Source: Bacteroidota bacterium (GTDB taxonomy: Bacteria; Bacteroidota; Ignavibacteria; Ignavibacteriales; Ignavibacteriaceae). Taken from it: a stretch of DNA of 64,000 bases. The stretch covers positions 1 to 64,000 of the forward strand of contig JAJYDC010000016.1 of NCBI GenBank assembly GCA_021777835.1, given 5' to 3'. This document shows positions 1-64,000 of the stretch, piece by piece. Made by a program: the position numbers and the translations under genes. Every line of letters begins with the position of its first letter. Positions within the stretch are counted from its first letter, which is position 1. The notes beneath the pieces are model-generated. The model worked only from the letters and a program-made list of their open reading frames with translations, did not search any database and was not told the origin of the DNA.

Positions 1-223
1 CAGATGTAGTCTGTATAATATGTATGCAATTCCGCCTTTTCTATAACCTATTTTTGTAACCAAAAGTATCAGTAAAAGATTAATCAACAATGAAAAAATT
101 AAGAAAAAATTCACCATTAGTGTCGCATTCACATTCTATATCTTTATAGTATTTCCAATTAAATCTTTGCTTTTATGTCAAGCTATTTGAACTGATTTTC
201 CACATTCCTTTTTCCCATATCCT

Positions 224-272
224 ATACTCCATACTCCTTACTCCTTACTCCTTACTCCATACTCCTTACTCC
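224..272. repeat. Heptanucleotide tandem repeat (7 x 7 bp)
   Basis: Seven consecutive 7-bp units of the form [AT]TACTCC lie head to tail, two ATACTCC, three TTACTCC, one ATACTCC and one TTACTCC. The array ends one base before the stop codon of the minus-strand gene at 273. Read in the direction of that gene it is a series of GGAGTAA/GGAGTAT units directly after the stop. It resembles the short tandemly repeated heptamers known from cyanobacteria and some Bacteroidetes. Copy number probably varies by replication slippage. No function is evident. Confidence 0.9.
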
Positions 273-1112
273 TCAAAAAGTCGGCATGTCTCCCGCAACA
301 TTAGTATTTACTTTCTGGCTAATATTAAACTTGAATATATTTTGCGGTTTGGTTAACCTGACAATCTTCAGACTCTTTATCTTTTTAAGTGATACTATCT
401 GATCGCCAAATCCGTTTGTACCTTTTTGACTCGACCAGTACGTAACACATTTATCACCATTTTTATCAATATACCAGCCAAGGAATATTACAGAATGTCC
501 TATCCCGCTTTTCCATGAAATGTTCATAAAATCACCGGGTATAGCATCTATTGGCTTTACTACTTTACCCATATTCGAGTATTGAACTAAAGCATATTCA
601 CTTCCGAAACCATCGGCATTCCAAATTCCCCAATATTTAATCCAGTCGTTTCTCCTGCCTCCGTTTGGTTCCTGCATTCTCATTGCTTCAAGTCTGCCTT
701 TTGAAAGTCTATTTGCATGGTTACTAAGTATAAAATCTAAAGCTGTTATTAATACCGTATATGTTGAGCCGCTGCAGTAGCTCGAACTTCGAGTAGGCTT
801 GATTAGTGAATTACCAAATAATTTTAAATCATATCCTATTGGCGATTCTGTTGGCGTAGAATCTATCCCTATAAAATATCCGCCGCCATCCATTGCATGA
901 GATTGTACTGTATCAATCGCTCTTAATACATCAAGATTATAAGATCTTGAATATTTTGAATAATTCTTGTAATGATCTAAGTTCTGAGTCTTAGCAGATA
1001 TATCTCCCGGCTTTAATATAACCCACTTGCTCTGACTCTTCGTTATTTGGGGAAGACCAAAGAATATTATTGCAAATATTAAAACTATTAGATTTGTTTT
1101 ATAACTCTTCAT
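273..1112 (-). CDS. Secreted protein, possible papain/NlpC-like cysteine hydrolase fold
   Basis: The 279-aa product begins with a clear export signal (basic MKSYK, hydrophobic residues 8-22, likely cleavage near TKSQS). No family is recognised with certainty. A cysteine in SSYCSGSTYTVLITAL, at about residue 113, starts a predicted helix, and a histidine follows about 95 residues later in GIGHSVIFLGWY, in front of a beta strand. This Cys-helix...His-strand order is what NlpC/P60, CHAP and related amidases show, so a cell-wall or peptide hydrolase is possible, but this is inference. The gene stands alone, divergent from the next gene, and is followed by a heptamer repeat array. Confidence 0.55.
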   Translation of the reverse strand: MKSYKTNLIVLIFAIIFFGLPQITKSQSKWVILKPGDISAKTQNLDHYKNYSKYSRSYNLDVLRAIDTVQSHAMDGGGYFIGIDSTPTESPIGYDLKLFGNSLIKPTRSSSYCSGSTYTVLITALDFILSNHANRLSKGRLEAMRMQEPNGGRRNDWIKYWGIWNADGFGSEYALVQYSNMGKVVKPIDAIPGDFMNISWKSGIGHSVIFLGWYIDKNGDKCVTYWSSQKGTNGFGDQIVSLKKIKSLKIVRLTKPQNIFKFNISQKVNTNVAGDMPTF

Positions 1113-1189
1113 ATGTGCAGCTTACATATTATTGGTAAAATATATTTCTTTATGATAAAACATACCATTCTTAACTAAATAAATCAATA

Positions 1190-1209
1190 AATAAACGATT
1201 TGGTTTATT
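1190..1209. promoter_or_regulatory. Short inverted repeat between divergent genes
   Basis: AATAAAC and GTTTATT form a perfect 7-bp inverted repeat with a 6-base spacer, midway between the divergent genes starting at 1112 (minus) and 1311 (plus). Position and symmetry fit an operator, but a hairpin this AT-rich can arise by chance and no known regulator site is recognised. Confidence 0.2.
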
Positions 1210-1310
1210 AATCTTACAGTGATTAAAAATTGCATATTATGTGCAAAAAAGTGAACTCTTTTTAATTAAAAACGAATGTTTTATCGATTTCTAACAGCTT
1301 GATAATTGGT

Positions 1311-2057
1311 ATGCAATTTGATTCTTTTGGAGAAAATGAGCATCCGATGAAGAAATTGAATATCGATTCGTTTATAGCTAAAGAAAGTGATTCTGAAATA
1401 AATCACTACAATATCCTATCAGGATTAAGTCATTATAGAAATGAATTAAATAAAAATAAATTATACCCATCCTTAACCGAGCTCCTGCAGCTAACTGCTC
1501 AACTTCAAAGTATCCTATACTCTAGAAATGATCCGCGTCAGCATGCCAATAAGCAGAAAAGAGTTGAAAAATTCAAAGGTAAATACCTGTTCGTGGAAAT
1601 CCCCGATCAAGAAACCGATTATATTTATAACTATGAATTAGTTGAGTGGACACTTCCTTTACTAAAATCCTTAATCGAAGAGGCTCGTGCAATTTATGAT
1701 CTAATTGTAGAGAATATATCCATTATTGAGGTTGGTATATCGCCTATCTTTAAAGACGAAGGTTTTTTAATGATACCTGATATTCAGAATTCAACTCTCC
1801 AAATTCATAAGTATCGAAGTATAATTTATTCAACATATAGCAGCCCCTATCATTCCCTAATCACTACGCATATCGAAAATTATAAATTATTAGATTTCTC
1901 AAACTCTGCCGAATTAATAAAACAAGACTTGCTGCTAAAATATAATGATAAACCTAACCTTGCGACTTTCCTATGCGATATATACTTAGACTTCCCCTTT
2001 GCTGAAACAATTTTCCCTGTCGCTAAGAGAAAATTGTTAAATCTTCTGCTCGAATAA
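1311..2057 (+). CDS. Hypothetical protein
   Basis: A 248-aa soluble protein with no signal peptide or membrane segment, and no recognised family. It looks mainly alpha-helical, with an acidic, Tyr-rich middle (DQETDYIYNYELVEW) and no obvious catalytic motif. I start it at the ATG at 1311. A TTG four codons upstream (1299) and an ATG twelve codons downstream (1347) are alternatives, and none has a strong ribosome binding site. It converges on the protease gene at 2069 with only 11 bp between the stops. It is probably a real gene because the frame is long and free of stops in AT-rich DNA, but no function can be given. Confidence 0.6.
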   Translation: MQFDSFGENEHPMKKLNIDSFIAKESDSEINHYNILSGLSHYRNELNKNKLYPSLTELLQLTAQLQSILYSRNDPRQHANKQKRVEKFKGKYLFVEIPDQETDYIYNYELVEWTLPLLKSLIEEARAIYDLIVENISIIEVGISPIFKDEGFLMIPDIQNSTLQIHKYRSIIYSTYSSPYHSLITTHIENYKLLDFSNSAELIKQDLLLKYNDKPNLATFLCDIYLDFPFAETIFPVAKRKLLNLLLE

Positions 2058-2068
2058 ATTCCGGTTAA

Positions 2069-4159
2069 TCATGACATTAAAATAAAATTAACTAAAATAT
2101 GTCCCGTTTCATCAAGCAACGGATCGTCCTTAGGTTCGCTCTCTGTCGATATTTCACCCTTCTTAAGCAGTTTTAAACCTAGTCTTTCCCTTAATTTATT
2201 TTCCATCTCAAATTTCTTCTTATCTGCCTCATCCATTTCTTTTTTCCTTACCGCTTCATTTAAGGAGATCGTCTTTTTATCATGCGATTCTTTGTAGTCT
2301 TTTATCTCATCAAGATATTCAGCAAACTCTGAACTGTTTTTTATCCTGGCATCGTGTTCGGCTATTAACTTTGGAATAAAACTTTTCAGATTTCCAAAAG
2401 GCTTATATGAAGTTGGTTTTATTTGATCCCAGGGCAATGAACTCGGCTCTGCACTTTCCATATATTCATTTGAGTCAAATACTGATGGATATCGTATATC
2501 CGGTACTACTCCCATGTGCTGTGTGCTTGCACCTGTTATTCTATAAAATTTTGCTATTGTTAATTTTACTTGTCCTAATTTCCCTTTCTCATCAGGCATT
2601 AATCTATTCAAATCTATAAGATTCTGTACTGTTCCTTTTCCGTATGTTTGCTCGCCTATTATCAAACCGCGTCCGTAATCCTGAATCGCTGCCGAAAATA
2701 TTTCAGAAGCAGAAGCACTGAATCTATTTACAAGTACTACCAAAGGACCGCTGTAATCTATTGCTGAATCAGGATCGTCTTCTACCCTGATATTTCCATC
2801 TGAGTTCCTAATCTGAACCACTGGACCATTCTTAATGAATAATCCGGTAAGTTTAATAGCTTCTTCTAAAGAACCGCCTCCGTTATTCCTTAAATCAATT
2901 ATAATTCCTTTTACATTTTGACTTTTTAATTCATCAAGCAATTTCTGCACATCTCTTGTCGTACTCTTAAAATTCTTGTCGCCTCGCTGCTCAGCCTCAA
3001 AGTCACTATAAAATGCAGGTATAATTATCACACCTAATTTATAATCCTTGCCGTCTCTCTTTATATCAAGAATTTTATCTTTCGCTGACTGCTCCTTCAA
3101 TGTAATCTTATCTCGCACCAAAGTAATCTCTCTAGGTTTTGCGTTTACACCTTCACTTGCAGGAATAATTTGCAGCCTAACAATACTTCCCTTAGGTCCT
3201 CTGATTAACCCTACTACATCTGTTAATCTCCAGCCGATTACATCAACCATCTCTCCGTCTTTACCTTGCGCAACACCGGTGATCTTGTCATTCCTGTGAA
3301 GTAATTTGCTCTTATATGCAGGTCCGCCGGGAATAACTTCAGCTATTTTTGTGTATTCATCTTCTGCTTGAAGTTGCGCCCCAATTCCTTCCAATGATCT
3401 TGCCATGTCAATTTTAAAATTCTCGGATGTAGCTGGTGAGAAATAATCCGTGTGCGGGTCGATTGAATTTGTATATGAGTTCTCAAATAGCTGAAATACA
3501 TCTTCGCTTTCTGTCTGCATTACGTTGCGTCTTAAACTCTCATATCTTTTAGTCAATAAACTCTGTATGTCTGGCCATTTCTTTCCGGCTAATACTAAGT
3601 TTAATGCATCGTTCTTTACTTTTTTACGCCATAGTTCATTCAGCTCTGTTGTATCCTTCGCCCAAGGTTCCTTATCCCGGTCAAGTCGCAATGATTCGTT
3701 TTTGTTAAAATCAAATCCCTTCTTAAGTAATGACTCTGCATAGTCTAGTCGCTCGTTTACTCTCTGACGGAATACATTAAAAATCTTATAAGCGGGAGAT
3801 AAATTGCCGTCTTTTATATCGTTATCTAACTCGAATTTGTACTTGTCGAAATTATCTATATCTGAGGCAAGGAAATAACTTCTGTTATAGTCAAGCGATT
3901 TTAAGTATCGATTGAAAATTACATTTGACAGTGAATCATCCAAATTGAATTTACTGTAATGATATCGGGTTAATATCGTATTGATTATCTCGTCTTCGCT
4001 TGATAAATACTTAGCTGGCACAATAACTTTTGAAGTATCTTGCGAGCTTGTTGGATCGTTCTTAAAATAAAAAGTGCGCGCTAAAAATATATTTGCTGCA
4101 AGTAAAATTATTACAATTGCAAGGATCTTCTTCATAAGTTTTCTCGAAGGTTTCTTCAT
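2069..4159 (-). CDS. prc: Tail-specific (C-terminal processing) protease
   Basis: A 696-aa member of peptidase family S41, close to the length of E. coli Prc/Tsp. One N-terminal hydrophobic segment (about residues 10-27) anchors or exports it to the periplasm. It is followed by the helical N-terminal domain, a PDZ domain (about 250-345) and the S41 core. The core shows the substrate-binding GIIIDLRNNGGGS, the serine nucleophile in RFSASASE (about residue 480) and the catalytic lysine in QTYGKGTVQ about 25 residues later. A charged C-terminal region resembles the DUF3340 tail of Prc. The family cleaves proteins from exposed C-termini in the envelope. It is the last gene of a minus-strand stretch. 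Confidence 0.93.
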   Translation of the reverse strand: MKKPSRKLMKKILAIVIILLAANIFLARTFYFKNDPTSSQDTSKVIVPAKYLSSEDEIINTILTRYHYSKFNLDDSLSNVIFNRYLKSLDYNRSYFLASDIDNFDKYKFELDNDIKDGNLSPAYKIFNVFRQRVNERLDYAESLLKKGFDFNKNESLRLDRDKEPWAKDTTELNELWRKKVKNDALNLVLAGKKWPDIQSLLTKRYESLRRNVMQTESEDVFQLFENSYTNSIDPHTDYFSPATSENFKIDMARSLEGIGAQLQAEDEYTKIAEVIPGGPAYKSKLLHRNDKITGVAQGKDGEMVDVIGWRLTDVVGLIRGPKGSIVRLQIIPASEGVNAKPREITLVRDKITLKEQSAKDKILDIKRDGKDYKLGVIIIPAFYSDFEAEQRGDKNFKSTTRDVQKLLDELKSQNVKGIIIDLRNNGGGSLEEAIKLTGLFIKNGPVVQIRNSDGNIRVEDDPDSAIDYSGPLVVLVNRFSASASEIFSAAIQDYGRGLIIGEQTYGKGTVQNLIDLNRLMPDEKGKLGQVKLTIAKFYRITGASTQHMGVVPDIRYPSVFDSNEYMESAEPSSLPWDQIKPTSYKPFGNLKSFIPKLIAEHDARIKNSSEFAEYLDEIKDYKESHDKKTISLNEAVRKKEMDEADKKKFEMENKLRERLGLKLLKKGEISTESEPKDDPLLDETGHILVNFILMS

Positions 4160-4329
4160 TAAGTTATTGATTGTTGGTTTTATTATTTTCTGGATTTATT
4201 AAAATTAAGAAATCCAAGTTACACAAAAATATCTTTTTGATATAATTAATTCCTGCAAATATTTGGTCAATTCTGCTTCTCCATTTTCCCATTTTCTTAT
4301 CTCTTGTGTAACTTGAATTATTATATAAT

Positions 4330-4854
4330 CTATTTCAATTTTGATGCAAAATCGTATACCTCTTTTGCATGCTGATCTATATTCGTAACATTTATTATTT
4401 TTCTAATTACGCCTTTTTTATCAACAATAAACGTTACTCGGTTGTCGTATCCGCCTTTTCCATAGACACCGTATGTTTTTGATACTTTAGTACTCGCATC
4501 CGAAAGTAATGGAAAATTTAAATTATTGTCTTTTATAAACTTCTTAATTTCAGGTTTTGTATCAACACTAATCCCGAGTACCTGAATTTTGCCTTTCTTG
4601 AACTTACCCCAATCATCTCTAATTCCGCATGCTTCTTTTGTGCACCCTGCCGTCCCTGCTTTGGGATAAAAATAAACAATTACAGGCATCTTACCTTTAA
4701 ACGAAGATAACGTATAGGTTTTGCCGTATGAATCTTCTAACTTAAAGTTAGGCGCTTTCATACCCACTTTTAATTCTTTCGGAGCTTTAGCTAAAGAAAA
4801 CGATGAAACGGATACAATCAGAACAAAAACATAAAAAATGATTTTATTTCTCAT
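4330..4854 (-). CDS. Exported peroxiredoxin, Bcp/PrxQ type
   Basis: This 174-aa thioredoxin-fold peroxidase has an N-terminal signal peptide (about 1-24, ending SLAKA), unlike the cytoplasmic Bcp encoded at 40391. The active site is FYPKAGTAGCTKEACGIRD, with peroxidatic Cys and a second Cys five residues on, the PrxQ arrangement that forms an intramolecular disulfide. It should reduce peroxides in the periplasm. The start is fixed by a strong upstream GGAGGG ribosome binding site. It is separated by about 125 bp from purB. Confidence 0.88.
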   Translation of the reverse strand: MRNKIIFYVFVLIVSVSSFSLAKAPKELKVGMKAPNFKLEDSYGKTYTLSSFKGKMPVIVYFYPKAGTAGCTKEACGIRDDWGKFKKGKIQVLGISVDTKPEIKKFIKDNNLNFPLLSDASTKVSKTYGVYGKGGYDNRVTFIVDKKGVIRKIINVTNIDQHAKEVYDFASKLK

Positions 4855-4978
4855 TTGAACCCTCCAATATATTATTGATATTTTTTCTATTGTTAGCTAA
4901 TAAAATATTTAATACTAAAAGTTGTATAAATAATAATTTACAGGCTAACTAGCTTAAATATATAAATATAAGTTTTCC

Positions 4979-6283
4979 TTAATTGTTAGATTCAACACTT
5001 CTTGCAAATATGTAATCAACGTTATCTAGCATTTTACCGTAATCAAAAACCTCTTTAATCTCCTTTTCTGAAAGATATTTCCTTGCTTCGCCAGAATTTA
5101 GCAGCTCACTTTCTAAATTCTTTGAATTATCTGCCCAAACATCCATTGCTGAAGTCTGTACTATTTTGTATGCATCCTCGCGTGACGCACCTTTACTTAC
5201 CAGTTTAAGTAATACAGTTTGGGAAAATACAAGCCCTCTTGTGAGGTTCAGATTCTTAATCATATTTTCAGGATAAACCAATAGGTTCTTTATCAATTTT
5301 GTGGCAAGATCAAGCATATAATCCAAAGCTATGCAGCTATCAGGCACTATAATTCGCTCTACCGACGAATGAGAAATGTCTCTTTCATGCCAAAGCGCTA
5401 CATCTTCAATTGCTGCCGTTGCATTACCTCGAAGTACTCTCGAGAGTCCTGCTATCCTTTCACTCACGATTGGATTTCTCTTATGCGGCATTGCAGATGA
5501 ACCTTTTTGTCCCTTCGAAAAATATTCTTCGGCTTCTAATACTTCGGTTCTTTGTAGATGCCTAATCTCTAATGCAATTTTTTCTAAAGAAGCACCCACG
5601 ATTGCTAATGTTGTTATAAACTCAGCGTGCCTGTCTCTTTGTATTATTTGAGTTGACACAGGGGCAGGCTTTAACCCTAACTTATTACATACATATTCTT
5701 CCACCTTTGGAGATAAATGCTCAAATGTTCCTACTGCTCCTGAAATTTGTCCTACACTAATTGTATCAATTGCATTCTCTAATCTCTTAATATTTCTCCT
5801 GGCTTCTTCAAACCAAAGCGCAAACTTCAATCCCATCGTTGTTGGCTCTGCATGAATACCATGTGAACGCCCTACGCAAAGCGTATTTTTATGCTCTATC
5901 GCTTTTTCTTTTAACGCAGCCTTTAGATCTTTAAGCCTTTTTAATAATTGCTCACCTGCCGCCTTCATTTGGATTGATAACGTTGTATCTAAAATATCTG
6001 ACGATGTCATACCGTAGTGAATATGTCGTGATTCTGGTCCTACATACTCCGCAACGTTTGTTAGAAATGCAATAACATCATGCTTGGTTGTCTCCTCAAT
6101 TTCAAGCACTCTCTTTATTTCAAAATTGGCTTTCTTTTTTATTACCTCAACGTCTGCTGTTGGTATTTCGCCAAGTACACTTCGTGCCTCACAAGCAAGT
6201 ATTTCTATTTTAAGCCAGGTATTATACTTAAATTCATCCTGCCAAATTTTCCCCATATCAGGTAGCGTATATCTGTCAATCAT
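4979..6283 (-). CDS. purB: Adenylosuccinate lyase
   Basis: A 434-aa enzyme of the fumarase/aspartase superfamily. It makes two fumarate-releasing cleavages in purine synthesis, SAICAR to AICAR and adenylosuccinate to AMP. The superfamily signature GSSAMPHKRNP lies around residue 263, its flexible loop serine included. The conserved HYGMTSSDILDT (substrate binding) and GRSHGIHAEPTT (catalytic His region) blocks are also present. The ATG overlaps the end of the upstream HtrA gene by 8 bp, so the two are translationally coupled. purC lies elsewhere in the window (31783). Confidence 0.96.
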   Translation of the reverse strand: MIDRYTLPDMGKIWQDEFKYNTWLKIEILACEARSVLGEIPTADVEVIKKKANFEIKRVLEIEETTKHDVIAFLTNVAEYVGPESRHIHYGMTSSDILDTTLSIQMKAAGEQLLKRLKDLKAALKEKAIEHKNTLCVGRSHGIHAEPTTMGLKFALWFEEARRNIKRLENAIDTISVGQISGAVGTFEHLSPKVEEYVCNKLGLKPAPVSTQIIQRDRHAEFITTLAIVGASLEKIALEIRHLQRTEVLEAEEYFSKGQKGSSAMPHKRNPIVSERIAGLSRVLRGNATAAIEDVALWHERDISHSSVERIIVPDSCIALDYMLDLATKLIKNLLVYPENMIKNLNLTRGLVFSQTVLLKLVSKGASREDAYKIVQTSAMDVWADNSKNLESELLNSGEARKYLSEKEIKEVFDYGKMLDNVDYIFARSVESNN

Positions 6284-7448
6284 TAACTGTTTTCTCCAGA
6301 ATCATTTGTTTTGAAATCTCTTTGTCGTTTCGTAATATCTTTAATGTAATAGTTTGACCGCTTCTAAATTGTTTGAATACGCCTACCAGGGTTTGATCAT
6401 CTATTATTTTGTAATCATTAACTTGAAGTATTATATCTCCCGACTTTATTCCTGCCATATCCGCAGGAGAATTTGGAATAACTTCTGTTACAATTACACC
6501 TCTTGCTGAAGGAAGTTTATAATATTTAGCAATTCCTTCATCAACAGTCTGAATCTTTAAACCAATACTAAAGTTTCGGTCAATTTTGCCATATTTCTTT
6601 AGCTCTGTTATGACCTTTTTAATCCTGTTTATTGGAATAGCAAATCCTAATCCGATATTACCCTGAACTCCGTCAGCAGTATAAATAAGTGTGTTCATTC
6701 CTATAACTTCGCCAAGACTATTGGCAAGCGGTCCGCCGCTGTTACCTCCGTTTATAGCCGCATCGGTTTGAAGCATATTTAAATAATAACGGTTATGCAG
6801 CGGCTCTAAATTCATTCCGGTTGAACTTACAACTCCAACCGTAACAGTCGGTTTGTCATTTACATTAAAAAGTCCAAAAGGATTTCCAAAGGCAATAACC
6901 CATTCTCCTATCATTACACCGTCAGAATTTCCAAGTGTAACATAAGGAAGATTATGTCCCTCAATTTTAAGAAGACATATATCCGTAGCATGGTCTGTTC
7001 CAATAAGCTTTGCTTTATATTCCTTCCCGTTCGTTAACGTTACTGTAATTTCCGAAGCGTTTCCAGCCACATGGTCGTTTGTTACTATATAACCGTCAGG
7101 TGAAATAAGAAATCCTGAACCAAGTTCTTTTACCTTTTGATCATACGTACCTTGATTTCCAAAGAACTGCTGAAAGAACGGATCGTTAAAAAAACTACTG
7201 AAAGGTGAGGCGTATTGCTGTATCTCGGTAACATTTATTCCTACTACCGCTGGGCTAACTTTTTGCACAGTCTCTGTAATTGCAGTCTTTCTTGAGTTGT
7301 CAATACTGTTGCTGCTATTGCTGACCAATGAAGAATTTGGGCTAGCTTCATAATATAATGGATCTTTTGTTTGTGCGTTAAATTCTAATGAACAGGCAAG
7401 TATACTTAATCCGGTAATGAGCAGTCTAAGTTTTATATTGTTAATCAT
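6276..7448 (-). CDS. HtrA/DegP-type periplasmic serine protease, one PDZ domain
   Basis: A 390-aa trypsin-like protease with the HtrA triad: His in TNDHVAG, Asp in ATDICLLK and Ser in NGGNSGGPL. A single PDZ domain follows at about 290-385. The N-terminus is an export signal; it contains ILAC, a weak lipobox, so the mature protein could be a lipoprotein or be cleaved after FNA. The family degrades or refolds misfolded envelope proteins. With one PDZ domain it is DegS/HhoA-like rather than a full DegP. A purine-rich AAGGAAG precedes the ATG. It overlaps purB by 8 bp. Confidence 0.92.
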   Translation of the reverse strand: MINNIKLRLLITGLSILACSLEFNAQTKDPLYYEASPNSSLVSNSSNSIDNSRKTAITETVQKVSPAVVGINVTEIQQYASPFSSFFNDPFFQQFFGNQGTYDQKVKELGSGFLISPDGYIVTNDHVAGNASEITVTLTNGKEYKAKLIGTDHATDICLLKIEGHNLPYVTLGNSDGVMIGEWVIAFGNPFGLFNVNDKPTVTVGVVSSTGMNLEPLHNRYYLNMLQTDAAINGGNSGGPLANSLGEVIGMNTLIYTADGVQGNIGLGFAIPINRIKKVITELKKYGKIDRNFSIGLKIQTVDEGIAKYYKLPSARGVIVTEVIPNSPADMAGIKSGDIILQVNDYKIIDDQTLVGVFKQFRSGQTITLKILRNDKEISKQMILEKTVND

Positions 7449-7464
7449 TTTTCTTCCTTTTATA

Positions 7465-8094
7465 TCAATCGTTTTCAGAAATTGCTTTATTTTGATTGAT
7501 TAGACTTTGTAAAGGTTCAAAATGTTTTATCATTATTAAAATAAGTATTGCGGAAGCAAAAATATCGAATGTTGAAAGTGTCTCCGGTCTTGGAAATGTA
7601 AATCTGAAGAAAAAACCTGAAAAAGAATAAATAAATATCATTGAAAAAACTATAGCAAATACATTTGAAATTATTATCTCACGCTTAAACAAATAAAACA
7701 GTGCCCAAATCACCACCCATAAAAATACTAACAAAGGAGAAAGCAAAAGCAAACCTCCCGTAGCAGTAGACAAACCTCTGCCTCCTTTGAATGAAATCCA
7801 TGGACTATAGCAATGACCAAGAACGGCAAATAATAACGCTATCGAAGGGTATACAAAATTTAACGGTAGTATTAAGATCATCAAATAAACACTTAACAAT
7901 CCTTTTAATGCATCTATCAAAAAAATGAATAAACCGATAGACGTAGAGTTAGTAATTTCAAAAGCATTCATTGCTCCGACATTACCAGTACCCGCTCTTG
8001 TAATATCAATACTTTTGGCTCTCTTCAACAAAATATAAGCTGTAGGAAAAGATCCTAATAAATATCCCACTGTTGCCGATAAAATGTATAGCAT
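7465..8094 (-). CDS. plsY: Acyl-phosphate:glycerol-3-phosphate acyltransferase
   Basis: A 209-aa polytopic inner-membrane enzyme that transfers an acyl group from acyl-phosphate to glycerol-3-phosphate, the first step of phospholipid synthesis in bacteria with PlsX/PlsY. The three family motifs are visible: GSFPTAYI near the N-terminus, the glycine-rich RAGTGNVGAMN at about 37, and the FKGGRGLSTATG phosphate loop around residue 103. About five to seven transmembrane helices are predicted. It lies 16 bp upstream of the HtrA gene on the same strand and probably heads that operon. Confidence 0.95.
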   Translation of the reverse strand: MLYILSATVGYLLGSFPTAYILLKRAKSIDITRAGTGNVGAMNAFEITNSTSIGLFIFLIDALKGLLSVYLMILILPLNFVYPSIALLFAVLGHCYSPWISFKGGRGLSTATGGLLLLSPLLVFLWVVIWALFYLFKREIIISNVFAIVFSMIFIYSFSGFFFRFTFPRPETLSTFDIFASAILILIMIKHFEPLQSLINQNKAISEND

Positions 8095-8374
8095 AATTAA
8101 AATTAAATAATTTTTATACCCTAATTTACTAAAAAATTACGTGTGTAATAATGAAGCGTGACCTTCCGTATGTGCCTGCTAATTAAATGTTGGCATCTGA
8201 TTATTTCATGAAATTACAATCAAATAATTTATAACAGTCCAATTATTGAATTATTTTCTTAAATTCATTATAATTGTACTAGATATATTTTAGTTCTAAA
8301 CAAAATGCGTACTATTGAACTTTAACTATCTTGCAAAAGGGAAATCATATCAAACATTTGTACTCTAACTGATT

Positions 8375-8451
8375 TGAAATCGTTCTGAAAACGTCTTGAA
8401 AACGTTATGAAAACGTCTTGAATTCGTTGTGAATACGTCTTGAACACGTTA
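8375..8451. repeat. 11-bp direct repeat array (7 copies), helically phased
   Basis: Seven exact-length 11-bp units with consensus TGAAnnCGTyn follow one another without spacers. Copies 2, 4 and 6 end CGTCT, whereas copies 1, 3, 5 and 7 have CGTT plus one variable base, giving a 22-bp super-period. Every unit carries TGA, and 11 is not a multiple of 3, so all three frames are closed and the array is not coding. It sits in a 436-bp intergenic space (8095-8530), 80 bp before the gene at 8531. One helical turn per unit would place all copies on one DNA face, as expected of a cooperative protein-binding array. The rest of the gap shows nothing recognisable. Confidence 0.9.
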
Positions 8452-8530
8452 TGACAGGCATGTTCCAAGCACATTACCCTATGATCACCCCTTTTAAGTT
8501 GCTCTCTAATAAACTAAAAGGAGTAATATC

Positions 8531-9244
8531 ATGGCAACCCTACACAATGCAGTCTTTGGATCCGTTAACGGTAAAATAGGTAATGCAGTAGCTCGCAGTG
8601 TCCATGGCAAAGACTTTATATCCCACAGACCAAAAAAATACAAGAAAACAAAAAGCCCAAAAGCAATAATTGCCCGAAGTAAGTTCGCTACAAACGTCAA
8701 GTTTGCTAAACATATTAATTCGATTCCGGAGTTATCCCACGTATGGAAAAATGCTGATCTCAATGGATTTGATTCTTATCATCGATTGCTTAGCTGCAAC
8801 TATAAATATGTTACCGAAACTAGCCCTACAATCGATAATATTATATTACCACCGGCTGAAACCTATTACAATTATAATTTAGATATTACTGGAAAGGATC
8901 TCAATATTGGTTTCGAACCGGATGTATTCATTCAGAATGAGAAATATCTTACTTCCTTATCAATCTTTGCTGTTCTCCTCTTTAATGAGCCAATTAGAAA
9001 AAGAAAGAATAGCTTTATAATTAAGAATGCGATCTTAAAAGATATTGATCTAAATGATAATGGCCTCAATAACGTAAATATCCCATTTGAAAAATCAATA
9101 TCCCAGTTAATTACTCAGTATAAAAATATGTTAGTTTATCTAGCCTTAATCTTCAACTCGGAAAATCCCAGCCAGATCTCTTGGCTCCCAATGGAGACAA
9201 AATCCATTAACCTAGAAGCCATAGCCAGCAGCGTAATTGAATAA
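8531..9244 (+). CDS. DUF6266-like protein of unknown function
   Basis: A 237-aa protein. Its N-terminal pattern (FGSVNGKIGNAVARSVHGKDFI, then a Lys-rich stretch and IARSKFATNVKFAKHI) follows the layout of Bacteroidetes DUF6266 proteins (G-x-SGKVGNVVG-x-x-x-KG...R-x-KF). This is from memory, not a database search. There is no signal peptide. The first 60 residues are strongly basic and the remainder is probably beta-rich. A perfect AAAAGGAG lies 8 bp before the ATG. The gene is solitary, with the 11-bp repeat array upstream and a hairpin downstream. Role unknown; the short, basic N-terminus could bind nucleic acid. Confidence 0.65.
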   Translation: MATLHNAVFGSVNGKIGNAVARSVHGKDFISHRPKKYKKTKSPKAIIARSKFATNVKFAKHINSIPELSHVWKNADLNGFDSYHRLLSCNYKYVTETSPTIDNIILPPAETYYNYNLDITGKDLNIGFEPDVFIQNEKYLTSLSIFAVLLFNEPIRKRKNSFIIKNAILKDIDLNDNGLNNVNIPFEKSISQLITQYKNMLVYLALIFNSENPSQISWLPMETKSINLEAIASSVIE

Positions 9245-9321
9245 TCATAAAGACTACCATTAAGGACACAAGTCTCTTTAAATCAGTGAAATATTTGTTT
9301 TTAGTACTGAAGTTATTGAAT

Positions 9322-9359
9322 CATAGAAGTATAAGAATAAGCTAGATTATTCTTCTATG
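9322..9359. terminator. Hairpin between convergent genes
   Basis: CATAGAAG...AGAATAA and TTATTCTTCTATG pair over 13 bp with a 6-nt bulge and a 6-nt loop, about 80 bp after the gene ending at 9244 and 80 bp before the end of the convergent gene at 9439. It is AT-rich and lacks an uninterrupted T-run, so termination is plausible rather than shown. Confidence 0.35.
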
Positions 9360-9438
9360 TAATTAAATACTTTTATAATTAAAATTGCTATTAGTAACTA
9401 TGCTTATTAATTAATATAAAGAGATAAATATATTTAGA

Positions 9439-10629
9439 TTAGGCAACTTTTCCTCTGCTCAGTACTTCCTTTTGAGCATAGTGTGAAATGATTTCCCCAT
9501 AACTATTGAAAAGTTTGTCAAAAACTTTTTTCCATGACTGCGTCTGAGCATATTGAAATGCCTGAACTGCCATCTGATCCATTAAAGTCGAATTTCCTAG
9601 GAGCATTTCAATCTTATTGGAGATATCAGAAGCATTCCTCGGCTCAGCTATTAATCCTGTAATCCCATCATTAATGATTCCGTAAGCACCGCCTTCTCTA
9701 ACACAAATTGGCGGTAAACCCGATGCCATTGCTTCTACAACAACATTTCCAAATGTTTCAGTAGTCGATGGAAATACAAAAATATCTGAGGAAGCATAAG
9801 TAGTCGCTAATTCTTTACTCGTCTGATAACCTAAAAATATAGCCTTAGGTATTGCTTTTTCTAAGTCTTCTCGTATTGGTCCGTCTCCTGCTATTACGAA
9901 TGCGACATCATTTCTTTTTGCTGTTAGTATCTTGTATACTTCAACGAAAGTCTGTAAATCTTTTTCCCAGACAAGTCGACCAGCAAAAAGCAAAGCTTTC
10001 TTACCGGTTATATTCAGTTTAATCTTCCAATCTGGGGATTTATACCTAGGATTAAAAATCTCGGTGTCTACTCCATGAGGGAGGAATTCAGTCTTATTCA
10101 AACTGTGGCTGCGAAGCTCATTTAATATAGGTAATGAAGGGACATAAACTGTTTCACACTTATTATAGATACTGCGAAAATAGTTCCAGCTAAATGATTC
10201 TAGTGATTTCACATAGTAATATTTAGCGTAACTAGCGAAGTGAGTATGATATGTTGCAACTACCGGAATCCTATGCTTTAATCCAAATTTCAATGCTGCA
10301 TAGCCTAAAGGACATGGGCTATTTATATGAATAATATCCGGACTAAACTCTAGTAACTTATTCTCAAATATTTTTTGACCAAAATAAGGAAGTCTATATT
10401 CCTTATAGAATGGAACTGTAACAGAGGGAACCTTAAACATCAAAGTCGGTTGTTCTTCTTTATCAGGAATAATAGGAGAGACGAATATATTCTCAATATT
10501 CCGATTATTCAATTCTTCAATCAGTTTATACAATACTCGTGTTACTCCATCAATACCGGGACGCATTGAGCCTGCGAAATAAGCTACTTTATATTTAGAT
10601 CCAATAGTATCATGAAAAAACAGTGACAT
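9439..10629 (-). CDS. Glycosyltransferase family 4 (GT-B, mannosyltransferase-like)
   Basis: A 396-aa GT-B glycosyltransferase. The N-terminal acceptor domain has the glycine-rich FAGSMRPGIDGVTRVLYKL, typical of alpha-mannosyltransferases acting on lipids. The C-terminal GT4 nucleotide-sugar domain shows LFAGRLVWEKDL and the E-x7-E motif region EAMASGLPPICVREGGAYGII. It is expected to transfer a sugar from a nucleotide donor to a lipid or glycan at the cytoplasmic membrane. It stands at the edge of the polysaccharide locus and is followed at 10755 by a metallophosphoesterase on the same strand. The exact donor and acceptor cannot be read from sequence. Confidence 0.88.
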   Translation of the reverse strand: MSLFFHDTIGSKYKVAYFAGSMRPGIDGVTRVLYKLIEELNNRNIENIFVSPIIPDKEEQPTLMFKVPSVTVPFYKEYRLPYFGQKIFENKLLEFSPDIIHINSPCPLGYAALKFGLKHRIPVVATYHTHFASYAKYYYVKSLESFSWNYFRSIYNKCETVYVPSLPILNELRSHSLNKTEFLPHGVDTEIFNPRYKSPDWKIKLNITGKKALLFAGRLVWEKDLQTFVEVYKILTAKRNDVAFVIAGDGPIREDLEKAIPKAIFLGYQTSKELATTYASSDIFVFPSTTETFGNVVVEAMASGLPPICVREGGAYGIINDGITGLIAEPRNASDISNKIEMLLGNSTLMDQMAVQAFQYAQTQSWKKVFDKLFNSYGEIISHYAQKEVLSRGKVA

Positions 10630-10754
10630 AATATTCCTTAAAATTCGTTTCTATATTAGTATTTCTGTCTGCTATGATATGCTTTACAGTTACATTATTA
10701 GTAATGATTATGATCAATGCCCTAATGAATTAGAATTTCTAATAAGAAGAATTA

Positions 10755-11711
10755 TTAGTTAGTAACTTCGGCTAATACTATACTCTTTTCAAGATCATTT
10801 TTTCTACCGGAAATTGAGCTGCTTATATCATTATATTCCTCAGGCATTCGCAAGTTGCGCGTCTCAACATCAATTATAGATGGCTCTATATCAATAAAAT
10901 TTAGAAAGAATTTACTTTGAAATTGACTCTTTATGCTTCCACCTGCATTCAAAAACCTTAACCCGCCACGATGATATTCTTTCATTTCATGATAATGCCC
11001 ATGCAGAACAAGATCTATATTGAACTGGTTGAATAAGTTAATCAATCTCTTCTTCTTTCTCAGTTTCATTGTCTGCTTTTCAATATTCTGCCAAAATCCG
11101 CCGAACGAACTATTATTCTTTCCTCTAATTTTCCCGAAGTGGTGATGTATCAAAACTATCTTTGTATGAACCTCATCTTTGAAGTTCTGCAATATTTCGG
11201 AAGTCTTAGCTAATTGCTCTACACTCACTGACCCATTAGATGCAAAGATATTTTTAGTTTTCGAATACTCGGCTATAGAATTGACACCTAATATTAAAAC
11301 ACCTTCAATAATTTTCGCGAAAGGGAAAATTGAATCCTCTGAAAAATAAACACAATTATCAAAAGCCTCAGCAAAGTAAGAATAGAATTCTCTTACTTTA
11401 TCATTAAAATTAACTGAGCTGCATTTTTCCGGAAAAGAAAAGATGTCCTCTGCGGTCTGTACGCCTCCAAAGATGTCGTGATTACCTATCACTAATGATA
11501 ATTTTCGTGAGTCAAGAATTCCTAAGTCTTCAAATAGATATCTTAAGATTAGAAAATCATTCTTCTCTGCATTGTCAGTTAAATCACCCGTTATAACTAT
11601 ATGATCTGCACTATTCTTTAGCGCATATTCTAGTAAATACTTAATTTTGCTATAATTTGAGTTCTTAAAGAAAGTAGTAAAATGAAGATCCGAAATGTGA
11701 ATGATTCTCAT
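10755..11711 (-). CDS. Calcineurin-like metallophosphoesterase
   Basis: A 318-aa protein with all metal-binding blocks of the calcineurin-like superfamily in order: ISDLHF (D-x-H), ITGDLTD (GD), IGNHDIFG (GNHD), IHHHFG (H) and LHGHYHE (GH-x-H). It should carry a dinuclear metal centre and hydrolyse phosphomono- or diesters. The substrate is unknown; cAMP, UDP-diacylglucosamine-like and Ser/Thr phosphate substrates are all found in the superfamily. It has no signal peptide, so it is cytoplasmic. It is co-oriented with the glycosyltransferase at 9439, 125 bp away. Confidence 0.88.
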   Translation of the reverse strand: MRIIHISDLHFTTFFKNSNYSKIKYLLEYALKNSADHIVITGDLTDNAEKNDFLILRYLFEDLGILDSRKLSLVIGNHDIFGGVQTAEDIFSFPEKCSSVNFNDKVREFYSYFAEAFDNCVYFSEDSIFPFAKIIEGVLILGVNSIAEYSKTKNIFASNGSVSVEQLAKTSEILQNFKDEVHTKIVLIHHHFGKIRGKNNSSFGGFWQNIEKQTMKLRKKKRLINLFNQFNIDLVLHGHYHEMKEYHRGGLRFLNAGGSIKSQFQSKFFLNFIDIEPSIIDVETRNLRMPEEYNDISSSISGRKNDLEKSIVLAEVTN

Positions 11712-11914
11712 ATTTTAACCAAAGTTTATGGGAAATTTATCTTTGCTCGAAAGATATTATTTTAGTATTACTAAATTGTAAATTGAAAATGAACAAATTA
11801 TTAATAGGAGTGACCCTAAAACTAATTGATTAATCTGGAATAGTTTTTGCCAGAATCCTTTGAATTTAACTAAAGGCTATATATTTTTTATTATTAAAAT
11901 CTTCTGAGAAAAAC

Positions 11915-12886
11915 ATGTTTGAATATTTTCCATTAAATACAATAAAGCTGTCAGATACTGAATGGGATAATTTTGTAGATTCATCTGATAACGGTACTAT
12001 GTTTCATAAACGACTATTTCTTTCTTATCACCCTAAAGGAAGATTCAATGACGCTTCCTTAGTTTTTAAGAAGAATAACCAATTGAGTGCATTATTCACA
12101 GCAGCAGTTGTTGAGCGAGAAGGGAAGAAAGTTCTCGTATCTCATTCGGGAGCTTCGTATGGGGGATTTATCTATAGGAGTGATCTAAATTTCCGGGAAG
12201 CTTTTGATTTAGTTGAATCTATAATTGATTATGCTGGTAAATTAAAATGCGATAGGATACAATTAACTCCTCCGCCTATTATTTATCAGTCGAAATATTC
12301 AAACTATATTGACTTTGCACTTGTGAAAAATGAGTTTAATTATTTGAAGCGTGATGTATCAAGTGTAGTCCAGCTTGATGTGCAAAAGGAAGACCTTTTT
12401 TCAACATATCGTGCTGAAGCACGTACGGCAGCTAAGAAAGCTATCAAGCAGGGAATTGAAATAGTTGAATGCGATCGTTTTGAAGAATATTATGAAATCT
12501 TAAAGACCAATTTAAAGATGCGCCATAACGTTAATCCTACTCACTCACTAGATGAAATTCTTAAGCTAAAAAAACTCTTTCCAGCAAAGATAAGATTATG
12601 GGGAGCTTTTAAGGGTGATAAGTTAATTGCTGGCGTATGTAATTTCTCGGCTAACCCGAAAGTTGTTTTAGCTTTTTATATTAGCCATGATGAGAAATAC
12701 CAGGAATACCGCGCAGTGAATTTGCTTTTTTATGAAATAATGAATCGATATAGAGATGAAGGCTTTAAGTTTTTAGATTTTGGAATCTTTACGGTTAATA
12801 TGGAGCCTAATTGGGGACTCGCAAGATTTAAGGAAAATTTCGGAGCACGTGGAATTTTTAGAGATACATTTTACAAAGATATTTAA
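11915..12886 (+). CDS. FemAB/GNAT-fold acyl or aminoacyl transferase
   Basis: A 323-aa protein with the two-lobed GNAT/FemAB look. The C-terminal half contains RAEARTAAKKAIKQG, LKMRHNVNPTH, and a GNAT-like core around LWGAFKGDKLIAGVCNF...YEIMNRYRDEGFKFLDFGIF. Proteins of this type sit in surface-polysaccharide loci and transfer an acyl or amino-acid group to a sugar or peptide. It heads a three-gene run: its stop overlaps the ATG of the next glycosyltransferase by one base (TAATG). No signal peptide. The substrate cannot be deduced. Confidence 0.75.
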   Translation: MFEYFPLNTIKLSDTEWDNFVDSSDNGTMFHKRLFLSYHPKGRFNDASLVFKKNNQLSALFTAAVVEREGKKVLVSHSGASYGGFIYRSDLNFREAFDLVESIIDYAGKLKCDRIQLTPPPIIYQSKYSNYIDFALVKNEFNYLKRDVSSVVQLDVQKEDLFSTYRAEARTAAKKAIKQGIEIVECDRFEEYYEILKTNLKMRHNVNPTHSLDEILKLKKLFPAKIRLWGAFKGDKLIAGVCNFSANPKVVLAFYISHDEKYQEYRAVNLLFYEIMNRYRDEGFKFLDFGIFTVNMEPNWGLARFKENFGARGIFRDTFYKDI

Positions 12887-13962
12887 TGCTAAAAATTTTA
12901 CATCTTGCACCACAGAATTACGCGGGAGTTCCGTATGATTATTTCAAAATGCATTTATCAAGCGGAGATCAATCCCGTTTAATTACTTTCCATAGAAATC
13001 AACTTGATTTTCCTGAAGATGTTTGTCTTAATTTCCCTTTGCCCAATTTCCCTTTTGCTAAACTTTGGCGCAAAAAAAAAGTCAATGATCGAGAAAAGGA
13101 AATAAGCTTCCAAACACCTGAATTCAAACCAAAGAATATATTTGAGAAATATTATTTTGATCTCAACGATCATTTAAAAAGGGAAAAAATTTCTGCAGTA
13201 ATTAAAAAATATAATCTTGAGGAATATCAAATTATCCATTACGACGCTGGACTAGATTTCTTTAGGAATGCCTCACTTGCAAGAAGGTGGAAGCGTGAAG
13301 GAAAGAAAATCGTTTGTTGTTATTACGGAAGCGATTTACGTATCAGGGGAGTTATTAAAGAGCTAGATGAAATCTCAGATCTTAATATTACGTCTGAATA
13401 TGATCATCTCAGTATGAAAAATAATTTGAGTTATATATTTTATCCTTATGACCCCACTGAATTGCCTGATAAAAAGAATAATGAAAATAGAAATGTTACA
13501 ATCGTACATTCACCAACAAATAGAAAATATAAAGGAACTGATTTAATTATTTCAGTTATAGAACGAATCAAAAAGGAAAGAGAAATTTCTTTTATTCTTA
13601 TAGAAAACACTGCAAGAAGGGAATTACTTGAAGTTAAAAGCAGATGTGATATTTCAATTGATCAGGTTGGAGGGACTATGGGTGGCACAGGATATGGTAA
13701 AGCAGGACTGGAAACATTGGCAATGGGGATCCCTACTATAACGAATATGAATGATGATTATGCTGAATGGTTGCCTGAGAATCCTTTTATAATTGCAAAT
13801 AATGCAGATGAATTATACAAAAAATTGAATGTTTTAATAGATGATAAAAATTATCGAGAAAATTTAGGAGAAGCTGGAAAATCCTGGGTAAGAAAATATC
13901 ATGGTTACGAAAATGTAAATGAAAAGCTTAGGGAATTGTACAAACTTAGAAATATAATTTGA
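12886..13962 (+). CDS. Glycosyltransferase (GT-B fold)
   Basis: A 358-aa protein. The N-terminus reads LKILHLAPQNYAGVPYDYFK. The C-terminal domain has the donor-site features HSPTNRKYKGTDLII and GKAGLETLAMGIPTITNMNDDYAEWL, where the glutamate binds the nucleotide-sugar in GT4-like enzymes. This places it among GT-B glycosyltransferases, more divergent than the genes at 9439 and 15366. It overlaps the transferase before it by one base and the flippase after it by one base (TGATG), so the three are almost certainly co-translated. Its likely role is assembly of the exported repeat unit. Confidence 0.8.
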   Translation: MLKILHLAPQNYAGVPYDYFKMHLSSGDQSRLITFHRNQLDFPEDVCLNFPLPNFPFAKLWRKKKVNDREKEISFQTPEFKPKNIFEKYYFDLNDHLKREKISAVIKKYNLEEYQIIHYDAGLDFFRNASLARRWKREGKKIVCCYYGSDLRIRGVIKELDEISDLNITSEYDHLSMKNNLSYIFYPYDPTELPDKKNNENRNVTIVHSPTNRKYKGTDLIISVIERIKKEREISFILIENTARRELLEVKSRCDISIDQVGGTMGGTGYGKAGLETLAMGIPTITNMNDDYAEWLPENPFIIANNADELYKKLNVLIDDKNYRENLGEAGKSWVRKYHGYENVNEKLRELYKLRNII

Positions 13963-15386
13963 TGCAACAGATAAGAAGTCTGTCTAAATCAACGATTTGG
14001 TATAGCCTTGGAAATTTTTTTGTAAGGTCTATTAGCTTTTTGTTACTACCCCTCTATTCTAACTTAATTTCAACAAAAGAATTTGGCGATTATTCTCTTC
14101 TAATGTCAATTTATACTATAGCTTCTGTGTTATATCAATTTGGCTTGCCTGCTGCTTTTAGCAAATTCTATTTAGAGGCAGAATCAGATCAGAAAAGAGC
14201 AAAAATATTTTCTACAGTGATTAATTCTACTCTTCTATTCGGGATTTTAATTTCATCAATCATTATAATTTTTTCGGGCAAGATTTCATTAATTATCTTA
14301 AAATCGAGCGATTCCTTTGGCTTAGTCAGTCTAACCTTTATAACTCTACTAGTAGATACTGTTGCCTATTTTAGTCTGCATTTATTGAAAACTCAGGAGA
14401 ATTCTAAAAAGGTTGTTCTTTTGTCTTCGGTTGCAGCTATCTCAAACTTGATCCTGAATGTAATTTTTGTATATCTATTGAAACAAGGTATTGAAGGAAT
14501 TTTTTATGCGCAAATTATTTCTTCAATAGTATTAGTAATATCAATGATTCCTAATATCAAATCTGAATACTCATTAAGCATTGAATCAAAAATTCTTAAA
14601 ATAATGATAAGGTTTTCAATCCCACTTATTATATCAGGACTATTCTCTTCGGCAATAGATGTCAGTGATCGATTTCTTATAAATAATTATTTAGGCAAGA
14701 ATGTAGTAGGTATATATAGCTTTTCATACAGGATTGCCATGATCATGAACGTTTTCGTGATTTCATATAGAACCGCTTGGGTACCTTATGCTCTAAATGT
14801 TTATTCCACTGGAAAGTATCAAGAAATATTTGGCAAAACTCTTCTTAAACTGATTTTCGCAGGTGGATTCATAATATTATTAGTGACATTTTTTACCGGC
14901 TATCTATTTGACTTACGTATACTTGGGATAACATTTTTGAATCATCAGTATCTTCCGGGCTTGTTGATACTGCCATTCATACTTCTCGGTTATTTTTTCA
15001 ACGGATTAGCATCTTTCTATTCTATTTATCCGCTGGTCTCAAATAAAACTTATCACTTTCCAATTGCGGATGGGATAGGGTTTGCGCTGAATCTAATATT
15101 GAATTTAATCCTAATTCCTCATTATGGGATAATAGGTGCTGCAATAGCAACTACTATCGCATTTGCTTCGTCGGCGTTTTATTTATATTTAATTTCTGTA
15201 GGCCAACTTAAATTCAATTATAATATTAAACAATTATTAGCGTTGGTTTCAATGTTGACTCTATTCTTACTGGGGGGTATTTTATTTAATAATATTTATT
15301 TTAACATAATACTTAGCAGTCTTTTCTTTATTATAGCAGTTAAATTGACAGGAACTAGACTTAATTCAATTTTCATTTTTCGCTAA
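13962..15386 (+). CDS. Polysaccharide flippase (Wzx-like, MOP superfamily)
   Basis: A 474-aa membrane protein with about twelve to fourteen hydrophobic helices and the MOP-family start IRSLSKSTIWYSLGNFFVRSI. It also shows the internal signature VSDRFLINNYLGKNVVGIYSFSYRIA, typical of O-antigen/teichoic-acid translocases. It probably flips undecaprenyl-linked oligosaccharides to the periplasmic face. I start it at the ATG at 13962, which overlaps the preceding stop as TGATG, rather than at a TTG one codon upstream. Its 3' end overlaps the convergent glycosyltransferase at 15366 by 21 bp. Confidence 0.9.
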   Translation: MQQIRSLSKSTIWYSLGNFFVRSISFLLLPLYSNLISTKEFGDYSLLMSIYTIASVLYQFGLPAAFSKFYLEAESDQKRAKIFSTVINSTLLFGILISSIIIIFSGKISLIILKSSDSFGLVSLTFITLLVDTVAYFSLHLLKTQENSKKVVLLSSVAAISNLILNVIFVYLLKQGIEGIFYAQIISSIVLVISMIPNIKSEYSLSIESKILKIMIRFSIPLIISGLFSSAIDVSDRFLINNYLGKNVVGIYSFSYRIAMIMNVFVISYRTAWVPYALNVYSTGKYQEIFGKTLLKLIFAGGFIILLVTFFTGYLFDLRILGITFLNHQYLPGLLILPFILLGYFFNGLASFYSIYPLVSNKTYHFPIADGIGFALNLILNLILIPHYGIIGAAIATTIAFASSAFYLYLISVGQLKFNYNIKQLLALVSMLTLFLLGGILFNNIYFNIILSSLFFIIAVKLTGTRLNSIFIFR

Positions 15387-16508
15387 CGAATTAACTAGTT
15401 TGATTAATTTTAATGATTCCTCTTCCCAATTCTTTCCATTTTCAATCTGTTTTCGTGCGTTAATAGAATGAGAATAAAGCAAGCTCTTATCAAGAATATA
15501 TTTTTCAACACAGCTTATAATAATATTCTGATTCGATGGATCAACGAGGAATCCTGGAATGTTTTCTCCAAATTCTTTCCGGATAGGTTTTATATCGGTG
15601 AATATAATTGGTTTTCCGCAAGCCATATATTCGAAAATTTTTATTGGGAGTGAGTTTTTATAAATAAAATTTCTGATTCTTAGGTCAAAACAAATATCTA
15701 CATTTTGAAGATGTTTTGAAATATCATCATAATTTGACCATCCAACTTTAGTTATAGATATCGTTTTATTGCTTTTCAGCAATTCATTAAAGTAGTTCTC
15801 CTCATCAATACGTTCAAATTTCCCAACAATTTTTAATGTAATATTTAAGGATTGATATTTCTCCTTAATTTTCTTTGTAACTTCAAGTAAAGTTAATATC
15901 CCTCTTTGAAAGTTAATCAGACCGGCATAGCAAAGTGTCAAATCGGTCCCATTAAATTGCGGCTTTGAATAATTAAAAAAACGCAATATTGGATAATAGC
16001 CTATCACTGTTTTATTAGTAACCGGTGCTATAAAATCGTATCTCCTTTTTTTTGTCAGTTCCCCTAGGATCAGATTATCACATAAGTTAGCAGCAACTAA
16101 ATTAAATATGAAGTATAAGAAATAATAAAAATATTTTTTAACACCTATAATTTTTGCAACTAAGTTTTCCGGGTACCACTCAGTTATATCCAAAACAATT
16201 TTACTTTTCGGTTGCGAAATCTTAAACTTGTACGCAGAAAAGACAGGTAATGGTTCGCAACAAATAATAATGGAAGGATTTGAAATATGAAGTAAATTGT
16301 AAAAACTTGAAATTTTTTTCTTCTTAGCAAAAAGAGAACCATTGAAACCAGTTATAGAGATACCATTTTTAATTTCATTAATTTCTTGGGTGGAGCAGAT
16401 TATATCAACACTATAACCTGATTCAATTAAACTCATACCGAATTTGAAGAAAATCCTTTCGTCAAGCGGGAGATGTCCTGAGGTTACAATCGCAATTTTT
16501 GTTTTCAT
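15366..16508 (-). CDS. Glycosyltransferase family 4
   Basis: A 380-aa GT4-type enzyme. MKTKIAIVTSGHLPLDERIF at the N-terminus, a Rossmann-like acceptor domain, and a donor domain with LCYAGLINFQRGI and IKIFEYMACGKPIIFTDIKPI are visible. The ATG at 16508 is preferred because the open frame upstream to 16589 encodes a hydrophobic, family-atypical extension. It converges with the flippase gene and overlaps its end by 21 bp, so transcription of the two may interfere. Likely a hexosyltransferase of the local surface polysaccharide. Confidence 0.85.
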   Translation of the reverse strand: MKTKIAIVTSGHLPLDERIFFKFGMSLIESGYSVDIICSTQEINEIKNGISITGFNGSLFAKKKKISSFYNLLHISNPSIIICCEPLPVFSAYKFKISQPKSKIVLDITEWYPENLVAKIIGVKKYFYYFLYFIFNLVAANLCDNLILGELTKKRRYDFIAPVTNKTVIGYYPILRFFNYSKPQFNGTDLTLCYAGLINFQRGILTLLEVTKKIKEKYQSLNITLKIVGKFERIDEENYFNELLKSNKTISITKVGWSNYDDISKHLQNVDICFDLRIRNFIYKNSLPIKIFEYMACGKPIIFTDIKPIRKEFGENIPGFLVDPSNQNIIISCVEKYILDKSLLYSHSINARKQIENGKNWEEESLKLIKLVNSLAKNEN

Positions 16509-16664
16509 TGAATTAGAGTTTAGTAAACGCTCTATCAAAATAAAAAGGACTTCGGTATAAACAAAATAAACTTCAAAATATTTTATCACTATTATAAAAT
16601 ATTCGAAAAAGGCTCAGTCAAATAACAATAATAATATTGTATTAAAAGTGCTCAATTATCGCTG

Positions 16665-17807
16665 CTATAAAGAAGTCCCTACTTTTATTCTCATATTCAG
16701 AAAAGCTGAAATTGAATTAAATTTGCCTTTACTATCTCTTGAGAATATAATTGAAGGGCCAATGGCAAATGTACTAGTCGCCCAACTTTCTCCAATTTTT
16801 TGAACCATAAGATTTACAAAGTACTCTGGTTGCCTTACATCGCTCGCCGGCATTGCATCAATGCTAATATCAAAAGTGCTCCCTACTAATGATAACTCTC
16901 TTCCCGTAAATCCAATATGGATTTCGCTTAAATATTTAGCAACATAGAATTTAGCTCTAGTTGAACCTAGAACACTTATTGGGTATCTGAATTCCCATCC
17001 ATAATAATTGCCTTGTAAAATCTTCGACTTGAAATTGAGCGAATCAACGTTGTTGCGATTAAAATAATTTAATTCCGAATCACTAGGTTTGGTTAGAATA
17101 TGTTGATAATTTAATTCAAAGAAATTGCCTAGCGGTATCGTATACCCAACCTGATAACCATTGGTAATATATATATTATTATAGCTATAGCTATTTCTAC
17201 TGTCTGTTAATGCATCTATGTGGTTTATAATTCCTATATAAAATCCAATTAAGTGAATATTTGCTTCAACAAAGTTAGTCTCTAGCGGGAATGAATAAGG
17301 AGTCCCTACACCAATTGATAGTCCTAAATTTCCTTTTATCGGAATGCCAAATCTTTCGCCGCCAAATAGCTGGAGGAATGGATTTATATAGTTTAGAGTA
17401 GAAGTAATTTGGTAAAGAGTAGGAGGCGTAAGAATTTTTTTAGTAGGAAATTTACTTATAACTCTCGTAAACACACTTCCAAAATTAATTTGTTCTTCAA
17501 GATTTATCTTGAAAGGGTATGAAATGATATTGGCTCTTGTCTCTGGTTTGAAAGATAAAAAGGGATACAAAACACCTTTAATCAATACAGTTTGATTGCT
17601 TTGATCTCGAAGATCAACAATTATTTCAGCTTTTGGATCCTGAGGGTCAATATATACTTCTTTTTGAATTGTTATAAACAGACTATCGTTCAACGGTTCC
17701 ATTTGATAATAAGAAATTTTCTCTATAGGTTCATTCTGAGCAAATAACATATTAAAAGAAGTCGTCAAAAATAAAAGTAACAACAAAGATTCAAATTTAA
17801 TTTTCAT
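16665..17807 (-). CDS. Unknown outer-membrane beta-barrel-like protein
   Basis: A 380-aa exported protein with a signal peptide (about 1-23, ending LFAQ). After a short N-terminal globular region it shows many alternating hydrophobic/polar segments rich in Tyr, Phe and Gly (for example NLGLSIGVGTPYSF, GYQVGYTIPLGNFFELNYQH, GNYYGWEFRYPI). It ends in an aromatic/hydrophobic strand SISAFLNMRIKVG. This is what an outer-membrane beta-barrel looks like, but no family is recognised. It lies 23 bp after the gene ending at 17831 and is the last of three co-directional genes that probably act together at the envelope. Confidence 0.6.
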   Translation of the reverse strand: MKIKFESLLLLLFLTTSFNMLFAQNEPIEKISYYQMEPLNDSLFITIQKEVYIDPQDPKAEIIVDLRDQSNQTVLIKGVLYPFLSFKPETRANIISYPFKINLEEQINFGSVFTRVISKFPTKKILTPPTLYQITSTLNYINPFLQLFGGERFGIPIKGNLGLSIGVGTPYSFPLETNFVEANIHLIGFYIGIINHIDALTDSRNSYSYNNIYITNGYQVGYTIPLGNFFELNYQHILTKPSDSELNYFNRNNVDSLNFKSKILQGNYYGWEFRYPISVLGSTRAKFYVAKYLSEIHIGFTGRELSLVGSTFDISIDAMPASDVRQPEYFVNLMVQKIGESWATSTFAIGPSIIFSRDSKGKFNSISAFLNMRIKVGTSL

Positions 17808-17830
17808 GGGAAATTGTCTCTTGTTCTGAA

Positions 17831-18760
17831 TTACCTTGAAAAATCTGTGAAATAAATAAAATCTCCAGCAACTACATGAGTACTAGTTTTTTCATCAACA
17901 GCAGTAAAGAAAAAATTTACCTTATATCGACCATTTACATCTTTCATTTCACCATAATGATCAACCCAATTGTTAAATTCCGATATTGTTGAAGCAATCT
18001 TCAAAGACACATTATATACCAAGCCACCTTCTCGATTTTTATAGGGACCAGTAACGTAAATTGGACCTGAATATGTCACTTTTAATTGTTCTGGTCTCTG
18101 ATATTTTATTATAACATTAGATACAGTTGTCTTTTGAAGATCTTGTACAAAAATTATAGAGGCATCCATTTTAGTCGACGCTCTAACAATCCGTATCTCC
18201 GGTGGATTCATCGGATAAACATTTATTATTTGCTCTTGACTTCCAAACTTTAAGATAACTTCGATTTGGTTTCCAAGATTAAATCTTCTTTCTTGACCTG
18301 GAGGAATAACTATAATTGGAGATAACTTATTTCCGATATTATAAATATAAGCCGGAATATTCCCATTATTCTTTGCAATATTCCAAGTGTTTTGAAGGAA
18401 AGTTTGAGAAATAGAAATAGGTGATTGCAAAACAGTTTGTTCCTGTAATGGATGTGGAACTTGACGGAATGAAGGATTTGAATAAGGAATTTGATTATTT
18501 AATAAAGTTAACTTTTTTTTAAGTTTTTCGTTTTCAAAGATTATATTTAAGCTTAAGTTTGATTTTGCTTTTGACCCTTGCGCGTATAATGAATCGATTA
18601 AGAGAATCAATGAGTCTCTAACACTTTTCGAAACTACTTTATCTTTTAAGACCACCTCTTTTAGATTAATCCCAGCTCCTTTTAAGGAAAGAATAGTAAT
18701 TACAAAAATGTAGAGTACTTGATAGATTATAAATTTACTGTCTCTATTTTTCTTATACAT
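17831..18760 (-). CDS. Unknown membrane-anchored or exported protein
   Basis: A 309-aa protein with one N-terminal hydrophobic segment (about residues 10-30), then a predicted coiled helix (about 35-90) and a mostly beta C-terminal half. The C-terminal half contains a proline-rich strand pattern (SPIIVIPPGQERRFNLGNQIEVILKF; VYPMNPPEIRIV) resembling an immunoglobulin-like domain. No family is recognised. Topology suggests a periplasmic protein held by its N-terminal helix. It sits 10 bp after the polytopic protein at 18771 and 23 bp before the barrel-like protein, so it could bridge inner and outer membranes. Confidence 0.55.
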   Translation of the reverse strand: MYKKNRDSKFIIYQVLYIFVITILSLKGAGINLKEVVLKDKVVSKSVRDSLILLIDSLYAQGSKAKSNLSLNIIFENEKLKKKLTLLNNQIPYSNPSFRQVPHPLQEQTVLQSPISISQTFLQNTWNIAKNNGNIPAYIYNIGNKLSPIIVIPPGQERRFNLGNQIEVILKFGSQEQIINVYPMNPPEIRIVRASTKMDASIIFVQDLQKTTVSNVIIKYQRPEQLKVTYSGPIYVTGPYKNREGGLVYNVSLKIASTISEFNNWVDHYGEMKDVNGRYKVNFFFTAVDEKTSTHVVAGDFIYFTDFSR

Positions 18761-18770
18761 TATTTTAAAG

Positions 18771-19754
18771 TCATTTCTTTACAATCGATTCTAAATATTT
18801 CAGTCCAGTTAATGTATTCTCATTGTTTAATGAGTTAGCAGCTAGAGATATTGTTCTTGTTAAAGCCTCTAATTCAAATACTTTTTCTTTACCCATTATA
18901 GGTAAGTTGTTTAATCGTTCAGTAAGATTCTGAATAGATTTAAAATTATTATTTATTGAAAAGCTCAACTCGGCTATTTCAGCTAAGATATTTTTATAGT
19001 TTTGTAATTCTACTATTTGATTGTTAGATAATTGAGATATAGACAAGCTGCGTATACTGCTCGATATATCCTCAATAAAATCATTTTTATTTTCAATTTG
19101 GATTCGTGAAAAATAATTTTCTTTAATATCACGAATTTGGCTAACCAAGTTTTGAAACTCAACACTTAATTGATCCAAAACAGGTTCAAAAAGTTTACCA
19201 ATCGCTAGGATTATCAACGCTTTTATTTCAAAGGGAACTGAAAGCCCAAGGAACACTTCCTCTCCCAATCTGATGCTAATTAATAGAATTGCGGCACCTA
19301 GCAAAGGAAGTGCGGTTGATATACTATCTATAACACTTGTGTATGAATCAACCACTCTATCGATTGTTTCGGATACTGGATTCCTAGCAATTTCCTCCTT
19401 CAATTTTCTATAAGTCAAATATGATAACAGAATAAATAGGCCATACGTTACTGGTGGCAACCACCAAAATCTAAATGATTCAAAGTTTTGTGAAGCTGGC
19501 TGCCATCCTTGGAACAATGATTTCGCTAAACTAACTGAAATATTACCTAGGATTGGCACATGTGAAATATCAAAAAAAAATGAAATAAATAAAGCAATTA
19601 GTGAAATTAGAGCAGGCTTAGTTATTGTAGAAAATTTTATTTTATCCAGAGCAGATTTTGTTGTTTTGTTGATTTCTTCTTCAAGATCCTTATTCTTAAA
19701 TAGTTCAGAAGTATTTGTCGCCTTAAGAACAATATTTTTCATAAAAACTGACAT
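18771..19754 (-). CDS. Unknown polytopic inner-membrane protein with helical C-terminal domain
   Basis: A 327-aa protein with no signal peptide. Three hydrophobic regions stand out (about residues 45-65, 92-115 and 145-190), the last long enough for two helices, with ALPLLGAAILLISIRLGEEVF. A roughly 130-residue charged helical, coiled-coil-like tail follows. The topology, and the small-residue ALPLLG segment before a long amphipathic helix, recall MotA/TolQ/ExbB channel subunits, but key family residues cannot be confirmed by eye. It heads the three-gene operon 19754-16665. An ATG four codons further in is an alternative start. Confidence 0.55.
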   Translation of the reverse strand: MSVFMKNIVLKATNTSELFKNKDLEEEINKTTKSALDKIKFSTITKPALISLIALFISFFFDISHVPILGNISVSLAKSLFQGWQPASQNFESFRFWWLPPVTYGLFILLSYLTYRKLKEEIARNPVSETIDRVVDSYTSVIDSISTALPLLGAAILLISIRLGEEVFLGLSVPFEIKALIILAIGKLFEPVLDQLSVEFQNLVSQIRDIKENYFSRIQIENKNDFIEDISSSIRSLSISQLSNNQIVELQNYKNILAEIAELSFSINNNFKSIQNLTERLNNLPIMGKEKVFELEALTRTISLAANSLNNENTLTGLKYLESIVKK

Positions 19755-20279
19755 TTATAACCTTTGCTAATTAGCAAACTTATTATGCTTTATAATAATT
19801 TACTTTAATTATGAACAAATTATATACCGACAAGAATTTTAAATTTTACTCTAAGAATATATTCCAAAACGATTTGAAATGATCGATTTTTAAAAATGCT
19901 AATAAGGAAAGGTGACTAAATTTTGGGCATAGCAGGCCAATTTTTGCTCTATTAGAAAAATAAGGTGGGAGTTGAAATTGCTTTTTTGCAGTAGTTTGCC
20001 ATTAAAAAATTAGGCTCGAATTGTCTTTATAACAAGTTCCAATAACAGGTTTTCTAAAGTGAAGCAAACAATTTATACTTCGTTATGAGAGATTGTGATT
20101 TGTGTTAATTTGCCTTTCTAATATTGAATTCAGTAAATCGATGCAATTTTACTGGAATTTACAACTTTTGTAACTCCGGATACTTTTGCTCAATTCCACA
20201 AATATTTCGAAGCTAATTTTTTTTTCGTAACTTTCTTAAGATATTAGGACTAAGTTTTCTAACCTCAAAGGATTTATAA
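19755..20279. other. Intergenic region, 525 bp
   Basis: This is the divergent space between the unknown envelope operon (minus) and thyA (plus). It is very AT-rich with no open frame worth calling. CAAACTTA at 19775-19782 reads TAAGTTTG on the minus strand, and TACTTTTG at 20181-20188 reads on the plus strand. Both fit the TAnnTTTG -7 element, but neither has a matching -33 box. No RNA gene, repeat or clear terminator was seen. Confidence 0.6.
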
Positions 20280-21119
20280 ATGCAGCAGTATTTGGATCTT
20301 ATTAAATTAGTTCTCGATGAAGGAGTAAGAAAACCTTCTAGAACTGGAGTTGACACAATTTCTTATTTTGGGGCATATTATCGTGTAGATCTATCCAAGG
20401 GCTTTCCTTTATTAACCACAAAGAAAATGGAATGGAAGTCTATATTGCACGAGGTACTTTGGTATCTTTCAGGAGAAAATCACATCAGAAATTTGCGTAA
20501 GCATACGAAAATTTGGGATGCCTGGGCAGATGAAGAAGGAAATCTTGAAACGGCTTATGGATATTATTGGAGGCATTTCCCGAGTGCAGAAAAAGATAAA
20601 GAAGGCAAATGGCAAATCAGAGAAGTTGATCAAATAAAATATGTTATAGATGAATTAAAAAACAAACCATATAGTCGAAGACTCGTAGTTACTGCCTGGG
20701 AACCTGGCAATGCTACTAAGAGCAAGTTACCGCCGTGTCATTATAGTTTTGCTTTCAATGTTAGCGACGGAAAACTAAATTGCCATTTGACTCAGCGCTC
20801 AGGTGATATTGCTTTAGGCATACCATTCAATCTAGCAGCATACGCTATCCTTACACAAATAATTGCTCAGGAAGTTGGTCTTGAATTAGGATTCTTTGCA
20901 CATACTATAATTGACGCTCATATTTATATTGCTGATAAGGGTTCGCCAATGGAAAAATATGATCATAGAGAAGGTTTGCTGGAACAATTGAAACGTAAGC
21001 CTTTAGAGTTATCAACATTGAAAATTGTAAAGAAGCCGATTGATGAATTAAAATTTGAGGATTTCGAATTGAGCAATTACAAAAGTCATGAAAAAATTAA
21101 ATTTGAAGTTGCTGTTTGA
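20280..21119 (+). CDS. thyA: Thymidylate synthase
   Basis: A 279-aa ThyA. It converts dUMP and methylene-tetrahydrofolate to dTMP and dihydrofolate. The nucleophilic cysteine is in LPPCHYSFAFN (about residue 159), followed by LTQRSGDIALGIPFNLAAYA with the Arg/Ser/Asp that bind dUMP and the conserved Asn. SRRLVVTAWEPG and DAHIYIADK (dUMP O3' binding) are intact. It is followed 19 bp later by folA, which recycles the dihydrofolate made here, a classic pairing. Confidence 0.97.
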   Translation: MQQYLDLIKLVLDEGVRKPSRTGVDTISYFGAYYRVDLSKGFPLLTTKKMEWKSILHEVLWYLSGENHIRNLRKHTKIWDAWADEEGNLETAYGYYWRHFPSAEKDKEGKWQIREVDQIKYVIDELKNKPYSRRLVVTAWEPGNATKSKLPPCHYSFAFNVSDGKLNCHLTQRSGDIALGIPFNLAAYAILTQIIAQEVGLELGFFAHTIIDAHIYIADKGSPMEKYDHREGLLEQLKRKPLELSTLKIVKKPIDELKFEDFELSNYKSHEKIKFEVAV

Positions 21120-21138
21120 TATAAGTCTAATTATTGTT

Positions 21139-21621
21139 ATGAAAAAAATTATTATCTCAGCTGTTGCGCAAAACGGAGTAATCGGAAAATCGAGCGGAGA
21201 AATGCCGTGGCATTCTAAAGAAGAATTCCAACATTTCAAAGATTCGACCTTAGGTTTCCCGGTTATAATGGGTAGAAAAACCTTTGATACACTTGGTAAG
21301 CCATTAAAAAATAGGCTGAACATTGTGCTTACACGCAACGAAAAATTATTATTGGCATTTACTGAGATTGTTATTTTTGATAGCTTGCAATCAGCTTATG
21401 GATTTTGTGAAGAGAAAAAATACGAAAAGATTTTTATTATTGGTGGTGCGGAAATTTATAAGCAGGCAATGAATTCTGCGGATGAGTTATTAATATCATA
21501 TATGAAGTTTAACGCTGACGGTGACATTTATTTCCCCGAAATAGATAATAATATCTGGGAAGTAAATCGAATTGAAGAAAGAAATGGATTTGATATATTC
21601 AACTACATTAGAAAAAATTAG
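21139..21621 (+). CDS. folA: Dihydrofolate reductase
   Basis: A 160-aa enzyme reducing dihydrofolate to tetrahydrofolate with NADPH. The N-terminal KKIIISAVAQNGVIGKSSGEMPWHS matches the DHFR start, with the PW pair. The acidic catalytic position (Asp27 in E. coli) is a Glu (HSKEEFQHFK). VIMGRKTFDTLG and IFIIGGAEIYKQA are the cofactor-binding blocks. The ATG at 21139 is chosen because the open frame upstream to 21088 adds a 17-residue extension overlapping the end of thyA. The stop is directly followed by the mutL ATG with no gap. Confidence 0.95.
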   Translation: MKKIIISAVAQNGVIGKSSGEMPWHSKEEFQHFKDSTLGFPVIMGRKTFDTLGKPLKNRLNIVLTRNEKLLLAFTEIVIFDSLQSAYGFCEEKKYEKIFIIGGAEIYKQAMNSADELLISYMKFNADGDIYFPEIDNNIWEVNRIEERNGFDIFNYIRKN

Positions 21622-23472
21622 ATGACCTCAAAAAAAATAAAAATATTACCGGAGAATTTGGCGAATAAAATAGCTGCCGGTGAAGTAGTCCAAAGACCTG
21701 AGTCTGTCGTTAAGGAACTTATTGAAAACTCAATTGACGCTGGATCAACGTCAATTGAATTAGTTGTGAAAAAAGCAGGTAAATCTCTTATCCAGGTATT
21801 CGATAACGGTACTGGCATGAATGAAGATGATGCAATATTATGCATTCAAAAGCATGCCACAAGCAAAATATCCGAATATTCAGATCTTGAAAATATTCTT
21901 ACTTTAGGTTTTAGAGGCGAAGCTCTAAGTTCAATAGCTTCCGTAAGCCAACTCGAAATAAAAACAGAGACACTTGACGAAGATTTTGGTACCCTTGTTC
22001 GATTTGATGAATCTGGAAATGTAGTTGTCGAAAAAGGCTCTTATACCAAGGGTACTTCGGTTGCAGTTAAAAATTTATTTTACAATACACCTGCCCGAAG
22101 AAATTTTCTTAAATCAGATGTTACTGAATTAAAGCATATAATTGATACTTTTAATAGAATTGCATTAAGCCATCCGGCAATTAATTTTAAACTCCACAAT
22201 GACGAAGAAATAATCTTTAGCTACTCTGCTGGCACCATTGAAAGTAGGATTCAACAAGTTTTTGCTGATAATATGCTTGATGCACTTATAAAAGTTGAAG
22301 AATTAACCGATTTTATTTCTCTTTATGGTTATGCAGGCAAGCCAACAATGCTTAAGAAAAGCAAAGGTGACCAATATTTGTTCCTGAATGGAAGATATGT
22401 AATAAGCAAACAAATTAATCATGCTGTATTCACAGCCTATGAAAACATATTAGAAAAAGGTGATTATCCATTTTTTTTATTATTCCTTGACATTGATCCA
22501 CAGCGAATTGATATAAACGTACATCCTTCAAAACTTGAAGTAAGATTTGACGATGATAAAGATGTATATAGCTTTGTTCTTGCGGTTATTAAAAAGAGTT
22601 TAGCTACTCACGACCTAGTTCCACTAATGCAATTTACAGGCCGAGACCTGGACAAAGAAAAGCTTGGATTTAATAATTTTAATCAAGTCAAAACTAATGA
22701 TTTTTCAGACAGACCGGTTTTCTCTGAACGAAAGTCAGTAGAGCGAACTAATTTTTCAGATCGTGAAATAGATTTGATTTTCAGTACAATCCCAGAAAAT
22801 ATTAACCAACAGAATATTTCTTCACATCCATTTGAAAAAAGCGATCCTAAAGAAGTTTACCATGAAGCTGGAAATTATGAACAAAGAAATGGAAATGAAG
22901 ACGGAGCTACCTTTATAATTCAACTTCACAATAAATATATACTTTCCCAAATAAAAACCGGATTAATGATTATAGATCAGCATGTAGCGCATGAAAGAGT
23001 TTTATATGAAAAAGTGTGGAAACGTTTTGAAGCTGATCTACCATTTTCACAACAACTTCTTTTCCCTAAAACAGTAGAATTTGACCCCGGAAGTTTTGGC
23101 TTGGTGAAAGAGATTTATCCTTTCTTAACTAAACTCGGTTTTACGCTAAAATTCTTCAGCAAAAATACTATAGTAATTGAAGGTGTCCCTGAAGACGTAA
23201 AAAGTGGCTCTGAGGAAAACGTTCTGCTCGAATTAATTAACGAGTACACTGCAAATCAACGCGAGAAGAAATTGGAATCAAAAGAAAATATTGCCAAATC
23301 ATACTCATGCAAAGCAGCTATAAAAGCAGGCGATTATCTTTCCGAAAAAGAAATGAGACTATTAATAGATCAGCTCTTCGCTACATCAATGCCTTACGTT
23401 TGTCCACACGGCCGACCTATTGTTGTAAAAATATCTCTTGATGAATTTGACAGAAGATTTGGCAGAACTTAA
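21622..23472 (+). CDS. mutL: DNA mismatch repair protein MutL (endonuclease type)
   Basis: A 616-aa GHKL ATPase. The N-terminal half has the four GHKL blocks: LIENSIDAG, FDNGTGM, GFRGEALSSIASV and a KGTSVAVKNLF-type segment, then NVHPSK in the transducer domain. The C-terminal domain carries DQHVAHERVLYE, which fits the metal-binding endonuclease motif DQHA-x2-E-x4-E apart from A to V. SCKAAIKAG and CPHGRP are also present. It therefore belongs to the nicking MutL group used by bacteria without MutH. It starts on the base after the folA stop. Confidence 0.96.
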   Translation: MTSKKIKILPENLANKIAAGEVVQRPESVVKELIENSIDAGSTSIELVVKKAGKSLIQVFDNGTGMNEDDAILCIQKHATSKISEYSDLENILTLGFRGEALSSIASVSQLEIKTETLDEDFGTLVRFDESGNVVVEKGSYTKGTSVAVKNLFYNTPARRNFLKSDVTELKHIIDTFNRIALSHPAINFKLHNDEEIIFSYSAGTIESRIQQVFADNMLDALIKVEELTDFISLYGYAGKPTMLKKSKGDQYLFLNGRYVISKQINHAVFTAYENILEKGDYPFFLLFLDIDPQRIDINVHPSKLEVRFDDDKDVYSFVLAVIKKSLATHDLVPLMQFTGRDLDKEKLGFNNFNQVKTNDFSDRPVFSERKSVERTNFSDREIDLIFSTIPENINQQNISSHPFEKSDPKEVYHEAGNYEQRNGNEDGATFIIQLHNKYILSQIKTGLMIIDQHVAHERVLYEKVWKRFEADLPFSQQLLFPKTVEFDPGSFGLVKEIYPFLTKLGFTLKFFSKNTIVIEGVPEDVKSGSEENVLLELINEYTANQREKKLESKENIAKSYSCKAAIKAGDYLSEKEMRLLIDQLFATSMPYVCPHGRPIVVKISLDEFDRRFGRT

Positions 23473-23539
23473 TTTTATAATATAATTACCCACAAGGTAT
23501 TTTAATATTAGTTTTAAAAAAAACTAAAAAGGATAACTA

Positions 23540-25198
23540 ATGATAAAAGAAGATTATAAGAATCGCAAAAGTGCGTTTGAATTTAACGCGAAAAATTCTA
23601 ATCCAAATAGCATGAAAAAATATACGACAGTAAGCGGAGAAGAAGTAAAGAATTTTTATGGGCCTGATGATATTGAAGATATTAATTATCTCGATGAAAT
23701 AGGTTTCCCGGGTGAGTATCCGTTTACTAGAGGTATACATGCAGACGGCTATAGGGGAAAAATTTGGACTATGCGACAGTTTGCTGGATTTGGTTCGCCT
23801 GAAGACACAAATCAACGATTTCACTATTTATTAAATCATGGACAAACAGGATTGTCTACGGCTTTCGATCTTCCTACGCTGATGGGCTGGGATGCTGACT
23901 CACCTTTAAGCGAAGGTGAAGTCGGTATATGTGGAGTATCTGTATCTTCTCTTAGGGATATGGAAATTTTATTTGACAATATTCCTCTTGAAAAAGTCTC
24001 AACTTCTATGACTATTAACTCCCCAGCAGCCATGATTTTTGCATTTTACCTTGCTTATGCACAAATGCAAAATGTTGATTTTAAATATCTTAGAGGTACT
24101 CTTCAGAATGACATCCTAAAAGAATATATTGCACAGAAAGAATATATATATCCTCCAAACCCTTCAATGCGAATTATTGTGGATATGATTGAATACTGTT
24201 CTCAGGAGGTTCCGCAATGGAACCCGGTATCTATAAGCGGTTATCATATCCGCGAAGCGGGCTCTACTGCTGTTCAGGAATTAGCATACACACTAGCAGA
24301 TGGTTTTGCTTACATTGAAGCTTGTATTGATAGAGGAATGAACGTCGATGAATTTGCTCCTCGGATTTCATTCTTCTTTAATTCGCACTTGGATTTTTTT
24401 GAAGAGATTGCGAAGTATAGAGCAGCAAGGAAAATTTATGCAAAAAGAATGAAAGAAAAATACGGAGCAAAGAACCCAAGATCATGGTGGCTTCGCTTTC
24501 ATACACAAACTGCCGGATGTACGTTAACTGCTCAACAGCCAGAAAACAATATTATTAGAACCGCTTTCCAAGCTCTTGCGGGTGTAATGGGAGGGACGCA
24601 ATCGCTGCATACAAATTCAATGGATGAGACTCTAGCACTACCGAGTGAAAAAGCTGTTAAGATTGCGCTTAGGACTCAGCAAATAATTGCTTATGAAACT
24701 GGGGTTATTAATACAGTTGACCCACTAGCGGGCAGCTATTTTATAGAATCGCTGACTGCGAAAATGGAGAAACAAGCAAATGAAATATTTGATCAAATAG
24801 ATTCGCTAGGAGGAGTAATTCAAGCAATAGAATCAGGATATTTTCAAAAAGAAATTGCTGATGCAGCATATCGATACCAAAAAGAAGTTGAAAGAAAAGA
24901 AAAATTTATAGTTGGTGTTAATGAATTTGTTGAAAAGAATGAAAAAGTTGATATCCCAATTCTTAATATTTCTCCGGAAGTCGAAAAGAATCAAAAAAAG
25001 AGACTAGCAGATATTAAACAAAGCAGAAACAGCGAAGAAGTTCGAATAAGTCTAAATGAGATTAGAGCTGCAGCAGTTGATCATAAAAATTTAATGCCTG
25101 CGTTTATTAAAGCGGCTCGCAATTATGTTACATTAGGAGAAATGACAGGAGAATTGAAGGAAATTTTCGGAGTTTATGAGGAAACGGCAGTATTTTAA
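23540..25198 (+). CDS. Methylmalonyl-CoA mutase, large catalytic subunit
   Basis: A 552-aa protein covering the whole TIM-barrel part of methylmalonyl-CoA mutase, which interconverts succinyl-CoA and methylmalonyl-CoA with adenosylcobalamin. Family blocks include [43 protein letters not shown] and [15 protein letters not shown]. It ends with the barrel domain and has no cobalamin-binding D-x-H-x-x-G domain, so a separate small subunit must be encoded elsewhere, as in two-gene mcmA1/mcmA2 systems. AAGGA precedes the ATG. The stop overlaps the next ATG (TAATG). Confidence 0.92.
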
Positions 25199-26076
25199 TG
25201 ATTCAAAGTTATTTCAAATTACTTAGGGTTCCTCAATGGATAAAAAACTTGTTTGTTTTTGTGCCATTGCTTTTTTCCAAAAATCTTTTTGACCATAATT
25301 ATTTTACTATTACTTTTTTTGGCTTTATTATATTTTGCTTGACCTCAAGTACAGTATATATTATCAATGACATAATTGATGCTGAAGCAGATAAAGCACA
25401 TCCTGTAAAGAAAAATAGACCAATCCCGTCAGGAAAAATCTCCAGACGAAACGCTTTTATTACAGCCTCATTTCTATTCCTAATTATTCTTTTTGCAGTA
25501 ATAAATTTTGAACCTCGATTTTATTTTTCAGTTGCTGCATATTTTTTGCTAAACCTTTTATATTCTTTGAAACTGAAACACATTGTCTTATTAGATATTT
25601 TCAGCATTGCGGCAGGATTCATGATTCGCGTAATTGCCGGAGCATATATTATTAATGTTGAAATTTCTAGCTGGCTTTTACTAACCACAATGTTTATTTC
25701 ATTGTTCCTTGCAATTATGAAGCGCCAATCAGAATTAAAACTCATAAATAATGTTGAGCTAAATTCAACAAGGAAAGTGCTATCACATTATTCATTTGAA
25801 TTCACTAATCAAATAGCAACAGTAGCTGCTTCAGGTGTTATAATATGTTACGCTCTTTATACTGTATCTTCACGAACAGTTACAATTTTTGGAACAGAGA
25901 ATTTAATCTATACTACTCCTTTCGTAGTCTTCGGAATTTTCAGGTACATGTATATCGTGCATGTTAACCAGCTAGGTGAAAATACTACTGAAATTATGAT
26001 TACAGATTTCCCAATGATTTATAATTTTATATTATATATATTAGCAACAATTTTAATAGTTTACAAGATTATTTGA
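25198..26076 (+). CDS. UbiA-family transferase, decaprenyl-phosphate phosphoribosyltransferase-like
   Basis: A 292-aa polytopic membrane protein with eight or nine helices. The N-terminal LLRVPQWIKNLFVFVPLLFSKN and the first aspartate-rich motif NDIIDAEADKAHPVKKNRPIPSGK match the DPPR-synthase branch of the UbiA superfamily. This branch transfers phosphoribose to polyprenyl phosphate, as in arabinan precursor synthesis. Other members of this branch attach different groups, so the substrate is uncertain. It overlaps the mutase stop by one base but shares no obvious pathway with it. Confidence 0.85.
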   Translation: MIQSYFKLLRVPQWIKNLFVFVPLLFSKNLFDHNYFTITFFGFIIFCLTSSTVYIINDIIDAEADKAHPVKKNRPIPSGKISRRNAFITASFLFLIILFAVINFEPRFYFSVAAYFLLNLLYSLKLKHIVLLDIFSIAAGFMIRVIAGAYIINVEISSWLLLTTMFISLFLAIMKRQSELKLINNVELNSTRKVLSHYSFEFTNQIATVAASGVIICYALYTVSSRTVTIFGTENLIYTTPFVVFGIFRYMYIVHVNQLGENTTEIMITDFPMIYNFILYILATILIVYKII

Positions 26077-26096
26077 TAGTCTTTTAGCTAATAAAA

Positions 26097-26579
26097 ATGC
26101 ATAATCTAGCAAATATCGTAATATTAAATTTGTTATTGGTTTCACTTCCTATTTTTGGATGCTTCAGCGAAATAGGTACTACTAGCAAGGTAAATTTGCC
26201 TATTATTTCTTCAGAAATAGACTTATGGGTTAATAATATGCCTGGAGTTAAAAATAGACAACCCTTAATTCATCTCAAAGGAAAAATTTTAATCAAGAAT
26301 ATTGGGGATATTAAAATCGAAAATTTAAAACTTAAGAATATTTATTTGGTTCAAAATAGGATGTTAGTTAGTATTGATCTAGCAAATCTTAATAGTACCG
26401 GTGATATAATCAATGTTCTGCCTAATGAAGAAAATATTGTTTCTCTAAATTATAATAAAATAATGCCCGAAAATATAATCAACTATGACTCTACGGTGAC
26501 TCTCGTCTTTAATTTTTCAGCAGCAGGAATAAGTTTTTCTGATAGTTTAAAGAATAAAATAATTAGGAAAGTTAATTGA
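26097..26579 (+). CDS. Putative lipoprotein of unknown function
   Basis: A 160-aa exported protein. The N-terminal 22 residues are hydrophobic and end in LPIFGC, a usable lipobox, so the mature protein probably begins with a lipidated cysteine. The remainder is predicted beta-rich (a single immunoglobulin-like domain would fit) with no recognised family. It lies 20 bp after the UbiA gene and overlaps the CorC-type gene by one base (TGATG), implying co-expression with that transporter. Confidence 0.6.
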   Translation: MHNLANIVILNLLLVSLPIFGCFSEIGTTSKVNLPIISSEIDLWVNNMPGVKNRQPLIHLKGKILIKNIGDIKIENLKLKNIYLVQNRMLVSIDLANLNSTGDIINVLPNEENIVSLNYNKIMPENIINYDSTVTLVFNFSAAGISFSDSLKNKIIRKVN

Positions 26580-27826
26580 TGAGTTTTGATGATGTTTTAA
26601 TTCTTTTAGTACTTATTATATTAAGCGCCTTTTTCTCAGGTTCTGAGATTGCTTATGTTGTATCAAACAAACTTAAATTAGAGGTAAGAGCAAGAGGGAA
26701 CAAACTCTCTGCTAAAAGTGCGTTATATTATATCCAAAATCCACAAACTTTTTTTTCAACAATTTTAATAGGTAATAGCATTGTTAATATTGCCTTTGCT
26801 TCAATTACGACATTATTTCTGACAACAATATTTGGTCTAGGAGAAGTCTCGGTACTAATAATTTCATCATTTATACTTCTAATTTTCGGCGAGCTAATAC
26901 CAAAATATTTTTCGAGAGAATTATCTGATAGAATAATTTTAATGACAGCATTACCTCTTCGAGTGTTTTCTTTTTTGCTAAGCCCCCTGACTAAGATCAC
27001 TTCTTCTATATCGTTAAGGCTTACACAATCAGAAAAATTCAAAGAAGAAAACATAAATTTGCTTTTCGATAAGGAAGATATTGAATCCTTAGTAAAAGAA
27101 AGCCATGAAGCTGGGGTAGTAAACAAAAAGGAAAGCGATATAATAAATAAAGTCCTTTCGCTCGGTGATCAAAAAGTTTATGAAGCTATGCGTCCCAGAA
27201 CTGAAATAGTCGGAGTTGAAATAGATCAGAATGTTGATGAAGCACTTACTATATTTATTGAATCAGGCTACTCAAAGTTGCCCGTTTATGAAGAAAATTT
27301 AGATAATATAAGAGGCGTCATCTTTGCCTATGATATATTTAAGCTTCCCAACAATATAAAAAGTATGACAAGGGAAATATTGTTTGTGCCCGACACCAAA
27401 AAGAGCATAGATATGCTGAACGAATTTCTTAATAAACATGTATCTATAGCTGCAGTAGTTGATGAGTTCGGTGGAACCGCAGGAATAGTAACTATGGAAG
27501 ATATTATTGAAGAGTTATTCGGAGAGATAAAAGATGAATATGATATAGAAGAAGATATCTGCAAAAAAATCTCCGAGAAAAATTATTTAATTAGCGGCAA
27601 AGTTGAGATCGATTTTATAAATGAAAAATTTCAGCTTGAAATTCCTTATGGTGATTATGAGACAATAGCAGGATATATAACTGCACGTATAGGCAGAATA
27701 CCTATTCAGGGAGAAAATGTAAAAATTGATAATTTTAATATAACAATAATCCGATCTTCACAAATCAAAATTGACTTAGTCAAAGTATTAGTATTAAGCG
27801 AAACTGAATCAAAATCAGCGTTTTGA
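26579..27826 (+). CDS. CNNM/CorC-family transporter (hemolysin family protein)
   Basis: A 415-aa membrane protein. The N-terminal DUF21/CNNM domain (three or four helices, SAFFSGSEIAYVVSNKLKL, FFSTILIGNSIVN) is followed by two CBS domains (MRPRTEIVGVE...YSKLPVYEENLDNIRGV and VVDEFGGTAGIVTMEDIIEELFGEI). A CorC_HlyC domain ends the protein. The family exports Mg2+/Co2+ or other divalent cations; hemolysis is an old annotation. The ATG overlaps the preceding stop, and the TTG one codon upstream is not needed. Confidence 0.9.
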   Translation: MSFDDVLILLVLIILSAFFSGSEIAYVVSNKLKLEVRARGNKLSAKSALYYIQNPQTFFSTILIGNSIVNIAFASITTLFLTTIFGLGEVSVLIISSFILLIFGELIPKYFSRELSDRIILMTALPLRVFSFLLSPLTKITSSISLRLTQSEKFKEENINLLFDKEDIESLVKESHEAGVVNKKESDIINKVLSLGDQKVYEAMRPRTEIVGVEIDQNVDEALTIFIESGYSKLPVYEENLDNIRGVIFAYDIFKLPNNIKSMTREILFVPDTKKSIDMLNEFLNKHVSIAAVVDEFGGTAGIVTMEDIIEELFGEIKDEYDIEEDICKKISEKNYLISGKVEIDFINEKFQLEIPYGDYETIAGYITARIGRIPIQGENVKIDNFNITIIRSSQIKIDLVKVLVLSETESKSAF

Positions 27827-27888
27827 CTATAAAGCCTTTGAGATATATCTAAATATCATCGTCTTCAATTTATACCTTTTATCTTCAT

Positions 27889-27921
27889 TTTGGCACTTAA
27901 GCAAAATAAGCCTTAAATTTG
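27889..27921 (+). promoter_or_regulatory. Bacteroidetes-type promoter for tgt-yajC
   Basis: TTTG at 27889-27892 and TAAATTTG at 27914-27921 are separated by 21 bp, matching the -33/-7 housekeeping promoter of Bacteroidetes (TTTG and TAnnTTTG). The -7 box ends 40 bp before the tgt start codon, a sensible leader length. Seen by eye; no transcription data. Confidence 0.5.
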
Positions 27922-27961
27922 TAAGCTTGAAAAAAGATTCCATATACGGCAGCAGGTAAAT

Positions 27962-29110
27962 TTGCTTAAACTTCACATTTTAGCTAAAGATAAAAATTGT
28001 AAAGCAAGAACAGGCTATTTTGAAACAGCCCACGGCAGAGTTGAGACTCCTATTTTTATGCCTGTTGGAACTCAAGGAACTGTAAAAGCAGTCAATAAGG
28101 ATTATTTAGAAAACGATATAAAAGCACAAATTGTTCTTTCAAATACATATCACCTTTACTTAAGACCAGGAATTAATGTTCTTAATGAAGCAGGTGGTTT
28201 ACATGGATTTATGAATTGGCATAAGCCTATACTTACCGATAGCGGCGGATACCAAGTATTTAGCTTATCCGATTTGCGGAAGCTAAGATTTAATGGAGTT
28301 GAATTTAGATCACATCTTGATGGTTCAAAACATTTTTTCACTCCAGAAAAAGTTATTGATATCCAAAGAAATATTGGCTCGGATATTATGATGGCATTGG
28401 ATGAATGCACTCCTTATCCTTGTGATTACGATTATGCAAAGAATTCAACTCAGCTTACATCAAACTGGGCTTTGCTAAATTTGGAAGCTTTTTCAAAAAC
28501 TTCAGCATTGTATGGAAATGATCAATTCTTATTTGGGATAATTCAAGGAAGCGTATACAAGGATTTACGAGAAAAATCAGCAAAAGATTTACTGGCACTT
28601 GGCTTTGACGGCTATGCAATAGGGGGTCTCGCTGTGGGGGAGCCATCGGAAATAATGTATGATATAATAAATTTCACAACTGATTTAATGCCGGAAGATA
28701 GACCGAGGTATTTAATGGGTGTTGGGAGGCCTGAAAATATACTCGAAGCAATTGAACGTGGAATAGATATGTTTGATTGCGTTATGCCGACACGAAACGC
28801 CAGGAATGCTTATTTATTTACGTCAATAGGCACTCTTTCAATGAGAAACGCACAATATAAAAATGATTTTAATCCTGTAGATATTAACTGTGAATGCTTT
28901 ACGTGCAAAAATTTTTCTCGAGCATATTTAAGACATCTTTTTATTGCAAAAGAGATTCTTGCCCTTGAGCTTAGCAGTATACACAATTTGCACTATTATT
29001 TGAGGCTTGTGCAACAAGCAAGAGAACATATTAAACAAGGTGATTTCCAAAATTGGAAATCGGAAATAATTTCTAAAACAACTATAAACAATAATAAATC
29101 GGAGGATTGA
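27962..29110 (+). CDS. tgt: tRNA-guanine transglycosylase
   Basis: A 382-aa TIM-barrel enzyme that exchanges guanine 34 for preQ1 in tRNAs for Asp, Asn, His and Tyr during queuosine synthesis. LTDSGGYQVFSL holds an active-site aspartate, GGLAVGEP lies in the substrate pocket, and the zinc site C-x-C-x2-C...H is seen in CECFTCKNF...SIHNLHYY. The start is TTG, since no ATG occurs before the conserved VGTQGTVKAV block. AGGT lies a few bases upstream. The stop overlaps the yajC ATG. Confidence 0.95.
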   Translation: MLKLHILAKDKNCKARTGYFETAHGRVETPIFMPVGTQGTVKAVNKDYLENDIKAQIVLSNTYHLYLRPGINVLNEAGGLHGFMNWHKPILTDSGGYQVFSLSDLRKLRFNGVEFRSHLDGSKHFFTPEKVIDIQRNIGSDIMMALDECTPYPCDYDYAKNSTQLTSNWALLNLEAFSKTSALYGNDQFLFGIIQGSVYKDLREKSAKDLLALGFDGYAIGGLAVGEPSEIMYDIINFTTDLMPEDRPRYLMGVGRPENILEAIERGIDMFDCVMPTRNARNAYLFTSIGTLSMRNAQYKNDFNPVDINCECFTCKNFSRAYLRHLFIAKEILALELSSIHNLHYYLRLVQQAREHIKQGDFQNWKSEIISKTTINNNKSED

Positions 29111-29430
29111 TGGAAACTTTATTAGCTATGGCTCCACCAGCAGGCGGCGGTGGAAGCTCTAATTTAATTAGCACTGTGGTCATGTTTGGTGCTATATTCT
29201 TAATTTTTTACTTCATGATTATCAGACCACAGCAAAAAAGAGCAAAAGAAAGAGAAAAATTGCTTTCAAATATACAAAAGGGAGATAAAGTTATTACAAG
29301 CGGCGGATTGCATGGCACAGTTGTATTCATAGATGAAAAAACTGTTTTAATTCAAGTAACAGAAAATGTTAAACTTAAATATGAACGATCTGCTATTGCA
29401 ACAGTTGTTTCTTCAAAAGAAGGCAGCTAG
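29110..29430 (+). CDS. yajC: Preprotein translocase subunit YajC
   Basis: A 106-aa protein with one transmembrane helix (about residues 20-40) followed by the family signature IIRPQQKRAKEREKLL and the cytoplasmic GDKVITSGGLHGTV domain. YajC associates with SecDF at the translocon. A perfect GGAGG at 29101-29105 precedes the ATG at 29110, which overlaps the tgt stop. The tgt-yajC order is widespread, usually with secDF following, but here ribBA comes next. Confidence 0.94.
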   Translation: METLLAMAPPAGGGGSSNLISTVVMFGAIFLIFYFMIIRPQQKRAKEREKLLSNIQKGDKVITSGGLHGTVVFIDEKTVLIQVTENVKLKYERSAIATVVSSKEGS

Positions 29431-29482
29431 TTAAGCTTTAATTATCCAATAATTTTTGAGTAAGAAAAAATTAGGTTAAAAA

Positions 29483-30679
29483 ATGTTTTGTTCTGTTGAA
29501 GAAGCCATTGAAGAAATTAAAAATGGCAAAATTATTATTATTGTTGACGATGAGGATAGAGAAAATGAGGGTGACTTTGTTTGCGCAGCAGAATATGTAA
29601 CACCCGAAATAGTTAATTTTATGACAAAGCATGGCAGAGGAATGCTGTGTGTTGCTGTTAACGGGAAACGATTAGATGAACTTGGACTTCCATTAATGGT
29701 TGACTCAAACTCTGCTTTGCATGGTACTCAGTTTACAGTGACAATAGACGCAATTAAAGGAACTACTACAGGCATTTCTGCGGCAGATAGAGCTTTAACT
29801 ATTAAAAAGATAAATGATGAATCTACTAAGGCTTCGGACTTTGCAAGACCTGGCCATATCTTTCCTTTACGAGCATATGATGAAGGTGTACTGAGACGAG
29901 CAGGGCACACAGAAGCCGCAGTCGATATAAGCCGTCTAGCTAATCTAAAACCTACAGGTGTCCTCTGTGAAATCCTCCATGATAATGGAGAGATGGCAAG
30001 GGTTCCGGAACTAGTGAAGATTGCACATAAATTTAACCTAAAAATTCTTACAGTTAAAGACTTAATTCAGTACCGCCTTAAAAAGGAAAGATTAATTGAG
30101 CGAGTTGCTGATGCGAAACTTCCTACAATATATGGAAACTTTAAGCTGACTCTTTATAAAAGTCTAGTTGACAAGTTGGAACATATTGCTTTGGTTAAGG
30201 GCAAGATTAGTTCTAACCACCCCACATTGGTAAGAATGCATTCTGAATGTCTTACTGGTGATGTGTTCCACTCTTTAAGATGCGATTGTCATGATCAACT
30301 TAACACCGCTCTTGAAATTATATCAAAAGAAGAATCCGGCATTATAGTTTATATGCGACAGGAAGGAAGAGGAATTGGTCTCCTAAACAAAATTAAGGCA
30401 TATAAGCTTCAAGACCTTGGTCGAGATACCGTTGAAGCAAATGAAGAGCTTGGATTTAAGCCGGATTTAAGAGACTACGGTATTGGTGCTCAAATACTTT
30501 TAGACCTCGGAGTAAAAAAAATGAGATTACTTACTAATAATCCTAAAAAGATTATCGGTCTAGAAGGATATGGCTTAGAAGTTGTAGAAAGAGTTCCAAT
30601 TGAAATTACTCCAAATCCAAATAATGAACGCTATCTTAAAACTAAGCGCGATAAGCTCGGGCATCTCATTATGAAATAA
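29483..30679 (+). CDS. ribBA: Bifunctional DHBP synthase / GTP cyclohydrolase II
   Basis: A 398-aa fusion for the two entry reactions of riboflavin synthesis. Residues 1-200 form DHBP synthase ([36 protein letters not shown]), making dihydroxybutanone phosphate from ribulose 5-phosphate. Residues 205-398 form GTP cyclohydrolase II, with the zinc cysteines in [16 protein letters not shown] and the catalytic [10 protein letters not shown]. Both halves look complete. No FMN riboswitch fits in the 52-bp space upstream. Confidence 0.96.
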
Positions 30680-30807
30680 AAAAATTACGGCTTACCTAAT
30701 ACCCCTTATAAGGGATGTTGCTTAATACAAAATATTAAAGAATTATTTTTTTATGATTAGAGCCTAATATTGGCATCTTATTAAAAAAGAGACTAAATTC
30801 AATTGTA

Positions 30808-30822
30808 AAGTTGTCACAACTT
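30808..30822. promoter_or_regulatory. Perfect 15-bp palindrome upstream of the STAS gene
   Basis: AAGTTGT-C-ACAACTT is a perfect inverted repeat (7-bp arms, one-base centre) ending 31 bp before the ATG at 30854. Its place in the leader/promoter zone fits a binding site for a dimeric regulator. No -33/-7 pair is visible next to it, and the regulator is unknown. A second palindrome, CCCTTATAAGGG at 30703-30714, lies after ribBA and may act at its 3' end. Confidence 0.4.
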
Positions 30823-30853
30823 ATAAAACAATTATTATTATTATCTAATAAAT

Positions 30854-31258
30854 ATGGATTTCCTGGTAGAAGAAATAGATGCCCTTGCGGTTTTTACTGT
30901 TAATTTAAAGCATGCTACGTTTTTAGAGTCAAACGCAATTAAAGGTTTGCTCGATAATTATTACAATTCAGGTTTTATACAATATGTTGTTGACTTATCA
31001 CAATGCGAATATATTGATCCTGCATTTCTAAGCAGCTTGATTATCTTTTTAAGAACAATTGTAACTAAAGGTGGAACCATTAGAATAGTTAAGCCTGTAT
31101 TGGGAATAGGCTTAGTATTTTTAAGAAACGATTCAGTTAGAATTTTTGATATGTTTGATTCAAGAGATGATGCTATAAAATCATTTAAGAAAAATCTTAA
31201 AATTACTCTTTTTAATGGATCAAGCTACAATAACGAGAATTTAATAAGCAACATGTAG
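30854..31258 (+). CDS. STAS-domain protein (anti-sigma factor antagonist-like)
   Basis: A 134-aa single-domain STAS protein of the SpoIIAA/RsbV fold, with a short C-terminal extension. The core reads FIQYVVDLSQCEYIDPAFLSSLIIFLRTIVTKGGTIRIV. In classical antagonists the loop after the Asp is DSSGLG, whose second Ser is phosphorylated by an anti-sigma kinase. Here it is DPAFLS, so the phosphoacceptor position is Ala and normal switching is unlikely. No kinase or phosphatase partner lies nearby. It is a solitary gene with a palindrome upstream. Confidence 0.82.
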   Translation: MDFLVEEIDALAVFTVNLKHATFLESNAIKGLLDNYYNSGFIQYVVDLSQCEYIDPAFLSSLIIFLRTIVTKGGTIRIVKPVLGIGLVFLRNDSVRIFDMFDSRDDAIKSFKKNLKITLFNGSSYNNENLISNM

Positions 31259-31359
31259 AAGCTTCCCGTAAGAGCCTATCTTTAAACACTTTTCATTATT
31301 TCAAGTTCAATTTAAGAATTTCAGTATAAATGATTAAATAATAAAGCAAAAAGATTCTA

Positions 31360-31488
31360 CTATTTGTGTTTGCTAATATGAAATCCCTCTTTATCTTCCC
31401 AGCCATTTGGAGCTGACATCATAAGATAAAAAATAAAGGCGATTGAAATTAAGGATAAGATTGCGTAGATTATTAAAAATAAAAACAT
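31360..31488 (-). CDS. Small single-helix membrane protein (42 aa)
   Basis: The coding region is set by a strong GAGGAG seven bases before the ATG at 31488. The open frame continues upstream to 31581 but adds a Cys-rich extension that is unlikely to be translated. The product has one hydrophobic helix (about residues 2-24) and a polar tail, APNGWEDKEGFHISKHK. The size and layout recall small accessory subunits such as CcoS, but no match is claimed. Confidence 0.55.
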   Translation of the reverse strand: MFLFLIIYAILSLISIAFIFYLMMSAPNGWEDKEGFHISKHK

Positions 31489-31727
31489 TATTGCTCCTCT
31501 TTTAGCTAATATTTTTATACAAATATAATGATTAATGTGACACTTCCATAAAAATAATGATAAAATACAGCAAAAAAGCAATTTTCATATTTTTTAACAA
31601 ATACTACTTATTACAAAAATTATTTACATTATATCCCAACGATAAATGGAAATTGAAGAGTGATTATTAATGCTAATAATTTATTTTTCAAAGAGTAATT
31701 TTATCATTAATATTTAAGTTCAACTAG

Positions 31728-31759
31728 GTTGTATTAAGTATTCCCTAAGTTTATATTTG
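31728..31759 (+). promoter_or_regulatory. Bacteroidetes-type promoter for purC operon
   Basis: GTTG (three of four -33 bases) at 31728-31731 and TATATTTG at 31752-31759 are 20 bp apart. The -7 box lies 23 bp before the ATG at 31783. This leaves too little leader for the TTG at 31771 and so supports the ATG as the start. Confidence 0.45.
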
Positions 31760-31782
31760 TTAATAAATATTTGATAGATATT

Positions 31783-32679
31783 ATGAAACCGAAAATTATT
31801 CTCCAGACAGACTTCCCAAAGCTCAAACTAGTTAAAAAAGGAAAGGTAAGAGACATTTATGATGTAGGGCAATATTACTTGATTGTGTCTACAGACAGAC
31901 TTTCAGCATTTGACGTTATTATGTCTCAAGGAATCCCCAATAAAGGGAAAGTGCTTACAAAAATATCTGAATTCTGGTTTGGTTTAACTAAGAATATTAT
32001 CTCAAATCATTTAATTACAACAAGAGTTGCTGAATTCCCATCTCAATGTCATGAGTACTCTGAAGATCTAGAAGGAAGATCTATGCTTGTCAAGAAAGCG
32101 ACGATATTTCCGGTGGAATGTATTGTTCGCGGTTATATCTCAGGATCAGGTTGGAATGATTATCAAAAAACAGGGAAGATCTCCGGTTTTACTCTACCTA
32201 ATGGGTTAGTTGAATCCGAAATACTGCCTCAGCCAATATTTACTCCATCAACCAAAGCTGAGATTGGGGTGCATGATGAAAATATTTCTTCAGCTGAAGC
32301 TGAGAAAATTATAGGTAAAGAAGCGTTCAAAAAAATAGAATCAGCAGCACTTTCAATTTATCAGATTGCTTCGGAACTTGCCTTAACTAAAGGTATTATT
32401 ATTGCGGATACAAAAATGGAATTTGGTCTTTATAATGATGAAATAATTCTAGTTGATGAAGTATTAACTCCGGATTCATCAAGATTTTGGCCATTAAATA
32501 ATTATCAAAAAGGTAGAGCACAAGAAAGCTATGATAAACAATTTGTGAGAGACTATCTATTGTCGATCAATTTTAATAAACAACCCCCGCCGCCCATACT
32601 ACCGGAAGAAATAATTGAAAAAACCGGCGATAAATATTTGGAAGCTCTATATAAGTTGACAGGTGAAAAAATATTGTAA
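31783..32679 (+). CDS. purC: Phosphoribosylaminoimidazole-succinocarboxamide synthase
   Basis: A 298-aa SAICAR synthase. It joins CAIR and aspartate with ATP in purine synthesis. The family blocks are [40 protein letters not shown] and [10 protein letters not shown]...[15 protein letters not shown]. The length is that of the longer SAICAR synthases. It begins the largest co-directional run in the window (to recX at 37561) and ends with a TAATG overlap to the DUF971 gene. purB, the next enzyme, is at 4979. Confidence 0.96.
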
Positions 32680-32975
32680 TGAAACCTGCTATAATAAAGG
32701 TTCCCTTAAAGAAAAATCTGTATGTGAAATGGGATGATAATAGCGAGACGATTGTTGATTTGAAAAAACTCAGGCGACTTTGTCCTTGTGCTACATGTGC
32801 TGCTTTACGCGATTCACAAAGTAAAACTTTTATACCGATTTTCAGCGAAAATCAGATTACAATATCAAATATTGAGGAAATAGGAAATTATGCAATATCA
32901 ATTTCATGGAAAGACGGCCATAATACCGGAATATATGAGTTCCCTTTTCTTAAAAATCTCTCTGAAATCTTATAA
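32679..32975 (+). CDS. DUF971 (GBBH-like N-terminal) domain protein
   Basis: A 98-aa protein consisting of the gamma-butyrobetaine hydroxylase-like N-terminal domain alone. The core LRRLCPCATCAALRD has the C-P-C-A-x-C arrangement that binds zinc in this family, and WKDGHNTGIYEFPFL is the C-terminal signature. Stand-alone members are often found near Fe-S or Mrp-type genes and have no settled function. Here it is translationally coupled to purC. Confidence 0.88.
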   Translation: MKPAIIKVPLKKNLYVKWDDNSETIVDLKKLRRLCPCATCAALRDSQSKTFIPIFSENQITISNIEEIGNYAISISWKDGHNTGIYEFPFLKNLSEIL

Positions 32976-32990
32976 CCTTCAGTAATAAAA

Positions 32991-33587
32991 ATGATACTTC
33001 CTAATCAGCTAACGATCCTGAGAATTATTCTTACTCCGGTATTTTTATTTTTGTTTTTATCTGACATCCCCTTACTAAAGCAAATATCCTTGGCTGTGTT
33101 TATTATTGCTGCTCTTACAGATTGGTATGATGGTTGGCTGGCTAGGAAATTTAATTATATTACATCTTGGGGAAAATTTTGGGATCCTCTTGCTGATAAA
33201 ATATTAACTTCTGCGGCATTTATAGGATTTGTTATTCTTAGGATTATTCCTTTGTGGATGGTTATCATAGTTTTAACAAGAGATTTTATAGTCACAGGCT
33301 TAAGGGCTTATGCTGATTATAAGGGAAAGAGTTTCCCTACAAGCTTTTATGCTAAATGGAAAACTTTACTTCAAATGACCTTTTTGTACTATCTACTATT
33401 AATGTATGTTGGAAAAAATACCTCTGAAATATATTCAGGTCATGAAAGAATTTTTTCAATTTTAATGAACAATACTGCTATATACTCGTGTATGTTTGTA
33501 ATTACTTTAATTACCTTTCATTCAGGAGCCACTTACCTTTATAACAACAGGCAATTAATAGCAAACTTATTTAAAAATGAAGATTAA
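32991..33587 (+). CDS. pgsA: CDP-diacylglycerol--glycerol-3-phosphate 3-phosphatidyltransferase
   Basis: A 198-aa membrane enzyme that makes phosphatidylglycerol phosphate from CDP-diacylglycerol and glycerol-3-phosphate. The CDP-alcohol phosphotransferase motif D-x2-DG-x2-AR-x8-G-x3-D-x3-D is complete from DWYDGWLAR to GKFWDPLADK (about residues 44-68). Four to six helices are visible. The 3' end overlaps pgpA, which carries out the next reaction, by 11 bp. Confidence 0.95.
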   Translation: MILPNQLTILRIILTPVFLFLFLSDIPLLKQISLAVFIIAALTDWYDGWLARKFNYITSWGKFWDPLADKILTSAAFIGFVILRIIPLWMVIIVLTRDFIVTGLRAYADYKGKSFPTSFYAKWKTLLQMTFLYYLLLMYVGKNTSEIYSGHERIFSILMNNTAIYSCMFVITLITFHSGATYLYNNRQLIANLFKNED

Positions 33588-34035
33588 TTTTGTTGAGAAG
33601 TTATTAGGGTCGGGTTTTTATACAGGGTATATTCCTTTTGCATCCGGTACCTTTGGTAGTTTAGCTGGTCTAATAATATATTTTATCCCAGGTTTTGAAA
33701 AACTTGAAATAATAGTTCCTGCTATAATTATCTTTTTAATTTATGGAATTTACTTAGGAAGTAAATTTGAAAAAGAGTACGGTAAAGATCCTGCAGAATG
33801 CACAATCGATGAAGTAGTGGGAATGTGGATTTCTTTACTTCTTCTTCCTAAAAATATTTATGTCTCAGTTTTTGCATTTTTAGTTTGGAGAGCACTTGAT
33901 ATTATAAAGCCTTCACCTGCAAGGCAGGCAGAAAAATTAAAAGGCGGTTTAGGGATTATGATGGATGATGTTATTGCAGGAATATATTCGACAATATTTG
34001 TCCACATAACCTTAGTAGTTTTGTCCCGAGTATAA
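33577..34035 (+). CDS. pgpA: Phosphatidylglycerophosphatase A
   Basis: A 152-aa PgpA. It dephosphorylates phosphatidylglycerol phosphate to phosphatidylglycerol at the inner membrane. The N-terminal GSGFYTGYIPFASGTFGSL and the acidic metal-binding CTIDEVVGMWISL are characteristic. Three hydrophobic helices follow, and the C-terminus has GGLGIMMDDVIAGIYS. The reading frame overlaps pgsA, so the two successive enzymes are made together. Confidence 0.94.
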   Translation: MKINFVEKLLGSGFYTGYIPFASGTFGSLAGLIIYFIPGFEKLEIIVPAIIIFLIYGIYLGSKFEKEYGKDPAECTIDEVVGMWISLLLLPKNIYVSVFAFLVWRALDIIKPSPARQAEKLKGGLGIMMDDVIAGIYSTIFVHITLVVLSRV

Positions 34036-34057
34036 TGTTTCACAAACAGAGAAGGAA

Positions 34058-35314
34058 ATGAATGCTCATATAGTTACTATTGGAGATGAAATATTAATAG
34101 GTCAGACCTTAAATACTAATGCCGCTTACATAGGCGAACAATTAACCAAAATCCAGATTGATGTTAAAAAATCTTCTGTTGTAGCAGATAGTGAAGAGGC
34201 TATAATGAAAGAATTTAAGTCATGCCTTAGTGTGAATGATATTGTTTTTGTTACAGGTGGGCTAGGTCCAACTCATGATGATATTACTCGAACTTGCATA
34301 GTAAAATTCTTCCATACTCAATTGATAAAGAATAAAGAAGTTTTTGACGATGTAGTGAGCTTTTTGTCTAAACACGGGAGACAAATTACTAAAGTAAATG
34401 AAGATCAGGCTTTAGTGCCCAAAATTGCCGATGTCATTAGGAATGAATTGGGAACAGCGCCCGGTATTTGGATTGAAAAAGATAATAAAATATTTGTTGC
34501 GATGCCTGGTGTGCCATTTGAAATGCATAAAATGATGCAGTCTTTTGTTATTCCAAGATTAAAAGAAAAGTTGGTTAATTTAGATTATTCGATTAAAATT
34601 AGCACTCTTCAAACTACAGGGATTGGTGAATCGGTATTGTTCGAAAAATTAGGAGACTTGACAGAATTATTAAATGGAGGTAAATTAGCATTCCTTCCAA
34701 GCCAGTTTGGGGTTAAATTACGTATAACAGTTAGAGAAAAAACAGAGGAGATGGCTAATAATAAAATGAGCGAGATCGTTCAAAGCATTCGAAGCAAAGC
34801 TGGAAGATACATTTTCTCTAATGAAGATGAACCCCTAGAAGAGGTAGTAGCTCGATTACTTAAAGAAAGAGGACAAACAATAGCTATTGCCGAGTCATGT
34901 ACCGGTGGATATATTTCTAATCTGCTTACAAATATTAGCGGCAGCAGCAGTTACTATGAAAGAGGAATAATTTCATACAGCAATGCTTCAAAAGTTGAAC
35001 TACTTAAAGTTAACGAAGATACGATCTCCCAATATGGAGCTGTTAGCATTGAGGTTGCAAGGCAAATGGCAGAAGGAGTTAAATCAATTAGCGGCACAGA
35101 TATTGGCCTATCTGTCACAGGTATAATGGGGCCTACTGGCGCTTCTGATAATAAACCTATTGGCCTTGTCTATATAGGTATTTGCGACGATAAAGTATGC
35201 ACAGCCAAAAAGTTTAATTTTGGTGATGACCGAATAAGGAATAAGCAAAGAGCATCTCAGGCTGCCTTGGAAATGGTTAGAAGATATATTTTAGGAATTT
35301 CATTTGATGAATAG
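34058..35314 (+). CDS. cinA: CinA-family nicotinamide-nucleotide amidohydrolase
   Basis: A 418-aa two-domain CinA. Residues 1-170 form the MoaB/MogA-like domain (IGDEILIGQTLNTNAAYIG, FVTGGLGPTHDDITR). Residues 255-418 form the PncC amidohydrolase domain (AIAESCTGGYISNLLT, SYSNASK, DIGLSVTGIMGPTGA). The enzyme hydrolyses NMN and ADP-ribose in pyridine-nucleotide recycling. The name comes from co-transcription with recA in competent bacteria, a link kept here with only thpR between. Confidence 0.95.
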   Translation: MNAHIVTIGDEILIGQTLNTNAAYIGEQLTKIQIDVKKSSVVADSEEAIMKEFKSCLSVNDIVFVTGGLGPTHDDITRTCIVKFFHTQLIKNKEVFDDVVSFLSKHGRQITKVNEDQALVPKIADVIRNELGTAPGIWIEKDNKIFVAMPGVPFEMHKMMQSFVIPRLKEKLVNLDYSIKISTLQTTGIGESVLFEKLGDLTELLNGGKLAFLPSQFGVKLRITVREKTEEMANNKMSEIVQSIRSKAGRYIFSNEDEPLEEVVARLLKERGQTIAIAESCTGGYISNLLTNISGSSSYYERGIISYSNASKVELLKVNEDTISQYGAVSIEVARQMAEGVKSISGTDIGLSVTGIMGPTGASDNKPIGLVYIGICDDKVCTAKKFNFGDDRIRNKQRASQAALEMVRRYILGISFDE

Positions 35315-35855
35315 ACTATTTGTTGCTTTAAAAATTCCGGACAATGTAATAGAAGAAATTATTTTTCATAGAAATGCTGCCTTCCCGGGGTACGAGAAAT
35401 TTAAATGGGAGCCGATTGAAAATATCCATATTACTTTAAGATTTATTGGCGAAGTAAAAACTGAAATGATTGAGCCGATAGCCAAAGAGCTGTGCTTCAT
35501 TGAAGAATTTGATAGTTTAATATGTAAGCTAACAAGATTTTCTTTTTTCTATATTAATGACCAACCAAAGGTACTTAACTTAGGAGTACAAACAGATAGA
35601 AAGATTTATGAACTTGTCGAAAAGATTAATAATAGACTTGAAAAATTATTAATTGCACCTGACAAGAAAAGATTTATTCCGCATATAACACTAAAACGAA
35701 TGAAGGGAAATGAAGGAGGATATTTTGTTAATCAATTTACAAGTTATTATCTTCCAAAAATAAATTTTGAAATCTATGAGGCGGCTTTAATAGAAAGCAA
35801 GCTGCTAGCAGTAGCATCCGAATACACAGTAATTAAAAACTATCTTTTAAGATGA
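35307..35855 (+). CDS. thpR: RNA 2',3'-cyclic phosphodiesterase
   Basis: A 182-aa protein of the 2H phosphoesterase superfamily (formerly 2'-5' RNA ligase). The two catalytic H-x-T-x motifs are HITLRFIG (about residue 44) and HITLKRMKG (about 128). The ATG at 35307 overlaps the last 8 bases of cinA; a TTG one codon earlier is the alternative. The family hydrolyses 2',3'-cyclic phosphate ends. A cinA-thpR-recA order recurs in several phyla. Confidence 0.92.
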   Translation: MNRLFVALKIPDNVIEEIIFHRNAAFPGYEKFKWEPIENIHITLRFIGEVKTEMIEPIAKELCFIEEFDSLICKLTRFSFFYINDQPKVLNLGVQTDRKIYELVEKINNRLEKLLIAPDKKRFIPHITLKRMKGNEGGYFVNQFTSYYLPKINFEIYEAALIESKLLAVASEYTVIKNYLLR

Positions 35856-35868
35856 AGGGAAAAAGTAA

Positions 35869-36918
35869 ATGAGCACTGAACAAGAACAAAAAATTAAAAT
35901 TATTGATGATGCTATTGCAAGCATCGAAAAAACTTACGGCAAAGGTTCTATAATGAAATTAGGTGACGGAGTAGTCAATCCTGTTGAATCTATTCCGACC
36001 GGATCAATATCGTTAGATGTTGCTCTTGGTATTGGCGGAGTACCTCGAGGAAGGGTAACTGAAATTTATGGACCTGAATCAAGCGGAAAAACTACGCTCT
36101 GTCTTCATATAATTGCTGAGGCGCAAAAGGCAGGGGGATTAGCAGCCTTTATAGATGCTGAGCATGCTTTGGATGTAAATTATGCAAAAAGACTTGGCGT
36201 TGACACTGCCAATCTACTTTTGTCTCAGCCCGACTTTGGAGAACAGGCACTTGAAATTACAGACACACTTGTTAGAAGTAATGCGCTTGATATAATAGTT
36301 ATTGACTCAGTAGCAGCGCTTGTTCCGCGTTCTGAAATTGAAGGAGAAATGGGGGACGCTACAATGGGAGTTCAGGCAAGGCTAATGTCACAAGCACTTA
36401 GAAAATTAACTGGCGCTATATCAAAATCAAAAACTTCAGTGATTTTTATCAATCAATTAAGAAGTAAAATCGGAGTAATGTTTGGCAGTCCAGAAACTAC
36501 AACCGGCGGAAACGCTCTTAAGTTTTATGCCTCCCTTAGATTGGATATAAGGAGAATTGCTGCAATAAAAGAAGGCAATGACGTTGTAGGGAATAGAACA
36601 AAAGTAAAAATTGTTAAAAGCAAAGTAGCCCCTCCTTTCAAGGAAGTTGAGTTTGACATTCTATATAATGAAGGTATAAGCAAGACAGGTGATCTTCTTG
36701 ATTTAGCAACAAATCTTAACGTAGTAAAGAAAAGTGGCGCATGGTTTACTTATGAAGAAGATAGATTTCAAGGTAGAGAACAGTTTAGATTAAAATTAGT
36801 TGAATTACCGGCACTGTATTCAAAACTTGAAAAGGACGTTAAAGCTAAATTGGGAATCTTAAAAGAGGAAAAAGCTGAGGAAAAATCAGCCGCAAAAGAA
36901 AAGAAAGGCGCTAAGTAA
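35869..36918 (+). CDS. recA: Recombinase RecA
   Basis: A 349-aa RecA, of usual length. Walker A is GPESSGKTT, the following helix and [10 protein letters not shown] form Walker B, and loop L2 is in [22 protein letters not shown]. The C-terminus is a typical charged tail ([17 protein letters not shown]). It catalyses strand exchange and stimulates LexA self-cleavage. It lies 13 bp after thpR and 16 bp before recX. No LexA-type operator was recognised directly upstream, so transcription probably comes from further up the operon. Confidence 0.99.
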
Positions 36919-36934
36919 ATCCTTTAATTAAGAA

Positions 36935-37561
36935 ATGAAGATTGTTAAAGTAGCTAAGAAGAACGATAGCACGGTTATTATTTTCTTAGATAATAACGAA
37001 AGATTATTCTTATCCTACGAAGTATTCTTGAAGAACGGCTTAAAGAAAGATGATGAAATCTCTGAAAGCCGTTTTTCTTTTTTAATTCGTGAGAACCAGA
37101 AATATTTTATTAAACATAGAGCTTATAATTATCTTTCAAGAAGGTCGCATTCGGAATTTGAACTTGTTAATAAACTTAAACAAAAAGGTTATGACCAGGA
37201 TTTGATCACCCCAATTATAGAAGAGTTAAAGGAAAATAAATACCTCGATGACCTTGAATTCAGCAGAGAATTCACAGCTGAAAATATTCGAAGAAAGCAC
37301 TGGGGGAAGCTTAAAGTAAAGTCGGAACTAATAAAGAGGCATATTGACAGAAATACAATCTTAACTGTTGTAAGCGAAAATTTTGATCCAGATAATGAAG
37401 CTGAAAATGCTTTAGCTCTTGGAGCTAAAAAGCTTAAATTACTTATAGTTAAGCCACTTCCTAAAGAAAAAATAGAGCAAAAACTTTATTCTTATCTTAA
37501 TTCCAAAGGCTTTGAATTTGATATAATTCAAAAAGTAGTTAATAAGCTTTTGGATAAATAG
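36935..37561 (+). CDS. recX: Regulatory protein RecX
   Basis: A 208-aa member of the RecX family, built of three-helix repeats. The motifs YLSRRSHSEFELVNKLKQKGY, YLDDLEFSREFTAENIRRKHWGKLKVKSEL and KLYSYLNSKGFEFDII match the three tandem repeats. RecX binds RecA filaments and limits strand exchange. Its position directly after recA is the normal one. It ends the long operon and converges with the NUDIX gene with an 8-bp gap. Confidence 0.94.
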   Translation: MKIVKVAKKNDSTVIIFLDNNERLFLSYEVFLKNGLKKDDEISESRFSFLIRENQKYFIKHRAYNYLSRRSHSEFELVNKLKQKGYDQDLITPIIEELKENKYLDDLEFSREFTAENIRRKHWGKLKVKSELIKRHIDRNTILTVVSENFDPDNEAENALALGAKKLKLLIVKPLPKEKIEQKLYSYLNSKGFEFDIIQKVVNKLLDK

Positions 37562-37569
37562 AAATTTAG

Positions 37570-37998
37570 CTATTTTAACCTATTATTTAGACTTAATATC
37601 ATCGAAGAAACTGCTTCAATGCTTATATTCTCGGAAGCTGATTTAAGTTCAAACCACTTGCGTTTTCTTACAGTTCTATGAGGATATTCCTCCAAAACTT
37701 CGATTACTTCCATGGCAAAGACCTTTATGTGACACACCCCGATGGATTTATGGTTTTCGAAAGACCCAAGCTCAATAGTCTCATTAGCCCCCAATACACC
37801 TGCCTCTTCAAATGCTTCTTTTTTAGCTGATTCAAAAGCCGACAAATTGAATTCAATATATCCTTTTGGGATAATCCATTTCTTCTTTTTCATGGAAGTA
37901 ATCAAAAGGATTTCAAGTCCGTTCTCTCCCTTACGATAAGGAATTACTGCTGATTGATTAAAATTAAATTCAAGTTTCAATGCAAATCTCGACTTCAA
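37570..37998 (-). CDS. NUDIX hydrolase
   Basis: A 142-aa NUDIX-fold pyrophosphohydrolase. The box runs from GYIEFNLSAFESAKKEAFEEAGV. The EEAG metal ligands are kept, but the first Glu of the consensus (G-x5-E) is Leu and the Arg of REU is Lys. The WIIPKGYIE lead-in is the form used by diadenosine/diphosphoinositol polyphosphate-type NUDIX proteins. Substrate uncertain. It stands alone between recX and murB. Confidence 0.82.
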   Translation of the reverse strand: MKSRFALKLEFNFNQSAVIPYRKGENGLEILLITSMKKKKWIIPKGYIEFNLSAFESAKKEAFEEAGVLGANETIELGSFENHKSIGVCHIKVFAMEVIEVLEEYPHRTVRKRKWFELKSASENISIEAVSSMILSLNNRLK

Positions 37999-38181
37999 AA
38001 CTAAAGTAACACATGAGTTAACAACTCCGCCTACTAAAATAAAAATGTTTACTATATTTTTTTAACTGATTTATTAAATTTATTTTATATTAGTTAATTT
38101 ACAAAATTACTAATCTAATGTTTCTTATATTTAATCTCAAAACCGGAAAAATATTTTATTGTTAAGTTAAGATTGAGCAAG

Positions 38182-39198
38182 ATGATTATCAAAGAAAATA
38201 TATCACTAAAAGAATTTAATACTTTTCATCTTGATGTAAAGACAAAGATATTCATAGAAATCTTTAGTGAGGATGAATTAAGAGAAATATTAAACCAAGA
38301 ACCTTATTGTACTTTACCTAAAATAATGCTTGGGGGAGGAAGCAATATTTTGTTTACGGAAGACTTTGAAGGCAGTGTTATTAAGAATTCTATTCCGGGA
38401 ATTAAAATTAAGGATGAAAATGAACGTGAGGTTTATATTGAAGCAGGATCCGGATTGAAGTGGAATGATTTAGTAAATTATTGTGTAGAGAAAAATTATG
38501 GAGGGATAGAAAATCTATCTCTTATTCCAGGGACAGTCGGAGCAGCTCCTATTCAAAATATTGGTGCCTACGGACAAGAATTAAAAGACGTATTTTATTC
38601 GCTCAACGGGGTTACACTTGAAGACCTTTCATTAAAAACTTATTCCTCTAATGAATGCAACTTCGATTACCGTGACAGTATTTTTAAAGGTAAACTTAAA
38701 GGGAAATTTTATATTACCTCAGTTACTATCAAGTTGCAAAAGACACCGGTGATAAATTTAAACTACTCCGCCTTGAAGGACGAACTTCAAAAAATGAATT
38801 TGAAGGCTATTACTATTCGAGATGTTAGTGAAGTAATTTCTAATATTAGACGAGCTAAGTTACCTAATCCTGAGATATTAGGAAACGCAGGAAGTTTTTT
38901 TAAGAATCCGGAAGTCACAGAAGCAGATTATTTAAAACTTAATAAAGAATTTGGTGAGTTGAACGGATATAAAATAGCAAACGGAAATTATAAGATTTCT
39001 GCCGCATGGCTGATAGATAGTTGTGGCTGGAAAGGAAAAAGCCTTGGAAATGCCGGTGTCCATTCAAAACAACCGTTGGTTCTTGTTAATCTTAACAATG
39101 CATCGGGGAGTGAAATACTAGAATTATCGAGTCAAATAAAGAAATCAGTCTTTGAAAAATTTGGTGTTACACTTTATGAGGAAGTTAATATTGTCTGA
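38182..39198 (+). CDS. murB: UDP-N-acetylenolpyruvoylglucosamine reductase
   Basis: A 338-aa flavoenzyme reducing UDP-GlcNAc-enolpyruvate to UDP-MurNAc with NADPH, in peptidoglycan synthesis. LKEFNTFHLDVK, LGGGSNILF (FAD pyrophosphate binding), NLSLIPGTVGAAPIQNIGAYG, FDYRDSIFK and the catalytic GNAGSFFKNP serine region, with a C-terminal YEE, mark it as type I MurB. The ATG at 38182 is preferred over a TTG three codons earlier. It is not in a division/cell-wall cluster here. Confidence 0.96.
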   Translation: MIIKENISLKEFNTFHLDVKTKIFIEIFSEDELREILNQEPYCTLPKIMLGGGSNILFTEDFEGSVIKNSIPGIKIKDENEREVYIEAGSGLKWNDLVNYCVEKNYGGIENLSLIPGTVGAAPIQNIGAYGQELKDVFYSLNGVTLEDLSLKTYSSNECNFDYRDSIFKGKLKGKFYITSVTIKLQKTPVINLNYSALKDELQKMNLKAITIRDVSEVISNIRRAKLPNPEILGNAGSFFKNPEVTEADYLKLNKEFGELNGYKIANGNYKISAAWLIDSCGWKGKSLGNAGVHSKQPLVLVNLNNASGSEILELSSQIKKSVFEKFGVTLYEEVNIV

Positions 39199-39572
39199 GG
39201 ATAATTGACGATAATAAATTTATATTTCTGCTCTAATTCTTAATAATTACTCCAACGTTCGCATGATTTCTTATCTTCTTCTATTGTGCAAAAAACACCA
39301 AATCGCATATTAAAACAGATTTATGGATTGATTACACTGATCAAAGCAATGACAATATAATGATGAATGCTATGGATAGGCATATTTGCATTAGATTATA
39401 TGAAAAAACTAGCTTTTGACTGGTGAGCAGTTCAGGGATATTCCATTTTATATTAAAGAATGAATTCTGCCAGTGTATTTTAAATAACAATTTTAATTGC
39501 TCTTGGAATGTAAATTTGTATATGACAAAACAAATGTATCTAATTAAAATAAAAATTAGTTGAGGAGAATAT
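39199..39572. other. Intergenic leader of the peroxiredoxin-pterin operon, 374 bp
   Basis: No open frame on the plus strand. A perfect -7 box TAAATTTG is present at 39511-39518, 54 bp before the peroxiredoxin ATG, but no TTTG is found 19-21 bp upstream of it. A reverse-strand 89-codon frame (39341-39610) runs through the promoter zone into the next gene and is taken as chance. Nothing else was recognised. Confidence 0.5.
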
Positions 39573-40046
39573 ATGGCTTTAAAATATGGTGATACAGCTC
39601 CAAATTTCAAATTGAAAGATCAAGACATGAACGATGTGTCGCTAAGCGATTTAATGGATAAAAACATTGTATTGCTATTTTTCCCATTAGCAGGGTCTTC
39701 TGTTTGTACTCAGGAAATGTGTAGAATGAGAGACGATTTACACGTTTATGAAAAATTAAATGCTCATGTTCTAGGGGTCAGCGTAGATAGTCCTTTTGCG
39801 CTAAAGATGTGGGCTGAAAAAAACAATTACGATTTCCCGCTTTTGAGTGATTTTAATAAAGAAGTTTCAGCAAAATATGATTCGCTTTATGATGTGTTTG
39901 GCGCAGGTAAGTACGATTACAAAGGTGTATCTAAGCGTTCTGCATTTATAATAGGCAAAGATGGCAAAATAAAATATGCTGAAGTCTGTGCTACCCCTGG
40001 AGATCAACCGAATTATACTGCAATTGAAAAAGCACTGGAGAATTAA
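39573..40046 (+). CDS. Peroxiredoxin (AhpC/TSA family)
   Basis: A 157-aa cytoplasmic peroxiredoxin. The active site is FFPLAGSSVCTQEMCRMRDDL, with peroxidatic Cys (about residue 48) in the T/S-x-x-C position and a second Cys five residues later. It differs from the Bcp proteins at 4330 and 40391 in the surrounding sequence and is closer to AhpE-like or redoxin-domain proteins. A strong GAGGAG lies 7 bp before the ATG. It opens a six-gene co-directional run that continues to the SDR at 42559. Confidence 0.9.
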   Translation: MALKYGDTAPNFKLKDQDMNDVSLSDLMDKNIVLLFFPLAGSSVCTQEMCRMRDDLHVYEKLNAHVLGVSVDSPFALKMWAEKNNYDFPLLSDFNKEVSAKYDSLYDVFGAGKYDYKGVSKRSAFIIGKDGKIKYAEVCATPGDQPNYTAIEKALEN

Positions 40047-40052
40047 TAGGCT

Positions 40053-40373
40053 ATGATTGAAAATTTATCTCCCTTAGAAATAAAAAAAATACTTGATAAT
40101 GATAAAAATATTAGGTTAGTTGATGTACGTGAAGAGTGGGAATTTTTAATTGCTAACTTAGAAAATGCAGAATTAATGCCAATGAGCAATTTTGATGAGC
40201 ATCTTTCAAAACTTCATCATGATGAAACAATTATCGTCTATTGCCACCACGGCTCGAGAAGTTATGCCGTTTGCAATTATCTAATTGGGAATGGTTTTAA
40301 GAATGTTATTAACTTAAGAGGAGGTATCAATTCCTGGTCTGAAGAAATTGATGACTCAATTCCAGTTTATTAA
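40053..40373 (+). CDS. Single-domain rhodanese
   Basis: A 106-aa rhodanese domain. The catalytic six-residue loop is CHHGSRS, preceded by the LVDVREEWEF start motif and IANLENAELMPM. The active cysteine is retained, so sulfur transfer from thiosulfate or a persulfide carrier is possible. Its place between two peroxiredoxin genes (6 bp after one, 17 bp before the other) points to a role in thiol or sulfane-sulfur stress. Confidence 0.9.
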   Translation: MIENLSPLEIKKILDNDKNIRLVDVREEWEFLIANLENAELMPMSNFDEHLSKLHHDETIIVYCHHGSRSYAVCNYLIGNGFKNVINLRGGINSWSEEIDDSIPVY

Positions 40374-40390
40374 AAAATCGGAGGACTAAA

Positions 40391-40849
40391 ATGTTAGAAG
40401 AAGGAAAAAATGCCCCGGTCTTTAAATTAAAAGACCAAGACGGCAAAACAGTTTCATTGACTGACTTTAAGGGAAAGAATGTAGTACTTTACTTCTATCC
40501 AAAAGACGACACCCCGGGATGCACAACTGAAGCTTGCAACTTTAGGGATGAATTTCCTAAATTTCAAAACATTGATGCTGTAATACTTGGAATCAGTCCT
40601 GATTCTGAAGAATCTCATAAGAAATTTATAGCTAAATTTAATCTCCCATTTAGTCTATTAAGCGACGAGGATAAAGTTGTCGTTGAAAAATATGGCGTAT
40701 GGAAGGAGAAAAATATGTACGGAAGAAAATATATGGGAGTTGAGCGCACCACTTTTGTTATTAATGGTGAAGGTAAGATCAAAAAGATATTTAATAAGGT
40801 AAAGGTATCGAATCATCATAATGAAGTACTAGAAACCTTAAAGTCTTAA
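40391..40849 (+). CDS. bcp: Thioredoxin-dependent thiol peroxidase Bcp
   Basis: A 152-aa cytoplasmic PrxQ/Bcp, of usual length. FYPKDDTPGCTTEACNFRDEF carries the peroxidatic Cys and the resolving Cys five residues on. The C-terminal GVERTTFVINGEGKI is typical. It reduces H2O2 and organic hydroperoxides with thioredoxin. CGGAGG precedes the ATG. It is the third redox gene in this run, and the window also encodes an exported homologue at 4330. Confidence 0.94.
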   Translation: MLEEGKNAPVFKLKDQDGKTVSLTDFKGKNVVLYFYPKDDTPGCTTEACNFRDEFPKFQNIDAVILGISPDSEESHKKFIAKFNLPFSLLSDEDKVVVEKYGVWKEKNMYGRKYMGVERTTFVINGEGKIKKIFNKVKVSNHHNEVLETLKS

Positions 40850-40869
40850 TAAAATTAAATGGGCTTAAA

Positions 40870-41283
40870 ATGATATATGCAACCAGGCGGTCTACGTTCA
40901 ATGCAGCTCATCGATTATTTAATCCTAATTTAAGCGATGCAGAAAATATTGAAATATTTGGTAAGTGTAGTAATCCAAACTGGCACGGCCATAATTATGT
41001 CCTTGAAGTAGTCGTTGCAGGGGAAGTAGACCCCAAGACAGGTTATTTAATTGATTTGAAAATATTACGCGACATAATAAATCAAAACATACTTGAAAAA
41101 GTTGATCATAAGAACCTAAATCTTGAGACCGACTTTCTTAAAGATATAATCCCGACAGCTGAGAACATTACTATAGGAATTTGGAACGAACTTGTGAATA
41201 AAATTCCTACTGGTAATCTTTATTCCGTTAAACTTTATGAAACTGAAAATAATTATTTTGAATATAAAGGAGAAAAGTTTTGA
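40870..41283 (+). CDS. 6-pyruvoyl-tetrahydropterin synthase-type enzyme (PTPS/QueD family)
   Basis: A 137-aa member of the PTPS/QueD family. Zinc ligands are the His of AAHRL and the two of HGHNY. The catalytic Cys lies in [14 protein letters not shown], and the Asp/His pair in VDHKNLN. This FGKC-x-NPN-x-HGHNY block, the [13 protein letters not shown] segment and the final [16 protein letters not shown] resemble animal PTPS more than E. coli QueD, whose equivalent is CGRLHGH. It thus may make 6-pyruvoyl-tetrahydropterin (biopterin route) rather than the queuosine precursor. Its stop overlaps folE. Confidence 0.88.
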
Positions 41284-41846
41284 ATCAGGAAAAGATGCAA
41301 AAACTTGTTAAGGAATTATTGAACGAAATTGGAGAAGATCCAAATCGTGAAGGATTGTTAAGCACTCCTAAAAGAGTAGGCAAAGCTTATGAATTTTTAA
41401 CTTCGGGATATAGTAAGCAAATAGAGAAGGTCCTGAACGGTGCAATATTCAGCGAAAAATATGATGAGATGGTATTAGTTAAAGACATAGATTTCTATAG
41501 CCTGTGCGAACATCATCTACTTCCATTCTTTGGGAAAGTGCATGTAGCCTATATACCGAACGGAAAAATTATTGGACTAAGCAAAATCCCAAGAATAGTG
41601 GAAATATTTTCTCGAAGACTACAAGTACAGGAAAGAATGACACAGCAAATTGCCGATACTATTAATAAATATATAGAGCCGAAAGGCGTAGCTGTTGTCT
41701 CTGAAGCAAACCACATGTGCATGATGATGCGTGGTGTGGAAAAACAAAATTCTTCGGCAACTGCCAGTGCAGTACATGGATTGTTCAAGGAAGACGCAAG
41801 AACAAGAACAGAATTCCTAAACTTAATATCAATAAAAAGTCTATGA
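41280..41846 (+). CDS. folE: GTP cyclohydrolase I
   Basis: A 188-aa enzyme converting GTP to dihydroneopterin triphosphate, the common precursor of folate and biopterin. The zinc site is seen in [16 protein letters not shown] and in [31 protein letters not shown] is the family core. The start is probably the TTG at 41280: AAGGAG at 41267-41272 is spaced 7 bp from it and the codon overlaps the stop of the PTPS gene. An ATG at 41295 with a weaker AGGA is the alternative. The 3' end overlaps the SDR gene by 4 bp. Confidence 0.94.
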
Positions 41847-42559
41847 GTAGTAAGGGTAAACCAGGAGTTTGGATTACGGGAGCAAGTTCAGGTATAGGAA
41901 GATCTACGGCTATAGAGTTTGTGAGTGCTGGATCTAAAGTTTTTGTTTCTGCTAGAAGGGAGACTGAGCTTAGTAATATTAATAACGATTTATCCGGCTC
42001 AAAGCTGAAAGTAGAAGTTTATCCTTGCAATGTAAGTTCTTATACTAAAGTAGAAGAGACAGCCAATAATATTTTAGAGTCACATTCAATTGATTGCCTT
42101 ATTAATAACGCAGGAATTACATCTTTCAAATCAGCGGTTAATAATTCAATTCAAGAAATTAATGATATTATAAATACTAATTTATTGGGTGCAATATATT
42201 CGATCAAAGCAGTACTTCCTCATATGGTAGAAAGAGGAGGAGGTACTATAATCAATGTCCTTTCAGTTGTAACCCGGAAAGTATTTACTAATAGCTCTGC
42301 TTATTCTGCATCAAAGATGGGTTTATTAGGATATACAAATTCATTGCGCGAAGAAGTAAGAAAATATAAAATTAAGGTAATTAATATCTTGCCTGGTGCA
42401 ACAAGCACTGATATGTGGTCACACGAAGTAAAGGAGAAAAATCCCGGTAGAATGATGAAGAGCGAAGAGATTGCGAAAATAATTTTATGGGCTTATATGC
42501 AGAAAGAAAATTTAGTGACAGAGGAGATTTTATTAAGACCAATGGACGGCGATTTATAA
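41843..42559 (+). CDS. Short-chain dehydrogenase/reductase (sepiapterin reductase candidate)
   Basis: A 238-aa classical SDR. It has TGASSGIG (NADP-type cofactor site, with an Arg-rich SARRE following strand 2), NNAG, the catalytic Ser in NVLSVVTRK and Tyr-x3-Lys in YSASK. The ATG at 41843 overlaps the folE stop (ATGA); the frame open upstream lies inside folE. SDRs include sepiapterin reductase, the last enzyme of tetrahydrobiopterin synthesis, and the coupling to folE and PTPS makes that assignment attractive. Sequence alone does not prove the substrate. A strong hairpin follows. Confidence 0.88.
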
Positions 42560-42567
42560 AAATTAAA

Positions 42568-42588
42568 AAGCCGGGATGAACCCGGCTT
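42568..42588. terminator. Bidirectional rho-independent terminator
   Basis: AAGCCGGG and CCCGGCTT form a perfect 8-bp GC-rich stem with a 5-nt loop. It lies 8 bp after the SDR stop and 5 bp after the stop of the convergent Spy-like gene. On the minus strand the stem is followed by a run of T residues (TTTTTAATTTTTA), giving a textbook terminator for that gene; on the plus strand the T-run is weaker. Confidence 0.85.
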
Positions 42589-42593
42589 AATGT

Positions 42594-43109
42594 TTAGTTC
42601 ATCATCCACTTGTGTTCTTGGCCTCTATGCATCATATGCATTTTAGCCCTAAATTTGAATATTGTTTCTTTTGCAATCTTTCTTTGATCGGGTGATAATA
42701 CACTGTAAACATCCATTATATGATTGGCTACCGCTAAAGAAATCGCGTCTCTATCTTTATTTATTCTGCTAACTACATCAAGAACGTCGTTTCTATTGAT
42801 ATCATCCTTAAGTCTTAATTCCTTTAGACCAAGCTTATCTTTAGCAAGATTAGCTTTAAGATCAATCATGCTTTTTTGAAAAGCTATTCTTAATCCACCT
42901 ATTTTCTCCTTTTGTTCTGGGGTTAATTTCAATTTAGCCATAAGCATTGGAAAACCGCCGCCCATTCCTTTCTTCATCATCATATGACCACCCATTCCCA
43001 TACCTTGCCCCATTTTACCGTTCATACCTGCAGGTTGTGAGAATGCTACCGTTGAAAAAGTCAATGCTAGAGCGCAAACGACAACCGCAATTACCGATGT
43101 TTTAATCAT
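42594..43109 (-). CDS. Exported Met-rich Spy/CpxP-like (LTXXQ) protein
   Basis: A 171-aa periplasmic protein with a signal peptide (about 1-24, ending AFSQ). A Met/Gly-rich segment with repeated MGG and MMMKK follows (about 26-55), then a helical domain with two LTXXQ-type motifs, KLTPEQKEKI and VLSPDQRKIA. Spy/CpxP proteins are envelope chaperones induced by stress or metals, and the Met-rich stretch could bind Cu. The ATG at 43109 is chosen as the signal peptide start; the longer frame to 43199 overlaps the divergent promoter. Confidence 0.85.
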   Translation of the reverse strand: MIKTSVIAVVVCALALTFSTVAFSQPAGMNGKMGQGMGMGGHMMMKKGMGGGFPMLMAKLKLTPEQKEKIGGLRIAFQKSMIDLKANLAKDKLGLKELRLKDDINRNDVLDVVSRINKDRDAISLAVANHIMDVYSVLSPDQRKIAKETIFKFRAKMHMMHRGQEHKWMMN

Positions 43110-43131
43110 TTTGATACCTTTCTTATAGTGT

Positions 43132-43163
43132 TTTGTCATTTTGACATTGAAGATGTATTTTTG
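43132..43163 (+). promoter_or_regulatory. Bacteroidetes-type promoter for the ECF sigma operon
   Basis: TTTG at 43132-43135 and TATTTTTG at 43156-43163 have a 20-bp spacer, an exact fit to the -33/-7 consensus. It lies 70 bp before the sigma-factor ATG at 43234 and inside the 124-bp divergent space to the Spy-like gene. The operon may therefore have a housekeeping promoter in addition to any autoregulated one. Confidence 0.55.
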
Positions 43164-43233
43164 GTTTAAAGTAAAAAAGTTTAAACCTGAAAACCGCAAT
43201 TTTTGTCAAAAACATATAAAGCAAAAGAGTTTA

Positions 43234-43791
43234 ATGCCTGATACGAAGGACGATTTTGAACTAGTAAATAGTTTTATTTCCGGTAACCAATCCGCCTTTA
43301 ATAAGATTGTTTTGAAGTATCAGCAAAAGATATATTGGCATGCTAGAAGGATGACCGGAAATCATTTAGATGCCGATGAAGTGGTACAAGAAGTATTAAT
43401 TGTTCTTTATAAGAAATTAAAGGATTTCCAGTTTAAGTCTTCTCTTTATACCTGGATATATAAAATTACTGCAACAAGAAGCATCAATTACCTAAAGAAA
43501 AGAAATCTAAAACAGATATTCTCTTTTGAAGATATTGAAGCTAAATTAATCAGCAGCAGCGAAGATATTTTGAAAGATATAGAGACTAAAGAGAAATTGG
43601 ATAAACTTGAAAAAGCGCTTCAAAAGGTGCCTCTGCGCCAGCGTGAAGTTTTTATAATGAGGAATTTTGATGAAATGAGTTATGAAGAAATTTCGGAAAT
43701 TACCGGCGTTACAACCGGAGGCCTGAAAGCAAATTACTTTCATGCAATGAAGAAAATTATGGAGTTAGTGCAAAAAGATGAAAACTTATAA
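43234..43791 (+). CDS. ECF-type RNA polymerase sigma factor
   Basis: A 185-aa group 4 sigma-70 protein with region 2 (FNKIVLKYQQKIYWHARRM...DADEVVQEVLIVLYKKL...FKSSLYTWIYKITATRSINYLKKR) and region 4 (LPLRQ-like VPLRQREVFIMRNFDEMSYEEISEITGVTTGGLKANYFHAMKKI). No region 3 or C-terminal extension. The ATG at 43234 is preferred; the open frame to 43141 runs through the promoter. The 3' end overlaps the next gene by 14 bp, the usual arrangement of sigma and anti-sigma. Confidence 0.94.
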   Translation: MPDTKDDFELVNSFISGNQSAFNKIVLKYQQKIYWHARRMTGNHLDADEVVQEVLIVLYKKLKDFQFKSSLYTWIYKITATRSINYLKKRNLKQIFSFEDIEAKLISSSEDILKDIETKEKLDKLEKALQKVPLRQREVFIMRNFDEMSYEEISEITGVTTGGLKANYFHAMKKIMELVQKDENL

Positions 43792-44395
43792 AAAAATAAT
43801 TGAGTATCTCGATGACCAATTGAGCGAAAGCGAAAAAGCGTCGTTTGAAAAAGAACTTAATTCCTCGCCAAGTTTGCAGAGTGAATTTCTGCAGTATAAA
43901 AAGTTTAAGGAAAGTTTGTCCGGATTTAAGAATATAGAAGTAGATGAATCCTATTTTATTGATACTATTCCAAAATTCAGGACAAGACAGTCCCTATTAA
44001 ATAGATATAAAACATTGCCGAGACTCGCACTTAGTCTATCGACACTTTTAACAGTTGTATTGATATTAGTAATATTCATTCCGCGATCGAATAAAGTTGT
44101 AGCACCGAATAAAGTTGTAGTAGTTGTTGATTCAAACGGAGTTGATTTTTCAACGTTACTTGACCCAAACTCCGATAATTTTAATCTTAATTATATTTCA
44201 AGCAGTGAAGCATCACATTACGATTCGCTGCTAAATTCAATGATTACTAAATCACTCGACCTTTCACCTAGTGAATTAAGCTACATTGCACCTAACAACA
44301 ATTCAGATTTATCAGGATTGCTGAAGAATATAAATGAAAAAGAAGCGGACAATATTTACAATGAAGTCCTAAAACAAAAAATACTTGGAAGGTAG
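43778..44395 (+). CDS. Putative membrane-bound anti-sigma factor
   Basis: A 205-aa protein with a short N-terminal helical domain (MKTYKKIIEYLDDQLSESEK, about residues 1-70), one transmembrane helix (about 83-105) and a 100-residue periplasmic tail. The domain order and its overlap with the ECF sigma gene are those of anti-sigma factors. The His-x3-Cys-x2-Cys zinc motif of ZAS proteins is missing, so it would be a zinc-less type. The periplasmic tail has no recognised sensor fold. Confidence 0.75.
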   Translation: MKTYKKIIEYLDDQLSESEKASFEKELNSSPSLQSEFLQYKKFKESLSGFKNIEVDESYFIDTIPKFRTRQSLLNRYKTLPRLALSLSTLLTVVLILVIFIPRSNKVVAPNKVVVVVDSNGVDFSTLLDPNSDNFNLNYISSSEASHYDSLLNSMITKSLDLSPSELSYIAPNNNSDLSGLLKNINEKEADNIYNEVLKQKILGR

Positions 44396-44399
44396 TTTT

Positions 44400-44885
44400 A
44401 TGAAAAATATATTATTGATAATGTCATTTATTCTTCTTACATCTTTTGGCTTATCCGCACAGCCAATACGAGACGACAGAGGTCCAATGAAAAAAATTGA
44501 AGACCTCGAAAAAATAAAGCTGGTAGAAACATTAAATATGAACGAAGAAACAACTCTCCGTTTTTTTACAAGGTTTGATAAATTTAAGCAGTCCCAGCAT
44601 CAGCTAATTAACAAATCAAATAATATTATTGATAAACTTGAAGATCTCGTAAAAGACGGCAAAGGTGACAATGACGCAAAAATTAAACAACTAGTAAACG
44701 AACATTTCGAAATTGAAGAACAATTGGTAAAAGGCAGGGAAAACTTTGTCCATTCAATTAGAGATATACTAGATCAAAATAGAATTGCCAAGTTACTTGT
44801 TTTTGAAAAGAGATTTCGCGAAGAAATTAGAAATGCGCTTTTCAGACAGAGAATGCACGGGCAGATACCGATGGAAAGAAAATAA
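44400..44885 (+). CDS. Exported helical protein, Spy/heavy-metal-sensor-like
   Basis: A 161-aa protein with a signal peptide (about 1-20, ending LSAQ) followed by an all-helical, highly charged domain. NMNEETTLRFFTRFDKFKQ is near the start and ILDQNRIAKLLVFEKRFREE near the end, spaced like the two LTXXQ motifs of Spy/CnrX-type proteins but degenerate. It is the third gene of the ECF operon, so it may be the sensor or chaperone output of the system. The ATG at 44400 is used; the TTG at 44385 overlaps the previous gene. Confidence 0.72.
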   Translation: MKNILLIMSFILLTSFGLSAQPIRDDRGPMKKIEDLEKIKLVETLNMNEETTLRFFTRFDKFKQSQHQLINKSNNIIDKLEDLVKDGKGDNDAKIKQLVNEHFEIEEQLVKGRENFVHSIRDILDQNRIAKLLVFEKRFREEIRNALFRQRMHGQIPMERK

Positions 44886-44964
44886 TATTTTTAAATACAG
44901 AATGTTAATTTCAATAACAAGTTGATTTTATAGTTTAACAAGGCTATTTTTCGCAACGAAATTT

Positions 44965-45048
44965 GCGGAAGTGGTGAAATTGGTATACACGCTACTTTGA
45001 GGGGGTAGTGCCTTAACTGGCGTACGGGTTCAAGTCCCGTCTTCCGCA
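44965..45048 (+). tRNA. tRNA-Leu (anticodon GAG)
   Basis: An 84-nt class II tRNA. The acceptor stem GCGGAAG pairs with CTTCCGC. The D arm is of leucine type (GGTGAAATTGGTATACACG). The anticodon stem CTACT/GGTAG has loop TTGAGGG, giving anticodon GAG. A long variable arm and the T loop GTTCAAG follow. The discriminator is A. CCA is not encoded (the next bases are CAA), so it must be added after transcription. Confidence 0.95.
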
Positions 45049-45880
45049 CAAACTTCACTTCTAATTTATACTCTAATTACCAATACCTTTATTAATTTTG
45101 CTTTTTATGACGTCAAGAGCCTTTATTGATAATTTTTGCAACTTTAGAGGATATTCAAACAACATACCACATAATATTTGTTACAGCCTTAGTTAACTTT
45201 AATCGTGGTTAAAATCTTAAGTGCACTTTCTAGCATTATTATTTGCATCTAAATTACAAACATGTTTTGTTGACATCCATGCCGCAAGAAATTCCATCGG
45301 AAGCCAATATATAGTATCAAATAATAAGGTTGAAATTCCTGTATTATCAATTTTGAGAAACAACCGTCTGCCATTTTGGCAGTATAATAATTTATAGTAT
45401 AAGATAAATACAAGATAAGAGCAAGATATAAGGAATTATAAATATTGGAAAAATAGAATGAATTCGAGCTTTTGTCCTCCCGACAATTTTGTCGTATGAC
45501 AAAATGGCAGACTACTTACGAATAAATTCTCGAATTTGGGAAAGATTTCAAAGAAGAAAAAAGTTTTTAGAATTAGTAATAATTATAAAAACAATGCAAT
45601 TCATTCAAATAGTTTCCATTATAAGTTATTTTTTTAATATAGTCAATAGTCCAAACAATTTTGATTTGGACCTCAAGGTAAGTCAAGAATTTTTTGAAAT
45701 AATTCAACGCAGACAACTGCATTGGAGATAAGATATAATTCTGAATAATACTTATTATTGAAAATTATGTTATTTCCACTAGCTATCAAGTCAAAATTGA
45801 TTATGCATTTATAAAACTAATTTATTGGCGATTAGTCCAATGACGATTACCTTTGTTGTGAACAATATTCTTTATTATTA
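45049..45880. other. Gene-poor region, 832 bp
   Basis: Between tRNA-Leu and the minus-strand gene at 45881 no convincing gene is present. An 80-codon frame (45489-45731) starts inside the inverted repeats, has no ribosome binding site or recognisable product, and is treated as chance. The region is distinguished by three related short dyads at 45366-45512, listed separately. It may be decayed DNA or a recombination site after the tRNA. Confidence 0.5.
45366..45512. repeat. Pair of 13-bp inverted repeats with internal palindromes
   Basis: GTCTGCCATTTTG (45366-45378) recurs inverted as CAAAATGGCAGAC (45500-45512). The left copy is part of a second palindrome, CTGCCA-TTT-TGGCAG (45368-45382). 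A third, CGACA-ATTT-TGTCG (45481-45494), sits just before the right copy. The shared TGnCA...TGnCA dyad form suggests one family of sites, either binding sites or ends of a small non-autonomous element of about 147 bp. Confidence 0.6.
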
Positions 45881-46309
45881 TTAATGAAATTTCGGCTCTA
45901 CATATTTTTTAATTTCAAATATGCTTCCCTGTCTATATTGCTTTGCTTTAAGGAAATATTCGACCTCAAACAGAAACCATTGCGCGGATATTTTATTACT
46001 TGCAGCTATTGAAGAAAGCCACTCCAATTCGTATAAATGAAGCGCATGATCTATAAAGGCAAACCTTATAGCATCTTTGATGAAAGCCTGGGCAATCTCG
46101 TTACTTGAGAACACCGGTGGTTCTTCGATAATATATTTGCGTTCTTTTATTTCATCGATTGATTGATCAACAAAATAATGATTAAAACCTAAATCGTCAG
46201 CCATTAGGCGGATCATTTTTCTGTCTTTACTGTCAATATTCCTGTCTTTGCATATAAGAACCAACATCCCTGTTAAATAATTATTTTTATCTGATAGGTT
46301 CCAAGTCAT
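45881..46309 (-). CDS. Small helical protein, TerB-like fold possible
   Basis: A 142-aa cytoplasmic protein, predicted all-helical. KDRNIDSKDRKMIRLMADDLGF and FIKDAIRFAFIDHALHLYELEWLSSIAAS resemble the helix pairs of TerB-like domains (acidic residues near the helix starts), but the match is weak and no family is claimed. The ATG at 46309 is preferred because TGGAG lies 7 bp upstream; a GTG at 46321 is the alternative. It is isolated in the gene-poor patch. Confidence 0.55.
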   Translation of the reverse strand: MTWNLSDKNNYLTGMLVLICKDRNIDSKDRKMIRLMADDLGFNHYFVDQSIDEIKERKYIIEEPPVFSSNEIAQAFIKDAIRFAFIDHALHLYELEWLSSIAASNKISAQWFLFEVEYFLKAKQYRQGSIFEIKKYVEPKFH

Positions 46310-46449
46310 TATACACTCCACTATAAATTATTTTGAAAGTTGAATAAGGTTATTTAGAATTATTATAGTAGAAAGTTCTCTTTCTTTGGCTCCTAAGGAA
46401 ATAGTTACTAAAAATTTAATTAAAGATGTTAGCTTTTATTAAAATATCG

Positions 46450-46632
46450 TCACTCATATCTAAGGGCATTAATAATATTCAAATTAGTAGCTTTTCTTTC
46501 AGAATAAAATCCAAAAAATACCCCTATTTTTCCGGCAAAGCTGAATGCAAGTAATACAATTTGAGATTTTATAAAAGCTGCCTGGCTTGTATAAGTGCTA
46601 AGTAGGTAAGTAATCCTGAAGGATGTTGATAA
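46450..46632 (-). pseudogene. C-terminal remnant of a MacB/FtsX-type ABC transporter permease
   Basis: Read on the minus strand, one frame encodes 60 residues that end FFGFYSERKATNLNIINALRYE and a stop. This is the near-invariant tail of MacB-like ABC permeases (last helix, then FFG-x-YPARKA...L-x-PI-x-ALRYE). The start of the fragment contains the matching last hydrophobic segment (IVLLAFSFAGKIGV). A stop codon at 46633-46635 precedes it and no further permease sequence is recognisable upstream, so the rest of the gene has been deleted. The surrounding 46310-46792 gap holds nothing else recognised. Confidence 0.75.
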
Positions 46633-46792
46633 TTAAATTAATATTAGCATACTAGGGACAGGATGCAGGGATGTTTTGATTATGAGCTAAAATATGAAGT
46701 TGTAAACAAAGATTTTTCGGCACATAATTGAATGAATAATGCACCGAAAACAGACAAATCAGTTAAATTAGACTTTGAAGGGTTATAAAGCT

Positions 46793-47224
46793 TTAATATT
46801 CAATTTTAGCGACTGAATTTTTCCCAACCTGAGAAAATTCCGAATTATTACTATTTTGCTTTGAGCTTAAAATGAATTTTATCTGCTGAGCAAAATTCCT
46901 TGAATTATATGGTTCCGTGATTAAATGCGTATAACCTCGGGCTAATAAAAATTCTTTACTCTCGTCTAGTTTTGTTATTACAAACGCAACTATTGGAATT
47001 GAATCATAACCGCTAATATTCTTAATAGAATTTGCAGTGCCTATTCCGGTACTAGTTGAACGCAGGTTAACATCTATCATGACAAGACTGTATTTATTTG
47101 CATTTGCAAGGTGTATTCCTATGTCTGTAGTGCTTGTTGTGTGTATCTGGCAAAATCCTGATAATAATTTATTTATATTTGATGAACTGACGGGGTCGTC
47201 TTCTACTAAAAGAAGTTTATGCAT
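46793..47224 (-). CDS. Degenerate response-regulator receiver domain protein
   Basis: A 143-aa single receiver domain. The acidic pair (VEDDP) and the phosphoacceptor Asp (LVMIDVNL) are kept. The conserved Thr/Ser after strand 4 is replaced (PIVAFVITK), and the Lys of the K-P motif is Glu (LITEPYN). Phosphorylation chemistry relies on that Lys, so classic switching is doubtful. There is no output domain. A roughly 20-residue polar tail follows the domain. No kinase is nearby; the neighbour is an ABC permease remnant. Confidence 0.82.
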   Translation of the reverse strand: MHKLLLVEDDPVSSSNINKLLSGFCQIHTTSTTDIGIHLANANKYSLVMIDVNLRSTSTGIGTANSIKNISGYDSIPIVAFVITKLDESKEFLLARGYTHLITEPYNSRNFAQQIKFILSSKQNSNNSEFSQVGKNSVAKIEY

Positions 47225-47488
47225 AATGTTTTTTCCGGGTTAATGAAAGAAAATAAATGTAGGCTGTAAAAGAATTTACATTTTTCAGAGATAATTAAGA
47301 TATATATTATCCTTAATGTTTCATTAATACAAGGCTATTAAAAATATAATCTGACTCATATGAAGATATCCTAAACCTTGGATAGCAAAGGGACAATGTC
47401 TTAGCTATTTTAGCTTAAACATGAAGATTCATATTATTAGCTAAATATAAACGGAAAAATATTTTCTTTGTTTTTTTCTTTAACTTGG

Positions 47489-47505
47489 ACTTAAACTTGC
47501 TCTTT
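47489..47505. repeat. 17-bp direct repeat, left copy
   Basis: ACTTAAACTTGCTCTTT occurs here and again, identical, at 47884-47900. Both copies are preceded by a T-rich tract (TTTTTTCTT). The pair brackets the palindromic repeat cluster. Confidence 0.85.
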
Positions 47506-47534
47506 GAGCGGTGTGAAAAATCCTCTAAAATTGT

Positions 47535-47634
47535 TGTCCTTCGACGACCGATAGGGAGGAGAAATCCCATTTATATCCGAGATACACGAGTTAAATATGG
47601 GATATTTCAGTCGTAGGACTCCTTCGATATGACA
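47535..47634. repeat. Long palindromic intergenic repeat, unit 1
   Basis: A 100-bp unit. The left arm contains GTCCTTCGA and GGAGAAATCCCA; the right arm contains TGGGATATTTCA and TTCGATATGACA, which are near inverse complements, so the unit can fold into a long interrupted hairpin. The last 54 bp (47580-47634) are almost identical to unit 2. Units of this type, with AGTCGTAGGACTCCTTCGA, are familiar as dispersed non-coding repeats in Bacteroidetes-like genomes. Confidence 0.85.
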
Positions 47635-47646
47635 AGAAAAAGAAGA

Positions 47647-47750
47647 TGTCATTTCGAATCCGGCTTAAGCCGGTGAGAAATCCCACGCATAGCTCAGATA
47701 CACGAGTTAAACATGGGATATCTCAGTCGTAGGACTCCTTCGATATGACA
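47647..47750. repeat. Long palindromic intergenic repeat, unit 2
   Basis: A 104-bp unit. Outer arms TGTCATTTCGAA and TTCGATATGACA, and inner arms GAGAAATCCCA and TGGGATATCTCA, pair with one or two mismatches. The left arm also carries its own GC-rich hairpin CCGGCTTAAGCCGG. From 47696 to 47757 it matches unit 1 (47580-47641) with two differences in 62 bp, giving a 116-bp period. Confidence 0.85.
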
Positions 47751-47760
47751 AGAAAAAAAA

Positions 47761-47800
47761 TAGTCCTCATTGAAGACCGGCAGGGAGGGAGAAATCCCCT
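47761..47800. repeat. Palindromic intergenic repeat, partial unit 3
   Basis: Only the left arm type is present: AGTCCTCATTGAAGACCGG, then AGGGAGGGAGAAATCCCC, closely matching the left arm of unit 1. The right arm is missing. The remainder of the 47225-47919 gap has no gene. Confidence 0.65.
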
Positions 47801-47883
47801 GAATAGCGATAACTTTCATATTATCTTATAGTATTATTGTTTTTGTTTTATGTGTCAAAATATTTCCTTTACTTTTTTCTTAA

Positions 47884-47900
47884 ACTTAAACTTGCTCTTT
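47884..47900. repeat. 17-bp direct repeat, right copy
   Basis: Identical to 47489-47505. It lies 20 bp before the SDR start codon, so any promoter of that gene overlaps the repeat. Confidence 0.85.
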
Positions 47901-47919
47901 AGTGCGCCATGGATTTAAA

Positions 47920-48735
47920 ATGAAACCTATAAATGAACAAATTATCTTAATTACGGGATCAACAGATGGAATCGGTAAACTGACTGCTTTGCAACTTGCA
48001 AAACAAAATGCTCATGTATTGATTCACGGAAGGAATAAAGAAAAAACAACCAATGTTGTCAATGAATTAAAATCTGTATCAGGGAATAAAAATATTGCGG
48101 GATTTGTAGCTGATTTCTCATCATTAGCAGAAGTACGGTACCTGGCTGAAGAAGTATTGACAAAATATCCAGCCCTGGATGTACTTATAAATAATGCCGG
48201 TGCTGGTATGAGCGACCCAAGTCTAAGTAAAGACGGTTATGAGCTTAGATTTGCAGTTAACTATTTGGCGCCTTTTCTTCTTACAAGTTTATTACTTCCT
48301 GTTTTAAGAAACGCCGCTTCCTCGCGTATTGTAAATGTAAGTTCAGCCGGTCAGTACCCGGTTAATTTTGATGATATAATGTTCGAAAAGGATTTTGATG
48401 CCGTTAAGGCATACCGCCAAAGCAAGCTTGCTCTTATCATGTTTACGATTGACCTGGCTGAGCTACTTAAAGATGAAAATATTACTGTTAATTCTTTGCA
48501 TCCGGGAACTTATTTGAATACCAATATGGTTCGCAGTTCAAATATTACTCCATGGGGAGAGCCTGAAAGCGGTGCAGAGGCGGAAGTGTTTCTGGCAGTT
48601 TCAAAGTCTCTTGATGGTGTAACCGGCAAGTACTTTAATGTAAAAACCGAAGTAAAAGCTCTTGCGCAGGCATATGACATGAAAGCCAGAAAGCGATTAC
48701 GGGATCTAAGTATAGAATTTACCGGATTAAAATAA
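47920..48735 (+). CDS. Short-chain dehydrogenase/reductase
   Basis: A 271-aa SDR resembling the retinol-dehydrogenase-like branch. The cofactor site is TGSTDGIG, with LIHGRNKEK after strand 2 (Arg favouring NADP). NNAGAG, the catalytic Ser in IVNVSSAGQYP and Y-x3-K in YRQSK are intact, and HPGTYLNTNM follows. The ATG at 47920 is chosen; a GTG at 47902 would add six residues. Its upstream region is the repeat cluster. Substrate unknown. Confidence 0.88.
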   Translation: MKPINEQIILITGSTDGIGKLTALQLAKQNAHVLIHGRNKEKTTNVVNELKSVSGNKNIAGFVADFSSLAEVRYLAEEVLTKYPALDVLINNAGAGMSDPSLSKDGYELRFAVNYLAPFLLTSLLLPVLRNAASSRIVNVSSAGQYPVNFDDIMFEKDFDAVKAYRQSKLALIMFTIDLAELLKDENITVNSLHPGTYLNTNMVRSSNITPWGEPESGAEAEVFLAVSKSLDGVTGKYFNVKTEVKALAQAYDMKARKRLRDLSIEFTGLK

Positions 48736-48850
48736 CTGGGCTCTTTTTCAATAAATTTGTCGTATAACTTGTAGAAAAACGGATTCTTACTTTTTGCATT
48801 TAATTATATTTAAACAGAATTAAGATTATTTTAAATTAAAATCAGCAATA

Positions 48851-50323
48851 ATGGCAAATCACTTACTCAGCAAGTCTTCTTTCATAAAGGGAATCCAATG
48901 TGATAAACAGCTTTATTTATATAAATACCACTACAATTGGATGGATAAAGTTAGCGAAAGTCAGCAAGCAATATTTAATCGCGGAACAAACGTTGGAGTA
49001 CTCGCGCAGCAATTATTTGCTAATGGAACAATCGCTACTGATGATCCAAGGAAATCAGATGAAGCAGTTGCAAAAACAAAAGCATTAATTGAAAAAGGCT
49101 GTCAGGCTATTTATGAAGCAGCATTTCTATATGATAACATATTGGTAATTAGTGATATAATTGTTAAAGAGGGGAGAAAGTGGAATATTTATGAGGTGAA
49201 AAGCTCAACTTCAATTTCGGAAACTTATCTTCTGGATGCTTCAATTCAGTATTATGTATTGCTAAACTGCGGTATTGAAATAAATGACATATCTATTATT
49301 TATATAAATAATCAATATATAAGAAACGGTAATCTTAATACCCAATCATTATTTAATATCGAAAGCATTATAGATAAAGTAATATTACTGCAGGATTTTG
49401 TTGCCCGAGAAACAAGCAGGTTGAAAGAGGTTCTAAAGGGAAAAGTCATTCCTCAAATTCCAATAGGTAAACAGTGCAGTGATCCTTATCCTTGCAGTTT
49501 TATGGGCTATTGTTGGAGAGATGTTCCGGAATATTCGGTTTTTGATATTGCAAATCTAAAAACTGAAATGAAGTTTGAGCTTTATAATCAGGGTTATATT
49601 AAGCTTGAAGATATTCCAATTAATTATGGATTAAATGATAAACAATGGATGCAGGTTAATTGTCATATTACTAATGAAACTATAATTGACAAAGTGGCCA
49701 TAAAAGAATTTCTATCGGATATAACCTACCCATTGTACTTTATGGACTTTGAATCATTTATGCCTGCTATACCAATGTTTAACGAATCCAGGCCATATCA
49801 GCAAATTCCATTTCAATACTCGCTGCATTATATGAGAAACAATGGCAGCACTCTTGAACATTTTGAATTCCTTGCAGACGCAACAGGGGATCCTAGAATT
49901 CCGTTTATTACTAAACTATTAAATGATACAATAAATGACGGGATAATTTTAGTTTATAACAAATCATTCGAGATTTCCCGTTTAAAAGAAATAGCAAAAG
50001 ATTTTCCTGAATTCTCAATTGAAATCGAAAAGAGGATTAGTAGAATTGTTGACTTAATGATTCCATTCCAAAAAAGATATTACTATACACCCGCGATGAA
50101 AGGATCATATTCGATTAAATATGTGTTACCCGCATTAGTTAGTGGCTTGAGTTATGATAACTTAGAAATAAAAGAGGGGGGAACAGCGTCAAGTGTGTTT
50201 GAGAGCTTATATTATGAGACTGATTTATTCAGTTGTACCGAGATAAAAAATGATTTACTGGAGTATTGCAAGATGGATACGCTTGCAATGGTGGAGATAT
50301 TTAAAATATTGCATAATATTTGA
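48851..50323 (+). CDS. DUF2779 protein: Cas4-like Fe-S nuclease fused to a DEDD exonuclease domain
   Basis: A 490-aa protein. Residues 1-230 look like a RecB/Cas4-type PD-(D/E)XK nuclease: VISDII (Asp), IYEVKSS (E-x-K) and DASIQYYVL (Q-x-x-x-Y). A first Cys is at about residue 17 (GIQCDKQLYLY) and three more are in CSDPYPCSFMGYC, the four-cysteine Fe-S layout of Cas4/AddB. Residues 295-490 contain YFMDFESF (D-x-E), VYNKSFE and YCKMD, matching a DEDDy-type 3'-5' exonuclease except for Glu in motif II. This is the DUF2779 family. It lies alone, with no cas genes nearby. Confidence 0.8.
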   Translation: MANHLLSKSSFIKGIQCDKQLYLYKYHYNWMDKVSESQQAIFNRGTNVGVLAQQLFANGTIATDDPRKSDEAVAKTKALIEKGCQAIYEAAFLYDNILVISDIIVKEGRKWNIYEVKSSTSISETYLLDASIQYYVLLNCGIEINDISIIYINNQYIRNGNLNTQSLFNIESIIDKVILLQDFVARETSRLKEVLKGKVIPQIPIGKQCSDPYPCSFMGYCWRDVPEYSVFDIANLKTEMKFELYNQGYIKLEDIPINYGLNDKQWMQVNCHITNETIIDKVAIKEFLSDITYPLYFMDFESFMPAIPMFNESRPYQQIPFQYSLHYMRNNGSTLEHFEFLADATGDPRIPFITKLLNDTINDGIILVYNKSFEISRLKEIAKDFPEFSIEIEKRISRIVDLMIPFQKRYYYTPAMKGSYSIKYVLPALVSGLSYDNLEIKEGGTASSVFESLYYETDLFSCTEIKNDLLEYCKMDTLAMVEIFKILHNI

Positions 50324-50403
50324 GAAATAAATTGAATAATGAAGGCGGGGCTTCTTCCTCAAACCATCCTATGGCGCTTATTTATAAAATCTGTAATTAA
50401 ATA

Positions 50404-50703
50404 CTAAGCTAACTTAACTTCAACGCTTTTTATTTTATCATCCATAGTCTGTTCTCTATCTGTTCTTGTTCCTATTCTTATGGAAGTGGAAATTCTCGGT
50501 GCCCCCATATCATGTACTGCTTGATGGCATTTCTTAACGATTGCGAATACATTATCCCATTCGCCTTCTACATTTGTTCCGTATGCATGCATTTTATAGT
50601 TTAATCCGCTTTGCTTTAATATTTTTTGTATCTCAGCGATATAGCTGGATACAGAAATGCCGACTCCAATAGGTATAACGCAAAAATCTATTATTGTCTT
50701 CAT
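50404..50703 (-). CDS. MTH1187-family thiamine-binding protein
   Basis: A 99-aa ferredoxin-like fold protein of the MTH1187/YkoF (DUF77) family. The signature VIPIGVGISVSSYIAEIQKIL at the N-terminus and YKMHAYGTNVEGEWDNVFAIVKKCHQAVHDMGAPR in the middle are typical. Members bind thiamine or its hydroxymethylpyrimidine part. No TPP riboswitch or thiamine gene is adjacent. AGGATG precedes the ATG. Confidence 0.87.
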   Translation of the reverse strand: MKTIIDFCVIPIGVGISVSSYIAEIQKILKQSGLNYKMHAYGTNVEGEWDNVFAIVKKCHQAVHDMGAPRISTSIRIGTRTDREQTMDDKIKSVEVKLA

Positions 50704-50825
50704 AATATTGACATCCTATAATTTTATAAAAGGGTATATCTTATAAAAATTAACCACGTAATTACTACTTTAGGAATTTAATATTGGGAATTTATAATTT
50801 GACATTTGAAGATCCAAACACTAAA

Positions 50826-51731
50826 CTACAAAGTATTTTTAATTAATCCCATATCTTCACAACTATCGCATTCAAACTGAAAGGTAAAATGAGTAAGCTC
50901 AAATTTATTATGCAGCTCCTTTTCAAGCTTATCTCTTAATGGAGCCGTTTTACTAACGGACATGTCTTCGACATTAATATGCGCCTCAAAATGAATATCA
51001 TTATCATTTAGTCTCCAAAGGTGAATGTGATGCACATTTTTAATTTCAGGGAAAGTATGGATAAACTTTGCAACTTCTTCAACAGTTAAATCTGGAGGAA
51101 CAGACATCATAACAATATCAGTAGCGTCCTTAAGTATATGAAATGATTCCAACAGAATATATATTGAAATCAAAATCGTTAATATTGGGTCTACCCAATA
51201 AATCTTAAAATAAATAATAAATACCGCGCCTATAATAACAGCGAAGCTCGATATAGCATCACTAAGCAGATGAAAATATGCAGCCTTAAAATTTAGACTT
51301 CTTTGAGAACCCTTTTTAAGTAAAAATGTCCCGATTAGATTTGCGGCTAAACCGCCTGCCGCTACAATCAACATTATATATCCCTTTATAGGAGAAGGGT
51401 TTAATAATCTGGAAATGGACTCTTTTATTAAAAAGAAGCAAATGATAATTAGCGCGCTTGAATTGATAACCGCAGCAATAATCTCAGCTCTTTTTAAGCC
51501 GAAAGTATATTTTAATGAGTTTGGCTTGCCGCTTAGTCTGTTAGCTATGTAGCTAATAATTATTGCTATCGCATCGCTAAAATTATGAAATGCATCAGAT
51601 AGTAACGAAAGACTACCGGATAATAATCCTCCAATAATTTCTATAATTGTAATAAAAATATTAAGAAGCGTTGCTATTAATAGCTTAACGCTGGTTAATT
51701 GGGATGAATGATTGTCATGATTGTGAGACAT
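50826..51731 (-). CDS. Cation diffusion facilitator (CzcD/ZitB-like metal exporter)
   Basis: A 301-aa CDF transporter with six helices and a C-terminal cytoplasmic domain. The metal site is formed by SLLSDAFHNFSD in helix 2 (H-x3-D) and FHLLSDAISSF in helix 5. A His-rich N-terminus (SHNHDNHSS) and the LKYTFGLKRAEIIAA loop are typical of the Zn-exporting group. It probably removes Zn2+ or Cd2+ by proton antiport. It lies 32 bp after the aldo/keto reductase gene on the same strand. Confidence 0.93.
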   Translation of the reverse strand: MSHNHDNHSSQLTSVKLLIATLLNIFITIIEIIGGLLSGSLSLLSDAFHNFSDAIAIIISYIANRLSGKPNSLKYTFGLKRAEIIAAVINSSALIIICFFLIKESISRLLNPSPIKGYIMLIVAAGGLAANLIGTFLLKKGSQRSLNFKAAYFHLLSDAISSFAVIIGAVFIIYFKIYWVDPILTILISIYILLESFHILKDATDIVMMSVPPDLTVEEVAKFIHTFPEIKNVHHIHLWRLNDNDIHFEAHINVEDMSVSKTAPLRDKLEKELHNKFELTHFTFQFECDSCEDMGLIKNTL

Positions 51732-51763
51732 TTATTCTTCGAAGAATTTAATTGTAAAGTAGT

Positions 51764-52759
51764 TCAAGCTCTCCAATCTCTTTCAGGTGAAGGCTTGTTA
51801 GCCAATATTTGCTCAATTTTATTCATTACATCATTAGTTAATTTATTTAAATCATTAATGGCTTTCATATTCTCACGAACTTGCTCAGGCTTTGATGCGC
51901 CGGTTATTACAGTACTAACATTTTGATTTTTCAGACACCAAGCTAGAGCAAGATTTGCCTGTGTAATATCGAGATCTTTTGCAATTATTGCAATCTGCTT
52001 TACCTTTTCAATTTTCTTTTCACCTTCTTCATTAAGGATGGTATTCTTAAGCCATTTGTAATTTTCAATAGATAACCTTGACTTATCCGGGATGCCATTA
52101 TTATATTTCCCGGTAAGTAAGCCACTTGCTAATGGGCTCCAGATAGTAGTACCCAATCCAAATTCTTCATAAAGGGGAAGGAATTCTTTTTCAATTTTGT
52201 CTCTATGAAACATATTATATTCAGGCTGTTCCATTGTCGGTGGCATTAAATGTTCTCTAAGCGCGAATTGATACGCTTTTATTATCTGTGCAGATGTCCA
52301 TTCGCTAGTGCCCCAATAAAATGCTTTACCTTGATTAATTACAAGATTCATTGCTCTTACTGTTTCTTCAATTGGCGTGTAGAAATCTGGTCGGTGGCAG
52401 AAAATAAGATCAATATAGTCGGTTTGTAATCTTTTTAAGGCTGCGTTTGTACCCTCAATAATGTGTTTTATTGAAAGTCCACTATCATTAGGTCCTTTAC
52501 CGCCCCAATATATTTTAGTTGAAAGTACAAGGTCTGTTCTCTTCCATCCCATTTTCTTTATAATATTTCCCATCATAAATTCAGCTTTACCGGCTGAATA
52601 TGCTTCGGCATTATCGAAAAAATTAACGCCTGCATCATAAGCTTCCTTCATGCAATTATATGCTATATCTTCTCCTACTTGATCACCAAATGTAACCCAT
52701 GCCCCAAATGATAAAGCCGATACCTTTATTCCAGATTTACCTAAATTTCTATATTCCAT
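51764..52759 (-). CDS. Aldo/keto reductase (Kv-beta-like)
   Basis: A 331-aa NADPH-dependent TIM-barrel reductase. YRNLGKSGIKVSALSFGAW opens the barrel, followed by FDNAEAYSAGKAE (catalytic Asp and Tyr), LSTKIYW (Lys) and IFCHRPD (His), the complete Asp-Tyr-Lys-His tetrad. The C-terminal VSTVITGASKPEQVREN binds the cofactor phosphate. The sequence is of the potassium-channel beta-subunit (YghZ/Gpr-like) group. It probably detoxifies carbonyls. It precedes the CDF gene. Confidence 0.92.
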   Translation of the reverse strand: MEYRNLGKSGIKVSALSFGAWVTFGDQVGEDIAYNCMKEAYDAGVNFFDNAEAYSAGKAEFMMGNIIKKMGWKRTDLVLSTKIYWGGKGPNDSGLSIKHIIEGTNAALKRLQTDYIDLIFCHRPDFYTPIEETVRAMNLVINQGKAFYWGTSEWTSAQIIKAYQFALREHLMPPTMEQPEYNMFHRDKIEKEFLPLYEEFGLGTTIWSPLASGLLTGKYNNGIPDKSRLSIENYKWLKNTILNEEGEKKIEKVKQIAIIAKDLDITQANLALAWCLKNQNVSTVITGASKPEQVRENMKAINDLNKLTNDVMNKIEQILANKPSPERDWRA

Positions 52760-53202
52760 TTATTTACTCATTTCTTATTAAATGCAAAATATTATTAATA
52801 CTAATATAAATTTTACTTATCAAAAAAGCATAAACTCGCTTTAAGACTACGAATTATTAAATGCAATTATTTTCTCTCACTGCCATTAGACATTGAAAAA
52901 TATAATATACGAGAAATGTTAGAATTGAATAATTCAGGAGGAAAGGTGTAGTATTAGCTAAATAATTAGCTTTTTATAGAAGCAATTAGGAAAATATTTT
53001 GCAAAATTGTATTCTATCTATATAGCTTTAGTGTGTCGTATTCAAAAGTGGTTACAAATAATTTCATGATCAACTTGTCTATCCCGACAGTCGAATTTTC
53101 AAATATAATGGGGTACATAATTCATGGTTAGAGACAAATCCTAACCAAAACATTTCCTTTAGATTGAAGTTAAAACAATTATAGGCCAATTACAGATTAT
53201 TA
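52760..53202. other. Intergenic region, 443 bp
   Basis: An AT-rich spacer between the aldo/keto reductase promoter side and the end of the MoxR-type gene, both on the minus strand. No open frame, RNA or repeat recognised. No clear terminator T-run follows the MoxR stop. Confidence 0.5.
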
Positions 53203-54708
53203 TTAAACGTAATCAGTTCCCGTAAGTGTTTCATCGTCTTCTTCTTTCGACATTGTAAACATTGAGCTTAATATATCCTTAAACTGTAATCCGGATTCAA
53301 GACGGAATCTACTTATCAATGAAAATTCTGCCATACCATGAAGTGCGAATTCCATTAATAGATATAAAGACTTTTCATCTTCTTTTGGAAAATATCTTCT
53401 CACAAGTTCTTTTAACCCCGGTACACCTAGCAGAGCTTTTTCGTAATCTTTGTTTGTGAAATTATTATTGATGTCAATTGAGTTACCTTTAGTGAACCAA
53501 CCCACTATAGACTGATAAGGATTTTGTGCTTGATTTTTTTTGAACTTATCGGGAGTAGGAAAATAATTTTGGAATAAAGTCTTAATAGATTTCCCAATTA
53601 AAATATTAGCTACTTTTAATGGACCTTCTTGTTCGCCTTCATATACTAGTTCAATCTTTCCTGTAATAGCTGGAATAACACCATACAAATCTGAAATTCT
53701 TATTTGAGTAAATTTTTCATTATTAATGATAATTCTTCTTTCGGCTGTGCTAAATAGATTTTCATAAGCAGAAATTGTAAGTCTTGCAGAAACTCCGCTT
53801 TTATGATCAATGTATTCACTTTGTCTTGCTTCAAATGCTATTTGCTCTATTAAATTATCCAACAAATCATTTGAATGAACTGATTTTATTTGACTTTCCG
53901 TCAGCCTAGCTTCCTGCTCAGTAATCAATCTAGATAATTCGACTGATTTCGGATAATGAGTTAAAATCTGACTGTCTATTCTGTCTTTTAACGGGGTTAC
54001 TATAGATCCTCTATTAGTATAATCTTCAGGGTTAGCAGTAAAGAGAAATTGTATATCAAGCGGGAGTCTAATTTTGAATCCCCTGATTTGTATATCATTT
54101 TCCTGAAGTATATTAAAAAGTGCAACTTGAATTCTTGCCTGAAGATCAGGCAATTCGTTGATTACAAATATAGATCTGTGAGACCGGGGGATAAGTCCAA
54201 AGTGAATTACGCGCTCGTCAGAATAGGGTAATTTTAACGATGCTGCCTTAATTGGATCTACATCGCCGATTAGATCTGCAACAGTTACATCAGGAGTAGC
54301 TAATTTCTCCGTATAACGTTCAGAGCGATGAAGCCATGAAATCTTTGTCATATCTCCATTCTGGGCAATTAAGTCTTTTGAATATCTTGAAAGCGGATTA
54401 AACGGATCATCGTTTAAGTCCGAACCTTCAACCATAGGAATGTATTCATCAAGCAAATTGATAAGCATCCTTGCAATCCTTGTCTTTGCCTGTCCGCGCA
54501 ATCCTAATAAAATTATATTGTGCCTCGAAAGTATTGCGGTCTGAATATCCGGAATAACTGTTTCATCATAACCTAGAATTCCCTCAAAGGGGTTTTCGTC
54601 CATTTGTAAAGTTTGAATTAGATTTTTTCTTAATTCTTCTTTTACCGGGATAGTTTTATAACCAGATTTTTTTAATTCACCGATCGTTCCTATTGATAAT
54701 AAGTCCAT
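53203..54708 (-). CDS. MoxR/Mg-chelatase-like AAA+ ATPase
   Basis: A 501-aa AAA+ protein of the helix-2-insert clade. Walker A is GLRGQAKT (about residue 70). The Walker B strand reads SIFVINELPDL, with Asn in place of the usual Asp before the catalytic Glu. FTANPEDYTNRGSIVTPLKDRID holds sensor 1 and an arginine-finger region. It is longer than typical MoxR (about 330 aa), with an extra C-terminal helical domain of about 150 residues. It lies 44 bp after a VWA-domain gene, the normal partner of MoxR ATPases, suggesting a co-chaperone for metal insertion or complex assembly. Confidence 0.85.
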   Translation of the reverse strand: MDLLSIGTIGELKKSGYKTIPVKEELRKNLIQTLQMDENPFEGILGYDETVIPDIQTAILSRHNIILLGLRGQAKTRIARMLINLLDEYIPMVEGSDLNDDPFNPLSRYSKDLIAQNGDMTKISWLHRSERYTEKLATPDVTVADLIGDVDPIKAASLKLPYSDERVIHFGLIPRSHRSIFVINELPDLQARIQVALFNILQENDIQIRGFKIRLPLDIQFLFTANPEDYTNRGSIVTPLKDRIDSQILTHYPKSVELSRLITEQEARLTESQIKSVHSNDLLDNLIEQIAFEARQSEYIDHKSGVSARLTISAYENLFSTAERRIIINNEKFTQIRISDLYGVIPAITGKIELVYEGEQEGPLKVANILIGKSIKTLFQNYFPTPDKFKKNQAQNPYQSIVGWFTKGNSIDINNNFTNKDYEKALLGVPGLKELVRRYFPKEDEKSLYLLMEFALHGMAEFSLISRFRLESGLQFKDILSSMFTMSKEEDDETLTGTDYV

Positions 54709-54752
54709 TGAAGTTGTATTCTCCTGAATTGTAAAGATTTGATTTCGAAAAG

Positions 54753-55850
54753 TTATTTTACTCTTTTCCTTCTGTTTCTGATATAATCTTCAAAAATGTA
54801 ATCGCCTAAGCCGGTAAGGCTGCTGTAAAAAGCTCGCCCGTTATTCGTCTTAGTAAACTCTCTAACAAACTGCTGCAGGTATGGGTCGCGGGCTATCATA
54901 AAAGTAGTAATAGATATTCCCATCCTTCTGCTCTTAGCTGCTTGATCGAGCGTTTTGTTAATAATCTTTCTATCAAGACCATAACTATTTTTATAATACT
55001 TAGCACCTTCTTTTAAGCACGTGGGTTTACCGTCGGTAATCATAAATATCTGTTTATTCCCAGTTTTTCTACGTCGCAAAATATCCATTGCTAATTCAAT
55101 TCCGGCAACAGTATTCGTGTGATAAGGTCCAACTTGAAGATAGGGAAGGTCTTTTATTTCTATTGACCAGGCGTCATCTCCGAATACAATTATATCTAGA
55201 GTATCTTTCGGATATTTAGTAGTAATCAGCTCAGATAAAGCCATGGCTACTTTTTTTGCCGGTGTGATCCTATCTTCGCCGTATAGTATCATAGAGTGAG
55301 AAATATCTATCATCAATACTGTTGATGTAATTGCTTTTAGATCTCTTTCCTCAACTTCCAGGTCATCTTCGGTCAGCATAAAACTTTCAATGCCGTGATT
55401 GATTTGAGCATTTTTTATTGAATCAGTCATATCGATTTGTTCAAGTGAATCACCGAATAAAAATTCTCTTTTCTCAGAAGTTTGTTCATCACCAGTGCCG
55501 GAAAATGTGGTTCGGTGATTTCCTCGGATAGTTTTTTTTAATTTTCCGAATATTTCTTCTAATGACTGCTTCCTTATGGATTGTTCACCTTTTGGAGTAA
55601 TATGGATCGTTAAATTATTTTCATTTTCTTCTATATAGTTTTTATCTTTTAGCTCCTGGATAAAATCACCGATACCATATTTATCACTTGCCAATTTATA
55701 TTGCTGATCAAGCTGATTCAGCCAATTCAAAGCTTCAGAAACGTCTCCAGAAGTTATTGTAAGTAAGTGTAAAAAGATTTTTAATAAATTATCAAATTCA
55801 TTTTTACCTTCACTACCCGGGATAAATTCTGTGAATCTTGTTCCAATCAT
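54753..55850 (-). CDS. VWA-domain protein, MoxR partner
   Basis: A 365-aa cytoplasmic protein. The first 150 residues are charged and helical. From about 165 a von Willebrand A domain follows with an intact MIDAS: DISHS (D-x-S-x-S), a Thr in GPYHTNTVAG and ITDGKPT. With the neighbouring AAA+ ATPase it recalls the ChlI/ChlD pair of magnesium chelatase and MoxR-VWA systems, which act on a third, client protein. No client gene is adjacent here. Confidence 0.85.
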   Translation of the reverse strand: MIGTRFTEFIPGSEGKNEFDNLLKIFLHLLTITSGDVSEALNWLNQLDQQYKLASDKYGIGDFIQELKDKNYIEENENNLTIHITPKGEQSIRKQSLEEIFGKLKKTIRGNHRTTFSGTGDEQTSEKREFLFGDSLEQIDMTDSIKNAQINHGIESFMLTEDDLEVEERDLKAITSTVLMIDISHSMILYGEDRITPAKKVAMALSELITTKYPKDTLDIIVFGDDAWSIEIKDLPYLQVGPYHTNTVAGIELAMDILRRRKTGNKQIFMITDGKPTCLKEGAKYYKNSYGLDRKIINKTLDQAAKSRRMGISITTFMIARDPYLQQFVREFTKTNNGRAFYSSLTGLGDYIFEDYIRNRRKRVK

Positions 55851-56041
55851 AAATGATTTCCGTTTATATAAAAGCTAAAGACACATGTAATATGAAATTC
55901 TCATTAAAGATTTGAGAGAATAAAATACACTCACATTTAATGGAAGAATTTCTCTAAAAATGTAAAAAAATAAGAAGTGAGTTGGATTGCTACTCAACAC
56001 AAAATTATGATATAAATAATAAGAAAATTTAATAAAATAAA

Positions 56042-56067
56042 AACGTCAAACATTTCTGCCTGACGTT
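56042..56067 (-). terminator. Rho-independent terminator of the tig-clpP operon
   Basis: Read on the minus strand, AACGTCAGGCA-GAAA-TGTTTGACGTT forms an 11-bp stem (two G-U pairs) closed by a GAAA tetraloop and followed by TTTATTTTATT. It lies 31 bp after the clpP stop. Shape and U-rich tail are those of an intrinsic terminator. Confidence 0.8.
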
Positions 56068-56097
56068 CTATTATGAAGAAAATTTATGTAGATGTTA

Positions 56098-56721
56098 TTA
56101 TTTATCGAGCGAAATGCGCTTTTCTAATACGCTGTCGATCAATTTATATTCCTTTGCCTCTTCAGAAGATAAAAAATAATCTCGATCGCAGTCTTTGGCA
56201 ATTTGATCATATGTCTTGCCTGTATGATGAGCTAATATGTTATAAAGCGTGTCTCTTGTTTTAATCATTTCTTTAGCATGAATTTCGATATCAGTAGTTT
56301 GACCTTGAAGTCCGCCCACCCAAGGTTGATGAATCATAATCCTTGAGTTCGGAAGAGATGAACGCTTTCCTGCAGCACCACCTGCAAGTAGAACTGCGCC
56401 CATACTAGCAGCCATTCCGACGCAAATAGTAGCAACGTCCGGCTTAACATATTTCATGGTATCATAAATCGCCAAACCTGCACTTACGCTACCGCCAGGT
56501 GAATTGATATATAAATTGATGTCCTTTTCTGAGTCTTCAGCTTCAAGAAAAATTAACTGTGCTATTGTCAGACTTGCAATATGGTCATCTATAGGCGTAC
56601 CAATGAAAATAATCCTTTCGCGAAGAAGTCTTGAATAAATATCCATCCCTCTTTCGCCGCGGCCGGTTTGTTCAATAACATATGGAACTAACTGGTTGAA
56701 TATCTCTATTTTGTCATTCAT
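56098..56721 (-). CDS. clpP: ATP-dependent Clp protease proteolytic subunit
   Basis: A 207-aa serine peptidase that forms the 14-mer chamber used by ClpX or ClpA-type unfoldases. The catalytic Ser is in GMAASMGA (about residue 102), His in MIHQPWVG and Asp in [25 protein letters not shown] is the axial-loop region. It overlaps the trigger-factor stop by 4 bp (ATGA), the widespread tig-clpP order; clpX does not follow. A terminator lies directly downstream. Confidence 0.98.
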
Positions 56722-58037
56722 ATTGATTCCTTCTTATCTGTTTGGGAAAGCTTTTCCGGTTCAACTATGTTAATCTTGTTCTGGGCTTTAAGATAGGTGA
56801 ATAATTTCTTGTTTGTTAATTTCTCAGTATAGTTTGAAGACTTATAATATGAAATTAATTTATCAATTGCGATTCCCGTTTTCTCTGCATCAGCTTTGGC
56901 TAATTCATTTAACTCATCATCGGATACAGATATATTCTCTTTCTTTTTAATTGCATCACTAATTAAGAACCATTTAACTTCAAGTTCAGAGAAATTTCTC
57001 AATCGTTGCTCTGCAGCTTTTTTATCGAACTTCTTATATCCCCGCTTCTTTGATTCTTCTTCTTCTCGTTTAACAGTATCTTCAAGAAAACTTGCTATCA
57101 TGCTTTTGGGTGCAACAAAATCATTATTCTTAACTATTTTATCTATCAATTTGTCAATAGTTAAATTTTCTTCTTGTTCGTTATAATAATTCAGATAGTC
57201 ATTCTTAATTTGTTCCCGCATCTCTATTTCGCTTGATGCCTTATTGTTAGTTACCTTTTTTACAAACTCTTCAGTTAATTCAGGTAAAATAATTTTCTTT
57301 ATTCCTTTTATAAGAGCGCTATAATTAAATATCTCGGAGGTCTTTTGTTCTTGTTCACCTTCCTTTTTCCCGGCTTGTTCATCTACAAAGGTAAAGGTAA
57401 AGGTTTCGCCCACTTTTTTCCCAGCGGCATTTTCTACTATTTCTTTTTGCACCCTATCGTTAGATAAATCTATGGTGAGATTCTCGGGTACGGAACCTGG
57501 ATAAGGCTCACCATTATTATCTACTCTTTTAAACTCAACGTCCAATAGGTAATCTTTGCCCTCACCTACTACCTCAGCAGGCTCATTTGTACTGTTAGAC
57601 TTTAAGATATTTTGAATCTCAGTTTCAATCATCTCATCTTTAACTTGAAAATGAGGTATTTCAATTTCTAAATTAGTATAATCCTTAACTTCCAGGTCAG
57701 GGAGAACATCATATTTAACCTTAAAGAAAAGATTTTCACCAGGATTGTACTTTAAGTCTGTAATTGTAGGCTGACCTATAGGATGAAGGTGCTTGTCTTT
57801 TGAAATTGAATAAAACTTGTCGCTAGCAATTTTTTCAGAAGCCTCATACTCTAATGAATCTCCGTACATCTTTTTTAGCATACTTACCGGTACTTTCCCT
57901 TTACGAAATCCCGGTAATTGAATTTTCTTGGTTTGTTTAAGTATTTCGCTTTCTAGTTGACTTTTTATTTCCTCATAAGGGAACGTTACTTCAACTTCAT
58001 TCTCTGAAATAGATATATTATTAATCTTAAGTTCCAA
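56718..58037 (-). CDS. tig: Trigger factor
   Basis: A 439-aa ribosome-associated chaperone and prolyl isomerase. The ribosome-binding signature is [10 protein letters not shown] (about residue 40). A central FKBP-like region (about 150-245) and the long C-terminal helical arms follow. I start it at TTG 58037: GAGG lies 5 bp upstream, and the product then begins [17 protein letters not shown], as trigger factors do. The ATG six codons upstream (58055) places that ribosome site inside the gene and is less likely. tRNA-Leu(UAG) lies 36 bp upstream on the same strand. Confidence 0.93.
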
Positions 58038-58073
58038 AATAACCTCGTAAAACAATTAGGTGTAATAAAAAAA

Positions 58074-58160
58074 TGGTGCGAGAACGGGGACTCGAACCCC
58101 GACACCGGTTAGGTACTAGATCCTAAGTCTAGCGCGTCTACCAAATTCCGCCATTCTCGC
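58074..58160 (-). tRNA. tRNA-Leu (anticodon UAG)
   Basis: An 87-nt class II tRNA read on the minus strand. Acceptor GCGAGAA pairs with TTCTCGC. The anticodon stem CTAGA/TCTAG has loop CTTAGGA, giving anticodon TAG. A long variable arm (TACCTAACCGGTGT) and T arm CGGGG-TTCGAGT-CCCCG follow. Here the 3' ACCA is encoded, unlike the GAG isoacceptor at 44965. It lies directly upstream of tig and could share its transcript. Confidence 0.96.
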
Positions 58161-58661
58161 AAATATCCATGAATTATTTGTACAGTTTGATATGAAATTG
58201 ATCTTTTCTGTTACAAATTCTAAAAAATAGTCGCTAAAATTAAGAGATTTTTAGGTCAAAACAAAAGAATTCCCTTGCCTTTTGATCTTGTACTCATGCA
58301 AATATATGTACTTTGCGATTAATAACTGTGTTTTTAACCTTAATATTCTCATAATCCTTACCTTAATCGTATCATAATTTTGGACTGCTCAGACTGTAAT
58401 TTCCGTAGTTTTACTCATAAATTTAATCTTATACTTGATCATATTGCCACATCATGCAAATAAACCTCCGTCTAAACCTATGTTAGATGTAAAATCCCTA
58501 ATGAAATGATATTATTCTAAAATGCTAAATATTTTTTATGTTTCTCTCTTAGCTTCATTCAAAATTCACATTTCAAAATTGCGGCTTGCAAAGCTATGTT
58601 TTAACTTTGTAGGAATATTTTTAAAAAATAATTTAACAACCATTTTAGTTTTATTTAGCTG
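58161..58661. other. Intergenic region, 501 bp
   Basis: Divergent spacer between tRNA-Leu and the MORN-repeat gene. Apart from the promoter at 58578 it holds no open frame or repeat that I could recognise. Confidence 0.5.
58578..58609 (+). promoter_or_regulatory. Bacteroidetes-type promoter for the MORN-repeat gene
   Basis: ATTG (three of four -33 bases) at 58578-58581 and TAACTTTG at 58602-58609 are 20 bp apart; the -7 box ends 52 bp before the ATG at 58662. Confidence 0.45.
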
Positions 58662-59981
58662 ATGTATAAATATATATTATTTTTACTCCTCTTAGTGTAT
58701 ATCCAACCTGCAAGATCTCAAAATCTATCATCTGATGGGATCAAGAAAACTTATTTCCCTGATGGCACCTTAAAGACACAAGGAGAATATGTAAATGGAA
58801 AACTGAATGGGACTTATACTGAGTATTTTCCGGATGGGCATCTTTGGAAAAAATGGAACTTCGTTAATGGTAAGGAAGAAGGAAAGCAATATTGGTATTT
58901 TGAAAATGGACTGTTAAGCATAGAATGGAATTATCAAAATGGATATAAAGAGGGTACTTCAAAATGGTTTTACGAGACTGGAGAACTTTGGTCTGTGCAA
59001 AATTATATCCATGGCAAGTTAGAGGGGGTTACGCATACTTATTATAAAACAGGGGAACTTGAAGGTGACTGGGAATACAGTAATAATGAGCTAAATGGTA
59101 TTTGCAAAACATATTATAAAAATGGAAAGGTTGAAGTTGAGAGAAATTATGTCAATGGCATGCGTGAAGGGGCGACTACATTATATTTTGATAACGGAGT
59201 TGTCTCGCTAACAGCCAATTACAAAGACGATAAGCTTGATGGTAAAGTGAAAATGTACGACCTGGCTAGTAACCTGCGGGTTATTGATGATTATGTGAAT
59301 GGTCAACTAATTCACCGCGTTAAATATGATATTATGGGTAAGTTTCAGTCGGAAGAAAATAATAAAATTAAATATTATCCGAATGGTTCTTTAAAAGAAA
59401 AATATTTTTATAAAGACGGCAAGCGAACAGGCATTTCAAGCGACTATTATGAATCCGGTTTTTTGAAGAATGAATGGCGTTATAAGAACGATAGTCTATG
59501 GGGGAATTCTTATTCATTTTATGAAGGCGGGATAATTAAATCTTCTGCCGATTATGTTATGGGAGTAAAACAAGGAATAGTTCGAAATTATTATAAAGAC
59601 GGCTCCTTAAAATCAGAAGAAAATTTCGATACAAACATTCAGAATGGAATAGTTATAACATATTATCACAGTGGCGCTATGGAGTCGGAATATTATACAA
59701 AATGGGGAATATACAACGGCGAATACAAAACTTTCTATGAAAATGGGACTATTCAGTCGGATGCAAATTATTCGAATGGAAAAATAGTCGGGAAAAAGAC
59801 AATATATTCTAAATACGGAGCTTTGGATAAAGTTGAAAATTACTGGGATGGAAAATTAGATGGATATGTAAGAACTTATTATGGAAATGGAAAATTAAAG
59901 CAAGAAGAATATTATATTAGCGGCAAGCGTCAAAGTACGAAAAATTATGATGTGAATGGAAAATTAATTTCAACGATGTAG
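58662..59981 (+). CDS. Secreted MORN-variant (YwqK-like) repeat protein
   Basis: A 439-aa exported protein with a signal peptide (about 1-19, ending ARSQ). The rest is roughly seventeen tandem repeats of 22-23 residues with the pattern YF/Y-x-[DN]G-x-L-x-x-x-x-x-Y-x-NG-K-x-x-G. This is the MORN_2/YwqK type, a beta-hairpin solenoid. Proteins named toxin-antitoxin YwqK antitoxin share the repeat, but nothing here indicates a toxin. A few repeats are degenerate around residues 195-235. Likely a surface or periplasmic binding solenoid. Confidence 0.88.
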   Translation: MYKYILFLLLLVYIQPARSQNLSSDGIKKTYFPDGTLKTQGEYVNGKLNGTYTEYFPDGHLWKKWNFVNGKEEGKQYWYFENGLLSIEWNYQNGYKEGTSKWFYETGELWSVQNYIHGKLEGVTHTYYKTGELEGDWEYSNNELNGICKTYYKNGKVEVERNYVNGMREGATTLYFDNGVVSLTANYKDDKLDGKVKMYDLASNLRVIDDYVNGQLIHRVKYDIMGKFQSEENNKIKYYPNGSLKEKYFYKDGKRTGISSDYYESGFLKNEWRYKNDSLWGNSYSFYEGGIIKSSADYVMGVKQGIVRNYYKDGSLKSEENFDTNIQNGIVITYYHSGAMESEYYTKWGIYNGEYKTFYENGTIQSDANYSNGKIVGKKTIYSKYGALDKVENYWDGKLDGYVRTYYGNGKLKQEEYYISGKRQSTKNYDVNGKLISTM

Positions 59982-60037
59982 ACTTTTCATTTATTATAGA
60001 AAATAAATAATTAAATAAAGTATTGTTGAGTAGACTT

Positions 60038-60949
60038 ATGAGTACTAAAATTGAACAAACAAAATTTAAAGTAGCACTAATCCAGATGTCAATGTCAGAT
60101 GATGTTGATGAAAATATTTCTAAAGCAGCTTCCTGGATTGATAAGGCAGCAAATGAAGGCGGGGAAGTAATTTGCTTACCAGAGCTTTTTAGTTCTCATT
60201 ATTTCTGCCAAAAGGAAGACATAAAATATTTTAACTTAGCCGAAAGTATTCCCGGAAAAACTACAAAACTAATAGGTGAAATAGCAAAAAGAAGAAAAAT
60301 AATAATCGTTGCCCCGTTATTTGAGAAACGTGCACCAGGTATATATCACAATAGCCTGGTTGTAATAGGTAATACTGGAGATATTATAGGTCTATATAGG
60401 AAAATGCATATCCCCGATGATCCAGCATTCTATGAAAAATTTTATTTTACTCCGGGAGACTTAGGATTTAAATCATTTAAGACCTCAGTAGGAAATATTG
60501 GAACTCTAATTTGCTGGGACCAGTGGTATCCGGAAGCAGCAAGAATAACTGCTATGATGGGGGCTAGTATTTTATTATATCCGACTGCGATTGGCTGGCA
60601 TCCTCATGAAAAATTAGAACATGGTAAAGCGCAGTTCGATTCGTGGCAAACGATTCAAAAAGGACATGCCATTGCTAACGGAATCTATGTTGCAGCCGTC
60701 AATCGTATAGGTCTTGAAAAGTTATCTGATGAAACAGCAGGTATTGAATTTTGGGGATCGTCTTTTGTTGCTGACCCTCAAGGTATTATAATAGCGCAAG
60801 CATCGACAGACAAAGAAGAAATTATATATGCCGATGTTGATCTCTCGAGAATCGAATATGTTAGACAGAATTGGCCTTTCTTCCGTGATAGAAGGGTAGA
60901 TGAATACGAGAAAATTTCAAAAAGATTCCTGGACGAAGATTCAATATGA
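60038..60949 (+). CDS. aguB: N-carbamoylputrescine amidase
   Basis: A 303-aa nitrilase-superfamily amidase that hydrolyses N-carbamoylputrescine to putrescine, CO2 and ammonia. The Glu-Lys-Cys triad is visible in CLPELFSSHYFCQ, YRKMHIPDDP and LICWDQWYPEAAR, and TAIGWHPHEK is typical of the plant/bacterial AguB group. The ATG at 60038 is preferred over a TTG at 60023. The last four bases overlap the next gene, aguA, which supplies its substrate. Confidence 0.95.
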   Translation: MSTKIEQTKFKVALIQMSMSDDVDENISKAASWIDKAANEGGEVICLPELFSSHYFCQKEDIKYFNLAESIPGKTTKLIGEIAKRRKIIIVAPLFEKRAPGIYHNSLVVIGNTGDIIGLYRKMHIPDDPAFYEKFYFTPGDLGFKSFKTSVGNIGTLICWDQWYPEAARITAMMGASILLYPTAIGWHPHEKLEHGKAQFDSWQTIQKGHAIANGIYVAAVNRIGLEKLSDETAGIEFWGSSFVADPQGIIIAQASTDKEEIIYADVDLSRIEYVRQNWPFFRDRRVDEYEKISKRFLDEDSI

Positions 60950-62013
60950 AAATTGGTAATTTCACAAAATCTTATCTAAATTTTAGGCTGCCGGCTGAGT
61001 GGGAAAATCATGAAGCCACATGGTTAGGTTGGCCTCATAATAAAAATGATTGGCCTGGGAAAATGACTCCAATTCCTTGGGTCTATGGCGAAATAGTTAA
61101 AAGAATTTCTGAAGGCGAAAAAGTTAGGGTTATAGTAGAGTCTGTTTCTCATAAGGAAAAAGCTATACATGTCATGAAATCCATAGGTGTAAATTTTGAC
61201 AATATAGAATTCTTTATTTTTCCCACTAACAGGGGGTGGATGAGAGATTCTTCTCCTGCATTTATTAAAGATGATATTAATGTTGCTCTTGTAAATTTTA
61301 AATTCAATGCATGGGCTAAATATTCAAACTTCAAAAAAGATGAAAAATTACCTGCATTTATTTCAAAAAAATTAAGCTTAGAAAGAGTAATTCCGATTTA
61401 CAATAAAAAACACGTTGTGCTTGAAGGAGGAAGTATTGATTCAAATGGCTCCGGAACATTAATGACTACTGAGGAATGTCTGCTTGATCAAAAAAATCAA
61501 GTTCGTAACCCTGCTTTCGGAAAGCTAGACTATGAAAGCATATTTAAACAATATCTTGGCGTTAATAATGTACTTTGGCTTGGAAAAGGAATTGCGGGTG
61601 ATGATACGCACGGGCACATTGATGACCTTTGCCGGTTCGTTAATAAAAACACGGTAGTAATTGCACAGGAAAAAAATCATTCAGATGAGAACTATAATGT
61701 TCTTCAGGAGAATAAAGAGCGCCTTCAAAGTATGGAGCTGCACGATGGTTCAAAGTTGAATTATGTTGAATTGCCGATGCCGCAACCAGTCATTTTTAAG
61801 GGGCAAAGATTGCCGGCAAGTTATGCTAATTTCTATATTTCAAATAGTTCTGTTTTAGTCCCAACATTTAATGACCCTAACGATAGAGTTGCTCTTGGTA
61901 TTATCTCAGAGCTTTTTCCTGATCGTCGAACAATAGGAATACATTCGGTAGATTTGGTTTGGGGGCTCGGTACAATTCATTGCCTTACTCACGAACAACC
62001 TTCCACATATTAA
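60946..62013 (+). CDS. aguA: Agmatine deiminase
   Basis: A 355-aa peptidyl-arginine-deiminase-family enzyme converting agmatine to N-carbamoylputrescine and ammonia. ATWLGWPHNKNDW, GWMRDSSPAF (substrate Asp), VLEGGSID, DDTHGHIDD (catalytic His/Asp) and the nucleophilic Cys in GLGTIHCLTHEQP are all present. With aguB it completes the agmatine route to putrescine. The arginine decarboxylase needed upstream is not in this window. Confidence 0.95.
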   Translation: MKIGNFTKSYLNFRLPAEWENHEATWLGWPHNKNDWPGKMTPIPWVYGEIVKRISEGEKVRVIVESVSHKEKAIHVMKSIGVNFDNIEFFIFPTNRGWMRDSSPAFIKDDINVALVNFKFNAWAKYSNFKKDEKLPAFISKKLSLERVIPIYNKKHVVLEGGSIDSNGSGTLMTTEECLLDQKNQVRNPAFGKLDYESIFKQYLGVNNVLWLGKGIAGDDTHGHIDDLCRFVNKNTVVIAQEKNHSDENYNVLQENKERLQSMELHDGSKLNYVELPMPQPVIFKGQRLPASYANFYISNSSVLVPTFNDPNDRVALGIISELFPDRRTIGIHSVDLVWGLGTIHCLTHEQPSTY

Positions 62014-62097
62014 AAATTTTATTTAAATATCTGCTGATAAATTATTTGGAAACAAGTATATTGCAGTATCTTTTTTGAATGGGATTTAACTTAATTT

Positions 62098-62820
62098 ATG
62101 CAGTTTATATTGTCGATTATTATTGTCTGTCTTGTGATCCCTTATAACTATTGCCAGGATAAAATTTATTCATTCGACTCTTTTTCTCTAAAAATTGTTA
62201 AAAATGAACTAACCGCAATTGACTCGAGTAATCAAATCTTTTATAAAAAGCATTTTCATAATCCTAAGGGCTTTGCGATTGATCTAGACGGAGATGGCGT
62301 GCCAGAATTTTTAATAAGCGATTCATTTGAAAGAGACAGCAGTATTTTCTATACTCTTTATATATTCAATACACTTGACTCTCTAGCACTGTGTGATTCT
62401 TTGATATCAGGGCTAGTTGAGCCATATGAAATTAAATCAAGCGAAGCAGGCGACTTGATAATAGTCTCGGGAAATCCGGCTGTAGATTCCCTAAATAATG
62501 ATCCAGACAATATTTTCCTTCCGGTGAATTGTTGGAAATATGATAGCGGAGAACTTCTTTCGGTTAATAATGAAATATATAAAATTTTTATCAATGAGAA
62601 TAATGATATAATAGACTTTCTTGATAATTATTATGCATCAAGGAAGGCAGATTGTGCTTCATCTTCAAATGTAAAAGCTGCACTTGCTTCAGGTTATATT
62701 AATTACATTCACTCCGGCGATAAGATTTTGGCTCGTCAATTTATCAACGAATATTATCATTGTAGTGACATAAATAATTTCGAACAGTCTTTAAATAAAA
62801 TATGCGAGGTATCAAAATGA
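62098..62820 (+). CDS. Exported protein with an FG-GAP-like calcium motif
   Basis: A 240-aa protein with a signal peptide (about 1-18, ending NYC). DLDGDGVPEFLISDS, at about residue 62, is the D-x-D-G-D-G Ca-binding loop seen in FG-GAP/VCBS repeats. The rest is predicted beta in the first 160 residues and helical at the C-terminus. No named family. Its last four bases overlap the following small gene, and the truncated T9SS plug-like gene comes next, so an envelope role is likely. Confidence 0.65.
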   Translation: MQFILSIIIVCLVIPYNYCQDKIYSFDSFSLKIVKNELTAIDSSNQIFYKKHFHNPKGFAIDLDGDGVPEFLISDSFERDSSIFYTLYIFNTLDSLALCDSLISGLVEPYEIKSSEAGDLIIVSGNPAVDSLNNDPDNIFLPVNCWKYDSGELLSVNNEIYKIFINENNDIIDFLDNYYASRKADCASSSNVKAALASGYINYIHSGDKILARQFINEYYHCSDINNFEQSLNKICEVSK

Positions 62821-63056
62821 AATTAGATTGGAAAAATTTTATAGGGCAAACTCTAAATATAACTATGCATGAAAATTACGGCCTTACTTTAGATTCAAAA
62901 TCTGACACGACAATCTATGAAATTGTATTTAAAACAGGCAAGTTAATTGGCGCTTACGATGATGGCCTGATGCTGGAAGCCGAAAGAGAAAAGATATTAG
63001 TGAAAATATTTATTCCTTATGGCTCAATTAAGTGCGTCGAAATATTTAATTTATAA
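62817..63056 (+). CDS. Small beta-rich protein of unknown function
   Basis: A 79-aa protein without a signal peptide. The start is set by the ATGA overlap with the preceding gene and by GAGG eight bases upstream; the frame open to 62802 is not needed. Predicted mostly beta (FIGQTLNITMHENYGLTLD...EIVFKTGKLIGAYDDGLMLEAEREKILVKIFIPYGSIKCVEI), compatible with a small barrel of SH3/Sm size, but no homology is recognised. Confidence 0.6.
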   Translation: MKLDWKNFIGQTLNITMHENYGLTLDSKSDTTIYEIVFKTGKLIGAYDDGLMLEAEREKILVKIFIPYGSIKCVEIFNL

Positions 63057-63066
63057 CACGAATATA

Positions 63067-64000
63067 ATGAACCCATTTCAGAAATATATTCTGTTAACGT
63101 CGTTTCTTAGCTTTCAGATTTTTCCTCAAAGTATAGAAATCAAGAGTTTGAAAGCTTACGTCAATGAAGATGAAACCTCTTTCCCGGTGATTTTGCAGGG
63201 TAATAATTCCAACCAAAAATTAACTATAGAGTTTGATGTAAATTCGCAAGTTACACCGAATCTAAGTATTGTGTTTAGATTCTGTGATAGAGATTGGAAT
63301 CCTTATCAAAATATCTTTCTTGCGAACCAAAACAGAAATATTCTTCGTAATCTTTATTTTTATAACCTTCCTTTTACTGTTAAGGATGCCCGGTATCATT
63401 TCAAAGAAAGTTTCCCGGATAGTAAGGGTTATGTAGATCTTCCATTTTCAGGTAATTGGCAATTTTATATTACTGATGCATTGGATACTTCAGTAGTTTA
63501 TGCTCATAAAAAATTTTTTGTTGTTTATCCTAAAGTTTCATTGGTAGACAGCTTAAAAAGGGAACAATTAGAAGATAAAATATACTTTCCGTCTGATCTT
63601 GCCAAGATATTTAATATTACTACAAATTTTAATTTAAATAATGAATTCTATTCGCCAAACATTGAATGCGTTGAAATAGTTGCAAACCACAAAATGGATT
63701 ATCCTGAAATTATCGGAAGAAATGGAAATACTAATACAAGACAATTTTACTGGGATGGCAATCGTAAATTTACTTTCGTCGCTCGAGATATTCTTCCCGT
63801 TAATGAATATCGGGAAGTGGATTTAAGAAATTCAAATAAATTTATACCCCAAAATGTACCTGCACAATTGGATGGCATGGATTATTCAAGATTTTCCCAA
63901 CACGGTCGTGAAGACTTAGATGGCGGTTCCATGCTAACTGACTTTGAAGATAACTATGCCACTTATTTAAATGTTACTTTTGCAGTACGACCTCCAAATG
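63067..64000 (+). CDS. DUF5103/type IX secretion plug-like protein, 3' end cut by window
   Basis: An open frame of 311 codons from the ATG at 63067 runs off the right edge. It begins with a signal peptide (MNPFQKYILLTSFLSFQIFPQ). It then shows a beta-rich domain with FPVILQGNNSNQKLTIEFD, IVFRFCDRDWNPYQN and NLPFTVKDARYHFKESFP, which follow the layout of DUF5103 proteins (the CD-x-DW-x-P block). These plug the SprA channel of the type IX secretion system. Assignment is from recognised pattern only. It implies the organism has, or had, T9SS. Confidence 0.6.
   Translation, partial: MNPFQKYILLTSFLSFQIFPQSIEIKSLKAYVNEDETSFPVILQGNNSNQKLTIEFDVNSQVTPNLSIVFRFCDRDWNPYQNIFLANQNRNILRNLYFYNLPFTVKDARYHFKESFPDSKGYVDLPFSGNWQFYITDALDTSVVYAHKKFFVVYPKVSLVDSLKREQLEDKIYFPSDLAKIFNITTNFNLNNEFYSPNIECVEIVANHKMDYPEIIGRNGNTNTRQFYWDGNRKFTFVARDILPVNEYREVDLRNSNKFIPQNVPAQLDGMDYSRFSQHGREDLDGGSMLTDFEDNYATYLNVTFAVRPPN

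Follow-up and report, generated by a model that had tools for sequence, protein, structure and literature searches.

The window analyzed here is a 64,000-nucleotide stretch of one contig from a member of the Ignavibacteriaceae, and it carries three adjacent genes on the minus strand, transcribed in the order A-B-C, with gaps of 10 bp between A and B and 23 bp between B and C (Table 1). These ORF coordinates agree with the gap sizes and operon order given in an earlier sequence-only reading of the same DNA, which had described the trio as an unrecognized envelope system. Homologs of like length and in like order occur in dozens of genomes, so that A, B, and C are real genes and not chance ORFs; most of these homologs share 43 to 70% identity with the window's proteins, and A is present in a single copy in the window's genome.

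Table 1. Features of the three-gene locus and its flanks (positions in the window)
Feature	Position	Strand	Description
Gene A, inner-membrane protein (predicted), 327 aa	18771..19754	-	Four TM helices, long C-terminal helical tail
A codons 143-192, TM3-TM4 hairpin	19179..19328	-	All A-family invariant residues except Met1
Gene B, 309 aa	17831..18760	-	One N-terminal TM helix, linker, putative beta-type periplasmic part
B codons 7-28, TM helix	18677..18742	-	Invariant D7, K9, F10, Y13, Q14, L16, Y17, K27, G28
Gene C, predicted outer-membrane protein, 380 aa	16665..17807	-	Signal peptide, small N-terminal domain, beta-barrel
C codons 141-380, predicted outer-membrane beta-barrel	16668..17387	-	AF2 model, fold alignment, strand alternation
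Trio flanks	11915-15386 and 15366-16589		Glycosyltransferases, FemAB-like protein, polysaccharide flippase

No convincing match for A, B, or C was obtained by single-sequence searches of Pfam, PHROGs, NCBIfam, or PADLOC. The same was true of a Pfam scan with every aligned homolog of the three proteins and of an NCBIfam scan with the aligned homologs of A and C; matches of single homologs (DUF948, FapA, FpoJ, and others) were scattered and weak. PDB sequences searched with the A, B, and C profiles gave coiled-coil noise or no match. The trio is thus of a kind absent so far from the family databases searched, and the description of it as unrecognized is borne out. A defense system was rejected (no PADLOC match), as was a phage origin (PHROG matches weak and mainly in coiled parts).

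Family-averaged hydropathy placed four TM segments in A (residues 43 to 61, 96 to 114, 141 to 159, and 167 to 185). An AF2 model built with 56 sequences (pLDDT 78.6, pTM 0.58) contained helices at residues 42 to 60, 99 to 124, and 128 to 163, one long helix at 165 to 236, and further tail helices after it. By sequence and model, A is accordingly predicted to be a four-TM inner-membrane protein, the polytopic protein with a long helical tail that had been proposed. Conservation in A was concentrated in TM3 and TM4, its most conserved segments (mean information, 3.6 bits versus at most 2.8 elsewhere): across 56 homologs with identities down to 24%, every invariant residue besides Met1 fell within residues 143 to 192 (D143, P150, L151, G153-A155, L157, L158, S160, G164, F168, P174-E176, K178, L183, K187, F189, and V192). 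Counted from the TM3-TM4 turn, Glu176 comes about 12 residues later; the conservation moments of individual TM helices were unconvincing. Protein B is predicted from its sequence to be single pass, with hydropathy averaged over the family placing its only TM helix at residues 8 to 26, in keeping with the single N-terminal helix described earlier. Its TM region carried 3.6 bits of information versus 2.1 to 2.6 in the rest of the protein; invariant residues, those in Table 1 among others, clustered at this helix, with Asp7 at its edge.

The sole hydropathy segment of C resembles a signal peptide. The AF2 model of C (pLDDT 80.9) consisted of this signal peptide, a small domain (residues 33 to 102), a low-confidence linker, and a C-terminal region of about 13 strands, whose polar/hydrophobic alternation scored 3.00 versus 1.70 +/- 0.33 in shuffles (p<0.0005). 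The best VIA matches of the model were FadL and OmpG (Z 10.5; identity, 8 to 10%), a resemblance in predicted fold that is that of a generic barrel. Directly after the predicted signal peptide, Gln24 is nearly invariant, consistent with the Gln predicted there by the Bacteroidetes Q-rule (PMC5837995). The prediction for C, made with fair confidence, is therefore a signal-peptide protein that forms a barrel in the outer membrane, and the barrel prediction of the sequence-only reading holds on model, fold match, and strand alternation alike.

Among 94 shared same-order relatives, matches to A were obtained in 29, to B likewise in 29, and to C in 30; in a wider set of such relatives, B was found in 31 of 97 genomes. 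The mismatches in presence among the three genes involved contig ends (G021 and G046), a diverged copy (G004), and a fragment of C (G039), nearly all of them being attributable to contig ends or to copies too diverged for a single-sequence query. The A-B-C order on one strand was constant among the order-level relatives with the trio, and C was located elsewhere in three genomes (G034, G064, and G066). A scan of 84,980 prokaryote species for A, defined by two sequence patterns and therefore blind to very distant relatives, found 81 relatives, for which 80 loci were kept; their titles named nearly exclusively Ignavibacteria, Ignavibacteriae, Bacteroidetes, or Chlorobi, with one UBP2. The full trio, always as A-B-C, was present at 60 of the 80 loci, and many of the remaining loci stop at a contig end. 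A profile of B searched against 395 genomes across the phylum matched only within the window's own class. Pairwise distances among A, B, and C over 43 loci were correlated at r = 0.89 to 0.93, which is an upper bound on their co-evolution because shared ancestry is still contained in the distances. That the three genes might usually be separate in related genomes had been raised as grounds against a common system; they are instead intact and ordered at most loci, and the proposed co-inheritance was seen as joint presence, in fixed order, in the same 30 or so of the 94 genomes. The trio makes up a trans-envelope system of three genes that is genuine, conserved, and as yet unnamed.

The topology had been likened to MotA/ExbB-type motors with a periplasmic partner and outer-membrane protein, or to GldL/GldM. 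This comparison remains plausible in that ExbB/TolQ came first in the structural search, whereas homology by profile was absent for ExbB/ExbD and borderline for GldL/GldM. Like the trio, ExbBD and TolQR have adjacent genes, and they have what is predicted for the trio: a polytopic inner-membrane protein whose long TM helices reach into the cytoplasm, a single-TM partner with a periplasmic domain, and an outer-membrane target. Compared with ExbB/TolQ, A has one more TM helix and lacks a large cytoplasmic domain separating TM2 from TM3. In the Tol system, the proton path of TolQ has E173 at its periplasmic mouth, and D23 is the acidic residue used in TolR (PMC12583513); A shows no evident equivalent of the TolQ Thr ring (T145/T178), and Asp7 of B lies at the helix edge, in contrast to the Asp inside the helix of the ExbD/TolR type. 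In a Foldseek search of A against the PDB, ExbB/TolQ made up the first six matches and most of the top 50, with E values of 0.017 and weaker and probabilities of up to 0.97. VIA-align of A residues 95 to 236 gave Z 8.4 for ExbB, 8.4 for TolQ, and 8.2 for ZorA, yet designed proteins, RND pumps, CorA, and others scored equally or higher, so that the match of A to ExbB, TolQ, and ZorA reflects a common arrangement at most.

Membership of A or B in the MotA/ExbB or ExbD families was rejected by Pfam, hhalign, and shuffle tests. A did not match PF01618, a model that picks four other genes in the window's genome, and PF01618 was not among the 25 most-matched families listed for 56 A homologs. With hhalign, A versus ExbB was not significant (P 0.43 over the whole length, 0.19 for the TM part). 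Custom profile alignments, in which the comparison alignments of ExbB/TolQ, ExbD, and GldL/GldM were made from same-phylum sequences and significance was taken from shuffled-column nulls, revealed no homology between A and ExbB (p 0.72) or between B and the ExbD TM helix (p 0.75). A by-eye likeness of the “PLLGAA” helix of A to ExbB TM2 was likewise lost against shuffles (p 0.72).

GldL/GldM is a two-gene inner-membrane motor, as is proposed for A/B, and it belongs to the same phylum: GldL has a helical cytoplasmic tail and an essential TM glutamate (E49) of the motor (PMC8986121), and GldM has one N-terminal TM helix and a beta-rich periplasmic arm. GldL has two TM helices versus four in A, B is shorter than GldM (309 versus at least about 480 aa in the sequences recovered here), and, unlike for GldL/GldM, no GldK or GldN was recognized beside the trio. 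Neither TIGR03513 (GldL) nor PF12081 (GldM N-terminal) matched any protein in the window's genome, A and B included, and B was without any Pfam match. Gapped profile alignment of A TM3-TM4 with GldL TM1-TM2 was borderline (p 0.027), and the TM helices of B and GldM aligned best at zero shift and without a gap (p 0.06); each was one of four tests, which makes these values leads only, and Glu176 was not opposite E49 in the A/GldL alignment. By hhalign, A/GldL gave P 0.055 outside the expected regions, whereas the B/GldM value, P 0.0088, came from an unrelated stretch of 15 residues. GldL was absent from the Foldseek and VIA fold lists for A, which proves nothing. A third comparison is ZorA, a ring protein with a long cytoplasmic tail, as A is proposed to be; PADLOC models of ZorA and ZorB did not match the trio, and the trio differs by its predicted dedicated outer-membrane partner, C, whereas Zorya is not known to have such a partner.

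GldLM itself has been reported to be without obvious sequence homology to MotAB (PMC9389320), so missing homology does not exclude a motor role for A and B. We infer such an activity and, with slightly less than even confidence, read the trio as one trans-envelope machine in which an ion-driven motor of A and B acts on barrel C. Pointing to a motor are conservation placed where a motor would need it (TM3-TM4 of A and the TM region of B), the co-inheritance of the three genes, the Foldseek ranking of ExbB/TolQ, the position of Glu176, and the borderline GldL/GldM scores. Against it, standard profile methods gave no link between either protein, A or B, and a motor family, and the fold match of the A model to ExbB/TolQ is weak and tied in Z with unrelated helical bundles. 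Several copies of A would make a ring whose TM3-TM4 hairpins, with Glu176, enclose the TM helices of two paired B subunits; protons passing through the A/B channel would make B move against A, in the manner of the 5:2 motors (MotAB, ExbBD/TolQR, GldLM, and ZorAB); and the periplasmic part of B, as axle and force arm, would pass the motion to C. A and B would, if this is right, work like 5:2 motors, while membership in a known motor family is unsupported.

Also counted in favor of the trans-envelope machine are the neighbors of the trio, solitary copies of C in polysaccharide clusters, and the flanks of the window's trio. In deeper lineages, LysM genes lie near the trio at 16 of the 80 loci and a small CGGG-type lipoprotein gene at 8; at L132 (5414 to 12416) and like loci, LysM proteins and a small lipoprotein (84 to 88 aa) flank the trio. 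LysM peptidoglycan-binding proteins may, in some lineages, work alongside the transmission from B to C. The main rival to the motor is a static envelope scaffold or channel that takes no energy input, in which A anchors B, B tethers C, and LysM ties the assembly to peptidoglycan. A tether of this kind would fit the conserved order and the barrel equally well, and likewise the LysM and lipoprotein partners, and motor homology was never significant; an anchor would not obviously need a four-TM protein with its invariants in one hairpin, however, nor the strict conservation of Glu176, Lys178, and Lys187 in TM4. We consider the static scaffold unlikely.

As its likeliest output, on weaker grounds than the motor itself, the proposed motor would act at the outer membrane in handling surface polysaccharide. 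In the window, the genes on the flanks of the trio code for glycosyltransferases, a FemAB-like protein, and a flippase (Polysacc_synt); most trios in this bacterial family adjoin amylase, thioredoxin, and PorV-like genes instead of polysaccharide genes, which makes this output uncertain. Paralogs of C without A or B were observed in several genomes (11 loci, L063 to L073, read by eye). Seven of these (L067 to L073) lie near genes for a Wzc-like kinase, SLBB protein, flippase, or nucleotide-sugar functions, several of them pairing a short SLBB protein with a Wzc-like kinase, and this preponderance of polysaccharide-export clusters hints at a polysaccharide role. By inspection only, L064 to L066 lie near squalene/phytoene-synthase-like genes and L063 near a molybdenum-hydroxylase-like cluster.

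A short periplasmic OPX protein paired with an outer-membrane barrel is a described export system, EpsY/EpsX (PMC9601211), and solitary C genes recall such a translocon in that they code for a predicted barrel and adjoin genes for a short periplasmic SLBB protein and for a co-polymerase of the Wzc-like type. On that precedent, C could be the porin of a short-OPX/beta-barrel export module that A and B regulate or gate without any motor. EpsX-type barrels have 18 strands (PMC9601211), whereas the C model has about 13 and C is without a sequence-family match; EpsY/EpsX is not described as having partners like A and B, and many trios lie outside polysaccharide clusters. The export module is in our judgment rather improbable.

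Matches to SprA, the T9SS translocon, were present in 93 of the 94 relatives. GldL was above the cut-off in none of the Ignavibacteria sampled and in 28 other genomes of the phylum; the order thus combines a near-universal SprA with no recognizable GldL above the cut-off. From this combination arises the idea of the trio as a lineage-specific replacement for the T9SS/gliding motor GldLM, with which the borderline A/GldL and B/GldM resemblances would also fit. The trio is, in contrast, patchy, occurring in only about a third of the SprA-bearing relatives, which argues against its being the missing T9SS motor, and its neighborhood contains nothing recognizable as GldK or GldN; we regard the replacement as the least probable of these alternatives, and a role as general T9SS motor was rejected on the same distribution.

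The proton-driven motors of the inner membrane known so far are few, and the question of how they exert force on the outer membrane is open. The ion-driven reading of A, B, and C would add a further proton motor, largely confined to Ignavibacteria and encoded in one operon with its own barrel; motor, arm, and target would make up a minimal machine of three proteins, which might power or control surface polysaccharide export; in this fuller form we hold it to be doubtful. An operon with a motor candidate, an arm, and an outer-membrane target would be a minimal study system, and the trio would give a function to three conserved unnamed families in a class with SprA and no recognizable GldL.

A diverged A'-B'-C' set was also found at three loci (L155, positions 4538 to 11038; L156; and L157). 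In L155 and L156 it is preceded by a gene for a protein of about 699 aa with a vWA-like region and OmpA domains, a homolog of which (compared with that of L155) occupies the equivalent position in the copy of genome G012. The main set and the A'-B'-C' set occur together in two genomes, G012 and G068.
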